In this document: piece by piece, positions 1-64,000 of the stretch | Numbering within the stretch: position 1 is the first letter of the stretch | Layout: the number at the start of each line of letters is the position of its first letter | Assembly (NCBI GenBank): GCA_963930775.1 | Contig: OZ005689.1 | Span: 8,382,854 to 8,446,853, forward strand | DNA length: 64,000 nucleotides | Direction: 5' to 3' | Source of the DNA: Cliona cf. orientalis | Lineage: Eukaryota; Porifera; Demospongiae; Clionaida; Clionaidae | The notes under the pieces: model-generated | The model's database searches: none | What the model saw: the letters and a program-made list of their open reading frames with translations, nothing else | Told to the model about the DNA's origin: nothing | Position numbers and translations under genes: made by a program

Positions 1-350
1 GGGATATCACCGTATGTGTTCTACATTATAGTTAGATACTGTTTAGGAGATTTCTACGTGATTTAGAAGATCGAAGGGCTTTATGTAGAATCCCAAGCGA
101 AGCACTGGATATACATGCATGGCATCACGAGACTATCAAAATTTAAATCATACTGAGGTTCGCCATGGCATGGCAGAAGCAGGGGGTACCAGGAGCACGT
201 GCCCTCCCTCCCCCCCCCCCCCCACCCACCCAACCTGAAGTAGGGACAGTGCTCCCCCCCCCCCCCCCCCCCCCCCCCCCCCACCTTCCAGAGCCACTGA
301 AGCCATGCAACTACATGCTATCAATAGTATGACCGCCATTGTTGTTTGAT
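1..350. repeat. Segmental duplicate of 31012-31305, with poly-C tracts
   Basis: This stretch matches 31012-31305 over most of its length, both starting at a GGGATATCACCGTATGTG-type sequence and ending near CCATTGTTGT. It carries two long C runs (about 207-223 and 247-282) that are shorter in the other copy, as expected for slippage. Translations across the C runs give only glycine or proline tracts and are not coding. It is the left end of a duplicated block that also contains the motif array at 2019-2525 and the kinase fragment. Confidence 0.8.
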
Positions 351-387
351 TCTAGCTGGTATCTTGAGTAAGTCAGGCAAAATCCTG

Positions 388-1860
388 GGGTAGGTGGATT
401 TTGCTGAAACCAGCGGGAACGGGAACGGGAACGGAAACGGAAACGGAAACGGGAACGAGAACGGAAACCGGAAAATACGAGTCATAAGCAAAAAAAAACC
501 ATAATAATGTTATTATCAAGTTCCCCTCCCCTCGTGCAATTGCTATAAGACAGCCAAACTCGATAGCTGCCTACCAGTTTGCTCGTGCTCGATTGCAAGG
601 CTCTGCACATGCGCACTATGTTGCCTATGACATACCCACTGAGTAACCTGGGCCTGCAGCAACGAGAAATGTTACATTGACGACCTTTACCGACAGTTTC
701 TGACGGGCACCAGAATGCTCATTCGCTCCAGGTGTTAAAATTAGTACATATCATGCACACAGGAGTCCGTAGTTTATGGTGAAAATTGGGCATTGTTAAA
801 CGTTAAACTCTCGGTCATCCTATAGCATAACAATTAAATTAATAATTAGGCCCAGGTTGATAATATTATTATGGACCATTAGATGGCCAAGAATGTGGCT
901 CTACTGCAGAGGTGGTATAATTATATCATTAATTTTTGTGATTAGTCCAGACAATCTCTTGAAGAAATTATTATCTATTCAGGCCAGCAATGTGTTAGAA
1001 AACTGGCTGACCCTGAGAGGTGGTTTTTTTCTTAGATTCTTTGTCCTATTAATAAGTGTACGTTTTTGCTCATCATGCAGTTAGTTCCCCTATTGCACTG
1101 CATGGATTCCAATAATAAATTACTATACAGCAGGATGTTATTGGTCTATCAGCAAAATCAATGTGCATGTAGTTTCCCCTTCCACAGTTACTGTATTATT
1201 GATGAATGCACCCACCTATATTATGTACCTAGTGCTTGAATGTAACCATACCATAACATAGTATACTCGGTGAGAATCAACTATGCAACAATGATCAACC
1301 CTTACATGTGCATACATTAATTTTATAATATTATTATGAGAAGGGTAGCCAATTCAGAATAGTTACATTGCTGATCCACGTACTACATTGCATGGCACAT
1401 GCACTACACTCATCTATTGGGGCATCAATGGTAATAACATATTAATTTACTAGTAGCTGTATACATAATAGCTTGAATGTACACTGGTTCGACATTTTTA
1501 TTCAAATAATATTAAGCCACACAAACAAGAAAATTACTATTGATCATACTTTACAAGCGGACTCCACCCGGCTCAGTAAAGGCCGGTCAGAAATTGCCTG
1601 CATTTGTAATACTTACGCTTTACATTCATTCTAGTAAGGAGTCACTGTTCAATGTGACTATCGCATCTTGTCCTGATCCAGCCGCCAAGGCTGAACAGAA
1701 GCAAGCGCATGTTTCCTACTACGCATGCGCACTCGTAGGCCAAGTTGCTGTATTATTAGCTTATGACTCGTATTTTCCGGTTTCCGTTCTCGTTCCCGTT
1801 CCCGTTTCCGTTTCCGTTTCCGTTCCCGTTCCCGCTGGTTTCAGCAAAATCCACCTACCC
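388..1860. mobile_element. Non-autonomous TIR DNA transposon, MULE-like, 1473 bp
   Basis: Two inverted terminal repeats of 102 bp (388-489 and 1759-1860) start GGGTAGGTGGATTTTGCTG and contain nine GGRAAC-type hexamers each, followed by an identical CGGAAAATACGAGTCATAAGC-like end. The element is flanked by a perfect 9-bp direct repeat AAAATCCTG (379-387 and 1861-1869), taken as the target-site duplication. TIRs near 100 bp plus 9-bp duplications are typical of Mutator-like elements; that family assignment is inference. The 1.27-kb interior has no transposase-like reading frame, so it must be mobilised in trans. The duplicate copy of this locus near 31305 lacks the element. Confidence 0.85.
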
Positions 1861-2018
1861 AAAATCCTGGACCAGATCACTACATTACTATGAATGATTA
1901 AAAAGTAAGGGTAGATTCATGGATTATAATTCTGAATATGGTAACATATGTGCCCCCCTTCCCCCTACTCCCGACATCTTCCTCCGCCTATGTGATGGCT
2001 GCTAGGTAGCACTAACTA

Positions 2019-2525
2019 ATGGGAAGGAAGGGGATCTCCCGTGAGACGTATATCACACCACGGGCAAGGAATTCCCATTGGCACAGAAATGGTGCACGCA
2101 CGGGTAAGGTATTCACCGCGGATCCGCGCACACTACGGGCAAGGAATTCCTCATGGAAGGGATGCACGAGTATTAGGGATTCCCCGGATCCCGGATCCGG
2201 GTACCTAAATGTATAGTACACTACGGGCAAGGAATTTCCCATTGGCACAGACGAAGAGGTGCACGGGTAAGGTATTCACCGCGAATCCGCGCACTCTACG
2301 GACAAGGAATTCCTCGCTAAAGGGGTGCACGGGTAAGGTATTCCCCGGATGTGGGTATAACACACTACGGGTAAGGAATTTCACATAGGCACAGTATCGT
2401 CAACATGCAAAGGGGTGCACGGGTAAGGCATTCCCAACCACAGTACAGTATGTACACTACGGGCAAGGAGTTATGCGTCGAAAGTACATAACCTTATGGG
2501 TACACGGGTAAGGCATTCCCAGACG
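2019..2525. repeat. Alternating two-motif array, 12 units, copy 1
   Basis: A core CGGGYAAGGNATT recurs 12 times in strict alternation. A-units (TACGGGCAAGGAATTYC) begin near 2061, 2136, 2224, 2299, 2368 and 2460. B-units (GCACGGGTAAGGTATTCMC) begin near 2101, 2166 (degenerate), 2264, 2330, 2420 and 2505. Spacing from A to the next B is about 30-52 bp and from B to the next A 35-58 bp. Spacers after the first, third and fifth A share CATTGGCACAG or a variant. The array lies just upstream of the kinase ATG at 2601 and is preserved in the duplicate at 31.6-32.1 kb. Confidence 0.85.
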
Positions 2526-2600
2526 AGGATGCTAAAAACCACTGTCCAGTAATCATATTACGTTCAGGAACACAAATTTTCGAGTCTGAGATATTTTGTT

Positions 2601-2980
2601 ATGGCAGGAAAGTATCTTTTTTCGAGCCTTGAGCCATACAAACTGACACGTGTTGAGTTGACTGGCATTAAACTTGGACATGGCTCGTATGCTTCTGTGG
2701 TGGAGGTGAATTACATGGGTCTAAAGTGTGCTGGAAAGTAGATCCACGAAGTACTTCTTAAGCAGGGAGAAACCAACTATATTATTTGTCACTTTGAGGA
2801 AGAATGTCGCATCCTTAGCTCACAAACTTTCCCCCTTCCTTTATCTACGGTTCTTGGGAGTTCACTTCAAATTATGAAAATAAAAGAGTGCCGATGCTAG
2901 TGATGGAGTTCTTACCTATGAACTTGACATCTTGTATCCAGAAGCATGGGATACCTTAAGATTCTCGACATCATTGCAAG
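2601..2980 (+). pseudogene. Protein kinase N-lobe exon fragment, copy 1 (broken)
   Basis: From ATG 2601 the translation runs MAGKYLFSSLEPYKLT and then a glycine-rich loop (LGHGSYASV), a strand ending LKCAGK, and a helix with HFEEECRILS, which is the start of a eukaryotic protein kinase domain. An in-frame TAG follows LKCAGK at the position where the other copy reads MK, and a further indel follows RILSS. The exon ends at CAAG|GTAAAA, a usable donor. No catalytic loop or DFG motif follows before the next gene, so only the N-lobe is present. The copy at 32140-32504 has a different set of lesions. Confidence 0.75.
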
Positions 2981-3695
2981 GTAAAATGCAATTGAGGCAA
3001 CAAAAACACCCTGGTAGTGTCAAATAGACGTTTATTATTATGCTTACTCTTATTTGCCTATTAAGCATTAATTTAAAAGCTACTACATCTACATAATGCT
3101 GAATAATGGCTTGTCATCCATGACTTTACAGCTAGATAGACCTAAAACACTGTACAGTAGCTAGCTGCACGCGCTAGATCACATTGACAACACCATGGTA
3201 AATTTCAGGGGCGTAGGAAGATGGTTTGGTATAGGGGGGCTCTACAGATCTATAGGCAAGGGCAGTATGATCAGCGTGTATAAAATTGAGCCTAGCTATG
3301 TAACTATAAGAAAACATAGGGGGGCACCAGCCCCCGGAGCCCGCATGGTTCCTACGCCTACGGTAACGTGCGTGCACCAAAATTAGTTATTATACACGGG
3401 CTTGCTTCGTGCCACACGGCAGATATTGGCACAGTATAATATAAAAGCCTGATCTGCTGTGTGGCACTCGAGTCCTATTGCATACCATACAAGTGGGAGG
3501 TAGACAGCCTGGAGATGAACCAATCTGCTTTTTCATGGATTATGTCTGCCTATAATATAAAAATTTGGGTAATTATTATAATCCCTTAGGTTTAGGATTG
3601 GTAGTATAGAACAATATCAGTTATGCATAATAATATAACATGTCTGAATTAATGAAATAATTAAGAGGTTTCGCATTTTATTATAAGCTATGTTA
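2981..3695. other. Intergenic, convergent 3' spacer with one small hairpin
   Basis: No coding sequence is recognised. An imperfect hairpin pairs 3409-3424 (GTGCCACACGGCAGAT) with 3452-3467 at 15 of 16 positions. The rest is AT-rich spacer between the kinase fragment on the plus strand and the Ig/FN3 gene ending at 3696 on the minus strand. Confidence 0.6.
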
Positions 3696-4918
3696 TTATT
3701 CACGATGAAACAATCCTACTTCTCCGTATGCAGGATTGTTTTCCATTTTCACTCTTTGTCGAGAAAGTTTAACGATCTCATAAGCACTGCATTTGTACAT
3801 CTCTAACTCAACCTCAGTTTCAGGGGATGAACCTTCCACACCTGACAGGATCAAGGGTTATTAATAGTAATGTAGCTACGTACAGCAAAGGAAATAACAT
3901 ACGTTTGCCGCATCGCCTGCAAATTATTGTCAGAACAATGCACACCACGAGAATTAGTAGGACTGCTACAAGAGCTACAATTTGAATACCAAATCTTAAT
4001 CATAGCTACTATAATACCTTTTATGCTATAATAAACCTGTAGCTGAACTTGTAATACACGTAACGCCACAGACTGATGAGTCTGAAATTATAAAAAAGCT
4101 ACCTTAGCCATTATTAATTTCACAATAACACTGACATACGTTTTCGGTGCTTCGTTAGGAGCTGTTGTGTTCCATTGTGTCCTACAACTCCGACCTGGTA
4201 CTGCTCCAGATTGACTCCCTCAATACATCCATATGCAGTGTCACCAGATCTGTTGAACTTGTGACTTGATTCAATGTTCATCAGTCCACTAGAGTTGAGC
4301 TGAGAGATTCGCTGATGTACCACTGCCACGCAATTCATTACAGTATTATCATTGAAGGTGCATGCGATACAAACAGGTGATCCAGAACTACTGGTATGAA
4401 CTTCATACTCTATAGGAGGCAGTGGAGGTTGCTGCGCTCTCTCTGCACAAATTGGAAGCATTCACAGTGTTATACATGATCATTGCAGTTGCAAACCTTG
4501 ATCATTGCTGGCAGCCAATACAATCACAGTCCTTGGTGAGGTTACCACTCTTGGGAATGGCACGCAATTCTCCAAAGCGAATACTGAAATTCCATACTCA
4601 GTTTCAGTAAGACAGTGACCAGTCACATTTATGCTGATATTATATATTGTTCTGCTCATTTCCCTTGTTAATGGCATGGTAGTGTATGTCAGATTCATTG
4701 GTGAGGGAATAAACTATCAAAAACACTCCAGTTGCTGTCGACCCATCAATAAAGTTACCCGTAATGCTGATCTCACCAGGATGAGATGAAACGGAAATTA
4801 TATTTTGAATATCATGAGTGCCTACAATGTATTGTACGATATGTTTTGTAAATTTTAGCCCATGATAGTGATTAAGAAAGTCTAATTTCCACTATAGCCT
4901 AGTCCTGATGCTAGATTG

Positions 4919-4919
4919 C

Positions 4920-4952
<33 letters not shown>
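4919..4952. repeat. Poly-C tract in intron
   Basis: An uninterrupted run of about 31 cytosines. Similar C or G runs occur at 247-282, 17700-17721, 31207-31220, 34722-34733 and 38279-38292, several within MITE-like sequences. Confidence 0.9.
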
Positions 4953-5989
4953 CTATTATTCTGAAATTATTAAGAGGAAGCAGACTGGCATTGAGACTAG
5001 TCATAGCCATTTAACTTACTTAGCTCAGTCACCTGCATATCAACTACACAATTGTAAGGTAGAATCAAGGCAGTCCATAAATGCCATAAAATCTACATAA
5101 ATTGTTGGAGGTCTTCTGCTCAATTTAAACAAGGTCATCCCATTTAAAGACATGAATTTCTCTACATACAATCATAAAATTTATCAGCATGCATAATACA
5201 TGACATTGTAAGTCTATTCTAACCTGTTATTTCTCTTGTTGGTCCATTAATGTATCCAGACACATTATTTCTGGGTGTAATAACGGCCGAGTATATTTCC
5301 ATAAGTTCAAGAGGGCTAAGAGAGTTGCTGGTAATGCTTTCAGTCACATTCTCATCACTCATGAGAACACTTTGACCACATGTAGTTTTAAATATCTGTA
5401 CACGATAGATGATGTCAGGATCTCTATCAGTTATGTCAAGTGTAGGCAGAGGGTCCCAAAAGGTAGTTAGGGTACCAGAAGAATAATTTCTTTCAAATCC
5501 AAGATTATTGACATTTCGAGGTATACCTAAGATAGATAAAAGATCATTGAATAATATGATTCTAACAATCTCACCTGCATGATATACCTTGAACTAATAG
5601 AGTGGCTGGTGGTGTAAACAGCAGACGAAAATTGTCGAAGAATACTGCCCCACACTCAATGATAGTATTATTGAAGCCAGGGAGAGTTGGGATGGAGAGA
5701 AAAGATGCAAAATGTCCATCATCAACTGGAACCCCCAACTCGGAGATATTATCATGAGAACTGATAGATGTTCCGTTTACTCTCCAAGTGATATCATCAC
5801 TGCTCCTATGTTGACAGCTGAAAACTGCTTCTCCTTGCTCAACTGTCTTATTGAGTGAAGATGGAGTCATCACAAACCCTGTGTTAAGTTTTAATATTAT
5901 ATAGCACATATCTATTTTGGTGGGGAGTCAGCGAGCCCTCATTGTTTTAAATGTCATAATAATGAATGCACAGGAGTGCAGAACCCTCA

Positions 5990-6245
5990 CCGCTTGATAA
6001 CATGCTGCCACTTTGGCCTCAGATCAGCCCCGAAAATCTTTACAGCCATCGCAAATGCCCTAGAATGGGTTATTGAGCAGCGGGGGATTGCTTGGGTTTA
6101 CCACTATACCTCAACTATTTCATCACCTTGGGTGAACCGGGGCAGGATACTTGCAGGTATAACCTCGAGATGATCCTCAGCACATGTATGGAGTTGAGGG
6201 TTACAGTGGCCTTGAACAAATGTGGGCCCGAGTGTCTGCCTAGCA
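5990..6245 (+). pseudogene. DIRS-type reverse transcriptase fragment in an intron
   Basis: The plus strand encodes FGLRSAPKIFTAIANALEW, which closely resembles FGLRSAPKIFNAVAAALRW of the DIRS-like RT at 40-41.8 kb. After a frameshift near 6115 it continues LNYFITLGEPG and ILSTCMELRVTVALNK, corresponding to the region just after the FLDD box. It is a short, frameshifted remnant lying in an intron of the first Ig/FN3 gene, on the opposite strand. Confidence 0.75.
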
Positions 6246-6559
6246 TGGTTCTTTGTACATGTACATGTGTATGTCTGTTCAATATTGGAGTATTGAACTA
6301 CATACCCTGCACCAGTGCACCTGAACATAGTTATGGTATATACTAGCTGTTTAAGTCTCTTCGGAGTCACAGATCAGTGCAGGGGGAAGGCACCTGCCTA
6401 TGTCACTAATCTATATAAACTGAATTTCAAAAGCTTCTGTAGCACATACCTAAACTGAATTATGCACTTGAGAGCAATCATGTAGCTGAAGTAGGTGCCA
6501 TGTGAACACATGCAGACTGGCAACAGCTGCACACTACTACACCACTGGGCAGGACTAAT

Positions 6560-7035
6560 TTGACCATACCCTTACAATTTAACACGGGAGGGTTCGGATT
6601 GATAGATGGACACAAATCCCCAAACGATTGCGATAACCCTCTGTCTATGCTTTGCAGCGAGGGTTAACAACTGAGTTTAGCAACTAACATGGATTAATTT
6701 ATTACCAGAAGTATTTTTTTTATTAAAGTTGAATGGATTGGCTTATTGGATGTAACATCCAATAATTAATTAGTACACTCTTTTAGCTTTATTTAATCTA
6801 TCACCTTTCAAAATGGCTGTTATGCCTCGAATGCGTATATTCTCTCAGACCACCCTTACCATTTTAGCACAGGAGGGTTGAGACAGACAAACGGACGGAC
6901 TGACGGTCAGACAAAAATTGCCAAATACCATAAAAGTTCTAATTACAGTGCTGCTCTAATATAAACACCACTTAGCATTGGGCCATTGGATAATATTATT
7001 TCTCTCCGCCTACGCTTTGCTGTGAGGTTTAATAA
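6560..7035. repeat. Two diverged copies of an intronic repeat
   Basis: Sequences starting near 6563 (ACCATACCCTTACAATTTAA, then CACGGGAGGGTT) and near 6850 (ACCACCCTTACCATTTTAGC, then ACAGGAGGGTT) are alignable, each followed by a CAGAC/GACAAAAATTGCC-type segment and a TATGCTTTGC box. Neither is coding. Confidence 0.5.
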
Positions 7036-7799
7036 AAAAAAAATTGGTATTACATTTTGTGGGTGGAAGCTTGCTAAATCATCCATATAAATTAGCACCC
7101 CACAATAATAATATTTATACTTACCTGGTTCCATTGTGGCCACGGTGGGTGGAGGTGGTTGTGTTGTTGCTTCACGAGTCACTATTAAGAACGTTAATAA
7201 ACAGCACAGTCATCCAGAAGAAGCACCTTACTAGCTAGCATGCAGGGTTTCATCCAGTGGGAGGGGGGTGGGGATAGGGGAGAAGCTCCCCCCTATATAA
7301 CGTAGATTTTTATTAAAATAAGCATTACATCCAAAAATCAAACCACTAGCTTTCTTTTTCATTAAAAAATAAACTGGAGAATTCTCGTCCCAAGGAGCTT
7401 GCAATTGGCATACTAAAAAGCCAACTCATGTGTATACTGCACTTCCACCCCAAATTTTTGTCGCTAGATGAAATACTGATTAGCCTGCATACCTATAATT
7501 ATCAAATTTGCTGGAGGGGTTACTTCACGGGGAGATCCATCAAAGAAGGTAGCCACACAGACTACCTCTGTTCCATTGTACTCTGGGATAGCTGGGATAG
7601 TCAGTGTGTCAACACGTGTGCCATTACTGTCTAGGATAAAGCCATCCAGAATATCACGGTTTAGTCTAGATGATGATCCATTCAGCAGCCAACCAATCTG
7701 TGCACCAAGACGTTGATGGTACACCTGAACACAGCGTCCACCTCCACACCATTCTCAACCTCAACGGTCACAGATGATGGAATTTCATTATGGTTGAAT

Positions 7800-9384
7800 C
7801 CACACCTATGACACTAACCTGTTATGCAAGAATGGGGCAGCTGTTGAAAAGCGACAATAGTTGCCACAAACAAAATGTGGCTAATACTATTCCTCATGAT
7901 ATTAATATTTTGTATACTTCACTGACTGATAACAGTTGTCATCAGTGTCTTACAGATCAAGCGGAAATCGAATAATGTTTGTAATTCAAGTTTTATCATT
8001 GATACTATTATGAGCCAGGAGAAGCTAGTAGCAATAACAGCTAGTCTAAGATGAGTATTACTGGTAATTGAGCACTGTTGATACTATGGGAATTGTTGAT
8101 TAGAGATATACTCTATAGATAATAATTATGTTGATGTAAACACTTGAAACCTTACTTTACGGTAAGTCATGATACTAAACATGGTTATGATATCAAGTAT
8201 CTACACACTGTCGCATTGTATCGGATATCACAATGCCTATTATGGCATAGGCTAAGCACCAATATCTCTTTTATTAAGGCCAATTAACTACACTGAATGT
8301 ACTGGAGTCTTCAACATGCAGTGAGATCTAGAATGAACCACACAATAAAATTAATGTGTGTATAATAATTACATTTTATGCTTGTTGTAATTTATAAATA
8401 ATTCCTGGCTACACCAGTTGCCCTAAAACCCTTAGGTTTTCCCAAAGCCAGGTGGCTACTGAACTACTAATGCTGCTATGTATATATATGCTTTGCCTTA
8501 ACTTGTAGGTATGCCTTTAACAAGATATTTGTACAATAGTCATTTCAGTTCCTGAAGTGTTTGTAGTTGATTCAGTGCAACCTTATATTGTTCCGGTGAG
8601 CTACATATTTACCATAATATCCCTAGCTAAGCTTGTGTAGTGAAAGGTGTCTTGATTTTACAAGGCTAGGCCTGCAAGAATTTATTGCACAATGTCTATC
8701 AACACCAAATACACCGAGCCAATGTACAAATTAAGTTGGCAAAGTCACCCATGCTGCGCATGCATTGAATAATGAATAGTGTCCTATTAATTTTATTCTT
8801 TCACAATGACATGCAAGGAAGGGCCTGCAACAATTTGTTTAGCCATGACAATGATAATGAACACTGAGTAATAATATTATCATGCTGTGGGCTCTCTAAG
8901 AAATTATACAATGTTCATGTGACCTTCTAATGAGTGATATAATTATATTTTGATCTGAATGCTAGGACTATTATTATTATTATGTACAAATGAAGGTTGA
9001 GCTATTCCTGTATAGACTTATTCTTCAGTGTGCCTCTATTTCTATTTGCCATGATTACCCAATTCTGTTCAATAACATTAATGCTGCAAGATCCAAGGTG
9101 GCTACTGATATAGATAACCCCCCTCCCAATTTTACAAGCCACGCCTTCCAATCTCGCAGAGATTGCAGGTGCATGACTGTGTGTTTTGCGAGACTACTTT
9201 CACAGCCTTCTCTGTCCTTGAACATCTCACACCATAAAATCTACATAATATTATTATTAAAATGACGTTTTAAGTAGATGCTCAGGTTCTATAATAAGCT
9301 AGTCGTAGCACCTGAAAATACATGTCTGTTTTGATGCAATCATGATTTATGTACAGTTTATAATCGTAGAATCAAAAACAATGT
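7800..9384. other. Intergenic spacer between Ig/FN3 genes 1 and 2
   Basis: AT-rich sequence with TTATTATTA-type simple repeats. I found no exon with splice borders, no signal-peptide exon for gene 1, and no TIR element. Confidence 0.5.
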
Positions 9385-12237
9385 TTATGCAAGTGTACGT
9401 ATGTTAACATCAACATAGGCGGGATTATCTTTCATGATCACTCTTTGTCGAGAAAGTTGAACCACTTGATAAGCAGCACACCTCTTCATCTCCACATCCA
9501 CCTCACTCTCACCCAGGGATGACCTATCACCATCATCTGGGGAAATACTAACATGATCTGGATTAGTTGATGAGTGTCTACTAAACTTGCTTGAGTGAAA
9601 TCTCTTGGCACAGTGAAGAAGCACTGAAAGAATAGTTCCCATGAGTACCACTGCTACTAAGACTGCTACTGACAAGAGAGGAAGGTATAATGGAGCAGTC
9701 ACTTGAAGCTGACATGTATATGAATTACATAACCTCACCTGCACACACTATACCAATAATGCAATACAATGATCTTGGACTAGAAGCTGAAAGAAAAATA
9801 GATGAGTTTAACTTCAAGATAGTATGCAGATCAACGAATACTGGCACATACGTGTATGGTGAGTCGTTGCTATGGACCTCCTTCCACCAATCACTCCGAC
9901 CTGGTGCTGCTCCAGGTTGACTCCCTCAATGCATCCATATGCAGTGTCACCAGATCTGATGAACTTGTGACTTGATTCAATGTTCATCAGTCCACTAGAG
10001 CTGAGCTGAGAGATTCGCTGATGTACCACTGCCACACAGTCAGTTGTAGAGCTCTCCAGGAAGGTACAGGTTACACAAACACTAGAAGATGTCCTTACAA
10101 GGTCAAATTCTATAAGTGGTGGCTGCTGTGGTGCCCTGTTGATGTCTGTAATACTCCTTGTATGTTTATTATGAAATGCTAATTGTATGTCCACAAACCT
10201 TGGTGGCTATTGGATATAGCATGCAATAATATTATTCCTTGGTGAAACTACCACTCTTGGGAATGGCTGTCCATTTTCTAAAGCAAAGGTAGATACTCCA
10301 TACTCAGCTCCAGTTAGACCAGTCACATTCAGGCTTATCCTATCTCCCTTAGCTTGCTTTGCAATGTAGTATATGTCCTGGGAGCTCGAGCTGTTGAGGG
10401 AATACACAACCACCAACACTCCAGTTGCTGTGGCTCCACTAATAAGTTCACCAGTTACAGTAATCTGACCAGGAAGTTGAGAGTTAGCAACAACATTTTG
10501 AATATCATAGGTACCTTTTGGTTATTTTCAAGAATACATGTATTCATTTCATTACAGTTTTACTGAAGTTCTTACCAAATTACTTAGTTCATAATCGGTC
10601 ACTATCCTATCACTCTCACATCCATATGCTAGAATGGAAGCTCTCCACTGTGAGTTTGGTGGTACACTTTCTTCTACATGCATGTCTATTATCTCTCCAT
10701 TTCTCTCCACAGTGATGTTGGTGACTAAGTCCTCACGGCCATCAAGAGACTCCAGAGTCATCTCGTAGTAGGAAGGAACTGGAGCACCACTCTGAAGAAG
10801 CAGTGTCATGATTTATTAATTATTATTATGTCAAAATTAATAGAAGCAAATCTGAATATTTATCTGAGAGACTCTCGTTAGATTGAGTAAAGTAATTCCA
10901 TTAAGTGACATGAATTTCTCTGTAAAAATTAATTATTACACTGATTATATTATTACATTAGATATTATGCGTATGCAGGATGCTTCCCTTGGGCTTTACT
11001 TGGAATTGGCATTATGGGTTGCTACCTTGAATTTTGCACTATTATCATTATTATGCATTTGCCGCTCTCCCCCTCTCCCCCGAACAAAAATAAAAAATAA
11101 ACAGAGATACCTTTCATTTCAACACTGGGTCCATTCCTTGCACCGCTCACATTATTTCTTGCAGCAATGACAGCTTTGTAAATCTGCATCAAGTCAAGAC
11201 CTTCCTCAGTAACATTCCTACCAGCCACTTCCGTTCGATTTATAAGGATATTCTGGCCACAAGTGATCTGGTAGAGCTCAACAGTGTAGAGTATGTCTGG
11301 ATCAGTGTCATTGATATCAAGAGTAGGAAGAGGATTCCACAATGTCGTCAGCTCATCTTTAGAATAGTCCCTTAGGAGATCGAGCTGCATTCTTGACCTG
11401 TTCAGGGGTGTCTGCTCATGAATAAGATACATGTATTGTTATAACCAGCATTATGCATTCAAGCAAATAAATTATACCTTGAATACGCAATGTCACCGGT
11501 GGTGTAAAGTCCAGTTGAGGCAATGATCCATCAACAAATACAGCTACACATTCAATGATTGTCCCGTCATATGCAAGGAGAGTTTCAATGGACAACTGGT
11601 AGAGGATAACACCATTGGATGATCGAATACTAGTAGTAGAGATATTAAAAAATTAACCGCTATATTCAGTGAAGTCAGCAGGTGTATATTGACACTAAAA
11701 TGTAGTAGTTTCTTGTTCCACAGCCACAGTCAGTGGAGAGAGAATTATCTCAAAACCAGTATCTGGCGGTAAATCTGTTGGTGTGAACAATAATAAGGTA
11801 GCTGCAGGAGTCACTTCAGATGGAGATCCATCAAAGAAGACTACCACACACTCCACCACTGTTCCATTGTACTGTGGTTCAGCTGGGATGGTCGGAGTGT
11901 ACACTGTGTTTATCATTTTCATCACAGAGCCAGATCTGATGTCGGGGAACCATCCAACTGGCCATGATGAAACACCCACTAACCAAACAATGAGAGCATA
12001 GGATGATGTGTGCTGACACCTAAAAGGTGGTGTTGCTGTTCCCAACTCAACTACCAAATTGGCAGGAATTTCAGCAAATTCTGTACATAATAATATTATA
12101 ATGGTATAATATTATTCAGTGATAATATTAATACCTATCTTGCTGGCCCTCCGATAATGATGCTGTTACAAGCCTGACTTACCTTCCAAAGAGAAAGGTA
12201 ACAATACTAAAATGAAATAAAGACACCTGCAGCTCAT
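9385..12237 (-). pseudogene. Ig/FN3 transmembrane receptor, cluster member 2, stops in Ig2
   Basis: Exon 1 (12237-12183) encodes signal peptide MSCRCLYFILVLLPFSLE and ends in phase 1 at GTAAGT. It joins the acceptor at about 12080 to continue EFAEIPANLVVELG and an Ig-like domain with CQHTSSYALIVW. The same exon runs into a second Ig-like domain, where an in-frame TAG replaces the residue before the first core Cys (about 11699) and a TAA lies near 11652. FN3-like exons follow at about 11430-11110, 10790-10560 (LESLDG) and 10515-10235 (HDIQN), then the CVAVVHQRISQLSSSGLMN module (10160-9880) and the last exon (9744-9385). The last exon carries a membrane segment (LPLLSVAVLVAVVLMGTILS) and a roughly 75-residue tail with LSRQRVIMKDNPAYVDV. 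All other exons are open. Skipping or editing could bypass the stops, but decay is the simpler reading. Confidence 0.8.
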
Positions 12238-12689
12238 TATTTTAGATCTCCTGTACCACTACCATGAAGAGTACTCAGACACTCATGACAATTCAAACTT
12301 ATAAAAAGTTTGGGTAGCAATATCATTTTTATTGTAAGTAACCAGAAATTATCCATGATTTTGATCAGGTAAGTGATTTGTTGATAAAGTCATATTATTC
12401 TCTATGATTTGATTGAGAACAAGCACATATATACCAGGATAGTATATAACAGTATCTACAGTACTGGATACCGAGTGATGAATGTTTGGATAACTATTGA
12501 CATTAATTGGTAATGGAGAACATAAAATATTAATTTTATTACTGCTTTCATGTTGGCATGTTTTTCTAAGAATTATTTGATCCTCCAAACTTTTCAATCA
12601 ATAATAATTAGGGAATGGTCGAGGTTGATCAATTATCAAGAAATAAATGAGGCCACATAATATTACAATACTGGATACTATAGGTACAA

Positions 12690-13862
12690 TCTTGATTACT
12701 AAAATTGTCAGGATCCCCAGTAGTAGGTTAGTATACTTACTCTTGTATTGCTTATTCAACAGGTGGCCAAGATAGCGTTCTTTTTGTGGTTAGTAATACG
12801 TAGAAAGTCTCGCCAGTCAAAACCGTGACTAGACTAAGTGCATGTCATGTAAAAAGGCGAGCTGCAGCTGCTCTAGCAGCAGTACCTCTGGAGGCGGTGC
12901 ACGTTATCTGTAATGATAATAATGAACATGGTCAATTTTATTAATTTTATACATGTACTTGTTATAATTATATAATATTAATTCACTGCAAAAACCAGTG
13001 GGTCATATTGAGTAAACTATTAACATTAATTTTTACTCGAAAATTACGCATGGTGAGCTAAGGTCTAAAAAAATTTTAGTAGGTAGAGGGTGCACTAAAG
13101 ATAAGCTAGAAAAAACACATAATTCACTAAATTAGAGTAAAGGGCTGAGAAAAAAAATTTTCACCAAGCATGGAATGCATGGCTGTGGATCAAGTTTTAC
13201 TTGACACCACTGTAATTTATATTTCTGACATTTATCGAAACCGTTATACTTTGTAAACATGGAAAATTGTTCTTATCCACTTCAATAAAAAAAATTGTTA
13301 ATAATTTATCTAATTAACATTATGAACTATTTATGGTATGATGATACAATTGCTTTTGCTGGGTGTTCTGATTCTTATAGGCACATGAAAAGAAATTCAG
13401 GGATGTAGCATAAACAGAAGGGAAGTTATAAGGGCTAGAGTGACGAGAGGTGCGGAAATAGCAAAATTTATTGGGAAACTATATAAGAGTTAACTCCTAA
13501 CATGGCCATGGGTCATCTGAGTTGCACCAAGTTAGTCTTGTTTCTAGCATGTACATGCGAGTCAACAAAGAATGCTGACAAGAAATCATCAGATCCTTCC
13601 TTCACTTGCCATTGTTACGTGATGGTTCCGAAAAAAATGTGAATTACTTTAAGATAAGTTGTGTTTTTAGAACTTTGATTAGATAATGCCAAGTATAGAA
13701 AGCAATATTATGCTTATTGATCGATACTACGAACTGAACAATCAATGCAATCATGTAACAATGGTATATAGGTGTAGATGATTTCTTATTTATTTTGTTG
13801 ATTCGCATGTGACTAGAAGTGATTGCAACTGAGATAACCATTTTAGGGCTAATATGGCCCAC
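12690..13862. repeat. Left arm of large inverted duplication (partner 17985-20420)
   Basis: Nearly every segment of this arm recurs in reverse complement between 17985 and 20420. Examples are TGCTTATTCAACAGGTGGCC (from 12749), GGAGGCGGTGCACGTTA (from 12891), ATTCACTGCAAAAACCAGTG (from 12981) and TTGCCATTGTTACGTGATGG (from 13606). The left arm is uninterrupted and therefore records the pre-insertion state of the right arm. A short reading frame with RDFLRI and KKNAILATC ending at a GTAAGT-like site is present in both arms but has a TGA here, so I do not call a gene. Confidence 0.8.
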
Positions 13863-13920
13863 TAATATAATATAATTATGGTAACACCTGTTAATTATTT
13901 GTGTGCTGGTTCTTATACAC

Positions 13921-14990
13921 TGTCAAGCACACCTGCATTACAAAACACATTCCTCTCATAACTCAGTGTCTCCATGGTACAAAGCTATCAAATTGGCCTT
14001 ATAATTATTGACAGTGAATTCATGCACATATCAAATATATGTAATATTATAGTTAGCTACTGTAGCTACATATACAGTATAATAGTAAATTCATACTGTA
14101 TATGTACAATGTACTATATAATAGTGCATGCATGGCTATCAAAATTATATTTATAACATTCATATACACTGTTAGGCACACCTGCATTACAAAACACATT
14201 GAGTTTCCTCTCTTAACTCAGTGTCTCCATGGTACAAAACTATCAAATTGCTCTTTCGCAGTGAATTCATGCACATAAATTATCATACTGTAGCTACATA
14301 TATTATAGTATAGTAAATTCATATTGTATATGTACTATAATAATAGTGCATGGCTATCAAATAACATTCATATACTGTAACACTGTCAGGCACACCTGCA
14401 TGACAAAACGCATTGAGTTTCCTCTCTTAACACAGTGTCTCCATGGTACAAAACCGTATCAAATTGCTCTTTCACAGTGAATTCATGCACATATCAATTA
14501 TATAATTATACTGTAGCTACATAATAATAATATTATTATTAATAGTATAGTAAATTCATATTGTATATGGACTATAATAATAGTGCATGGCTATCAAATA
14601 ACATTCATATACTGTAACACTGTCAGGCACACCTGCATGACAAAACGCATTGAGTTTCCTCTCTTAACACAGTGTCTCCATGGTACAAAACCGTATCAAA
14701 TTGCTTTTTCACAGTGAATTCATGCACATATCAATTATATAATTATACTGTAGCTACATAATAATATTATAGTATAGTAAATTCATATTGTATAATTATG
14801 GACTATAATAATAGTGCATGGCTATCAAATAACATTCATATACTGTAACACTGTCAGGCACACTTGCATGCATGACAAAACGCATTCCTCTCATAATTCA
14901 GTGTGTGGTACTACATGGCTATCAAATTGCTCTTAATTATATTCACAATGAATTCATGCACATGTCAATTTTGCTATATTTTTATATTTA
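13921..14990. repeat. Tandem satellite, about 230-bp monomer, five copies
   Basis: Units begin at TGTYARGCACACCTGCAT near 13921, 14170, 14384, 14621 and 14852, giving spacings of 249, 214, 237 and 231 bp. Each has CAGTGTCTCCATGGTACAAA, then GTGAATTCATGCACAT, then an AT-rich stretch ending GTGCATGGCTATCAAAT. Copies 3 and 4 are almost identical, consistent with recent unequal exchange. No conserved reading frame was seen. Confidence 0.9.
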
Positions 14991-14999
14991 TTATAGTGT

Positions 15000-15624
15000 T
15001 ATACCATACAGCTTTCTGATTGGGGAGAGGGCAGGAGGGGAGAGGGGAAAGAATTAAAGCCTACATGGTATCCACTGCATGCGCACACACTACATTTTGG
15101 TATATAATTGGCATTATGATAGTATAATATAAGCCTATAATAGAAAGGTTAAGAGTTACTTTGATAAAACAAGAAGACATCTTGTGATTTTTTACCTCCA
15201 TCCATGGTAGCTATAATATTACTATGCATGGTACAGCTGCAGACTGGACACACACGATTGTTGCTTACATAAAGCTAGCTGCAGGGATCTTTATTACATC
15301 CTTATCCCCAAAATTTGGCTATATCATTGATGACATTCATGTATGCAGCATCGAATAACTATTATTATAATATTATCTTAAAATGTCTCAATGTATAACG
15401 CATTATTATAAATACAATATAATATATTATTATAATAATCAATAGCTATAATAATACAATCTGTTAGTAAGTAATATTAGTATGTATAATAATATTTATT
15501 ATTGTACCAAATATTATAATAGTGGATACATGCAATCTAGAAAATGGTCTTTAAATTACGGCATACATTATATATATAATAACAGACTCAGTCTTAGACT
15601 AGCTGGACTTATACATAATAATTA
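15000..15624. other. AT-rich intergenic sequence
   Basis: Consists largely of ATTATAATA-type runs downstream (3') of the minus-strand membrane-protein gene. Nothing coding or transposon-like recognised. Confidence 0.5.
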
Positions 15625-17234
15625 TTATGTGTTATTCATTCTCACTCTGTAAACTTTCTCTGGTTGCTCCAAAAACTTGTAAGTTATCAGGCCAACGAAG
15701 AATGTAGTCAATAGCTGGAGAAGACTTTGGAGTTGGTGTGGTATGTCATCGATGGCATCTTTGATAGGAATATAGATGTAGAGGAATGTGCATAAAATTT
15801 GGAGTCCAAGTATTACCACAAACATAGATGCAACAGAAAGAATAGTACAACACTTTGATTTCCTTTTTTTGAAACATAGAACCAATACTTTCTTCAGTAC
15901 AACCAAATAAATGAACATAAACATTGCATAATATATGGTAACACCTGTTGCATGGTATGGATCATTAATGAACGCAATTGTAATATAGAGTGAATGGTTG
16001 GTGAAAGTGCAAGCCACTACTGATACAGAAAACGATACCATACTCTCTAACACAGAATTTAAACGAGATGAGTTGGACCTGCGTTTGTATACTGATATGC
16101 TAATGATTACAAGTACTATTGAGGGCAAACAAGTATTGAAGGTAAATATAAAAACTGGGAGTGTTAGAAGAGCACCGATGTAGTACTCAGCTACATCGGA
16201 GGGAATCTTATAGGTATAAAAATTAGCTGCCAAACTAACAGCAATCACATAGACAAAGAATGCTGTACACACTATAGTAATGCTTATCTTGATAGCCAAC
16301 CCATCCTCATCACTTCCAAGATAATTGAGAATTGTATCTCGATGCTGGACGATGACGAAAGCAATAATACTATTTCCAATAAGTGATAAGAGAAAGGTAT
16401 ACCAAATTATTACAACAGATATACGATTCACAGTATAAACATTTTTAATTTTCTCAGCATTAGCTCCTCTACCGGCAGTATATTCATCAACTAGTCGAGG
16501 AGTAGCACTCTGAGTTGCAGCATAGGCTTTGAGCTGTAGAAATAAAAAAAAACAGCATCATATCACAGTCATTGTAAGGTTAGACATTATGATATAATTG
16601 TACGAATATTAACATAATTGTATATTAATTATTATAGCTTGTAAGATTTAATACTTATTTATTTATAATTGATAACCAGCTAGCTATAATAGATCTGATA
16701 TAATAATTATGTGTTCTTCATTGCATGATGAATCAAATCGCAGTATGCTATTATGGTGATCAGGAAAAAATTCTTAATGATCCTTTTTATTAACCCACAA
16801 GCACAACTTACTAAGTAAGTTAACATCTCAAAGTATTCAGGTTTAGCTTGTTTACATTCAGAGGGTAGTGTGAGGGAAACGCTACTGCTGTGGTAGGCTG
16901 GAGTTCCAAAGAAGAGTGAAAGAAATTGAAATATTTCTAGTGGTACAATAAAGAAAGAAGATTTCAATGTCCAGAAATAGGTGAAAGTAGTGTTGCTGTC
17001 TTCAAAGTAATATTTTACTATCACAAACACTGGAGGATGATTATTTGGTGGGAAAAACGTTTCGAGTAGACTGAAAATGTTATCATTATCATGAACTACA
17101 TTTTTAACTAAAGTTTGGTAGCATTCACTGCAAGTTGCATTGGCTGTAGTACAGTTGGTTTGCGTATCAATTCCATAGCTGACTCGTGCCTGAAAGCTAA
17201 ATAGTAAAACACATAATACAGTTATAAATCTCAT
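15625..17234 (-). CDS. Unassigned seven-pass-like membrane protein with signal peptide
   Basis: Two exons: 17234-16812 and 16533-15625. The join uses a GTAAGT donor and a TTTCTACAG acceptor, both phase 0, across a 278-bp intron, giving about 443 residues. The N terminus MRFITVLCVLLFSFQARVSYG is a clear signal peptide, followed by an extracellular domain with NCTTANATCSECY and FFPPNNHPPVFVIVKY and several N-glycosylation sites. The second exon holds seven hydrophobic stretches, starting ISVVIIWYTFLLSLIGNSII, IKISITIVCTAFFVYVIAV, LLTLPVFIFTFNTCLPSIVL and so on to LLQLLTTFFVGLITYKFL, with a short basic C-terminal tail. It lacks the DRY, NPxxY or class C signatures I would need to call a GPCR. 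The frame is open throughout. I do not recognise the family. Confidence 0.7.
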
Positions 17235-17387
17235 CTTTACTTCGGACAGTCACTTTCTAGAAATGACTCAGACACTCTCACCACCCAGTTTAAGCAATGC
17301 CAATTATAGTGGTCGCGTGCATGCGCAAGGGGCAAAGTGATCTTTATCGTCACGAAAATCGCCTGATTTTAATTTAACCACACCCAT

Positions 17388-17737
17388 TGCAGTGGCGGAT
17401 CCAGGATTTCTAAAAGGGGGATTGTAGTACACTCTTGCGCGCGCGAATTTTGAGAAGCCACACCCACTTTGGGGTAAAACCACGCCCATTTTCGATCGTT
17501 TTTGAGACAAACTGCCAGCTCTGCCAGTCCAATCGATCCGTTTTCGAACGAATTTTCTTCTAAAGCATTCTAAGGTGAGCCATAGTAGGAGTTTTCTTAG
17601 TTCTATAGCCAGAAAGGGGGGTTCCATTTTAATTAGTTCATCATCAGTACTGTTTAGTGTTAGATGCAGCCCAAAGGGGGGTACACTTGCACCCCCCTTA
17701 CCCCCCCCCCCCCCCCCCCCCTGGATCCACCACTGCA
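17388..17737. mobile_element. MITE with GCAGTGGNGGATCCAGG termini
   Basis: Termini TGCAGTGGCGGATCCAGG (17388) and its near-perfect complement CCTGGATCCACCACTGCA (to 17737) enclose about 350 bp with a poly-C tract at 17700-17721. CAGTGGCGGATCCAG-type ends are frequent in animal hAT-like MITEs; I could not settle the target duplication. An open frame of about 218 codons across it on the minus strand is accidental. Confidence 0.7.
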
Positions 17738-17815
17738 TGATTGAGTGATCACTGGCGGAATCATGTGACAAAAAATTTATTTCCGTTCCTGAGATCGAGT
17801 GAACAAAGCGAATCC

Positions 17816-17848
17816 TAGCCTCGTACCCAGGCCCTGGGTACGAGGCTA
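17816..17848. repeat. Perfect hairpin TAGCCTCGTACCCAG
   Basis: TAGCCTCGTACCCAG at 17816-17830 is followed after 3 nt by its exact complement at 17834-17848. Related hairpins occur at 47805-47895 and 47944-48000, with a single end at 53444-53460. They look like minimal foldback elements of one family. Confidence 0.75.
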
Positions 17849-18181
17849 AGCGAATCCCAGTATGAAAAAAATAAATAACGGCAAAAAACTGCATGTTCTG
17901 GAATGTGCCACCGGATGTACTTCCTGGATCTGCAACGGTTGTACCGAGGATTGCAGGCAAGGCAGGTTGGTGGAGAAAAATTTTTTTTGTGAATCAACAA
18001 AATGCTGATAAGAAATCACCTACACCTATGTGCCATTGTTCCATGATAATGATTGTTCAGTCCGTAGTATACTGCTTTCTATACTTGGCATTATCTAATC
18101 AAAGTTCTGAAAATATAACTTATCTTAAAATAATTCATATATTTTTTCGGAACTATCACGTAACAATGGCAAGTGAAGGAA

Positions 18182-18807
18182 CTCAGGTTGTCTAAGGACT
18201 GGGACACCCATTCAGACTCATGATTTTAGGCTGTATCTTTGCTTGTTTAGACAACATGATATGGACAAGAAAGTTGCACCATTATGTAGAGCAACCATTT
18301 CTCTAACCGCAAACTAATTTATAGCCACGCCCACTAATTAGTTACCTCCTGGTGACGTCATGAGTAATGGCTATTCTGAACATAAAATCGCCAAAGGCGG
18401 CGGTGAAGATCAGCCTGGACGACTGTTTCTCCAGGCCTTAGATAATATTCATATGCCTAACTAATAAATATCACGGGGGCAAGTCGATCTGTCATACTAC
18501 TAAGCTAGAATACCACGAAGTGTGATAAATGTACCGATCTTGGAGGGCTATTTACCTGAATATCTCCCGTCCCGTTGAACAGCTCTTCTTGCCCCCGGGT
18601 AGTAGGGCTTAAAATCGACGTTATTCGCTTTGTGCAACGGAGATATCTTCGTAGCTAAGCGTCTTCATCGCCGCCTCAGCGACTCTCAGCCTTTATACAG
18701 CTACTCTATGGCCATGATCGTGATCATGTGACTGAATATATTGCTAGGTATATCGCGCACGTGATCCCGCTCGCGCGTGCGCGTACCCAGTCCTTAGACT
18801 ACCTGAG
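18182..18807. mobile_element. TIR element, CTCAGGTWGTCTAAGGACTG ends
   Basis: A 22-bp inverted repeat starting CTCAGGT and ending AAGGACTGGG bounds 626 bp. The uninterrupted left arm of the inverted duplication reads GTGAAGGAAGGATCTG across this site. Here the flanks read GTGAAGGAA and AAGGATCTG, implying a 2-bp (AA) duplication. A relative with similar ends sits at 41919-42584. No transposase frame inside. Confidence 0.8.
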
Positions 18808-18975
18808 AAGGATCTGATGATTTCTTGTTAGCATTCTTTGTTGACTCGCATGTGCATGCTAGAGAAACAAGACTAACTTGGTGCAACTCAGATGACCCAT
18901 GGCCATGTTAGGGGTTAATATACTTAATATGACCCACTGGTTTTTGCAGTGAATTAATATTTACAATAATAATAT

Positions 18976-19531
18976 TAGGCCAAACAAACTTAATTACTAG
19001 TTTCTCAGGCTTTCAAATTTCAAAACCCATGCGGGAGGCGGCTTTTTATTTTATTTTTTAATGAAAAATGGGCGTGGCGCTAGTGGCCACGCCCATTTTC
19101 GCTAGTGCTACACGTGGTTGATACACAAGCTAGTGCTGAAATACGAGTATTGAAGTCCAATCAGAAAGAATGTCTAGCCTAACAATCAAGTTTAGCTTTC
19201 TATTTAGTAGAGAAAAGTTTCATCAGTCGTACTAACCTTGTAGTGACAAGTTTAGCCTGCACCAGATGACGTCATCATCTTTGAAGAAAATAGCTAGCTA
19301 GCTGCTGGCTGAGTACCACTTTCACGGAGACTTCAGTTGTGAGATGTCAAACAAACAGTCTCGAGATGCCAGAAAACAGTTAGTTTCATAAACTCTTTAC
19401 CAATTTTTGTCTGTTAATTTAATTAATTAACACGTGACTGCTCACGTGAAAAATAAATAAAAAAGTCTTACTTTCTCAAAATTTGATGCGGGCGGGCCTG
19501 AGAAACTATTAATTAACTTTGCTTGGCCTTA
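18976..19531. mobile_element. TIR element, TAGGCCAARCAAA family, copy 1
   Basis: Inverted ends of about 35 bp begin TAGGCCAAACAAACTTAATT and include TAGTTTCTCAGG; the right end reads CCTGAGAAACTATTAATTAA then CTTTGCTTGGCCTTA. A second member lies at 60139-60400. Absent from the corresponding place in the left arm near 12970, which confirms insertion. Confidence 0.8.
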
Positions 19532-19587
19532 TAGCTAATTATAACAAGTACATGTATAAAATGAATAAAATTGACCATGTTCATTTA

Positions 19588-20226
19588 CAGTGGACTCTCT
19601 ATTAACGGACACTCCCAATAACGGACCTCTACCAAATAACGGACACTGCTATATGTACCAACCGATATCTCCATATGTTTAATACAGTAGCAGCACCTGA
19701 ATAGCGGACAACCTCCGAATTCCGGATAACGGACACAGCAGCTTGCACGAAGTAATACAGTACTATGCAAAAAACGTTCCGACTAACGGACGGCGGTGGG
19801 TGTGGCTAACCCCGCCCACGACCGTCTTACATGCAGTTCGTGGCATTATTAGCAATCTGTACAAAAATAATAAGACGACAATACATGTAGATACTAAAAA
19901 ACGGTAGTACTTAGTCTAGCTATAGTAATGACAACAGCCACTGCTTTACTTGCTCGAATGACAAGTAGCTAGCCATTCGTCCACCATGACACAATTGACA
20001 CTTGTCTAGTAGATTACTTCCTTGAAACATACTGAATAGTGCAATACAATGTCATGAAAACACTTGAGTATGTCATGAATTTCTTTATAACAATGAACTA
20101 TTGACTATAAAATTAATATTAGATGAAGTGGGGGGTGACTAAGGTAAACACCCCAATAAAGGACATACCCCGAATAAAGGACAGAAGCCTATGTACCAAG
20201 GTGTCCGTTATTCGGAGAGTCCACTG
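19588..20226. mobile_element. Tigger/pogo-like MITE with TA duplications
   Basis: Termini CAGTGGACTCTCTATTAACG and the complement of CGTTATTCGGAGAGTCCACTG are flanked by TA at 19586-19587 and 20227-20228. Subterminal AACGGAC repeats occur at both ends. CAGTGGACTCTC-like ends with TA targets are typical of pogo/Tigger-derived elements. The empty site is visible in the left arm near 12915 (ATCTGTAATGAT). No transposase is encoded. Confidence 0.8.
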
Positions 20227-20849
20227 TATTATTATTATTACAATTAACGTGCATGCTCCGCCTCCGGAGGTAAGCAGCTGCAGTGCGCCTTTTTACATGA
20301 CATGCACTAGTCACAGTTTTGACAGGCGAGATTTTCTACGTATCCGCAAAAAGAACGCTATCTTGGCCACCTGTCGAATAAGCAATACCAGAGTAAGTGC
20401 CTACTACTGGGGGTCATGACACTTTTCAGAGTTCATAGGAAGCCATTCTTCAAGTTTTAGCACTTCAGGTGGATTTGAGCGTGGCTAGTCGGTGAACTTG
20501 TGACTTGATTCAATGTTCATCAGTCCACTAGAGTTGAGCTGAGAGGTTCGCTGATGTACCACTGCCACACAGTCAGTGGAAGAATTATCCAGGAAGGTAC
20601 ATGTGATACAAACACCAGCAGAGGTTTGATCCAGCCTGTACTCAATAGCTGGTGATGGGCGGTCTCCAACTGGTCCTGCAGGCATGATTAATAATTGCAA
20701 AGTCTCTAATTATTGTATATTGAATAGTGGAACTCCAAAAAAGGTATTGATTACTATTATGTGATCACATATTAATTAGTAATCATCACTATGTCAGAAA
20801 GGATGTACCTGCCCTATATATACATACGCTTGCATTATACAATTGTCTG

Positions 20850-20942
20850 TATAATAACCATATCTGCGTGGAACTCGCTACCCTTAGATACTGCTTCTGC
20901 CTCAACTATCTCCTCCTTTAAGACTGCTATAAAACACTAACT
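20850..20942 (+). pseudogene. LINE ORF2 C-terminal remnant
   Basis: The plus strand reads SAWNSLPLDTASASTISSFK then TAIKH and a stop, the conserved tail found after the RT domain of CR1/jockey-like non-LTR elements (compare QWNSLPHYVLSSPSLPCFKS at 47.1 kb). Only the last 30 or so codons remain, in an intron of Ig/FN3 gene 3. Confidence 0.65.
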
Positions 20943-21109
20943 CATTCACTATAATCATTGTTATTGTTTTCTTTGGTTGCATGCCCGTAATAGCTATTAG
21001 CTAATTCATGTAACCCCTGCATTACCCTGCAGAAATTTCATAAATTACATTACACAACAAGTAGAAAAAAAAAGCAAACTTAAATAATTAAATAATTAAA
21101 TAATCTAAT

Positions 21110-21400
21110 TCATGGGGGGTTTGGAAGCACTTGGGGGGATAATTTTTACATGGGCACGCAGAATGGGTCTAAAATAGAATTTTGATGGCGGAAAATTTTG
21201 ATTCACACCTTACAATTAAAGTTATGGCCCTTTGAAGTTTCCCCATATGTTTGTATAGGAAGCCATGCATTTGCAATGTTTCCGCCCACGCGCTACGTGA
21301 GGGGCGGGGCTACGCGCGCACATAGACTTGACGACCTTTACCCAATTTGGCCAAAATTGGAGTATAGGCTGCCTGCTTGCATTGTATGGCTCTACTAAGC
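21110..21400. repeat. Dispersed repeat, inverted copy of 55735-55990
   Basis: Shares, in opposite orientation, AAGTTTCCCCATATGTTTGT, GTTTCCGCCCACGCGCTACG, TGAGGGGCGGGGC and AGGCTGCCTGCTTGCATTGT with the copy at 55.7-56.0 kb. No matched termini worked out and no coding capacity. Confidence 0.7.
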
Positions 21401-22689
21401 ATCCAGCTCAACTATATCGTGGTTTCCGGACAATTTCTTTTCTGCTTGTTGTGTGGTCTCCTTGTAAAAAAATAAAAATAAAATAAAATAAATAAATTGT
21501 AGCACTATATATAGATGCTTGTGTCCATCTTCTATAAATTATGGATTAGAGCATTAAATTTTATAGAACTGTTGACCTTTGGGCCATACGTGCTCCACAG
21601 TATACCGTATAGCGGGAAGCTTTCGAGGGAGAAAATCTTCACGAATTTCGTGATTTTACAGCTACTGATGAAAGATTTCTCCATGAAATTTAGGCATTCC
21701 ACACACATTATGCAATCAGTTTAACATTCTGTGAAAGTTTTCTCCTTTGAAAATTTCTCGCCATACAGTATCTTCTTATCTTATATACATTCTATATATA
21801 TATCTGCATTGCTTTTGTAGCATCCTGAAATACTAGTAGTAATACTGAGAATGGGTGTAGTATACAGGTAGTCTGCCAGGAGTATCACATAGCCTCATCT
21901 TAGGCTTCCTAGGGAGCCCAGTACTAGCAGGCAAGCTCAACATTTACATGACTAACCATTCCTGATAGAGGTTCTTCTTGGTTTTGTAGCTGCCTGATGA
22001 AAGGGTAGACCATCCTCACTGACCACGAATACAGACACAGTGTACTGGTCTCCAGACAACCCTGAGATGACACCATCAATCCCATTCCCACTATCTCTTG
22101 AAATCAAGTGATGCTCAGAGTAACAACAGCGACGAGTACACCAGTTGTCATAGACTCCTGAATGAACTATCCAGTCACTCGGATTTGACCAGGAATACGG
22201 GAGGAAACTGAGACATTCTGAATGTCATGGGTACCTACATGTATATTACATATTATATACACAGACACACGCAAGTTTTATAGCATATTATACGAGAACT
22301 GGACAATATGCAGTATCATTGATAAAAAAAGAAGAGTAACAAGTATAAAAAACAATTGAATAAAATTGAAGGATGAAGTAGGGATGATAGTGCTAAAAAG
22401 TACATAAACAAGATTTGTAGGGATAACGTATCACATCTACTATACATCCCTATGCTTGTTTTTGGAGTAGCTAAGGGGACAGCATTAAATTAATTTTCCA
22501 CATGCATAGAGATAAATTAATTGAGTATCCCCCTTCACAAGTTCACGAGTCATAAACATTCAATGACCTGCAGGCTCTCCGAGTGGTCTGGGGATGAGCT
22601 AGGCTACGGAACGTGAAATTCTCCGACAAGCATAAAGTCGAAAATACTTCAAAGGGTATTCTAGCACTAACAGGTTGATGGCTGAGTAT

Positions 22690-22890
22690 TGGTCGCTATC
22701 TAAAGTCTCTCAGAAAGTCATGAAGACTAAATTGCGTAGTGTGAAATTGATAGTTGTGGATGAAATATCCATGGTGTCCAGTCTCACATTGACGTACATG
22801 CATTTGAGACTGGTATAGCTGTTTAGTGACGATGAGTGGTTTGGTTGTAGGAATATGATGTTTATTGGAGATCTACTTGTAGCACGATTC
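22690..22890 (+). pseudogene. PIF1-like (Helitron-type) helicase fragment
   Basis: The plus strand reads SKVSQKVMKTKLRSVKLIVV then DEISMVSSLTLTYMHLRL, an in-frame TAG, and EWFGCRNMMFIGDLL. The VDEISMVS box followed by FIGDLL is the Walker B and following motif of PIF1-family helicases found in Helitrons and in PIF1-like genes. It is a fragment with a stop inside an intron of Ig/FN3 gene 3. Confidence 0.75.
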
Positions 22891-25168
22891 AGTAAAATAT
22901 TTCCTGTTCTTATAATGTGTACAGTAGCTATACTTCTTATGCAAGTACAATGTTATACTCACTCAGTTCTATGTCCCTCAGTACAGTATTCTGCCAGCAA
23001 CCGTATGCCAAAAGTGTGCAATTCCATAACCTGTTCAAAGATAGCGTGTGGTCTACGTCAACAACAATGATATCGCCTTCAGTTGTAATGCTTATGGTTT
23101 TAAGCACCACATCTTCAAGTCCATCAAGAGACTCCAATATCACAGTATAGGAGGAAGGCACATGTCGATCTGGCTCCTGATAATGGCACAGAACATGATT
23201 ATTTTTAAATTTTACAACTATCAAGGGCTTATAGATTCCTATAAGCCCTTGCTACAGTACTATCCACTCACTAAGTTAAGGAAGGCCAGCTCTACATTCC
23301 TTGTGGAAACACTGTCTCTTTAAATCACTTAACCTAGAAAATCGCTCTGTAGAAAAAAGCAGAATATTGATATCATACACATGTACACATCATGGAAATC
23401 AAGGTGCATAGATACATTGTACCTTTGAGTGGCTGACTTGGTGTTCCATTCCTCCCCCCCCCCCCTCCACATTGCTCCTAGGAGTGACGATGTACTCATA
23501 GATGTAACCATCGGCAGCACTAGGGGTATAGATGGGGTCAGTCACATTACAGTCACTGATGATGAGATCCCTCCTCCCACAAGTGATGTTGTAGATATCA
23601 ATACAGTAGGCAATGTCTGGATCAACATCAGTCAGATCAAGGGAAAATGGAGCAGTCCAGGAGAGAATGGAAGTACCTCTAGCCAACCTTACATTGCTAA
23701 CAGGGTCCAATGGTCCTGTAGACAATTTAATAGGTAATGCTTAAACTCAGCACTTCATACAGGAAGTGTGATGTTCTGAGCATCCACTGTCGGTAGCATA
23801 ATATTATAATATTCATGCTATGTACAGTAAATATCTTTTGCACACTAGTGACTTATGGTACATACATGTGCTAACAGGCAATCTTGACATGGTTAGTGAT
23901 GTTGAATGTTGAGTCTATTTGTGATCATACTATGGACAGGAGGTATGAAAATTAAAGAACAGACCTCACCTCTCCCTTCGCTTGAGGCTCAGTGGCCAGC
24001 TAAGCTGACTTCTCGAAAGATTTATCTCGAAATACGTAGTACTTTGTGCCGTTTGTTTGAGAATGTGTCTCTATGGCCACCTTTGTTCGTGCACATGGCA
24101 TTACAATTCTGACCACTCGTGAACCTTGTGAACTTACGGCAGCACATATTTTGTGCCCTCCACACATGCACAATTTATAAGAAATTGACAGTGTGAAAAA
24201 CATTTATTTTGTTGTACATACCTTGTATTAGCAGTGGCACAGGTGGTGTAAACTGAGGTGGTGATCCATTGACAAATGTCGCTATACACTCAACTATCGT
24301 CCCATTATATACAAGAAGAGTCCTAATTGACAATATTCTGGCAACACCACTTAGTATTCCAACACTAGCATCAGAGACATTCTGCAAGGTAGCTACATTC
24401 AGGGGTATTCCATTCACTTTCCAACCAATCGCAACAGCCTGTGGATGTTGACACTGAAAAGTAGCAGTTCTTTGTTCCACAGCCACAGTCAGTGGAGAGG
24501 GAGTTATCTCAAAACTGGTACTACCTGGTAGTGAAGTCAGTGGCAACTCAAAATTAATTATGCATGTAATTAATGTCACTTTCATGACTTCTACCTGGAA
24601 GTGTATTTGTTGGAGTTATCTCAAAATGGGTAGTACCTGGTAGTGAATTCGTTGGCGTGAAGAATATGATAGCTGCAGGAGACACTTCAGGTAGAGATCC
24701 ATCAAAGAGGACTGCCACACACTCCACCACTGTTCCATTGTACTATGGTTCAGCTGGGATGATCAGAGTGTACACTATGATACCATTCTCATTAACAGAG
24801 CCAGATCTGATGTCGGAGAATCGTCCAACTGATGAATCATTCACTCTCCAAGAGATGTGAGCATCCGAAGTCATATGACGACACCTAATAGGTGGTGTTG
24901 CTGTTCCCAACTCAACTGTTATATTGGCAGGGATTTCAGCAAATCCTGTACGCAAATTAATATTAAAATTGGCCACAATATTATTCAGTGCTAAAATTAA
25001 TATAATAATAATTATAATAAAGGCTATCTAGCTATCAAGTCCTCCAATTCTATCAATTTTATTAATTATTTTCAGCATCACATTTTAGAAATTGGATGAG
25101 TAATATGACTTACCTGCCAATGAGAAAGGAAATAATACTAAAGTGAAACACAGACACTTGTAGCTCAT

Positions 25169-26600
25169 TATTCTCCCGGACCACTGCCACAAAGAGTACT
25201 ATATTATATAAGATACTCTATTCAAGATAATAAAATACTGTAACAATAATTCTTAGCAACCACAAATAGTCAAAATAAATGCAAAATAATATTGATCAGA
25301 TAATTTGTTGATGAAAGCCAAATCTGGTACATATACATATGGTTTGATTATATTATTATTACAAAAATGGACGTTAATTATTGTTTATGTTCTGCTTTTA
25401 TTTACTAATTAATGCCAATAGTTATCAAAACATTCACTATGTGCATATACTATGATTTCTGCTGAGAAAGAAAACTTGCTAGAACCTAGCAATAAATGTG
25501 ACTAGAACAAAATGCCAGTGAGATGGTTGTTTGTTTAAATTTAATGTTGAGCGCACGTGCACCCGTGCAGCTCCTGCACCTCCCCGGCTGCAGTGCCTAT
25601 GGGACTGATAATAACATGACCACAGGTACAGTAACTGAGGTGTATACATGGTGAGGTTTCCTGGGAAATGTTGTCCATACTCTTGTAAGAATAGACTTGA
25701 ATTTATAAGTGACAACATGCAGCTGTAAACTAATCCCTTGGTACTATAGGCGGCATATCCATTACATAATACTCTGTTGATGTTAAACTCCCTTTGTATC
25801 TACCTCACTCTTGAATGGTAATTTCTGATTATCCAGGCCAACTCATCACATGTGAGAGACTACACGTTGTTAGTCATAGTGGCTTAGTCCCTACTCCTCC
25901 ACTTTTATAGGGGAATGTCATAGTATTCACGACATGTTATTGAGCATACGTCAATCAGATCAGACTTTTGTATTACGTCCATATAGCTGATTGCAGAGTA
26001 AAAATGTCTCGCAAAAGGAAAGGGCATAGATATAGAGCAATCACTAAAACATCCTTGCACGTTCCTTTAAGGCATAATTGTGTCATACCATAAAGGCTGA
26101 TTGCCTTACAATTGAAGCCGCACACACCCACACAGTAAATGAAGATCTGATCTGGCTGGTGACCATACTTGGTTGCACAAGTTTCATACCTCTTTGATCT
26201 TAGAGTAATGTTATCACACAGGATTTATCATCCTCTACACATTAATCTCATTGATGCTACAAATTATTATTCAAGAGTTACAAGGCATTAAATTGTTTAC
26301 AGTGTGGAATGTAGAGTAGCCAGAGGGCGAGTCCTCATGCTCTCTAAAGATTATGAGGCAAGGTGCATTAGTGAGAGTACTTAAAATTTGAACGTTTTAG
26401 ATTCCATTTCACTGGCTATAGTAGAGTATGAATATGATTAGCACATCTGTGTGTACACTCTTATTCAGCTGTGGTGTGGCTGTCACCTTATATTTGTGGC
26501 TTAGCTAATGTACAAGGTAGACCTGCTTAGAGAGGTGCCATTACGAAGTGCTTTGTTATCCCGATACTAAAATTCTTTTCAGAGCCTATCCTATAATGAC
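25169..26600. other. Upstream spacer of Ig gene 3, duplicated at 33772-35760
   Basis: Non-coding. It aligns with the region upstream of Ig gene 4, e.g. GTGAGATGGTTGTTTGT near 25520 and 34550, and TGTGAGAGACTACACGTTG near 25849 and 35009. It should contain the promoter of the receptor gene, but no specific motif is assigned. Confidence 0.6.
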
Positions 26601-26830
26601 TCTGTACAAAGTAATTGACTAGTGAATTGATAGAGTTGGATCTTGTATACAACTTAAAGCTTACATTATTTATTAACTTGCAAGTGCATCTCAATATCAA
26701 TGTAGCTATGAACATGCCGTTATCAAGGTAATTGTCTAGTGAGTTCCATGGATCTTGTATACAACTTGAAGCTTACTAACTTGCAAATGTATCTCTAAAT
26801 TGTGTCAAATATCAATGCATGTAGCTTTGA
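26600..26830. repeat. Short tandem array, roughly 110-130-bp units
   Basis: Blocks of TAGTGAATTGATAGAGTT, GGATCTTGTATACAACTT, AAGCTTAC, CTTGCAAGTGCATCTC and TATGAACATGCCGTTA recur. The equivalent array at 35750-36060 has one more unit. Confidence 0.7.
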
Positions 26831-27234
26831 GTATGCCATTACCAATGGTATATAATGATGTTGAGAATCCCAATTCCATAGTATCACCGTGAGTAAGATG
26901 AGTAAGCCACATACCACAGTAAATAAGCCACAAATTTAAAGTAATAATGAACACGACTGTACTAACCAAACTATAAACTGAATCTGTCTTAAGTGAATAT
27001 TTTTGGCACACAATTGTGAAATAATATAATACGTATTATATTATTTCACAATTGTGTGCCAAAAATATTCACTTAAGACAGATTCAGTTTATAGTTTGGT
27101 TAGTACAGTCGTGTTCATTATTACTTTAAATTTGTGGCTTATTTACTGTGGTATGTGGCTTACTCATCTTACTCACGGTGATACTATGGAATTGGGATTC
27201 TCAACATCATTATATACCATTGGTAATGGCATAC
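26831..27234. repeat. Perfect 404-bp palindrome, zero spacer
   Basis: Arms of 202 bp meet at ACGT (27031-27034) and are exact complements from GTATGCCATTACC (26831) to GGTAATGGCATAC (27234). Identical short reading frames therefore occur on both strands and are not genes. The paralogous sequence near 36210-36225 reads straight from AAATAATATAC to GCTAAG, showing the ancestral junction before the inverted copy was added. Genuine duplication or a foldback assembly artefact are both possible. Confidence 0.9.
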
Positions 27235-27358
27235 GCTAAGCATGTAGTGAGATAAAAACCAAATTAATAGCTATACACGTACAGCATATATGCACTCACT
27301 ATGATTATTATTATAGTCACATCTAAACTTATGGTTACCGTAGAGGACATACTGTTAT

Positions 27359-29668
27359 TCATGCATGGGTAGAAACAGTTTTCCCCGAAAGTGCATCCTG
27401 AGAAGGAGTGTAGTGACTGTACTTCTCTCTGAACAATGGAATTATCGGAGGAAGAAACAGAACAAAGAGGCAGATGTAGACTGCGCTGTCTAGCAGGATA
27501 CTAATGACGATAAAATTAGCAGTTATGTCGATGTTAATGATCCGGATTATCAAGTAAATTGGGATACTGATGGATGAGATGATGGAGAGGAGATAGACCA
27601 GGATAACCACATTGTTGGTTTCAAACTGTTTCAGGCTCACCTTGCGAGTAAGAAGTGCAAAGGTCAGAGAAGACAGCATGATGATGCCTTTGTAACCGAC
27701 AGTGGTGAGTAGCCAGATTTCAGTCCACTTTGATTCACACTTGACCTCTATCGCTACAATATTAATACCAATTCCATCCAAAAATGTACGATCTTCCTTG
27801 GACTTCAATGGGTCATAAGAAGTCCAGATGACTCCAATAAGGATATTGACAAGGAATAAAAGAAGAATGAATCCAGCAAGGGTTTTATCCTTGATCAGTC
27901 TTTTATTTACATCGTTCTTCTTGAAGATGTAATAGAGTCGCCAAGTCTTGAGGCACACAGCAGCCAGTATTAGTGTAAGTCCCATATTAGCTGTCCACAG
28001 TATGAAGTTACAGAGTCCAGTCTGTGTTGATGAGTGCAATTTTATTGTCTCGCTTAGAGCGTAAAACACAGCACTTACGATCACCAAGTAGCACCCCACA
28101 AAGATAAACTGGTTAAGTCGATAGCTGGAGGCTTTAATGGTTGTGTAGTTACGGTACACCACGTTGATCACATGAACAGGAATGGCTAGGAGAAGAGCAG
28201 TAATTTCAATGATTATGAAAATTACAGCAATGACTGTGTTTAAACACCTAAGGGTATGTGGAAAATCATCGTCAATGAAGACTGGATTTGCGCTTGGAAA
28301 GATTGTCAGTTCTCCAGATCTGTAGAAGCCAATCCTTTTGCTCACACTGCTGCTAATATTACTATACTGATACAAATCCATTGTTTTGCTCAAAAATCCC
28401 GTTTCATTGTCAAACCTTATTCGCCCACTTATCCCTTGAAAATCCAAACTTAGCAGATGTCTTTGAATAATGGCCGTAATTTTATCCTGCCTGTTGCGGC
28501 TCTCGCTTGTGAAGGTGATGTTATTGGCATCCAATTCAGGAAGGGAGCTGTTCAATGCAAGAGCCAATGCCCATACAGCATCGTAAACTGGATTGGTCCA
28601 GGTTGTTAAGTTGTACATGGATCGGACAGAACACTCATATGCCTCATCTTCAACTTTATACTCGGTAAGATACTGATTATATGATAGACCTGAGAAAGTG
28701 CTCATGTTTTTTGTGTCAGGTTGAAACCTAATGAAATAATAAAGAAGCCCATTCACTGCAGTAGAGAAATCCCTAGGAGAACAGTAGTATCTGGTACCGC
28801 CATAGTTGAAGTCAGCTTCACGATAAAAATCTGAATCATAGAGGAGCTCAGACACCCACTGATAGTTGGGATAGATCATGCCTTGGTGGTAAGCCAGACA
28901 CAGTACCTTGCGAGTGAGTCTAGCTGTGCTCTCAACAAAAATGATTCGTAGGAATGACTGCCTCACTGCTTCAAGTGGAAGAAAAGCATCATAAATTGGA
29001 GTTGCAAATGTTATCTCAAATCCAGGAAGGGTACTTAATTTTTTCCTGAGTTCAAGGAATACTTCACGGCTATACTGACGCTCTCTGTATAACATGGCAA
29101 CACGTTTCCAATTCTTTTTCTTGATAAGTTCAAACTATGCATCAGCAGAAGTTGAAATAGATCCTATAATCCCAAATGAATTTGTACAATCAGCAAAGAC
29201 ACCAAATCTACCCCAGTTAATACTAACAAGGGGTAGTCTCTCAGTTGATGTAAGCTGAACAATGCTGAATGCAGAACTGTCACAAGTGGGGCCTACAATT
29301 CCTACAAGAGGCCTCTCCCTTTCAGCAATATCTTTAGCATAGCTGTACACCTCTCTCTGTGCTTCACAGCCAGTATCACTCATGATGAAATCCAAGGTGT
29401 AATTTTTCAATATGTCACTTTGATTATTAATGTGTTTGATAGCCAGGTTGGCAATTGGTGTCATTTGGTGTCCTTGAAAATCGTAATAGAAAGCAAATGA
29501 AGATCTGTTGAGTGGATCTGCATAGGGAACCATCAACATAAATTTGATTGTTTTGGCACTAGTGTTTTTCTTCTGTACATGGCCACAGTATTGACTCTGA
29601 GATATACCACTAATGCTAAGGGCAAGTTGTGCTACAAGTAGAAACCTTACTATGGTACCATGCTCCAT
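27359..29668 (-). pseudogene. Single-exon class C GPCR (GABA-B-like) with one in-frame TAG
   Basis: From ATG 29668 to TGA 27359 there are 770 codons in one frame, interrupted only by TAG at 29135-29137. Residues 1-26 form a signal peptide (VRFLLVAQLALSISG). An ANF/PBP1-type Venus-flytrap domain follows, with GIVGPTCDSSAFSIVQLTS and RLPLVSINWG, continuing after the stop as FELIKKKNWKRVAMLY. Seven membrane segments run from LNTVIAVIFIIIEITALLLA to YICLFVLFLPPIIPLF, with intracellular KTWRLYYIFKKN and RKVSLKQFETNN, placing it nearest the metabotropic GABA-B group. It lacks the Cys-rich linker of glutamate receptors. The lesion could be a nonsense polymorphism, a sequence error, readthrough, or a young pseudogene; the rest of the frame is fully preserved. 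Its last 36 codons are duplicated at 37520-37628. Confidence 0.85.
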
Positions 29669-30100
29669 TATTGACTGCTTAGTTCGACAAATTAGCCTCA
29701 ATGAATGATCAAAATATCATGAGCACCATTGCACACTAGTCTGCTGAACTGTGTTGCAAAAGACTACATCCCTATTTAAGTACTATGAAAACGGTGATCA
29801 GTGTGCATACTACATCCTCTTTCTTGCATGGAATTCCAGTGACATTATTGGGACTTTGGCTCACCCCCACATAATGCCCTATAGTGTAGTGTATGCGACT
29901 ATATGGTATATACTATGCCTAGTAGCTACACACAGTGGCATACGAACCATGGGGTTTGGAGGGCCCCTGTTAAAAAAATAATATAGGCCCCTCTCTACCA
30001 TGAAATTCCTCTACCCAGTAATTATTATATGTACGTGTATCTGCACCTACAAGTGTGCATACTTGTAATGAATATTTACATTATGCAAATTAATCATATT
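29669..30100. other. Upstream region of the class C GPCR
   Basis: Presumed promoter side of the minus-strand receptor gene. No TIR element or exon recognised. Confidence 0.4.
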
Positions 30101-30102
30101 GA

Positions 30103-30678
30103 CATTCTCTGTGGCATGTTACAATGCATAAATATTACATGCATGTAGCCTTGAATCTATATACAATGTCATGGATTTTCTGCAACGGCTGCCTATTATA
30201 GTATCTTGGATGAGTTAGGCTTTAACAGGTACAAAGAAATCTCCAAAATCATAATATTTGTAACCAGGTGTGAGATAAGGAACCATGTGGGACTTTGTGT
30301 TTTGTATTTTGTATTTTGTCGTATGTAGCCTATAAAGTGTGTATGGATTGATCGATCGAGTATACAATAATAATGTACTGTAGGTGTATCCATTCTCTGT
30401 GGCATGTTACAATGCATAAAATTTAATTATATTACTATGCATGTAGCCTTGAATCTATATACATGGATTTTCTGTAATGGCTGCCTCACTATCTTGGATG
30501 AGTTAGGCTTTAACAGGTACAAAGAAATCTCCAAAATTATAATATTTGTAACCAAGTGTGAGATAAGTGACCATGTGGGACTTTGTGTTTTTGTCATATG
30601 TACATGTAATTAGCTTTTAAAAGTGTGTATGATGAAGTATACAATATTAATGTACTATAGGTGCTGCATGTATCCACT
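30103..30678. repeat. Tandem duplication, about 288-bp unit
   Basis: ATTCTCTGTGGCATGTTACA begins near 30103 and again near 30391. Both copies continue through CTTGAATCTATATACA, ATGGATTTTCTG, GATGAGTTAGGCTTTAACAG and TGTGGGACTTTGTGTTTT with small indels. Not coding. Confidence 0.85.
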
Positions 30679-31011
30679 CTAAATTGGTGTCTATACATGT
30701 ACACTGATACAAGTATATACTCACTACTGTAACAGTCGAATCTCTAAACAAAGGATACTTTGGGGACAATATAAATCAAAATAATTATTATCCTCTTCTC
30801 AGAGGTTCTCAATGAATAAAAATTATAGAAACCTAAAGTGCTATTCATGTTTATGTTCCTGATCACATTTTAATTTTGTTCAAGCTTTTAATTACTGTCA
30901 ATATCAAACAGTACTGAACATTCCCACTATTTTTCTTAACTCATAACAATTATAACCATGCACACAAGAGTAGATCAGATTCTACAGATTGCCCAATGTT
31001 TGCATTGGAGG

Positions 31012-31305
31012 GGATATCACCGTATGTGCTCTACATTATAGTTAGACACCATTTAGGAGGTTTCTACGTGATTTAGAAAATCGAAGGGCTGATGTAGAAT
31101 TCCGAGCGAAGCACTGGTCCAGGATATACATGCATCTCGAGACTATAATCATATAAGTGGCGGAAGCAGGGGCCCGGGGCACGAGGGGCATGTGCCCCCC
31201 CAACCAGCCTGAGCAGGGACAGTGCCCCCCCCCCCCCCCCTTCCAGAGCCACTGAAGCCATGCAAACACATGCTATCAATACTATGACCACCATTGTTGT
31301 ATGAT
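31012..31305. repeat. Segmental duplicate of 1-350
   Basis: Starts GGGATATCACCGTATGTGCT and runs to CCATTGTTGTATGATG, collinear with 1-350. After 31305 the two copies diverge until about 31545. The TIR element found at 388-1860 in the other copy is absent here. Confidence 0.8.
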
Positions 31306-31622
31306 GAATGTAGAAATAATGTGTGCTGGCTTAGGCTAAGCAACAAGATTGTGATTTCAACTGTATATTATTGATCGAAGCTTTTCGTCACATGTAATGT
31401 GACTCATCAGGATGAGAAATACAGAGAAATCATAAAGCTTAAATAAAAGGAGGAATAGACACAAGGGCTCAAAAAATGAGACAAAAGGTTCATCTGACAA
31501 TGAAATGAGACAAGAAAAAACGAACAGTGTGAATAAGGTAGCCCAGTCTGTCCCCCCCCCCTCACTTCCGACATCTCCCTGAGACCTCCGTATGTAAATG
31601 CACTCCTGCTAGCACTAAACTA

Positions 31623-32065
31623 CGGGGAAGGAAGGGGATCCCCGTGTGACGTAATCACACCACGGGCAAGGAATTCCCATTGGCACAGATGAAGTGGTGC
31701 ACGCACGGGTAAGGTATTCACCGTGGGGATTCTCCGGATCCGGGTACCTAGTACACTACGGGTAAGGAATTTCCCATTGGCACAGACGAAGGGGTGCACG
31801 GGTAAGGTATTCACCGCGAATACGCGCACTCTACGGACAAGGAATTCCTCACTGAAGGGATGCACGGGTAAGGTATTCCCCAGATCTGAGTATAGCACAC
31901 TACGGGCAAGGAATTTCACATAATTTGGCACAGTATCGTCAACATGCAAAGGGGTGCACGGGTAAGGCATTCCCGATCATAGCACAGTATGTACACTACG
32001 GACAAGGAGTTTTGCGCTGATAATGCATAACCTTAGGGATGTACAGGTAAGGTATTCCCAGACGA
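31623..32065. repeat. Alternating two-motif array, 10 units, copy 2
   Basis: Core CGGGYAAGGNATT units begin near 31663, 31706, 31759, 31799, 31834, 31865, 31903, 31959, 31999 and 32044, alternating between the TAC-preceded and GCAC-preceded forms as at 2019-2525. One A/B pair present in copy 1 is missing. The kinase fragment follows in both. Confidence 0.85.
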
Positions 32066-32139
32066 GGATGCTAAAAACCACTGTCCAGCAATCATATCAC
32101 GTTCAGAGACACAAATTTTCGAGTCTGAGATATTTTGTT

Positions 32140-32504
32140 ATGGCGGGAAAGTATCTTTTTTCGAGCCTATTGTCAATGAGTTGACTGGTATTAAGTGTGG
32201 TCATGGTTTATATGCTTCCGTGGTGGAGGTGAATTACATGGGACTAAAGTGTGCTGGAATGAAGATCCACGAAGTACTTCTTGAGCAGGGAGAAACCAAC
32301 TACATTGTTCGTCACTTTGAGGAAGAATATCACATCCTTAACTCACTGCGACATCCAAACATTGTCCATTTCTTGGAAGTTCATTTCAATGAAAATAAAA
32401 GAGTGCCGATGCTAGTGATGGAGTTCTTACCCATGAACCTGACATCCTGTATCCAGAAGCATGGGATACCATACCTTAAAATTCTTGACATCAGTGCAAG
32501 ATAA
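32140..32504 (+). pseudogene. Protein kinase N-lobe exon fragment, copy 2 (broken)
   Basis: The start MAGKYLFSSL at 32140 is followed by a short deletion that shifts the frame relative to copy 1. The kinase frame resumes as LTGIKCGHGLYASVVEVNYM, then CAGMKIHEVLLEQG, LRHPNIVHFLEVHF and VPMLVMEFLPMNLTS, covering the glycine loop, VAIK-like lysine, alpha-C and hinge regions. This copy keeps the region lost by frameshift in copy 1. At the exon end the donor reads CAAG|ATAAAA, where copy 1 has CAAG|GTAAAA, so the splice site is lost and a stop follows. No C-lobe is nearby. Confidence 0.75.
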
Positions 32505-32712
32505 AAAATTAATACAATTGTTGACGCAACAAAAGATGTAAACAAACACATGGTAGTATTAAATAATATATAGGCATTTGCAAAATTATTACTGTAACAC
32601 TTACCTTTTTGTCTAAATGTTAAGGCTAAATCTACATAATGCTAAAAAATGGCCTTGTCAATGAGATCTTGTAATTTTTTTTATTATGCCAGCATAATTC
32701 TCAATTCCATAG

Positions 32713-33771
32713 TATTAATGTCATCAGCTCATCTTCAGAATAGTCCCTGAGAAGGGTTGCATTCTCAACCTGTTTGGGCGTGTCTGCTCAAAGATATTAA
32801 TTATGGTGCAACAACGATTAGTGGGAATACTCATAATAATAATTATTGTTATACCTTGTATAAGTAATGTAACAGGTGCCGTAAATTGAGGTGATGATCC
32901 ATCGATAAATGATGCTATACATTCAACTGTTGTCCCATTATATACGAGAAGGTTTGCAATTGACAATATTGTAATATCATTAATTTTGGTGTAGCAGTAG
33001 AGACATTCTGCAATTGAGTTAGCTACATTCAGTGGTATTCCATTAACTCTCCAACCAATCGCAATAGCCAGTGGATGTTGACACAGAAAAGTGGCAGTTC
33101 CTTGGCCACAGCCACAGTCAGAGGAGAGGGATTTATCTCAAAAGCAACTATACAGCCGGCCATGTATGTCAATTTTTTTCCCAATAAAATTAATAATTAA
33201 AATTAATATTATGCATTGAGTAGGTATATTTCTTTCAAAATGGGTAGTACCTGATAAGTAATGTGTTGGGGTACCGGTGAAGAAAATGGTAGCAGCAGGA
33301 GACACTTCTGCATGGTGGGGATCCGTCAAAGAAGACTGCCATGTACTCCACCACTGTTCCATTGTACTGTGGTTTAGCTGGGATGGTCAGAGTGTCAACT
33401 ATGATACCACTTTCATTGACAGAGCTGGATCTGATGTCAGGGAACCGTCCGCTTGGTGAGCCATTAACTCTCCAAAAGATGTGAGCATCTGAAGTCATGT
33501 GACGACACCTAGTTGGTGGTGTTACTGTTCCTAACTCAACTGTCACATTGGCAGGGATTTCAGCAAATCCTGTACGCAAAGGTAATTATAAAATTGATAT
33601 TAAAAATTGGCCACAATATTATTCATAATAATAGGGCTATCAAGCCCTCCAATTCTACCAGCTTTAATAATTTTATATTATAATATTATAGAAATTAGAA
33701 GAGTAACATGACTTACCAGCTAATGAGAAAGGAAATAATACTAAAGTGAAACACAGACACCTGTGGCTCAT
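32713..33771 (-). pseudogene. Ig/FN3 receptor, cluster member 4, truncated after Ig2
   Basis: The signal exon (33771-33717, MSHRCLCFTLVLFPFSLA, GTAAGT) joins GFAEIPANVTVELG and an Ig-like domain (33569-33270) that is frameshifted at DGSPP near 33320. A second Ig-like region (about 33150-32855) is broken near its first Cys but retains IGWRVNGIPLNVA and LLVYNGTTVECIASF. Only the first codons of the next FN3 exon remain (32770-32713), where homology stops at a junction with the duplicated kinase block. Clearly non-functional. Confidence 0.8.
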
Positions 33772-36060
33772 TATTCTCCTGGACCACTACCACGAAGAGT
33801 ATGTACTATAAAAGACACTCCACTCAAGACAATTGTATACAACAATTCTTAGCAACCACAAATAAGTCCGTGCACATGCATAATAATATGCATAGTAATA
33901 TTGATCAGATAGGTTGTTATTAATGAAAGTGAAATCTTGTACGTATGGTTTGATAACATTATGACAATAATTAGTTAATAATGATAAGCTAGGATCCTGG
34001 AATAATTAGTTATTGTTTATGCTCTCCATTACTAATTAAGGCCAATAGTTATCAAAATATTTAATATGCTGGCATACCCAGACTGCAAATACAAAGCAAA
34101 TAAATTAATACTGTTGTATCCCAGGCATGCACTCTCTCCCATTAATAATATTTTCTGAAGATCATCTGATCCTCCCAGTTTTGCAACGGTTCCAGTATAT
34201 ATTAAAGTTTGCTCAGGGACAAGACTATCACAGCATGACTTTTACTGCTACCACAATGAGTATTCAATACCATACCCGGTAGTTGAATTTGGTTGTAGAT
34301 ATTGAGTAACCATGAATTGATAAGTCATCTAACAATGACAATTTGTTGATAAAACATTGTCCTACTCAATTTGATCCGTACTGGCATGGAAATCGCATTA
34401 TGTTTACGTTCTCCACCACAAAACATTCAGTACCAATGAAAGTGTATGCAGAGCCACATGATAATCATTATTATTGTTTGTGCTGAAAAAGGAAAATATT
34501 GCTAGAACCTAGCAACAACTGTGACTGTAGATGAAAATGTAGTGAGATGGTTGTTTGTCTAAATATTAGGTGCACGTGCACTCATGCATGCAGCTCCTGC
34601 ACCTCCCCAGCTGCAGTGCCAATGGGACTGATAATACCATGACCACAGGTACAGTCACTCAATGTATACCTGGTGAGGTTTCAGGGGCTGATCCAGGAGG
34701 GGGGTGGATAGGGTGGCTAACCACCCCCCCCCCCTTCACCAGTTCTTATTTGCAACGTAGTATAGGGGGCATCCACCATTATCAGTCAGCCACCTCCCTT
34801 GCACCAGTATAGTTAACTATGTGTAGCCACCCTATCAGCCACCTTTCGTGCAAAATTTCTGGATCAGCACCTGAGTTTCCTGGGAAACCTATTCCATAAT
34901 CCCTTAGTTCTAGGTGGCATAGCCATTACATGAATCAGATGTTAAACTCCCTTTGTATCTACCTCAATCTCGAGTGGTAATTTCTGATCATCCAGGCCAA
35001 CTCATCACATGTGAGAGACTACACGTTGGTAGTCGTAGTGGCTTAGTCCCTACTACTCCACTTTTATAGGGGAATGTCATGGTATTCACGACATGTTATC
35101 GACCATACATCAATCAGACCAGACTCTCGTATTACGTCCGTATAGCTGATATTAAATCACCAGTATTAAAACGATCCCATAATAATTACGCAGAGTAAAA
35201 ATACCTCACAAAAGGAAGGGACATAGATATAGAGCAATCACTTAAACATCCATTCAGCACCTTGCACGTTCCTTTAAGCGATAATTATGTCATGCTATAA
35301 AAGCTGATTGCCTGATACTCTGTTCTGAGTACCTTGTAGTAATAACATTGCGCAATAACCACCAGATAAGTCACACACAATTACGTAGTTAATCAATCAC
35401 TGGCTATTTCTACCATACTTGGTTGCACAAGTTTCATGCCTCTTTGCTCTTTGAGTAATGTTATCATGCAGAGATATAAGGCATTAAGTTGTTTACAGTG
35501 TGGAATGTAGAGTAGCCAGAGGGCGAGTCCCCATGCTCTCTGAAGATTATGAGGCAAGGTGCATTAGTGAGAGTACTTAAAATTTTGAACGTTTTAGATT
35601 CCATTTCACTGGCTATAGTAGAGTGTGAATACGATTAGCACATCTGTATGTACACTCCTATAGCTACCATACAAGGTAGACCTGCTTAGAGAGGTGCCAT
35701 TACGAAGTGCTTTGTTATCCCGATACTAAAATTCTTTTCAGAGCCTAATGTATGTGTACAAAGCAATTGATTAGTGAACTGGTAGAGTTGTATCTTGTAC
35801 ACAACTTGAAGCTTATAATTATTATTTATTAACTTGCAAGTAGCTATGAATATGCCATTACCAAAGATAATTGACTAGTGAATTGATAGAGTTGGATCTT
35901 GTATACTATTTGAAGCTTATATTATTTATTAACTTGCAAGTGCATCTCAATATCAATGTAGCTATGAACATGCCGTTACCAAGGTAATTGACTAGTGAAT
36001 TTATAGAGTTCCATGGATCTTGTATACAACTTGAAGCTTACTAATATAGTAACTTTAAAA
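33772..36060. repeat. Duplicate of the 25.2-26.8 kb spacer
   Basis: Collinear with 25169-26830 apart from a MITE insertion at 34682-34873 and small indels. Non-coding. The shared order (Ig signal exon, spacer, tandem array, GPCR tail) shows that a block of at least 2-3 kb was duplicated. Confidence 0.8.
34682..34873. mobile_element. Small MITE with CAGGKGCTGATCCAG ends
   Basis: A 192-bp insertion relative to 25668. Ends CAGGGGCTGATCCAGG and the complement of TCTGGATCAGCACCTG are near-perfect inverted repeats. Flanks GAGGTTTC and GAGTTTCC suggest a short imperfect target duplication. Contains a C run and a repeated CCACC motif. Confidence 0.75.
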
Positions 36061-36086
36061 ATGATGTTGAGAACCCCAATTCCATA

Positions 36087-36361
36087 GTATCACCGTGAGT
36101 AAGATGAGTCATATACCACAGTAGCCACAACTTTAAAGTAAGACTGTACTAACCAAAATAATAACTGAATCTGTCTTGAGTGAATATTTTTGGCACACAA
36201 TTGTGAAATAATATACGCTAAGCATGGTATCACCGTGAGTAAGATGAGTCATATACCACAGTAGCCACAACTTTAAAGTAAGACTGTACTAACCAAAATA
36301 ATAACTGAATCTGTCTTGAGTGAATATTTTTGGCACACAATTGTGAAATAATATACGCTAA
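36087..36361. repeat. Two direct 139-bp copies of the single palindrome arm
   Basis: GTATCACCGTGAGTAAGATG begins near 36087 and again near 36226, each copy ending AAATAATATACGCTAAG. This is the paralogue of one arm of the 26831-27234 palindrome, here duplicated head to tail instead of head to head. Confidence 0.85.
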
Positions 36362-36383
36362 GGGGGAGTTCGGGTGCCTAAGG

Positions 36384-36455
36384 GTGGTCGTAGCTCAGTG
36401 GTAGAGCGCTGGTGGCTCAAGCCAGTGGCCCTGGGTTCGATTCCCGGTGGCTGCC
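36384..36455 (+). tRNA. tRNA-like Pol III unit, copy 1 (apparent anticodon CTC)
   Basis: Folds as a cloverleaf: acceptor GTGGTCG/TGGCTGC (four wobble pairs), D arm GCTC/GAGC, anticodon stem CTGGT/GCCAG with loop GGCTCAA, T arm CTGGG/CCCGG with loop TTCGATT. Box A TAGCTCAGTGG and box B GGTTCGATTCC are intact, and TTTTTT follows at 36460. The loop has G instead of T at position 33 and the acceptor is weak, so this may be a tRNA-derived transcript rather than a working tRNA-Glu. Confidence 0.55.
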
Positions 36456-36671
36456 CGGATTTTTTCTCTTCCAGCTAGCTTTAGGATGTAGATGGGGTGA
36501 TGAGAGTGTGTGTGCCCATCCTTGTTAAGCTAAGAACTTTCATGTAATTACTATTGTTGGGGCTCTGTGCTTTGGTGATTTAATTATCCCGGCAGACTCC
36601 GTGAACGTAGTTTGGGTATAGGGTTGACTTTCGCCCTTAAAGCTGGAAGGGGGGAGTTCGGGTGCCTAAGG

Positions 36672-36743
36672 GTGGTCGTAGCTCAGTGGTAGAGCGCTGG
36701 TGGCTCAAGCCAGTGGCCCTGGGTTCGATTCCCGGTGGCTGCC
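36672..36743 (+). tRNA. tRNA-like Pol III unit, copy 2
   Basis: Identical to copy 1, 288 bp downstream, with intact A and B boxes and the T6 terminator. Confidence 0.55.
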
Positions 36744-36959
36744 CGGATTTTTTCTCTTCCAGCTAGCTTTAGGATGTAGATGGGGTGATGAGAGTGTGTG
36801 TGCCCATCCTTGTTAAGCTAAGAACTTTCATGTAATTACTATTGTTGGGGCTCTGTGCTTTGGTGATTTAATTATCCCGGCAGACTCCGTGAACGTAGTT
36901 TGGGTATAGGGTTGACTTTCGCCCTTAAAGCTGGAAGGGGGGAGTTCGGGTGCCTAAGG

Positions 36960-37031
36960 GTGGTCGTAGCTCAGTGGTAGAGCGCTGGTGGCTCAAGCCA
37001 GTGGCCCTGGGTTCGATTCCCGGTGGCTGCC
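36960..37031 (+). tRNA. tRNA-like Pol III unit, copy 3
   Basis: Identical to copy 1, with intact A and B boxes and the T6 terminator. Confidence 0.55.
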
Positions 37032-37247
37032 CGGATTTTTTCTCTTCCAGCTAGCTTTAGGATGTAGATGGGGTGATGAGAGTGTGTGTGCCCATCCTTG
37101 TTAAGCTAAGAACTTTCATGTAATTACTATTGTTGGGGCTCTGTGCTTTGGTGATTTAATTATCCCGGCAGACTCCGTGAACGTAGTTTGGGTATAGGGT
37201 TGACTTTCGCCCTTAAAGCTGGAAGGGGGGAGTTCGGGTGCCTAAGG

Positions 37248-37319
37248 GTGGTCGTAGCTCAGTGGTAGAGCGCTGGTGGCTCAAGCCAGTGGCCCTGGGT
37301 TCGATTCCCGGTGGCTGCC
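37248..37319 (+). tRNA. tRNA-like Pol III unit, copy 4
   Basis: Identical to copy 1. Its repeat unit is truncated about 90 bp downstream, after the terminator. Confidence 0.55.
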
Positions 37320-37519
37320 CGGATTTTTTCTCTTCCAGCTAGCTTTAGGATGTAGATGGGGTGATGAGAGTGTGTGTGCCCATCCTTGTTAAGCTAAGAA
37401 CTTTCATGTAGTAGGATGAAAACCAAATTAATAGCTACACACGTACAGTATACATACACTCACTATGATCATAATTATTATAGTCATGTCTAAACTTATG
37501 GTAGAGGACATACTGTTAA

Positions 37520-37628
37520 TCATGCATGGGTAGAAACAGTTTTCCCTGAAAGTGCATCCTGAGAAGGAGTGTAGTGACTGTACTTCTCTCTGAACAGTGG
37601 AATTATCGGAGGAAGAAACAGAACAAAG
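37520..37628 (-). pseudogene. Duplicated 3' end of the class C GPCR
   Basis: Encodes the last 36 codons of the receptor at 27359-29668 (VLFLPPIIPLFREKY to the TGA) with the same downstream flank. Homology ends abruptly at GAACAAAG (37628). It marks the right limit of the duplicated block. Confidence 0.9.
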
Positions 37629-37758
37629 ACTGTACTTTTTAATGTCAAAATATAATCAAGTACCTCCAGACAGATATTATAATATTATTCAATAATTATT
37701 ATAGATGTCATTAATTTAGAAAAATATACATTGAGACAAATTATTATACCGTATAACC

Positions 37759-38128
37759 GGAACATTTGGCGGTTTGGCGGTTCTATAATATAGACCGCCA
37801 AACCGCCAAATGTTCCAGCTATAAATTACTTCGGTTTAGCTGCCGCCTTGCAGCCACGCAACCTGCGTACAAAAATATTCCTCGATAGGGGTGTATCTTT
37901 ATTAAATGGAATAGGCCATTATATTATGTAATAATTATTAAATTTATCGCGCACACAACATCTTTTAAATTACTTCGGTTTAGCTGCCGCCTTGCAGCCA
38001 CGCAACCCAGAAAATTTTGGAGTTTTAGACCTGAGAGCTTTTCTAGTGCATTTTCGAGGACATTCTGGACTCTTAGCTTGTCGCATGTGAACACAGATCA
38101 GTAGTGACTACTGATCTGTGTTCACATG
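37759..38128. repeat. Cluster of near-perfect hairpins and a direct repeat
   Basis: Arms GGAACATTTGGCGGTTTGGC (37759) and its complement (to 37816) form a long stem with a short AT loop. A 40-bp direct repeat containing TTACTTCGGTTTAGCTGCCG occurs at about 37823 and 37969. CATGTGAACACAGATCAGTA (38084) pairs exactly with 38107-38128 around one base, giving 22-bp arms. These look like foldback elements at the duplication boundary. Confidence 0.8.
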
Positions 38129-38337
38129 TGATAATTATTGATATCTACACACCGTGGGGCTAAGATACACCACTATCATGAATAACTCAACCCTGATTGT
38201 GGCAACAGATGAAAAAGAAAAGTGCAAACCTCAGAGGGTGAGCCCCACCCCTGGCTTTTACAGCAGTCTAAAAATCAGGGGGGGGGGGGGGGTTCTTACG
38301 CCAGTGCACTATAATTGTGACGCTTATGGACCGCAGC

Positions 38338-38655
38338 CATTTAACCACTCATTATGCTGAGATGCCGCAAGGGGCCGTACCGCAGGCATGCGCTTAACAT
38401 ATCTACCATGCATAGAGTGGGCTGCAACCCTCATACCGCTGCTCTCCTTGGAGGATGAGCCCGACCGTGCCGGGGCAGGACAAGCAATCTGTCATGCGGG
38501 GCCTCAGTACATGCACAGGATCAAGCCGAGGCCTAGAAAGCCAGGAGGATACAAAGCAGTTAATGCTTATTAGCCGACTGACATGTAGCATGCATGCCAG
38601 GATTGTACTTATGCTTGGGGGGTAAAGAGGGAGGCAAGTCCTGCCGACACGGCCC
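38338..38655. repeat. DIRS-like 3' repeat, copy B2
   Basis: 318 bp from CATTTAACCACTCATTATGC to GACACGGCCC, matching 38948-39265 at an offset of exactly 610 bp with no difference seen. Short open frames inside it are identical in both copies for that reason only. A 60-bp tandem pair with CATGTCGTATACAGG occupies 38771-38889 between the two copies. Confidence 0.9.
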
Positions 38656-38947
38656 GGCTCAATCACGTCAAATGACGGAAGTGTGAAACCAAAAGAGGGA
38701 GGGTATTCAGGGTGGGCAAATGCACTATCGGGAGCCACCAGCTGCTCAGATAGCTGACACGAAGCACGAGGTAGCTAGCAGGGGCAATGAATTGCGCATG
38801 ACCAGCACGTGCGTGCATGTCGTATACAGGCAGCTAGCATGGGCAGTGAACTGAGCGTGACCAGCACGTGCAAGCATGTCGTATACAGGCGGGAGGAGGA
38901 GCCAAGCGCTCCATTCGCGGTTAACTTAGTTTAACTTCCTTAAACCA

Positions 38948-39265
38948 CATTTAACCACTCATTATGCTGAGATGCCGCAAGGGGCCGTACCGCAGGCATG
39001 CGCTTAACATATCTACCATGCATAGAGTGGGCTGCAACCCTCATACCGCTGCTCTCCTTGGAGGATGAGCCCGACCGTGCCGGGGCAGGACAAGCAATCT
39101 GTCATGCGGGGCCTCAGTACATGCACAGGATCAAGCCGAGGCCTAGAAAGCCAGGAGGATACAAAGCAGTTAATGCTTATTAGCCGACTGACATGTAGCA
39201 TGCATGCCAGGATTGTACTTATGCTTGGGGGGTAAAGAGGGAGGCAAGTCCTGCCGACACGGCCC
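38948..39265. repeat. DIRS-like 3' repeat, copy B1
   Basis: Partner of 38338-38655, about 100 bp downstream of the recombinase stop on the minus strand. The identity suggests recent insertion or conversion. Confidence 0.9.
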
Positions 39266-39365
39266 AGTGGACGAAGTCCCACCCCCCAAGGATACAGTAT
39301 AATGAATTATAACCTACAATTGATAGAATCAGACACTGATATCAAATTCTTGTACATGTGTACTA

Positions 39366-40094
39366 CTAAGTGCACAAACGCCTAGACAGTGCAGCCAAGT
39401 TTTCTGGGGCCATTCTCACATAGGCAAGGTAAGCAGAGGACTTCCAACGTCCGAGAGTTTGTATTACAGAATCCTCTATACCGTGTGCTGCAGCAGTAGA
39501 AGCCGCGCCAATCCGGAAGCTGTGGCCAGAATACTGAGAGCTATCGATACCTGACCTGGCCAGGGTGTCTCTGAATGAGCTGGTAAACTTATTCTTTGTC
39601 AGGGGAGAATGATCGCGGTAATGAAATAGGGGGCCTGGATGATTTCCCCTTAATAGCAAAAAATGTAAGAGAGCTGTTACTGGGCAAAGAGTGGTACCTG
39701 TGGAACCCAGGTATATATTCACCCCCTGTCGGAATGGGTCGGTTTTTGATTGTTTAATGGTCAGTTGAATAATAGAAGGCTTGGAAGGGTCATCGACTGC
39801 AATATCCGCAAAGCTCAGGTGCACTGTAGGATCATATGCTGCTGATTGTTCAAGATTATAATATCTTATTCCTGAGAGGTATGATTTAATTGTTTGATGC
39901 TTCAGCTGTTGTTGTCCTAAGAAACTAACGTACTTACACCGGGTTTCTTCATTAGAAGGGTATGCTATTAGTCCTGCACGGGAGCAGAAGTCGATGTATC
40001 TGCGGTGTGCTGAGGAATAGGAGTGTTGAGTATTTTTTGAGAGGGCGGCATGAAAATAGTGCTGAACATCTCTCTCCAAGCTTGAGAGGTCCAA
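39366..40094 (-). CDS. Tyrosine recombinase ORF with internal deletion
   Basis: 242 codons. The N-terminal core-binding part (KNTQHSYSSAHRRYIDFC, KSYLSGIRYY) passes directly into YDPTVHLSFADIAVDD and the catalytic C-terminal part IKQSKTDPF, GHSFRIGAASTAAAHG, TLGRWKSSAYLAYVR, which carries the HxxR, GRW and tyrosine motifs. Compared with DIRS/Ngaro recombinases the stretch carrying the first catalytic arginine region (FFGFLRSGE) is missing between YYNL and EQSAAYDP. That stretch occurs displaced at 44128-44254. It overlaps the end of the RT ORF in another frame, as usual for the group. The deletion should abolish recombination. Confidence 0.85.
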   Translation of the reverse strand: MDLSSLERDVQHYFHAALSKNTQHSYSSAHRRYIDFCSRAGLIAYPSNEETRCKYVSFLGQQQLKHQTIKSYLSGIRYYNLEQSAAYDPTVHLSFADIAVDDPSKPSIIQLTIKQSKTDPFRQGVNIYLGSTGTTLCPVTALLHFLLLRGNHPGPLFHYRDHSPLTKNKFTSSFRDTLARSGIDSSQYSGHSFRIGAASTAAAHGIEDSVIQTLGRWKSSAYLAYVRMAPENLAALSRRLCT

Positions 40095-41845
40095 TCTAGA
40101 TGTGGCTTGGTTAGAAGGTTGATTACTGCAGCTGGGATAGGGCAGGGATATCTGTTGGCCTGTGGGTTAAGGGAAAAGAAGTGTGAAAGCTTATTGCGTG
40201 ACAGTGCGTCAGCTATAGCGTTTTCTGTACCGGGTAGATGGCAGGCTGACAGAGCTATATTAAACCTTGCAGTAAGAAAGTGCAGGCAGCGGATAAGAGC
40301 CATTGCATATGAGTCAGAGCTAGTACTTGCATTAATGATATGCACTGCTGCAGCATTATCACAGCGGCACAGTACTGATTTGTTCTTCCATTGAGCACCC
40401 CAGGTAGCTACTGCTAGGACTATGGGTAATATTTCCTTATTAGTTATGTGTAGATTGCGTAATGCCTCTGGCCATATAAACTGGAACCAAAGCTTATCCC
40501 AGAATGCACCGCAGCCCCAGGACCCGGACGCATCAGAAGTTAGGACGACATCTGGGTGGTCTTTACGGTCATCCAGCATCATAGAGAGACCATTCCAATG
40601 CTCAATAAAGCAATGCCACCACACAATATCAGACTGTGCTTCCTTGTTGAGGCGAATGAAGACATTGCCCCGTCGGTGGTGGGAAGATTTGAGGTGGTTA
40701 ATCAGATAGCGGAGAAAGGTACGGCCTGGACGGACTACTATACTGGCATCCTGTAGGAGACCAATAAGGGACTCCAATTCCTTTCTTTTACAGAAAGGTT
40801 TGTGATTACGAAAGAATTTGTCGTACCATTTTTGAATTGTGGACTTTAGTCGTTCTAGCTTTTGTGCTGGTAAGCGTAGCTCGAGTGCGATTGTGTCAAG
40901 TTCGATACCCAGAAACACTAAAGTTGTAGAGGGTCCCTCACGTTTGGGGAGAGAGAGAGGCAAATTAAGGATGTGGCAGGTATTCTCCAGCAATGTGAGG
41001 TTACCCAAACATTCGTGCTCTGTGGCTGCAGCCGTGATGAAATCGTCCAAGAAATGGTCAAGATAAGTTACACCCCTTTGTACAGCGATCCAGCGGAGGG
41101 CAGCAGCAACCGCATTAAAAATTTTGGGGGCTGATCGCAGGCCGAAGGGAAGCACAGAGTCTATGTAAAGCTGCTGATTCCAGATCATGCCCAAGAGGGG
41201 GCGGTCGTGAGGATGGACTGGCACATTACGAAATGCGCTGTCAACATCTATTTTAGCCAAAAAGCAGCCGCGGCCTAATTTTAAGATTTGTCTGACCACA
41301 TCCTGGACTTTCATATAGCTGAGGGAGCAGAAAGATTTCGATATTCCATCATTAACGCTTGAGCCAGCCGGGTGGGAAAGGTCTAGAATCAGACGCCATT
41401 TGTCTGAGTGTTTTTTAGGTATAGCACCCAAGCTGCTGATTTGAGCATAAGGGTAGTCGTTTGGATTTAATGGACCTATTAAGCGACCCTTCTGGACTTC
41501 GTTAGCTAGACCTTCTGAAATAACTGAAGGGTGCTCATTAGCTGAGGGGTGATTTTTCTTGGCTGGTGTGCATGTATGTGTGGCATGAGAGAATCCAATC
41601 CGGAAACCATTAGCGATGCCATCAAGCAAGTAGGACGCATACTCCTGGTCTGGATGCATATTCAGCCAAATTTGCCATGCTTGAAGGTTGAGCGGTGTTA
41701 CTACCTTCCGCAAAATGCTTGGGAGGGAGGGAGGGGATGGGTTAGTGCAGGCAGCCAGTGCTAGCAGGTCAGCTGTGTCTTTAGATGGACCTGTATCCAG
41801 GCCGTTAGCGGTTGCAGCTGTGCCTAATGTGTGGGCAGGGAATTA
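39968..41845 (-). CDS. DIRS-like reverse transcriptase-RNase H ORF
   Basis: The frame is open from after a TAA near 41848 to 39968, about 625 codons; the first recognisable RT sequence is LNLQAWQIWLNMHPDQEYA. There is no ATG at the beginning, so the start is uncertain. RT motifs include FLAKIDVDSAFRNVPVHP, LPFGLRSAPKIFNAVAAAL and LDHFLDDFI, with LDD as the catalytic box. RNase H follows as VVLTSDASGSWGCGAFW, NKEILPIVLAVATWG and LCRCDNAAAV, the typical DIRS RT-RH order. The frame is intact. Confidence 0.9.
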
Positions 41846-41918
41846 AGATGGCCGGGGATAAGCTATAATGATGGTGTTGGTGCACACCTGATGAGGTGTG
41901 TATTGTGCTCAGGTGCAT

Positions 41919-42584
41919 TAAGGACTGGGAAGGGCAGCAATGGCTACAACTATAGGAGTATTCCAGATCCTGGTATCTCCACTTGTGAGCATCATTTATT
42001 GAAAGTGAAGGTATCAACAGAAAGTACTAGCCTTGCTCTGTCCAAAAACCGCAGTCACACCCACTAAATGACGTCACTCACACTTTGGTGGCTTCCCGAA
42101 CTGGTACACTACGGAGCCCTACTCTCGCAGAGACGGCCCACTTCTATACCCCTTGAGCCTGCCTTATCAACTTCTATACTTTCTCAATGACCTAAACTAA
42201 CTTCTGAACGGAGCGCTTCTTGATAGCTAGCCCTTGAAGGGAGTAGCAACTGAAAAGGTCGTTTTGATGGGGTCTAGAACCCACTATTAGGGCTTATAAC
42301 TAGTGATGGGAAGTATTTCAAAGCAAGCGCTCCGTTAAACTATCTCAGTACATCAGGAAGAACCTTTCTATGTCCGTGAGGTAAGCTTCAGGTATCGTCT
42401 TCCTCGCCGTCTCTTCAATCTACTTCTCTTGCCTTTGAAGCAGCCATTTCTGCTGACTAAGCAGTGCAATTGAACTTCGACCCACATAGGTGCAATACAA
42501 AGCACCAACGCGTGGTTAATGCGGTTACCGCGGAATGTCGATTTTGTGCTGACTGATGCCTAGACAGTCCTTAATGCACCTGAG
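41919..42584. mobile_element. TIR element with CTCAGGTGCATTAAGGACTG ends
   Basis: A perfect 20-bp inverted repeat bounds 666 bp between DIRS gag and RT. Flanks TG and TG suggest a 2-bp target duplication. Ends resemble those at 18182-18807 (CTCAGGT...AAGGACTG), and both interiors share a CGTCTTCNTCGCCGYCTC box, so they form one family. Non-coding. Confidence 0.8.
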
Positions 42585-42936
42585 TGGGTACGTATATATA
42601 TATATATAGATAGATAGGACACATTTAGAAACAAAAAAAAAATATATTTTCATAGTTCACCCAGATTGCATAATAGAGCCACGCAATGCGAGTAGGGAGC
42701 ATTGTCTTAAAAAACGCACATCATTGTAAATAACGCACCGGTGTTGCAAGCATTTCTACTTAGTGTACAATTAGTGAGTAATATTTTGTAAGATCATATA
42801 ATCATACTCGGAAATAAACATAAGCAAAGGTAAATCATGAATATATAGATGCAGCATAAGTATGTTATTGCAAATAACAATTACGTAGTAGCTGGATCAG
42901 TATTGATTAATATGTCTGTAACAGTGGGCAGCCTGG
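42585..42936. other. DIRS ORF1-ORF2 gap with TA/GATA simple repeat
   Basis: Contains a (TA)n(GATA)n tract at about 42592-42617 and AT-rich sequence. Nothing else recognised. Confidence 0.5.
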
Positions 42937-43860
42937 CTAAACTCTGCGAGCGGGCTTAATGGGGCAAGAGAGCACTGGGTGAGGGCCAGAGCAGTATGAG
43001 CAGATGTGCTGATACTTGCAGGAGATACCATATGGGCAAGGTCCCCCGTTTTTGTTGAAGAGGATACAATGTGTTGGAGCTGGTCGTTTAGCGGGTGGAT
43101 CCGCTGGGTTAGCTGCGACGCGGCGTTGAGGGAGGGCTCCTGCATGCTGTGGTGTGGGCATGATGCTGCTAGGAAATTGTGTACGACTTTGAGGGCAGTC
43201 GTAGGTGTGGTTTCCTCCTTCAACTTGGCAAATGGGGCACCAATTGATAGCTAGGGCCTGGCCTGTGAATGCAAGGGAGTACAGTTCGGGATTGGTGATG
43301 GACCAGTTCTTAATGTGGTTTACTGCTGCCCACTTTCTGTATTCCACATCATAAAAGAGCCATGATGGGTACCTGAATCGCTTACTATGCTTCACAATGA
43401 AAAGTTGATAGGAGATGAGGTCCCGAAGTGTTTCTGGGAAGCGTGAGCTAAGCACAAGCAAATATGTAGTGAACACCTCCACCCATGTTCCCAGGTCCGG
43501 AATTTGGCGTTTTTTACGCCTACGGGTGTCCCAGGATGACTCTGGGAGCACTACTATCTGGTCGCGGCCTGTGTCAGGTGTGCTGGCACTGAGCTGCTCA
43601 GGTAATAGGTCCGCTAAATCAATATACTCCCAGGCTAGGATAGAATCCAGCAGCTTTTTGGGAAGGGTAGGAACCTTGCTGGTAACATAAGAGGGTAGCT
43701 GGGTGGGCGGCAGTGGCATAACACAGGGGATAGTAGGGGTAGATGAGGTGGTGGTTGTGGTGGAGGAGGAGGAGGGTAATGTCTGGGGCAGACTGAATAT
43801 GCTGGGTGCGGAAGTGAGGGGCAGGCTTAGTGAGAAAGTGGGCAGGCGAAGATTGGCCAC
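42937..43860 (-). CDS. DIRS-like ORF1 (gag) with zinc fingers
   Basis: 307 codons from the start MANLRLPTF to 42937. The N terminus is low complexity (Ser/Thr/Pro). The middle has the conserved LPKKLLDSILAWEYIDLADL, WVEVFTTYLLVLSSRFPETL and WLFYDVEYRKWAA typical of DIRS ORF1. The C terminus has CPICQ...H...C, a CCCH-type finger (C-ILFNKNGGP-C-PYGIS-C-KYQ-H) and a CCHC knuckle (CSYCSGPHPVLSC), consistent with RNA binding. Reading frame intact. Confidence 0.85.
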   Translation of the reverse strand: MANLRLPTFSLSLPLTSAPSIFSLPQTLPSSSSTTTTTSSTPTIPCVMPLPPTQLPSYVTSKVPTLPKKLLDSILAWEYIDLADLLPEQLSASTPDTGRDQIVVLPESSWDTRRRKKRQIPDLGTWVEVFTTYLLVLSSRFPETLRDLISYQLFIVKHSKRFRYPSWLFYDVEYRKWAAVNHIKNWSITNPELYSLAFTGQALAINWCPICQVEGGNHTYDCPQSRTQFPSSIMPTPQHAGALPQRRVAANPADPPAKRPAPTHCILFNKNGGPCPYGISCKYQHICSYCSGPHPVLSCPIKPARRV

Positions 43861-43899
43861 GCTGTGAGACTGTATAGGGAGTCCTGCAGGAAGTTTATT

Positions 43900-44127
43900 T
43901 ATTTATGTATTTTTTGGGGGGGAGGGGGTATAAGGTGAATGAATGAACATTGTAAGCAATGCGGCACTTATGTGGGCTGGGTAGTGTACGCAAGCATTAG
44001 CCGGGTAGTATTTGCGTGTGTGTGTGTGTGTGTGGGGGGGGGGGGTGAGCAGAGGTGGGAGTGCTGGAGGTGGGACTGTTAAAGTAATAGCTAGGGTAAG
44101 GTAGGATATGGGCGAGTAGGCAGGAGG
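43900..44127. repeat. G-rich and (GT)n simple sequence
   Basis: A GTGTGTGT run followed by a long G run at about 44013-44046, in a purine-rich stretch. Prolines and histidines read from the other strand are artefacts. Confidence 0.8.
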
Positions 44128-44254
44128 GCGTAAAGGAGGGGATGGTGATTTCACCTGAGCGTAGGAAGCCAAAGAAGCAGACCAAAGAAGCGGCCCATAT
44201 CATTGTGCTGTCAAAATTGTGTGGGTGAGTCTGCAACACTGAATGCATTTTCAT
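44128..44254 (-). pseudogene. Displaced tyrosine-recombinase segment
   Basis: Encodes VLQTHPHNFDSTMIWAASLV then CFFGFLRSGEITIPS, the DIRS/Ngaro recombinase segment around the first catalytic arginine, and diverges right after IPS. This is the end of the stretch that the recombinase at 39366-40094 lacks. It lies upstream (5') of gag on the same strand, as if from a rearranged or neighbouring element. Confidence 0.8.
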
Positions 44255-46085
44255 GAGTATTGCTCAATTTGTAGGAATGATTTTCATATGAATGACTCTG
44301 TAGCATGCATGATATTATATTATAGTAGAAAGATACATAAGAATTACATATGTTTGAAGGTTAATGAACTTTATCGCAGTTTACTTTAAACAAACATTCA
44401 AAATGTTTCAGTCCGTTGACTTTCATCGGTCGAAACTGGACTCATACTATGCACAACTATAATTATACTTAAGTAACCGTGAATCTCTAGGACATTATTC
44501 TTAAGAGTTCTATATGTATTACACATGTTTATGAAGCCTATCAGTGCACTAGTTAGAGAGTGTACTGTCACATAATATGGATAGTATATTGAATACTGTG
44601 GCGCCAGATCACTGTTTACTTTATTTAAACACACACCTTACAATAAACTTACGTACACCAATGGGGAGAGTCCCTGGGACATCCCCTCACGGTATGGGGT
44701 GACATACCCCATACATGCACTGCCATGTCATACACTGATACTTTATGTATACATAAAGTAGTATATCTATGCACTTTACTGTAACTTACTGTAAAACTTC
44801 CTATTAGATAGACATGCACTATTTAGGAGATTTCTATATACAATTATGAGGATTCTATGGAGCCCTGAAGTCTTCAAAATCATGTAGAAATCGACTAGCA
44901 GTATCTACTACTACTATTCTCTAGATCATAATAATATTATAGTAAAACGGTGTAATAGCCTGAGGATGCAAAGTTGTAGCGGTTCTATCACATATAGATA
45001 CCTGCCAATTAATGACCAATCAGATTGCAGTATTAGTTAGTACTATGATGTAAAGTGTAATAAGCTCTAGATCTATAGGTGGGATAGTTATTATAGGGTA
45101 ACCAATATTTTGTAATTATGCATAGCTATTACTTGGATAGCAACACACTCAACATTTTGGGACATGTATATAGATACTTTGTATCCAATTCCCAATTTCC
45201 AGTACTGATAAATGACCACCATGGAAAAGTCAAGCACACCAGGCATAATTATGGCACACCAAATGTAATATAATTATTGAGATGTTACTAATTATTAGTG
45301 GGCAGGGGGGTTAGTAATGCCATAGATAATAACAGGAGCATATGAGCCACCCGAAGGGTGTCCGACTACCATAGGGCTGGCTGTATGCATATATGCAGCA
45401 GTGTATACCAGAGTACATTAAAACATGTGTTATCTGCCAGCTGTGGTATATGGCACTTATACCATGGCTGGCTACTCCTGGACCACAGTTTGCACAGTGG
45501 GCAGACAGTGGTTGACGTTGTATATACTATATACTGCAGGCAGTGCCTTTGATCTTTACTCTATAGTCATAGTACAAGACTTAGTATAATTATAGCACTG
45601 GGTGCATGCATCTGATGGACTAAGTATATTTACTAAAAGTATAATCATGAGATATAAAGTAACAGTACATAATTGTTACAATAATAATTTTATTGTATAA
45701 CAATGTCTCCACACCACTACATGAACAGACAAAATTGTTCCTGAATTTCGCTATACTGTAACATTAATTTAATATTAATAGTATATACTTCCTTACTGTG
45801 GATATTAACATATTTAATTTTAATTTATCCGCTTTATACATAATTTATTCTACTTTCACACTAAAGGTAAGTTAGGATGATAGAGCTAGACTGTGATAAC
45901 ATTAAATTTTTCAATTTGAATAAATGAATACAGTTTCCATAGCTGAAGGCCTAGCTGTTACATGATTGCAATAGCCAGACAGGCTGGCATGGATATTTAA
46001 TTTAATAGTTCGCTGATTGTTCATCAGTTGAAGGAAGATTTTGGCTGGGAGAAACACCTCGGGCAAGGGCATGCGCATGTAAGGA
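44255..46085. other. Intergenic, dispersed repeat remnants
   Basis: AT-rich. A stretch around 44275-44340 (ACTCTGTAGCATGCAT, GAAAGATACATAA) and around 44667-44740 (GTCCCTGGGACATCCCCTCA) resembles 59200-59270 and 59965-60000. No exon recognised. Confidence 0.5.
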
Positions 46086-46087
46086 GC

Positions 46088-46475
46088 AGCTTGGAGCTGC
46101 AACCAATTCCTTTATCTTTTAAATTACCCTTTGGGCATGCACAAAGAGTATATAATTATATTATTATTATGATCACAGCATCTGCATGTAATATTGTTAT
46201 GCCAGGGAAATATAATATTATGACTATTATTAGTCCACCTATTACTATTTTTAGCCAAGTACACGCAAGCAACCAGAAGGGCAGCTTAATGTGGCTACTA
46301 CCATAGTTTTATTATAGTATGGGGGTTGTACTGATGCTAACATTGGGAAGTGTGGTCAGTGATAATTACATCAAGGGGCCAACTGGACAGTCATCTAAGG
46401 AATACTAGTATTTTTATTGACTATACCTAGTCCAGATTCAAACCGTAAACAACTCCAGGACTGGGACATTTTCTT
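46088..46475. repeat. Dispersed repeat, copy of 58110-58467
   Basis: Shares with the second copy, in the same orientation, ATTAGTCCACCTATTACTAT, GCAACCAGAAGGGCA, GTGGCTACTACCATA, GGGAAGTGTGGTCAGTGATA and CAAGGGGCCAACTGGACAGT. The two copies flank the 12 kb holding the MULE, GTPase and LINE. Confidence 0.85.
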
Positions 46476-46968
46476 AGAGGAACAACAATAATTAAGTATT
46501 AAGTGAATGATATATTACAGTCAGGCTCCAAATATCACAGGCCTTCAAGATTACTACAATAATATGTTACAGTAGTACTCTGAAAGATTTATAATCGTGG
46601 CAGATCTTCATCATAAATTATTATGAATAATGGAATAGTCTTCAGTAAATGTGTATATCATGCATCTAAGGGATCATTAATATTAATATTTAATTTGTGT
46701 ATCATTGCATAATCTAAATAAAGTATTATTATTATTATAGCTATACACACAGAATTTTTTTAATTCAGGCCAGCAAAAAGCATTTCTGAATCATTAAGTG
46801 ACATCTTTCTCCGTTGCTATATATCTGCATGTTCAAAAAAATGAAGATTCTCTGGGCACTGAGGATGACTAGTCTAAGAGCATCTAGTCAAAATATCAAA
46901 AAGTTTTACCAAACAGTTTATATAACAATTTCTGTACAATAAATGACAGAGGTTAACGTGAATAGCTG

Positions 46969-47361
46969 AAATTGTAGCTAATACAGGCACGCAACCAGAT
47001 ATAGTATGAGGTATATAGATAAACAGGAATAATAAGACTAATGAGTTTATGATAAAGAAGATTTAAAACAGGGGAGGGAAGGTGAAGATAGCACATAGTG
47101 TGGTAGGGAATTCCACTGAGCAATAGTCCCAGGAAAGAAAGAATGCTGGAATTGAGCTGTCCTGCAGTGAATATCTTGCAGTTGCTGGACGTGAGAATGC
47201 CTGCTGTTGTACCGGATGACCCTAAAATGGAGAGGAGGATCCGGATAGACAATCATATTGTTGACCAACTTGAACAGGTAGCAGAGACTTGCATTAGTAC
47301 GCCTGGCCGAAATTGTAGCTAATACAGGCACGCAACCAGATATAGTATGAGGTATATAGAT
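46969..47361 (-). pseudogene. LINE ORF2 3' fragment flanked by 52-bp direct repeats
   Basis: On the minus strand, ARRTNASLCYLFKLVNNMIV, HSHVQQLQDIHCRTAQFQ, HSFFPGTIAQWNSLPHYV and SSPSLPCFKSSLS is the C-terminal tail of a CR1/jockey-like non-LTR element. The fragment lies between two copies (about 46969-47020 and 47310-47361) of a sequence starting AATTGTAGCTAATACAGGCA, likely a long target-site duplication from 5'-truncated integration. Confidence 0.75.
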
Positions 47362-47804
47362 ATAGTATATGAAGTTGTCTGCAGAGAATCTTTATTACAT
47401 TGTTGTTGTATTTGCATCATACGTTTTATTGACAAGCCTAAATTAAATTAATTTTTACTAATGCATCATATTCTAATTCTTTATGTTAAATGCAATGGTT
47501 GTAAAATAACTTAGCTCACCTCCGGGCCAATGGGATCCATTGTATTTAGCATCCCTATGTCCCCTTAGTAACACCCTGCTAAATAGATCCCTTAATAACC
47601 TCAGTATCTAACTATTGTGTAGTAATCGTAGACACTGTTTAGTCGGTTTCTACGTAGCTACTGTAACATGATTTAGAAGATCTCAGGACTCCTGATCCAA
47701 CTCCAAGGACCATATGTAACCCTTGCTTCACTCAGGGTTCTACATAAATAGTAATAGGAAGTTTTGCAGTAAAGTGAAAATCATTCCCATAGGTATACAA
47801 TAGA

Positions 47805-47895
47805 CTAGCGTCGTACCCAGGCCATCCCATGTTTTTCAACGTTGCACGCGATAAACGTTGAAAAACATGGGATGGCCTGCAGGGGTACGAGGCTA
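47805..47895. repeat. Long hairpin with CGTACCCAGGCC ends
   Basis: CGTACCCAGGCCATCCCATG and GTTTTTCAACGTT pair with AACGTTGAAAAAC and CATGGGATGGCC...GGTACGAGGCTA around a 10-nt loop. A foldback MITE of the same family as 17816-17848. Confidence 0.8.
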
Positions 47896-47943
47896 CAATA
47901 GACATTATTTGAATTTTGATGTATCCACAAAGCTTCGGGGAGG

Positions 47944-48000
47944 CTAGCCTCGTCCCCAGGCCACTCCCACGTTTTCAATGTTGGCCTCGGGACGAGACTA
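47944..48000. repeat. Short hairpin, TAGCCTCGTCCCCAGGCC type
   Basis: TAGCCTCGTCCCCAGGCC pairs with GGCCTCGGGACGAGACTA across about 20 nt. It lies 27 bp left of the MULE terminus and may pre-date its insertion. Confidence 0.7.
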
Positions 48001-48189
48001 AGTAGAGACCTCGCTTCGCTTGGATTGCAAATTTTTTTGTTGGGACCACTCTTCACGTGAGATCGATCTATTATGCGATGCACTTCACATGCGCGTGCGC
48101 GATCATAAAACCACGCTAGTTGTCAACCGTGCTGAATCAGCATAAATGCATGTCGCATGCAACCATCCTATGCACAAGGTATTCCAGCT

Positions 48190-51100
48190 ATGGCGCAATT
48201 GGAGAGTGATCAGCGTAAGTAAGACAAACTCTAATTTAAACTGAAGTATATTATGATGGTACTTGATAGTTGGGTATGCTAGGTCACCATACCAGCATAG
48301 CTGGCACTGACAGTAGCAATGCCATGAGTCACTGGCTCAGCATGATATACATGGGCTCAGTGATGTACATAATGAGCATTACGGTAGCTACTATGTATTC
48401 AATAAGGTTTTGTAGTACACCATTGATATTCAATGCGTACTTTTGTGACAGTGAAAGTGTGCGGTGTGACGTTGGGAGTGAATGAAAGAAGGAGGCTGAC
48501 ATGCTTGAGTGGTTTATTGAATGATAAGGTAGGTTGTGAGAGACAGTGTAGCTACATTATATGATTTAATAATCAGTTGACATTATAATTAAAGTATTAC
48601 GATTTGAAATAGGTTATAGCAGCGTACCTGAGGCTAATTAAGCGGAGAGCAGCACCACGAGAGGTAAGTACTTGACATGGTACAAACCTGGGTCACCTAA
48701 CATTAATAAAATTTAATAATATGATAGATACTTTTGCTGGATTCTCTATTCTTGGAACAATTTGAGAAGTCTGGCTACAACTCAGTGAAGCGTGCCTTAA
48801 GTGTTGTAAGTAAATTAATGTGGTTTATAATACATGTAATTATTATTGTAGCAAAATTAATTATTATGATCAATTTGCAGGAACAGCTCACTTCAACAAA
48901 TGTTTTATTTATCCCTGTTAACACTGATAAAATTCACTGGAGTCTGATTGTGAGTCAATTGAGTTATTATGGATATTATGGTGTTTATTATGAACGAACT
49001 CCCAGGTGGTGTATCTAGCTGAACATAGAGTTGTCTTCTTTGATTCTCTGCTATGGGAGCGAGAGCATTATGCAAGGCTTGTAATGTAAGTATATTTTTT
49101 GCATTCAATATGACAGTAATTATTATGAGATATTAATAATTCTTAGTTCCTATCTGAAGCAAAAAGTGGAGGAATTTAATCAGCATGAGTGGAAAATTGA
49201 GTATCCAAAGGTACAAAGACCATATATTTGCACTGCTTTCTCACCAGATAAATCAACCACTTGTAGGATGTTCCAATGCAGAAGAACGGAACAGACTGTG
49301 GCATCTTTGTGTGCCAGGTATAGTTATTTCATGGGGGTATACTCTTGCTAATCTTATTAATTAACTTTTTTAACACACAGTACGCAAAGCGCCTAGCATT
49401 TGAGAAAGAATTGTTATTCACTCAGGTAATGTGAATGTAGTAGAACTTATACAGAGGTATATGTAATGATTATACATACGTATGATATGGTTAATCAGGA
49501 TGATATCCCTCGAATGAGAGAGCAGATGTTGGAAGAGCTTAAAAGTGGAGAATTGAACTTGTAAGACACATGATATTGTTACAATGTTTATCTTCTCTTC
49601 CCCAGTCATTGTTTTTGAATAAAATTAATTTTGACATTATAATATTATAATATTAGGGAATTCCCACCGAGTACATCGACCAAGGAAAAAGATTCAGTTG
49701 TACAATGTCATGCAACCACCAAGCCATCTACCAGTAACAAAGATGCAGGAGATATGAGAGTGCAAACCAAGATTAAGCCATCTACTATCAAGAAGAGGTA
49801 GCTATATTATGAAAGGCTGTGTATATGTATGTGCGTGTGTATGTGCATGTGTGTGTATTTCTTTGGAATTGCCTTAGCCAAACCCAAGTGTTTATACGTA
49901 GGCAAATTACTGTCCCTGACATGGCATAGGTAATCATCGGATAGTATAGCCACACAAATCTGCTCTCCATTGACTTAAATTAAGGAAAATACCTAATGTG
50001 CGTGTATGTTATATATGTGTGTATGTGTCTCTGTGTCACCTAGCAACCAAGGCACATTATTGGCTATGCAATGAGTATAGATGATCATAGGGTAGCTTAA
50101 TGATGAAAGGGGGTCATAGACAAATTAACTGGGGTAAACTCGACTATCATCTCATGCATCCTAAGTGTAACTACTAACTTTTGTGTGTGTGTGTGTACAT
50201 ATGTACGTGTGTGTATATGTGTGTGTATGTGTGTGTGTGTGTGTGAGACCTGTATGTGTGTGTGGGTTCATGCTAGACTTGCTGATTAACCACATTATTT
50301 AGAGTATAATTAAACCTTGTTACATGAATATATTGTGGTGTGCATGTAGTTGTACATAGTCCTAATGGGTTGATGTTTATACTATTTTCTATACATTATG
50401 TTGATGATAATGTACATCTTTATACACATTAGGAGCCTTATGGACAAATCTGGTGAAATATCATCCAAACGAGCTAAGATATCTACACCATCCCAAACGT
50501 TAGCTCAAAGCTTTCAAGAGGTCCCAGATGATCTTCAATCAATTTTACCTTCAGATTACATGTACCATATTGAAACATTTGAGGAACTGCCAAAGAGTAC
50601 TTTCCTTGGTGCACCTGCAGCTTATTTTAAAACAAAATTTTACATCAAGCTCGACAATGAAGCAGCAGCACGTCAATGGCTTCAAAAATTTGAGGATAAA
50701 AGTCGTACTACTTACCGCATTCTAAAAGGTTCTAAACCAGCTGGCAGTATTATTATCTTTAAGACTGTGAAACACTGTCAACACTTTCGCAAATATTTCC
50801 CAAAAGAAAGGGTTCCAAAGCGAGGAGAAAAAAGCTTAAGGCAGAAAAAAACCGAATGTCCAAGTCGGTTAACACTTCGTATTTATTCTCAACGACCATC
50901 AGTTGTTAGAAAACTTCCGGTGAGTGACCATTTGTGTGAAGTGGACTTAATTTATGACCACGATCATCCTGTTGACTCTGCACATTCATTGAGCTTTCGT
51001 GATGTAAGTGACGAGACAAAATCTACCTTTTATGAGTATTTCAAAAATGGTCACTCGGCTGCTTCAGCTCGGCATGAGCATGAGCTGCGCCTGCAACTTT

Positions 51101-53218
51101 CATCATCTGATCCATCACTGGTAGAAACACTCCTGGCTGACAGAGCTACTAATCCAAATGTTCAGGATGTATCACGTCTTCTTGCAGCATGGCGTACGCA
51201 ACAATTAGGTCCTGGTAGTGGTGAAGGAATGTTTGATCGCCTTGAAGAGGAGGTCAAGGAGTACAATAAACAGCATGCTGACGATGGAGGGAAGGCCGTT
51301 GTTCAACGATTCAATGCTTCATACTCTGCACATGAAGAAGAGGAAGCTACAAACAACACATCAAAAAAAATAATAGCATCCGGAAAGCAGCCACTCATTT
51401 TGGCTATATGTAGCCCCATCATGGCTCGTGCCCACAAGAGTGTACGTCAGGCATCTGAATTAGTGTTCATGGATGCTACCTCCAGCCTTGATCGATTTAG
51501 CTGCCCTACTTATATACTTAGCACTGGATCTGCTGCAGGAGCTATTCCCCTGGGTATATTTGTTGTTTCTGACGAGTCAGTATCCACTATTGCTGCTGGC
51601 CTTAATCTCTTGAAGTCAATCATGCCATCTGGAGCTTTTTATGGCCGAGGGAGTGAAATAGGTCCAGAATGCATTTTAATAGATGAACAAGCAGCACAAC
51701 GTGAAGCACTTAGACAGGTCTGGCCTGGCACAAGACAACTTCTCTGCTTGTTCCATTACTTGCAAAGGTGGTGGAGATGGTTATGGGAAAAGAAGCAAGA
51801 CATTGATCTCGAAGATAGGAAGGACATTATGCAGTTGGTGAGAAAGCTTGTGTATGCATCATCACCTCTTGAACTGTCTGAAATTTATCATGACATAATC
51901 AACAATCCTACCTCCTTGATTTCGTTGTATCCTAATGTTGAGGAAAGATTACGAGATATGCGGCAGAAAGAAGAAGAATGGGCACTGATTCATCGCTCTG
52001 ATCTTACAACTCAAGGGAAGTGTACCAATAATTACTCCGAAGCAAGTATGCGTATTCTGAAGGATCGTATTTTCGAACGAACGAGAGCATATAATGTAGT
52101 TCAAATGTTTCACTACCTTTCAACTACCCTAGAATTGTACTTCGAAAAACGGTTGCTGGATATTGCCCATAGTAGACCCAGTCCTCATCTCAAATTACCG
52201 TCAACAATCAGTGAGAAAATAAAAGAGCCAGCTTTTTTGGAAAGATTGAGCAACACTATCTATCGATTTCGATACACTAATGACCCCAGCCGAAATCATG
52301 TCATAGAACTCGAGTTAGGAATGTGTAGTTGTCCTGTGGGAGTCAGTGGTGCTCCTTGTAAGCATCAAGCCTTCGCTCTTCAAGAACTTGGGGTCCCATC
52401 CGTTAACTTTGTTCCACAGTACTCTGCTGAAGGAAGGCAACTCTTCGCTATACTTGCTCTTGGAGAGAAGAATGTTCCTAGTGTGTCCTTTTTTGCTAGT
52501 ATCCACGAGAAAAAGCAACCAGCAAAACAGAAATCCTCTGTGGTTGTAAAAGATACCGACAACAAAGAGAATGAAGCCCCTATTGTCCTAGATCCTGGTT
52601 ATCCACCTTCACCAGAGCCAATTATCACTCCTCAAATGGAAAATCAGGAACAGGAGGGGGTACGCTCTGAACTTTTGGAAATTGTTGATGATATGTGTGC
52701 TCGACTCACACAACAAAACGCAACCTATAATAGTGGGGTTCGCACATTTATTCACCGATACAAAATCTTACAACGGAAGACAATTTCTACACCATGCATT
52801 GCAAGTGCACTGCACATGTTTGGAAGTGAAGGTGAGCTTAAGTTTGGCTGTCCATTTAGTACTAGTTGCTAGGACATACTATCTGCCTCTTTCTTCAGTT
52901 GGGGGAAGGGGCATTGTGTATTGACCTTCAGGCACCAATTATTATTTTAAATTGGTTGCTCATTGTGCCTTCTTTTATGTAGCTCATAAAGGACGCTGGG
53001 GTCGAAAGATGATTCCTGTTCAAGTAACAGCCACTTCAAGACGAAGGAAGGGTGCACCAAGAGGAGCCAAGCCCATTCCTCAAGGTCGTCCACCACTACT
53101 AAGTAGAAATGTGAAGCCCAAGGGAGAAACTATGCCCATGAAGAGTTTCAAGCCCAAAAAAGCCCACAATTTAGCACTGAACATCAGGAAAAAGACTCCA
53201 AATGCTCAAGTTCACTAG
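48190..53218 (+). CDS. Ulp1-type protease fused to MULE DDE/SWIM transposase, 13 exons
   Basis: Exons by splice consensus and phase: 48190-48214, 48452-48528, 48613-48663, 48728-48805, 48881-48949, 49006-49085, 49147-49210, 49267-49317, 49381-49425, 49499-49560, 49657-49797, 50433-52831, 52983-53218; 3378 nt, about 1125 residues, no stop. Residues 1-200 are a C48 (Ulp1/SENP) protease: LLNDKVIAAYLRLI, FIPVNTDKIHWSLI (His96), VVFFDS (Asp113), VPMQKNGTDCGIFVCQ (Gln153, Cys159). Residues 201-247 form a polar linker. The transposase then has a GCM/FLYWCH-like zinc region ending YDHDHP, the DDE core FMDATSS (Asp595), ILIDEQ (Asp665) and NNYSEAS (Glu784), a LCLFHYLQRWWR block, and the SWIM finger CSCPVGVSGAPCKH (about 879-892). 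The C terminus is basic. Expected nuclear; desumoylase activity is inference. Confidence 0.85.
49800..50432. repeat. Intron with (TG)n tracts
   Basis: The largest intron of the fusion gene (49798-50432) contains several TGTGTATG-rich stretches (about 49820-49860, 50005-50035, 50180-50265). No exon-like sequence noticed inside. Confidence 0.7.
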
Positions 53219-53547
53219 TCAGAAACTACTTGTATTATTAGCACTCAGATAGCTGTTTATCAAAATAATTTCAACATTGTGTAGTCAAGATTCTATATAG
53301 CTTTTACCATGAGTCAGATTTGTATTTGTCGTGTACTTACCAGCCATTTGAGATGATGAAGCGATCGGAAAAGTCCCCATGGGGTTGCCCCCATATTATT
53401 AGTATGTACTGACATATACATGTACATATACATATCTAGCTAGTCTCGTGCCCAGACCCCACCCCAAAAAGGACTTGCGCGGCGCGGCGCCAAGTATTGC
53501 ATCATCACGTGGAAGGTGGTCCCAATAAAAAAATTTGCGCTCGGATT

Positions 53548-53698
53548 GTGCCCACCTATTTGGTGGGTGTGGTCTCACCTACACTGTCCAATAGCGCAGT
53601 GCAGTGAAAAGACCGTGTATTTGCACGCACGGACGAAGAGTCAAATTTTGAGTCAGGTAGCTATAACTTCTTCAGCTTTCAATGATAGCCAGTACGGA
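53548..53698 (+). promoter_or_regulatory. 5' region of the AIG1 GTPase, displaced by the MULE
   Basis: GTGCCCACC, GGTGGGTGTGGT, GCGCAGTGCAGTGAAAA, GTGTATTTGCACGCACGGACG and TTCTTCAGCTTTCAA recur in order at 61850-62020 without a GTPase behind them, so this is a conserved upstream or 5'UTR block. The MULE right end (53538) now abuts it. No TATA box assigned. Confidence 0.5.
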
Positions 53699-54736
53699 AT
53701 GGCGACAGCTGTTTCGCAACAAAGACGTAACATTGTTGTCCTGGGAAAAACCGGCGCTGGAAAGTCAACGGTAGCGAATCAAATTCTTGGTACGAATCAT
53801 TTTGAAGTAAGCACTTCTACACAAAGTGCAGGGGCGTAGCTTAGTTGTTTCCTTGTTGCCCGGAAACCCCCCCTGGCAGTCAGATTCAGTATTATCTTAG
53901 TATGATTTAGCTATCAGGAAACCCCCTTGGTTTCCAGATTCAATGTGCAGGCACTAAAATCTCCTAAAACTTAGCCTAGATCTCCTCCTTTTGTGCTTTT
54001 CTCTGCCAAAATCTCGAGAATCTAGCAAAATCTTGCTGAAAATGGCGATTGTTAATTAGAGGGCGTGACGAAAAGTGGGCGTGGCCTTCAATTTTTTTCG
54101 CGCGCGCTTCGCGCGCAACTGCTAGGAAACCCCCTCAGAAAATCCTGGCTACGCCCCTGAAGTGTCACTCGTCGTGTAAGGAATGGAGAGTCTAAGCTTA
54201 CCGTAGATGGAGTCGATTACAACATCAAGATAATCGATACTGTTGGACTTTTTGATACTGGATCTATATCTAACAAACAGGTCATAAAATCAATCAAGAG
54301 CCACTTTCAACGAAACGTCCCAGAGGGTGTTAATCTTGTCCTATTCGTATTTAAAGAAGGCCGATTTACGAATGAAGAAAAACAAGCATTTGAATATATT
54401 ATTGCCAAATTCTCAAAGGAAATAACTGATATATCAGCTCTGATCATAACAAATTGCGAGCTTAAAAATGAAACAGCTAGAGAAAGAATAATTGATGAGT
54501 TTAAAACAAGTCCTACAACAAGGCCATTTGCTGCATTTGCAAAGAAAGGCATTTACGCCGTTGGTTTTCCAAATACTGAAGAAATTGATGAAGAGGATCT
54601 GACACCAAACGTCCGAAAACGAATCGAGAATGACAAAGAAGTGTTGCAGTTATTTGTACGTTCATGTGGCGACGAGCTTAAGCTGTCACGAGAGTTGTTT
54701 GCTGAAGAGTTTTGGGAGAGATGTAACTTTTTGTAA
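53699..54736 (+). pseudogene. AIG1/GIMAP-like GTPase split by a MITE
   Basis: ATG 53699 starts MATAVSQQRRNIVVLGKTGA with G1 GKTGAGKST. After QS the frame is interrupted by a 331-bp MITE (53829-54159), then resumes as SVTRRVRNGESKLTVDGVDY, IIDTVGLFDTG (G3), NLVLFVFKEGRFTNEEKQAF and ALIITNCE (G4-like), ending ERCNFL at TAA 54734-54736. Without the insert it would be a single-exon GTPase of about 235 residues, short for GIMAPs, with no membrane anchor. The MITE introduces stops at once, so the gene is dead unless the insert is spliced out. AIG1 GTPases act on intracellular membranes in stress and immunity; a role here is inference. Confidence 0.85.
53829..54159. mobile_element. MITE with CAGGGGCGTAGC ends inside the GTPase
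   Basis: Perfect terminal inverted repeats CAGGGGCGTAGC / GCTACGCCCCTG and a 5-bp direct repeat AAGTG (53824-53828 and 54160-54164). Interior repeats AGGAAACCCCC near both ends. Removing the element and one AAGTG restores a continuous GTPase frame. Confidence 0.9.
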
Positions 54737-54858
54737 ACATGCAAGCCATAGTGAAACTATAACATAACAGAGGCGAGCCTAAGCGAGCCCCACATAAGCA
54801 GTACTGTAACAGCTGTGTGCGAACTTTATATTATTATATAATAAAATTTATTATTATC

Positions 54859-55546
54859 AAGGGCTTATCGACCGCCGAAGGCGGGAGAGGGCATGTAACT
54901 ACGTGACCCATCAAAATTCAAACCGTGTCTATATTTAGTAACTACCGCAAACCGGATATAAGCGCCGCATCTATGCGCAAGCGCAGAATACCAGTCTGGC
55001 CCAGCCCAGTAATTTGTACCGCGGTCCGCGGTCTCTGATCTAGAGCCATATGGCTGTCTAGGACGTAGCTAGATCGAAATGCAGCACTCTGGAGGTGAGC
55101 CTGAAGGCAGTAGCCACGATCTCACAGTCGTCTTCGTGGCCCGTCGTTGACATCGCACTACTCTGGAATGTACCGCCGATCTTAGCGAACGATCTCCTTC
55201 GTACATTGTCACTGAGAGGTGATGATCGCGCTCGAATTCGTTGATATTTCTTAACAACTCGTCCAGAGGCCACACGTAAAGGCGACGGAGTGGAAACTAA
55301 AGGACTCCTACGGTGGCCCTGACTCCTGCTCGATATCTCCAGCTGGCTCTGCCTTGTCACGTTGCCAGAATAACCACACCCCCTAACGTTATCTCCGTAA
55401 ATCTTCCCTCACATCGTATAACTTCGAATAGTTACAAACTATTTATAGTATATCCGGCCCGAGCGTTTGAATTAATTTTTGATGGTTACACAGTACATAT
55501 ACGTAGTTACATGCCCTCTCCCGCCTTCGGCGGTCGATAAGCCCTG
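54859..55546. mobile_element. TIR element, about 690 bp, AGGGCTTATCGACC ends
   Basis: About 45-bp inverted ends: AGGGCTTATCGACCGCCGAA, GGCGGGAGAGGGCATGTAAC and TACGT at the left, mirrored at the right (to 55546). Flanks TTATTAT on both sides suggest the target duplication. A 100-codon minus-strand open frame inside has no recognisable motif and I do not call it. Confidence 0.8.
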
Positions 55547-55734
55547 TTATTATCATATGGTACGTTGGTCACGTATATACCCAGTGATGCTGTATGGATC
55601 TATAGAGCATTCAGCAGTCTCATGTGGTCCGTATATCGAATTTCAAATAATACACTTGTTCCTGAACACTAAGCAGAAAAAAAAAATTGTCCAAAAACCA
55701 CCATATAATTGAGCTGGGTGCATAGTGGAACCAT

Positions 55735-55990
55735 ACAATGCAAGCAGGCTGCCTAAATTTCAATTTTGTCAAAAAAATTGGTGAAGGTCGTCAGGTTTAT
55801 GTGCGCGCGTACGCGCGTGGCCCCGCCCCTCACGTAGCGCGTGGGCGGAAACATTGCAAACGCATGGCTTACCTGTACAAACATATGGGGAAACTTCAAA
55901 GGGCCGTAACTTTGATTCTAAGGCGTGAATCAAAATTCCTGTAAGGTCAAATCTCTGCATTCGAGCCATTCTGCGCGCTGGTGCAAAAAA
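55735..55990. repeat. Dispersed repeat, inverted copy of 21110-21400
   Basis: Same sequence blocks as 21.1-21.4 kb in opposite orientation, including GCGTGGGCGGAAACATTGCA and ATATGGGGAAACTTCAAAGG. Non-coding. Confidence 0.7.
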
Positions 55991-56640
55991 TGTGTCCCCA
56001 AGTGATAATTAATTAATTGATTAGTGTTTAATTATAGTGTTTAACTATAATGAAAAACTTGACCACATCCCCAGTAGCTACATAGTTCTAATGGTGCATG
56101 TGGTAAAAGGTCGTCAATATACACATCGATGCCGGGGCCTCAATCGCAGAGATGGAGTCTAAGACCGACTCTCGACTTCGAGTTTCGATGCTTCAATCAA
56201 AGGAGATGAACTCGATAGCACGGTACAGCTTCCGAACTTCAGATCGGTTGTGGCATGACGCGTGCTATAAATAGCGCAAGGCTAGCTTTATTTATCCACA
56301 GGATTACGTCAGCCAAGAGAACGCGTGAAGTTCGGCCAGCATACTTGTCGGAGAAAGTAGCACTCAGCTTTTAATGTATTCGCTGGGTATGTATGTAAGT
56401 TAATATATGATTCTATCAATTTTCAGGTCTCAGAAGTGTTCTGTAAAGGCTCTGAATTTTAGCGCTATGACGACATAGGTTACATCATAATTACAACATA
56501 ATTACCTTATAACCACAAAAAAGTAAATTTATACTGGGGATGTAATATTCCTGCATAATGCAGTAGATGCATGAAATAGCCATAGGCTAGTACGTGCATG
56601 CACCTATTCAAAAATAACTAATGAGCACAAGGTAGAGAAT
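55991..56640. other. Intergenic sequence
   Basis: Mixed sequence with an ATAAATATTAATTAATTAAT run near 56650. I see no supported gene or element. Confidence 0.4.
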
Positions 56641-56644
56641 AAAA

Positions 56645-58040
56645 ATAAATATAAATATTAATTAATTAATAGCTCTTTTAAAGATAGCGAGTGAGGGAGA
56701 AGCTAGTACTTCTTCAGGAAAAGAATTTCACGTTGAGATTGTCTTAGGAAAGGAGGAGTTAATAAAGGCATTAGAGTGACAACTAAACTGCTGGAGCTGA
56801 TACCTATTGCTGTGCCTTGTAAAATGTGAGACAGTTCTTGGTTCCACTGGAGCACTTTCAAAATCCATATTACATATAGCATAAGCCTGCCTGATCTCTT
56901 CGAGTGATCAGAGATGGCAAATGAGCTCGATTGAGTGCTTCATCATAACCCAGAGACCAATCTTTTAAGCAGATTCTTAGGGCAAAGTGTTGAACTTTCT
57001 CTATGGCAGCTCTGTCCTTAACTAGGTGTGGAGACCAGACAAGTGACGCATATTCCAAGTGCGGGCGGATGAAGGAACAATATAGTTTAAGGAGGGTTTG
57101 CGAACTTGAGTGTTCATAAAATTTTCTGTACAGCAAACCAACTAATCTCCTTGCCCTATTGACTATGAAATTAATATGACTGGACCATGAGAAATTTGGA
57201 CAGAAAATCAGGCCAAGGTACTTGTACTGCTTGACAAAATTTAGCTGGTTACCCGTAAGTATTAGGGGGTGGTAGAGGATAGTATTTTTTCCTAGTGAAC
57301 AGCATAGCACAGCATTTTCCAGAATGCAACTTAAGGTGATATTCCTCAATCCAATCTGCTATGGAATTAACGTCGCTCTGTAATTGCACATAATCATCTG
57401 GTGTCGTTATTACTCGATATAAAGCAATATCATCAACAAAAAGACTGCCAACTGAAACCTGGCTGGTCACCTCGTTAATATATACCAGAAAAAGCAGAGG
57501 TCTAAGAACCGACCCCTGAGGCACACCGGACAGCACAGAGAGTTCATCAGATGATTCTCCTTCAACAACAACAGTTTGTTTCCTGTTGGTCAGACAACTG
57601 TGCAACCAATAACAAATAGTCATCCAGCCCAATCATTTGCTTTTTCTCCATTAAAGCCTTATGTGGCACCGAGTCAAAAGCCTTACGGATATCAAAAAAT
57701 ATGGTACATACATGTACTTTATATCCCATATCCAAGGCCTGTAGGCATGTGTTTGTGGTTGAAAGCAGAGCAGAAATAGTAGAACGTCCAGGAATGAAAC
57801 CCCATTGGTTGGAAGAGATTGGGGCTACTTCCTCCAAGTGATCCATGATGATGGAAGCAATATGACGCTCCAAGACCTTACTAACAATTGGGAGAATTGA
57901 GAAATTGGTCTATAATTCGCTGGGGAGGTCATCTCATCTGCCTTAGGGATTGGAACAATTCTGGCCACTTTCCAGCCGTTAGGACAACATCCAGAATTAA
58001 TACTCTGATTGTGACGCTTGTGGACTGTATCCATCGATTT
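56645..58040 (-). pseudogene. CR1/jockey-like LINE reverse transcriptase, frameshifted, 5'-truncated
   Basis: Reading along the minus strand and allowing frame changes: CPNGWKVARIVPIPKADEMT and SPANYRPIS (near 57950), QWGFIPGRSTISALL and IFFDIRKAFDSVPHKAL (57800-57640), LSVLSGVPQGSVLRPLLFLV and the FVDDIALYR catalytic box (57540-57420), WIEEYHLKLHSGKC, YKYLGLIFCPNFSWSSHI, SFIRPHLEYASLVWSPHLVK and a tail ending near 56650. At least three frame changes and no endonuclease domain, so a dead 5'-truncated copy. Confidence 0.85.
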
Positions 58041-58109
58041 AAAGCATCGATATCGTTATGCTTATGAGTCGCTCAAAATGCCCAAATCTCCAGATCTGGC
58101 CATTTTTAT

Positions 58110-58467
58110 GACGACAGCACAACCGATTCCTTTATCTTTACCCCTGCGCATGCGTGCAGGGTAATTATATGATCACCATATCTGCATGTAATATTATTGT
58201 TATGGAAATGACTATTATTAGTCCACCTATTACTATTTTTAGCAAGTATATGCATGCAACCAGAAGGGCATGCAGCTGAACTGTAATGTGGCTACTACCA
58301 TAATTTTATTATAGTATGGGGTTTGTACTGATCATAACATTGGGAAGTGTGGTCAGTGATAATTACATCAAGGGGCCAACTGGACAGTCATCTAAGGGTG
58401 TTGGGAATAATCTTGGTCCTATTCCAGATTCAAACTGTAAACAACTCTAGGACTGGGACATTTTCTA
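58110..58467. repeat. Dispersed repeat, copy of 46088-46475
   Basis: Direct-orientation second copy, abutting the truncated 5' end of the LINE. Confidence 0.85.
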
Positions 58468-58811
58468 TTCTTCGAATCATCATTGACAAGCTTGCATGCT
58501 AACAACTTGATGGAGATTCCCAACTTTAGTATTATATCTGCCAGTCTATAGAACTTTTAAATTACATTTTTGTGATTAGAAGGAAAATTAAACTTTGTCT
58601 ATGAGATGAGGAAATTCAGGACATAGATGGAACTTTTCTGGGGCTTAAGAGTAATTATCTAGGCGGTATCATAATATTATGTAAGATTATTCACTGAGGG
58701 AAACGATGGAACTTTGCGTGATCATGAGAATTATAATTAGTACTATGCATGATCATCTCATATTACTATTAATTTTATGAATATCTTCTATTCTGAAGTC
58801 ATCTATATAAT

Positions 58812-58954
58812 AGTTAGAGACCGAGTCCAAGGTCTCTACGCATTTTAAGAGACCCGAAGACCCGAGGCTGTAGCATCCCGAGCAAAGCGAGGGTGCTACT
58901 AAGGGCCTGAGCGTCTCTTAAAAGCGTAGAGACCATTGGACGAGGTCTCTAACT
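58812..58954. mobile_element. 143-bp MITE, AGTTAGAGACC ends
   Basis: AGTTAGAGACCGAGTCCAAG then GTCTCTACGC at the left pairs with GCGTAGAGACCATTGGACGA then GGTCTCTAACT at the right. Internal AAGAGAC/GTCTCTT arms extend the fold. Non-coding. Confidence 0.8.
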
Positions 58955-59045
58955 GATTTAGAATAATATAGCAACTGTACACTGTGGTAGTTGACCCGAG
59001 GACAAGGCTACTGTTGCACTGTGCATCTTTCTTTGCCCTTGGCTA

Positions 59046-59140
59046 TATACTTGTAGGTGTCTATGAAACTTGTAGGTCTCTATGAGAACTTGTAGGTCTC
59101 TATGAAAGCTTGTAGGTCTCTATGAGAAATAGAGACCTCT
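59046..59140. repeat. 19-20-bp tandem repeat, about 4 copies
   Basis: CTTGTAGGTCTCTATGARA repeats about four times, sharing GGTCTCTA with the neighbouring MITE ends. Confidence 0.85.
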
Positions 59141-60138
59141 GAGTGTCCAATCAGATCACAGTATTTGTATTCTAAATTATTCAATTTGTGCATGCATGTA
59201 GGAATGATGAACAACTCTGTAGCATACATTAATATTTTTATATTATTATGAGAAAGGTACATAATAACAGTCCAGGCATGTAGGTAGTTCCGGGAATCAA
59301 TCTCTTATTAAGAGTCCTATTGTAATATGGTGTCATAGTGTCACATGACCCCCCTAAAGTTGTCCCCCCAAATACTGTACCCTAGGACGGTATGTCCTCG
59401 GGGACGTACTACACTGGAGTGGGGTGGCTCCTTGGGACATTGGACACTAGAGCTACGTGTCCTTTCTAGGGCCATATGTGTCCTCACAGCCTAATCTCCC
59501 CGTACAGTATCAGTAAACTTCAGCCTTCAGGAAAAAATGATTGGGTAGCTAGTTATTAAGCAGGAATCACAAAATTGCTGACTGGTTGTTCAACATTCAA
59601 ACGTAATGATAATTAGATGAATAAATTATTGTTGAAATTGCATTTGATCAGGCCAAGCGACTTCTTTGTCGTAGGTATAATTATAGTACACACAACAAAG
59701 TACTCTCTTGGTCTCTCTTCCAATTTCCCCCCTGCTGTGATCACCGGTACCTTTGACAAGGGCAGAGGCTGCATAGCTATGCATGCTGTACACGCAAGGG
59801 CTTAGGCTTAAAGAATAATCTGAGGGCATGCTCCCACAGGAAATAGTGATTTGACATTTTTGGCCCTCATGTAGCAAGTGCTTATGAGAGCACTAATGGA
59901 ATACAAAAAGGTATACTGGTACTTATACTGGATTAGGCACTAGTCTATATATTATGTACATCAGTCCCTGGGATATCCCCTCATGCACTGCAATGTCACA
60001 CTTGTACTATGTATGCATGAATTAAGCATAACGTATAATAATATTATTGTATCTGTGGAGATTGATTTTCATTTAGTGCAAACTTTCTAGCGGAATGAAC
60101 TTTTGGGTAACCAAATGAAATAATATATAAATATTATA

Positions 60139-60400
60139 TTAGGCCAAGCAAAATTGATTATTAGTTTCTCATCCTATGTTCAGGAATTTCCCCAGGCGGG
60201 AGGGTGGCTTTTTATTTTATTTTTTGTCATGAATATCATTAAATGTCATCATGAATTTCATTAAAAATGGGCGAGTCTATGACGTAATGCCTTGTGCAGA
60301 TAGTTTTAATGATATTCATGAAATAAAATGTGGTCAGGCAGAGGAAAAACTAGAGGCGGGCGGGGATGAGAAACTAATATTCAATTTTATTTGGCCTTAT
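60139..60400. mobile_element. TIR element, TAGGCCAARCAAA family, copy 2
   Basis: TAGGCCAAGCAAAATTGATT...TAGTTTCTCATC at the left and GATGAGAAACTAATATTCAA...TTTGGCCTTA at the right, matching the ends at 18976-19531. Contains a paired ATTTCATTAAAAATGGGCG interior also similar to the first copy. Non-coding. Confidence 0.8.
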
Positions 60401-60537
60401 GCTGTAATACAAAGATAATCATCCATAAATGAAATAAATGTCCACCATGGAAATTAAGAGTCATGAGGCATGCATGCAGACAGGTGGTTTAGTAATGCCA
60501 AGAAAATAATATTATGTTTTAATATTACCGTGTTTAT

Positions 60538-61794
60538 GCTAATAGAACGCATGATCCAATTACCGCAAGAAAATTCAATTCCAGGAATTGTTTGTATTCC
60601 ATTAGAACGGAAGCGACTGTCTGTAATTATTTTCTATGAATCCAATTAGCGCAATAGTGCTAAGGTGAGGCTATTGCGCATGCTCAAACCGCGTGCTGCA
60701 CGGTTAAACCACACCTGCTTAGTAATAAACCGTCGCTCTGTCTCTCGGACTCGTTGCTACTAAGTTATAGTTAACCAAATCGCAAGTGTCGTTCGTCGTT
60801 CATGAGGGTGCTAAACTACACTCGGGACTGACCTTAGTTGGAACTGCACTAAGTCCAGCAGCCAGGGCCTCAGGCTTCGATCAGCACGATTCATCGATAA
60901 CCATACTACTTTCTCCTGAACATATTTGTGTACACAACAAAAATCATCCTCAAAATTCACCTAATTTTCCAATCTAATATTACTATATTTATTGTTGTTG
61001 CAAAAAAATAAATAAATAAATAAATAAAAAAAGAAAAAAAGAAAAACAACTCATATTACCTCCATTGAACTTTCCCAATCATATTATCTCTATTGAACAT
61101 TCCCAAATGGCTAATTTCTCGATCGCACTTTACTGATGTGTATATACAACGGAAATCACTCTCCCTAATCTGACAAATCTGTATAATATTATCTCTATTG
61201 AACCTTATGGCAAAAATTTTTTACTACTTTCTCCTGAACATTTGTGTACATAACAAAAATCATCCTCAAAATTCACCTAATTTGCCAATCTAATATTACT
61301 ATATTTATTGTTGTTGCAAAAAAAAAAAAAAAAAAAAAAAAAGAAAGCCCTTTCCCACCTTCCCCTCTCTATCTACCTCTATCTACCTCTCCTTTCACCC
61401 TCCACCCCCTTGATTATTAACTATTCTATGTACAATTCCCCGAGGCTCCTGCAGGATTATGTATATATCTCTCATATTATATGACACTCTCTTTATTATA
61501 TTATTATCACTTTATTAATTTTATATAAAATTGTTGTCACATGGGCCAAACTTGTGGTCTGCCGCCTAGAGGCGTGACTTTAAAATAAAATTCAATTCAA
61601 TTCAATTCATGCGGCGCGGCTGTCCATCGATAGCCACTATTCGTCGTCGCTCAAAGCTATGCTAATTGTTCTATTACAACGCAACATCTAATTAACGCAA
61701 GAAAATTCACTTCCTGGAATTGTTTTGACTCTAATTGTACGCAAACCAGATTTGAAATTATTTTTTTGCTTGCGTTCTATTAGCATAAACACGG
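60538..61794. mobile_element. TA-flanked TIR element, about 1.26 kb
   Basis: Ends CCGTGTTTATGCTAATAGAA then CGCA and their complement, flanked by TA (60536-60537 and 61795-61796). Subterminal CAATTCCAGGAA boxes occur in inverted orientation near both ends. The interior holds a direct repeat (60905-61015 and 61226-61345, ATCATCCTCAAAATTCACCT), a poly-A run and an ATTCAATTCA tail, possibly an embedded retroposon. No transposase. Tc1/mariner/pogo-type by TA target only. Confidence 0.75.
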
Positions 61795-61839
61795 TATAGA
61801 CTACCGGTATACGTACAACGTAGTCTATACTATGGTGAT

Positions 61840-62040
61840 CCGGGATTATAGTGCCCACCAGATTGTTGGGTGTGGTCCCACTTTTAGCTTCGCAGCGCTG
61901 TGCAATGAAAAAAACCATGTATTTGCACACGCATCATACTCATGCACGGACGGAGTGCATATGATCGGCGCATTAAACTGGAAACTGAGTTTTGAGTCAA
62001 GTATTTCTTCAGCTTTTAAGGCCACTCCAAATCAATCAAT
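61840..62040 (+). repeat. Orphan copy of the GTPase 5' region
   Basis: Collinear with 53548-53690: GTGCCCACCAG, GTTGGGTGTGGTCCCAC, GCAGCGCTGTGCAATGAAAA, GTATTTGCACACGCA, TATTTCTTCAGCTTTTAA. No Walker A motif follows. Either a promoter-containing repeat or the remnant of a second GTPase gene. Confidence 0.65.
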
Positions 62041-62616
62041 AGTTTCTGGTCACCCGCCCGCATGACATTTTGAAAAGCCAGTTTATGAGGACTATAATGA
62101 TATTCATAGAAAAGATGACGTAAAATTACAGTCATCATAATTATTATGATACTCTCGAGATCTCGATCTCAAGCTCATTCATTACCTTGCTGCACATGGT
62201 GAATCGAATACTCTAACTTTCACTGTGTCATACCAGTTTGTCATCCTCCAAAATTTTACATGATCAAACTCAAATACATGGTCAAATGAAAGTTATTGTC
62301 ATTTTGCCCATATATGGTCAAACATGCAGCAAATATATGGTCAAAATTCAAGAAGATCCCCTTACATAATCATCACGGATATGATGTATCTATTAGTTAA
62401 TTGGACCGACATGACGTTAACAGAATCACCGCCAGAATCCGCGTTCGCTAATAAAAATTCGCGATCGCGTGCATAGACGTACACTCACGATCCTTACCGT
62501 ATGTAATCTCGTTCACGGACCCGCCCCCTTTAGGGCGGAGTCTGGGGACTTGACCATTTCGCTCCGCTCCTACGTGGAGTGTATTGTATGGTATTAAAGC
62601 AGTATGGTAAGCATAG

Positions 62617-62757
62617 TGGAGTAGTGGCCGAAAGGCAAACTGCTTCTAGAGATTACTTGAAATATGCACTAAACAACGTTAAATGGGTGGTTCATCCCTT
62701 AAGTAACCTCTAGAAGCGATTTACCTCTCAGTTAGCGCTTCCGCCACTACGCGCATT
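62617..62757. repeat. Foldback element
   Basis: GGAGTAGTGGCCGAAAGGCA and CTGCTTCTAGAGATTACTT are mirrored by AAGTAACCTCTAGAAGCG and GCTTCCGCCACTACGC with about 40 nt between. Imperfect but extensive pairing. Confidence 0.65.
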
Positions 62758-62994
62758 GGTTTGGTCACGTAGCTATTCTTTGTACTTGCGCTTATGATTA
62801 ATATTGCGTTGTCGCGAACGTTTTTGAGGACCTCGCCGATTTGTGGTGCGGTTTCTATCTTACCTAGGGTGGATCTACTCGAAAACACCGAAGTGGATTG
62901 GTTTTGCATACTTTCACTTTTTCGGTTGGACACCCTACATGTAGGTCATTTAGATCTTTACGTAAAAGTAGGAAAATTGCCATGATTCTATCAT

Positions 62995-63342
62995 GGGAAG
63001 ATTTTACGTGACTTCTCCCTTGGGTTAATCATGGGGAGATTTTACGTGACTTCTACCATGATCTAATCATGGGAGGATTTTACGTCACATGTAAAGTATT
63101 CCCAATGTTTACATTCGTTCACTTTATATGGGAAGATTTTACGTAAGGTCAAAGTTCTTACGTAAAATCTTCCCATGTAATACTGACTTACCAACACAAT
63201 AATCAGGGGGTGCTTTATGTGTGACCTCTGACCTCACGTAAAATCTCCCCAGATATATACAATGCATAGGTATGTGGGCTGATAATACTGCAACAACCCA
63301 CTGCTCATACAGATGGACTTTAACCTCACGTAAAACCTTCCC
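62995..63342. repeat. Cluster of seven GGGAAGATTTTACGTGA motifs, symmetric orientation
   Basis: Forward copies at 62995, 63033, 63071 and 63130; reverse copies at 63158, 63234 and 63326. Each is 17 bp with at most two or three changes from GGGRAGATTTTACGTSA. The inner pair (63130-63146 and 63158-63174) forms a perfect hairpin with an 11-nt loop. They could be binding sites upstream of the gene at 63944 or debris of nested foldback elements. Confidence 0.8.
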
Positions 63343-63943
63343 AGATATAAACAATGAATGTATTGTGGGATGACATTAATGCCAGCAAAAGTTATGCTGT
63401 AAGTAAAAGTGGCCATATATAGGCTGCCCTTTGACCCCAGGAAGATATTAAATATACACACCATAAACTCATCGGGCACATTGATATTAATTTCAAGGTT
63501 ACAAACGCAACAATGATCCGACTTATGGGAGCCAAATAAAGTCATGAGCATGATAATTGCATACCTGAGTAGGAATTTAGTTGTCGCGGTGTCAGAGGGA
63601 ATGGATTTGTAGAAGTACGAGGTATTCTAGCTTTATCCCATGGGTCCGGAGTGGGTTCAGCTGAGTGGGTTGGACCGGAGTTGATCTCGAAACGATCGAC
63701 GATGGTGCTCGTCTTTACATTAATCAAAATTAATGTTTAACCAGCTCAGCAAATATTGATAGATTTACTGCGCACGCGCACTTGGCAAAGCTGTAGCCCG
63801 CGCGCATCTACTACGGTGCATCTCTGCACATTGATCAGCCCCACCCCCGTCAGAAACATTCAGAAATCTGATTGGTTGGTTGGTTAAGCGGGCGCGGGAT
63901 TCTTCCATTTGCATAGTCTGAAAGTGTTTCAGGTTAGCTAGCT

Positions 63944-64000
63944 ATGGCTATTAGCAAGTTCAGTGTGCGAATGCTAGTCTTGGTTGTGATGTGCTGGAGT
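63944..64000 (+). CDS. 5' end of a secreted or membrane protein gene (cut by window edge)
   Basis: ATG at 63944 opens MAISKFSVRMLVLVVMCWS, a typical signal-peptide start, running off the window. The preceding sequence GTTAGCTAGCTATGG gives a good initiation context, and the G+C-richer stretch 63760-63900 with GCGCACGCGCA may be its promoter. Product unknown. Confidence 0.5.
   Translation, partial: MAISKFSVRMLVLVVMCWS

Follow-up and report, generated by a model that had tools for sequence, protein, structure and literature searches.

A Mutator-like element of the sponge Cliona cf. orientalis with an Ulp1/SENP-type protease domain encoded ahead of its transposase

Ulp1 domains inside Mutator-like elements (MULEs) are already known from plants. 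The KAONASHI/KIU Vandal MULEs of Arabidopsis and the ULP1-bearing MULEs of melon, rice and grapevine are described as carrying a transduplicated Ulp1 domain (PMC13317346, PMC2528002). KI-MULEs encode the ULP domain in a gene of its own that runs in the opposite direction to mudrA (PMC2528002); an Ulp1 domain also occurs in some anti-silencing VANC genes (PMC13317346). In animals, MuDR-6_HM from Cnidaria (group 14, Table 1 of the source) is a MULE with an added ovarian-tumour gene, and the main text of that paper mentions neither Ulp1, nor protease, nor C48 (PMC6446971). A search of a limited literature collection returned no report of an Ulp1-bearing MULE in animals. The element described here resembles MuDR-6_HM as an animal MULE with an extra gene, but the ovarian-tumour gene, which we take to encode an OTU cysteine protease, belongs to another peptidase family. 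With the plant elements it shares an Ulp1 protease domain carried inside a MULE. Unlike KI-MULEs, it has 34-bp terminal inverted repeats (TIRs) and encodes a SENP-like protease before the transposase, in the same direction and frame-compatible with it; the non-TIR termini and the reverse orientation of the KAONASHI type were thus not found. What is new here is the delimitation of the gene by TIRs and target-site duplications (TSDs).

The window analyzed is a stretch of 64,000 nucleotides (contig OZ005689.1, positions 8,382,854 to 8,446,853, forward strand), which also contains a class C GPCR gene. An animal source had been proposed from the letters alone, and both this gene and COX1 of the same assembly agree with it, the latter reading TGA as Trp and AGA/AGG at eight places as Arg (code 4). 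Among animals, code 4 is the code of sponges and cnidarians.

With near certainty, a Mutator-like DNA transposon some 5.5 kb long occupies positions 48027-53538 of the window; its anatomy and that of its gene are given in Table 1. The original prediction had not noted the bounds of the element, 48018-53547 including the TSDs. Two features by which MULEs are recognized were present, namely TIRs and TSDs of 8-11 bp, the latter matching at 8/9 positions in the window and at 9/9 in a second copy (G000:C1:21327105-21329842). This second copy has the same TIR termini and a perfect 9-bp TSD; it lacks the segment corresponding to window positions 50118-52844, which contains exon 12, and retains the protease exons. 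When 216.8 Mb were searched for the TIR pattern with up to three mismatches, the four matches coincided precisely with the ends of the window element and of the deleted copy (reversed pattern as control: 0 matches), so that only one intact copy bearing these TIRs was found in the genome. Since the deleted copy has the same termini and a perfect TSD, the protease exons lie inside a mobile MULE. A host protease merely adjoining a transposon by chance was rejected because a single TIR/TSD unit encloses protease and transposase, and the exons of the protease have travelled along with that unit. The claim of a transposon bringing its own Ulp1-type protease held: within a single element, frame-compatible protease exons precede those of the transposase on one strand. 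Scanning of viral contigs revealed no relatives. A fossil at G000:C2:12808220-12808439, with exon 3 joined directly to exon 5, may have arisen by deletion or be a trace of RNA.

Table 1. Features of the element and its gene (positions in the window).
Feature	Position	Strand	Remarks
Left TSD	48018..48026	.	9 bp, 8/9 identical to right TSD
Left TIR	48027..48060	+	34 bp, 30/34 identical to right TIR
Exon 1	48190..48214	+	start codon; least certain exon
Exon 2	48452..48528	+	C48 domain start; 3' intron position common to host SENP-like genes
Exon 3	48613..48663	+	C48
Exon 4	48728..48805	+	C48
Exon 5	48881..48949	+	C48; catalytic H96 at 48935-48937
Exon 6	49006..49085	+	C48; catalytic D113 at 49042-49044
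Exon 7	49147..49210	+	C48
Exon 8	49267..49317	+	C48; Q153 at 49279-49281, nucleophile C159 at 49297-49299; 5' intron position common to host SENP-like genes
Exon 9	49381..49425	+	C48
Exon 10	49499..49560	+	C48 domain end
Exon 11	49657..49797	+	linker; donor gtagct overlapped by in-frame TAG
Exon 12	50433..52831	+	MULE transposase: D595, D665, E784; SWIM C879/C881/C890/H892
Exon 13	52983..53218	+	basic C-terminal tail; homologous to relatives' continuous tails
Right TIR	53505..53538	-	pairs with left TIR
Right TSD	53539..53547	.	9 bp

The gene had been predicted to consist of 13 exons joined in phase, and this was reproduced when the model was rebuilt from exon 1 to exon 13, with 12 GT-AG introns and 1125 codons plus stop. 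Exon 1 and the predicted join of exons 11 and 12 are its least secure parts. The join of exons 12 and 13 is supported, since the exon 13 tail is continuous with the transposase in the relatives L025, L026, L027 and L029; a Pfam profile search with exon 13 matched no family. For exons 1-6, the pattern of substitutions speaks for the reading frames, though in small numbers. On the strength of these substitutions and the continuous tails, over-fitted splicing was dismissed as an explanation of the exon 1-6 frames and of the exon 12-13 join.

The complete C48 triad that had been claimed was recovered in the rebuilt model, with H96, D113 and C159 plus Q153. Residues 31-193 matched Peptidase_C48 (Pfam E 7.5e-28, 98.3 bits, cut-off 20.7) and SENP5 (E 8e-27), as expected for an Ulp1/SENP-type C48 peptidase with the H-D-Q-C residues of the family. 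Human SENP5, SENP1, SENP2 and SENP3 and yeast Ulp1 have the same catalytic domain and residues, but are cellular genes without a transposase. The protease is of the Ulp1/SENP1-2-3-5 type, was probably captured, and there is a reasonable expectation that it is an active deSUMOylase.

Two of the protease introns, both of phase 0, match in position and phase those of a tandem pair of host SENP-like genes, and the protease was probably captured from the genomic DNA of a cellular SENP gene. A retrocopy is not favoured because introns are present, two of them at positions matching the host genes. Recent capture from the two C7 SENP-like genes was unsupported, with 26-44% residue identity by piece. 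By analogy, the capture may resemble transduplication by plant MULEs.

The MULE DDE core claimed for the downstream part was also borne out, exon 12 matching MULE PF10551 (E 6e-7, 30.3 bits, cut-off 27.6). D595 and D665 were D in 9/9 aligned rows, and E784 was E in all seven rows reaching that position. The SWIM profile, for a zinc finger that is common in MULEs but not universal, scored 17.4 bits on the window protein (cut-off 19.6); its C-x-C...C-x-H motif aligns with relatives, and two of these, L024 and L025, passed the cut-off. In L024, L025, L026 and L031, neither the frame nor the 1.5 kb retrieved next to the match yielded a C48, so that the wider group can do without the protease.

Translation of exons 1-13 as one fused protein appears likely and depends on the predicted exon 11-12 splice. 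Alternatively, two genes could yield separate proteins: the protease would stop at the TAG of 49799-49801, and the transposase would begin at the exon 12 ATG (50440). In favour of this, the splice donor of exon 11 is weak and lies across that in-frame stop, intron 11 exceeds all other introns in length (635 bp) and contains ATTAAA at 50309, the deleted copy retains protease exons without exon 12, and plant KI-MULEs offer a precedent for a separate ULP gene. However, the splice phases match across intron 11, and a related MULE family of the same genome, family B (L029, L030; L028 and others in part), joins both parts in one uninterrupted frame; two genes are therefore rather unlikely. The original prediction had named as contrary evidence homologues that always keep the two halves as separate genes; family B shows otherwise.

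The family B frame is intron-free, encodes 1308 aa with an H-D-Q-C Ulp1-like domain, a MULE match and a SWIM-like motif, and lies between TIRs, with perfect 9-bp TSDs in two copies. Its dN/dS was 0.35 overall (p 0.001) and 0.38 over aa 1-400 (p 0.12), and the domain was upstream of the MULE match on the same strand at five places. Family B thus resembles the window element in the N-terminal Ulp1-like domain and in the 9-bp TSDs, but has no introns, a very divergent protease (hhalign probability 78%; Pfam E 0.01, below cut-off) and a transposase sharing about 33% identity with the one in the window. On the transposase tree it was placed elsewhere than the window element, though a single origin of both C48 arrangements is possible. 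Further arrangements in the genome were C48-PHD or CXXC-C48 downstream of ZSWIM-type MULEs. That several MULE lineages of one animal genome independently joined Ulp1-type deSUMOylases, as a recurrent DNA-targeted counter-defence against SUMO-dependent silencing, is conceivable but doubtful.

The protease frame is preserved in the window copy while the other copies decay, albeit with small numbers. The window copy changed at 3/369 exon and 10/464 noncoding sites without a frameshift, and its private substitutions in exons 1-6 were all synonymous (3/3). The deleted copy had eight exon changes, six of them nonsynonymous, and a frameshift in exon 5; a third copy had 14, with eight nonsynonymous or stop, and frameshifts. 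The branch test, which rests on three substitutions, gave p 0.16 for exon versus noncoding sites in the window copy and p 0.047 for window versus deleted copy. Unpolarised, these two copies differed at 23/726 exon and about 19/825 intron sites, i.e., exons were no more conserved.

A former MULE whose protease-transposase now serves the host would fit the single intact copy with these TIRs and the frame kept amid noncoding change. Such domestication is unlikely, as the TIRs and TSD are still recognizable, the DDE and C48 residues are all retained and the insertion of a sister copy left a perfect TSD. Most Pack-MULEs carry transduplicated gene fragments without function. Passive hitchhiking of this kind would agree with the decayed protease exons of the two other main copies and with exon divergence not below that of introns. 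It is improbable, however, given the full domain with all catalytic residues, the exclusively synonymous changes of the window copy and the several C48-MULE arrangements in the genome. That the protease cleaves its own transposase to mature it, as had also been suggested, or strips SUMO from it, is more improbable still: a cis fusion would set the protease beside its substrate, but weak counter-evidence comes from the absence of Gly-Gly in linker residues 196-300 and of [VILMF]KxE sites in the 1125 aa (shuffled average 1.7, so that zero is not rare by chance, and non-consensus SUMO sites are possible).

On balance, a MULE gene with a captured protease fused ahead of its transposase and serving local deSUMOylation against silencing is slightly favoured as the overall explanation. 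A SENP gene would have been captured from genomic DNA into a MULE and exons 1-13 translated as one protein, whose transposase and SWIM part would carry the protease to element DNA. There, the protease would remove SUMO from chromatin or silencing factors, and the element would stay expressed. The anti-silencing role itself is the favoured, though tentative, reading of the protease.

The element provides an animal case of MULE exon capture with introns retained. If one protein is made, an animal transposon would have its DNA-binding transposase linked to a SUMO protease. Since SUMO ligation is required for transposon silencing in several animals, this would, if true, give the element a direct, testable route to remove the SUMO mark at its own location. 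Plant Vandal/KIU elements, with Ulp1 in an anti-silencing gene, offer a parallel that suggests convergence between kingdoms, and the apparent capture of a SENP-type gene by a transposon raises the prospect that elements of this kind interfere with SUMO-based silencing.

The gene model of the window element was rebuilt letter by letter. As had been claimed, 13 exons are joined across 12 GT-AG introns in compatible phases to 1125 codons plus a stop. The rebuilt protein carried the predicted C48 catalytic residues H96, D113, Q153 and C159, and the Pfam profile search placed Peptidase_C48 at residues 31-193 (E 7.5e-28). The protease matched 20 distinct PDB sequences at E <= 0.01, the best being SENP5, SENP1, SENP2 and SENP3 chains (E 8e-27 to 1e-20); yeast Ulp1 (E 1e-13) and other C48-like proteases (E 1e-5 to 2e-3) were also found. 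In the search output, the catalytic H, D, Q and C were aligned with those of SENP5. On the transposase side, the MULE domain of exon 12 exceeded the Pfam cut-off, and the proposed SWIM finger scored under it, with its motif kept in relatives. The splice between exons 12 and 13 is supported, since the exon 13 tail aligned as homologous to the continuous tails of the relatives L025, L026, L027 and L029. Two separate genes, one for the protease and one for the transposase, are a less likely alternative, kept in view by the weakness of the exon 11 donor and its overlap with a stop.

The DNA that was mobilised included the protease exons. The window lies at G000:C1:8382854-8446853 in an assembly of 216.8 Mb and 149 contigs, and a protein search with exons 1-11 returned the window, loci at G000:C1:21.33 Mb and 36.07 Mb, as well as a pair of SENP-like genes on C7. 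The copy at 21.33 Mb (deleted copy) aligns to window 48022-50117 and then to 52845-53547, with many small indels; window 50118-52844, including all of exon 12, is missing from it. TIRs and a 9-bp TSD are features of MULEs. The 34-bp TIRs of the window element (48027-48060 and, inverted, 53505-53538) agree at 30/34 positions, and the 9-mers GCTTGGATT and GCTCGGATT flank the element; its termini recur in the deleted copy, with GACCGGATT on both sides. Genome-wide, the TIR pattern (up to 3 mismatches) occurred at four places, namely the ends of these two elements, while a reversed control pattern had 0 hits.

Copies of this family are very few, and a single intact member was found in the genome. 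At the DNA level, the 5' part hit the window, the deleted copy and two remnants, a 5' fragment (C1:36.07 Mb) and a fossil (C2:12.81 Mb). The 3' part gave 41 matches: the window, the deleted copy and 39 short ones to a dispersed repeat near 53417-53473. Pieces of exon 12 were located at C1:36.02 Mb (L043; 298 bp, 93%) and C18:0.30 Mb (L050; 72%). The decayed fossil (G000:C2:12808220-12808439; L073 2721-2940) has the end of exon 3 joined to the start of exon 5 and retains intron 5.

Adding the 36.07-Mb copy allowed the changes private to each of the three copies to be counted at 833 aligned sites, comprising exons 1-6 and noncoding sequence between 48044 and 49134. The window copy had changed at 3/369 exon and 10/464 noncoding sites without a frameshift; exon 2 set it apart from both other copies by an in-frame difference of 3 bp. 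The deleted copy had 8/369 and 4/464 changes and a 5-bp gap in exon 5, and the third copy 14/369 and 20/464, with three frameshifting exon indels. Synonymous and nonsynonymous exon changes numbered 3 and 0 in the window copy, 2 and 6 in the deleted copy, and 6 and 8 (including 2 stops) in the third. The exon/noncoding distribution differed between window and deleted copy (p 0.047); for the window copy alone, exon versus noncoding gave p 0.16. Thus, on small numbers, the protease frame was kept in the window copy while the other copies decay. The unpolarised comparison of window and deleted copy over exons 1-11 speaks against this, with 23/726 exon and about 19/825 intron sites differing, i.e., no exon conservation, as is expected if the deleted copy decays freely.

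A search of the genome with exon 12 gave at least 57 matches, and eight long frames (L024-L031; that of L027 incomplete) were examined. No C48 accompanied the MULE of L024, L025, L026 or L031 within the frame and 1.5 kb beside the match. L024 and L031 have a long repeat region ahead of the transposase, with units like GEIHSPTLPG. Ahead of the transposases of L028, L029 and L030 (family B) lies a domain HW...GDSL...YPLQ...CG, with H, D, Q and C in Ulp1 order, which we regard with moderate confidence as Ulp1-like. Pfam C48 scored under the cut-off in L029 (E 0.01) and did not match L028; hhalign gave a probability of 78% (E 1.8e-5). The best PDB profile match was yeast Ulp1 (E 0.028, 24 positions), and for L029 alone XopD (E 0.085). 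MULE scores were 26.4 bits for the L029 frame, just under the cut-off of 27.6, and 28.8 for L030; SWIM received no Pfam call in either, and its motif aligns with relatives.

L029 and L030 are 98.8% identical across 4.2 kb, end in 36-bp TIRs and are surrounded by the perfect 9-bp duplications TTACCGTAA and GTCCGGTAG. The TSDs of the window element, the deleted copy, L029 and L030 have a common CGG/CCG-like core (GCTYGGATT, GACCGGATT, TTACCGTAA, GTCCGGTAG), the exception being the left TSD of the window element (TGG); a target preference of these MULEs is possible. Homologues in which the two halves are always separate genes, which the original prediction had set against a fusion, were not what was found: the intronless L029 frame of 1308 aa holds both the Ulp1-like domain and the transposase. 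The L030 frame stops early at an insertion of ~1 kb. Across 1164 codons, dN/dS between L029 and L030 was 0.35 (p 0.001); the transposase gave 0.34 (p 0.004), aa 1-400 gave 0.38 (p 0.12), and aa 150-370, a stretch of the analyst's choice, gave 0.19 (p 0.034).

The L029 N-terminal part matched 23 places. Four matches cover almost the whole of it, namely L029, L030 and, at 40% identity, L028 and C1:29297804-29298895; the others are decayed pieces. At five places, these four and C1:30.93 Mb, a MULE match (among the at least 57 for exon 12) lies downstream of the family B domain on the same strand. In a transposase tree of 8 sequences, excluding L027, the C48 bearers required two changes and were united in 2% of bootstrap trees. 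Since no more than one change is required by the branches with firm support, a single origin is tenable, and the window and family B arrangements may share one.

Proximity was assessed between at least 22 C48 and at least 58 MULE matches, lists in which neither family B nor the short exons of the window appear. Two C48 matches begin 2.6 and 2.8 kb past the start of a same-strand MULE match, and no further pair lay within 20 kb among the matches listed. One of these pairs is at C6:8697971-8701407, where the two frames are possibly one spliced gene, and the other at C1:34368923-34372179. At C8:4064717-4068088 (L080, L010), a continuous 1124-aa frame has C48-PHD at its end; no Pfam match was obtained for residues 1-615, so that a transposase reading would be a guess. 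Similar C48-PHD frames occur in L008, L012, L013 and L018, and L007 and L019 combine C48 peptidase and HIRAN within one frame. COX1 on contigs C111 and C149 reads 11 TGA as Trp and 8 AGA/AGG as Arg (code 4); taken together with the class C GPCR and AIG1 GTPase genes of the window, this agrees with a sponge or cnidarian source, perhaps a demosponge.

Features in the window and elsewhere in the genome
Feature	Location	Strand	Loci	Remark
ZSWIM1/3-type frame (RNase H, MULE domains) and C48-PHD frame	C6:8697971-8701407		L074, L013	C48-PHD frame 0.3 kb downstream
MULE, SWIM, CXXC finger, C48 piece	C1:34368923-34372179		L075, L003	same strand
Family B element copy	G000:C1:14278000-14289500		L077, L029, L076	TIRs, perfect 9-bp TSD
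Family B element copy	G000:C2:6600500-6611500		L078, L030, L079	TIRs, perfect 9-bp TSD
Class C GPCR gene (ANF_receptor, 7tm_3)	window 27359-29716	minus
Reverse transcriptase frame overlapping phage-integrase-type (tyrosine recombinase) frame	window 39369-41842	minus		DIRS-like retroelement
AIG1/GIMAP-type GTPase gene	window 53700-54736	plus		~150 bp past right end of element

The SENP-like genes form a tandem pair at G000:C7:1617-1625 kb, the first with an in-frame stop inside its last C48 piece. Two exon ends of the pair, predicted from sequence alone, one after ...LNDQ and one before GIPHQQNGSDCG, share place and phase (0) with the window introns following ...LNDK and preceding DVPMQKNGTDCG, respectively. 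A third exon end of the pair (after ...NFRTK) matches no window intron position, and the pair lacks an equivalent of at least five introns of the window (3, 4, 5, 8, 9). Most simply, SENP DNA would have been captured from the genome with its introns, as plant MULEs do, and introns were then gained, or else the donor SENP gene had more of them. Piecewise, 26-44% of residues are identical to the pair, so either the capture is ancient or its source was a different gene.

Some plant VANC genes carry Ulp1 (KIU), and Vandals with KIU induce hypomethylation of related elements, the role of Ulp1 there being unknown according to that review (PMC13317346). Plant MULEs carry Ulp1 in both orientations, and CACTA elements contain it as well (PMC2528002). 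A cnidarian MULE carries an ovarian-tumour gene; the available text of that study names no Ulp1 for any MULE group and no sponge or Porifera (PMC6446971), a silence that is weak evidence because plant VANDAL is also given there without Ulp1. Amphimedon has MULE-derived genes, with no mention of Ulp1 in the accessible portion (PMC10027918), and SUMO is not mentioned in the accessible portions of PMC10398659 and PMC5735166. No Ulp1-bearing animal MULE was found in the accessible text of the literature searched.

That the protease processes or desumoylates its own transposase is improbable, with weak evidence against it: the linker of the window protein lacks Gly-Gly and the protein has no [VILMF]KxE site. 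The most likely role, tentatively held, is local deSUMOylation against silencing: the transposase and SWIM finger would carry the protein to the TIRs, where the SENP1/2/3/5-type domain would strip SUMO.
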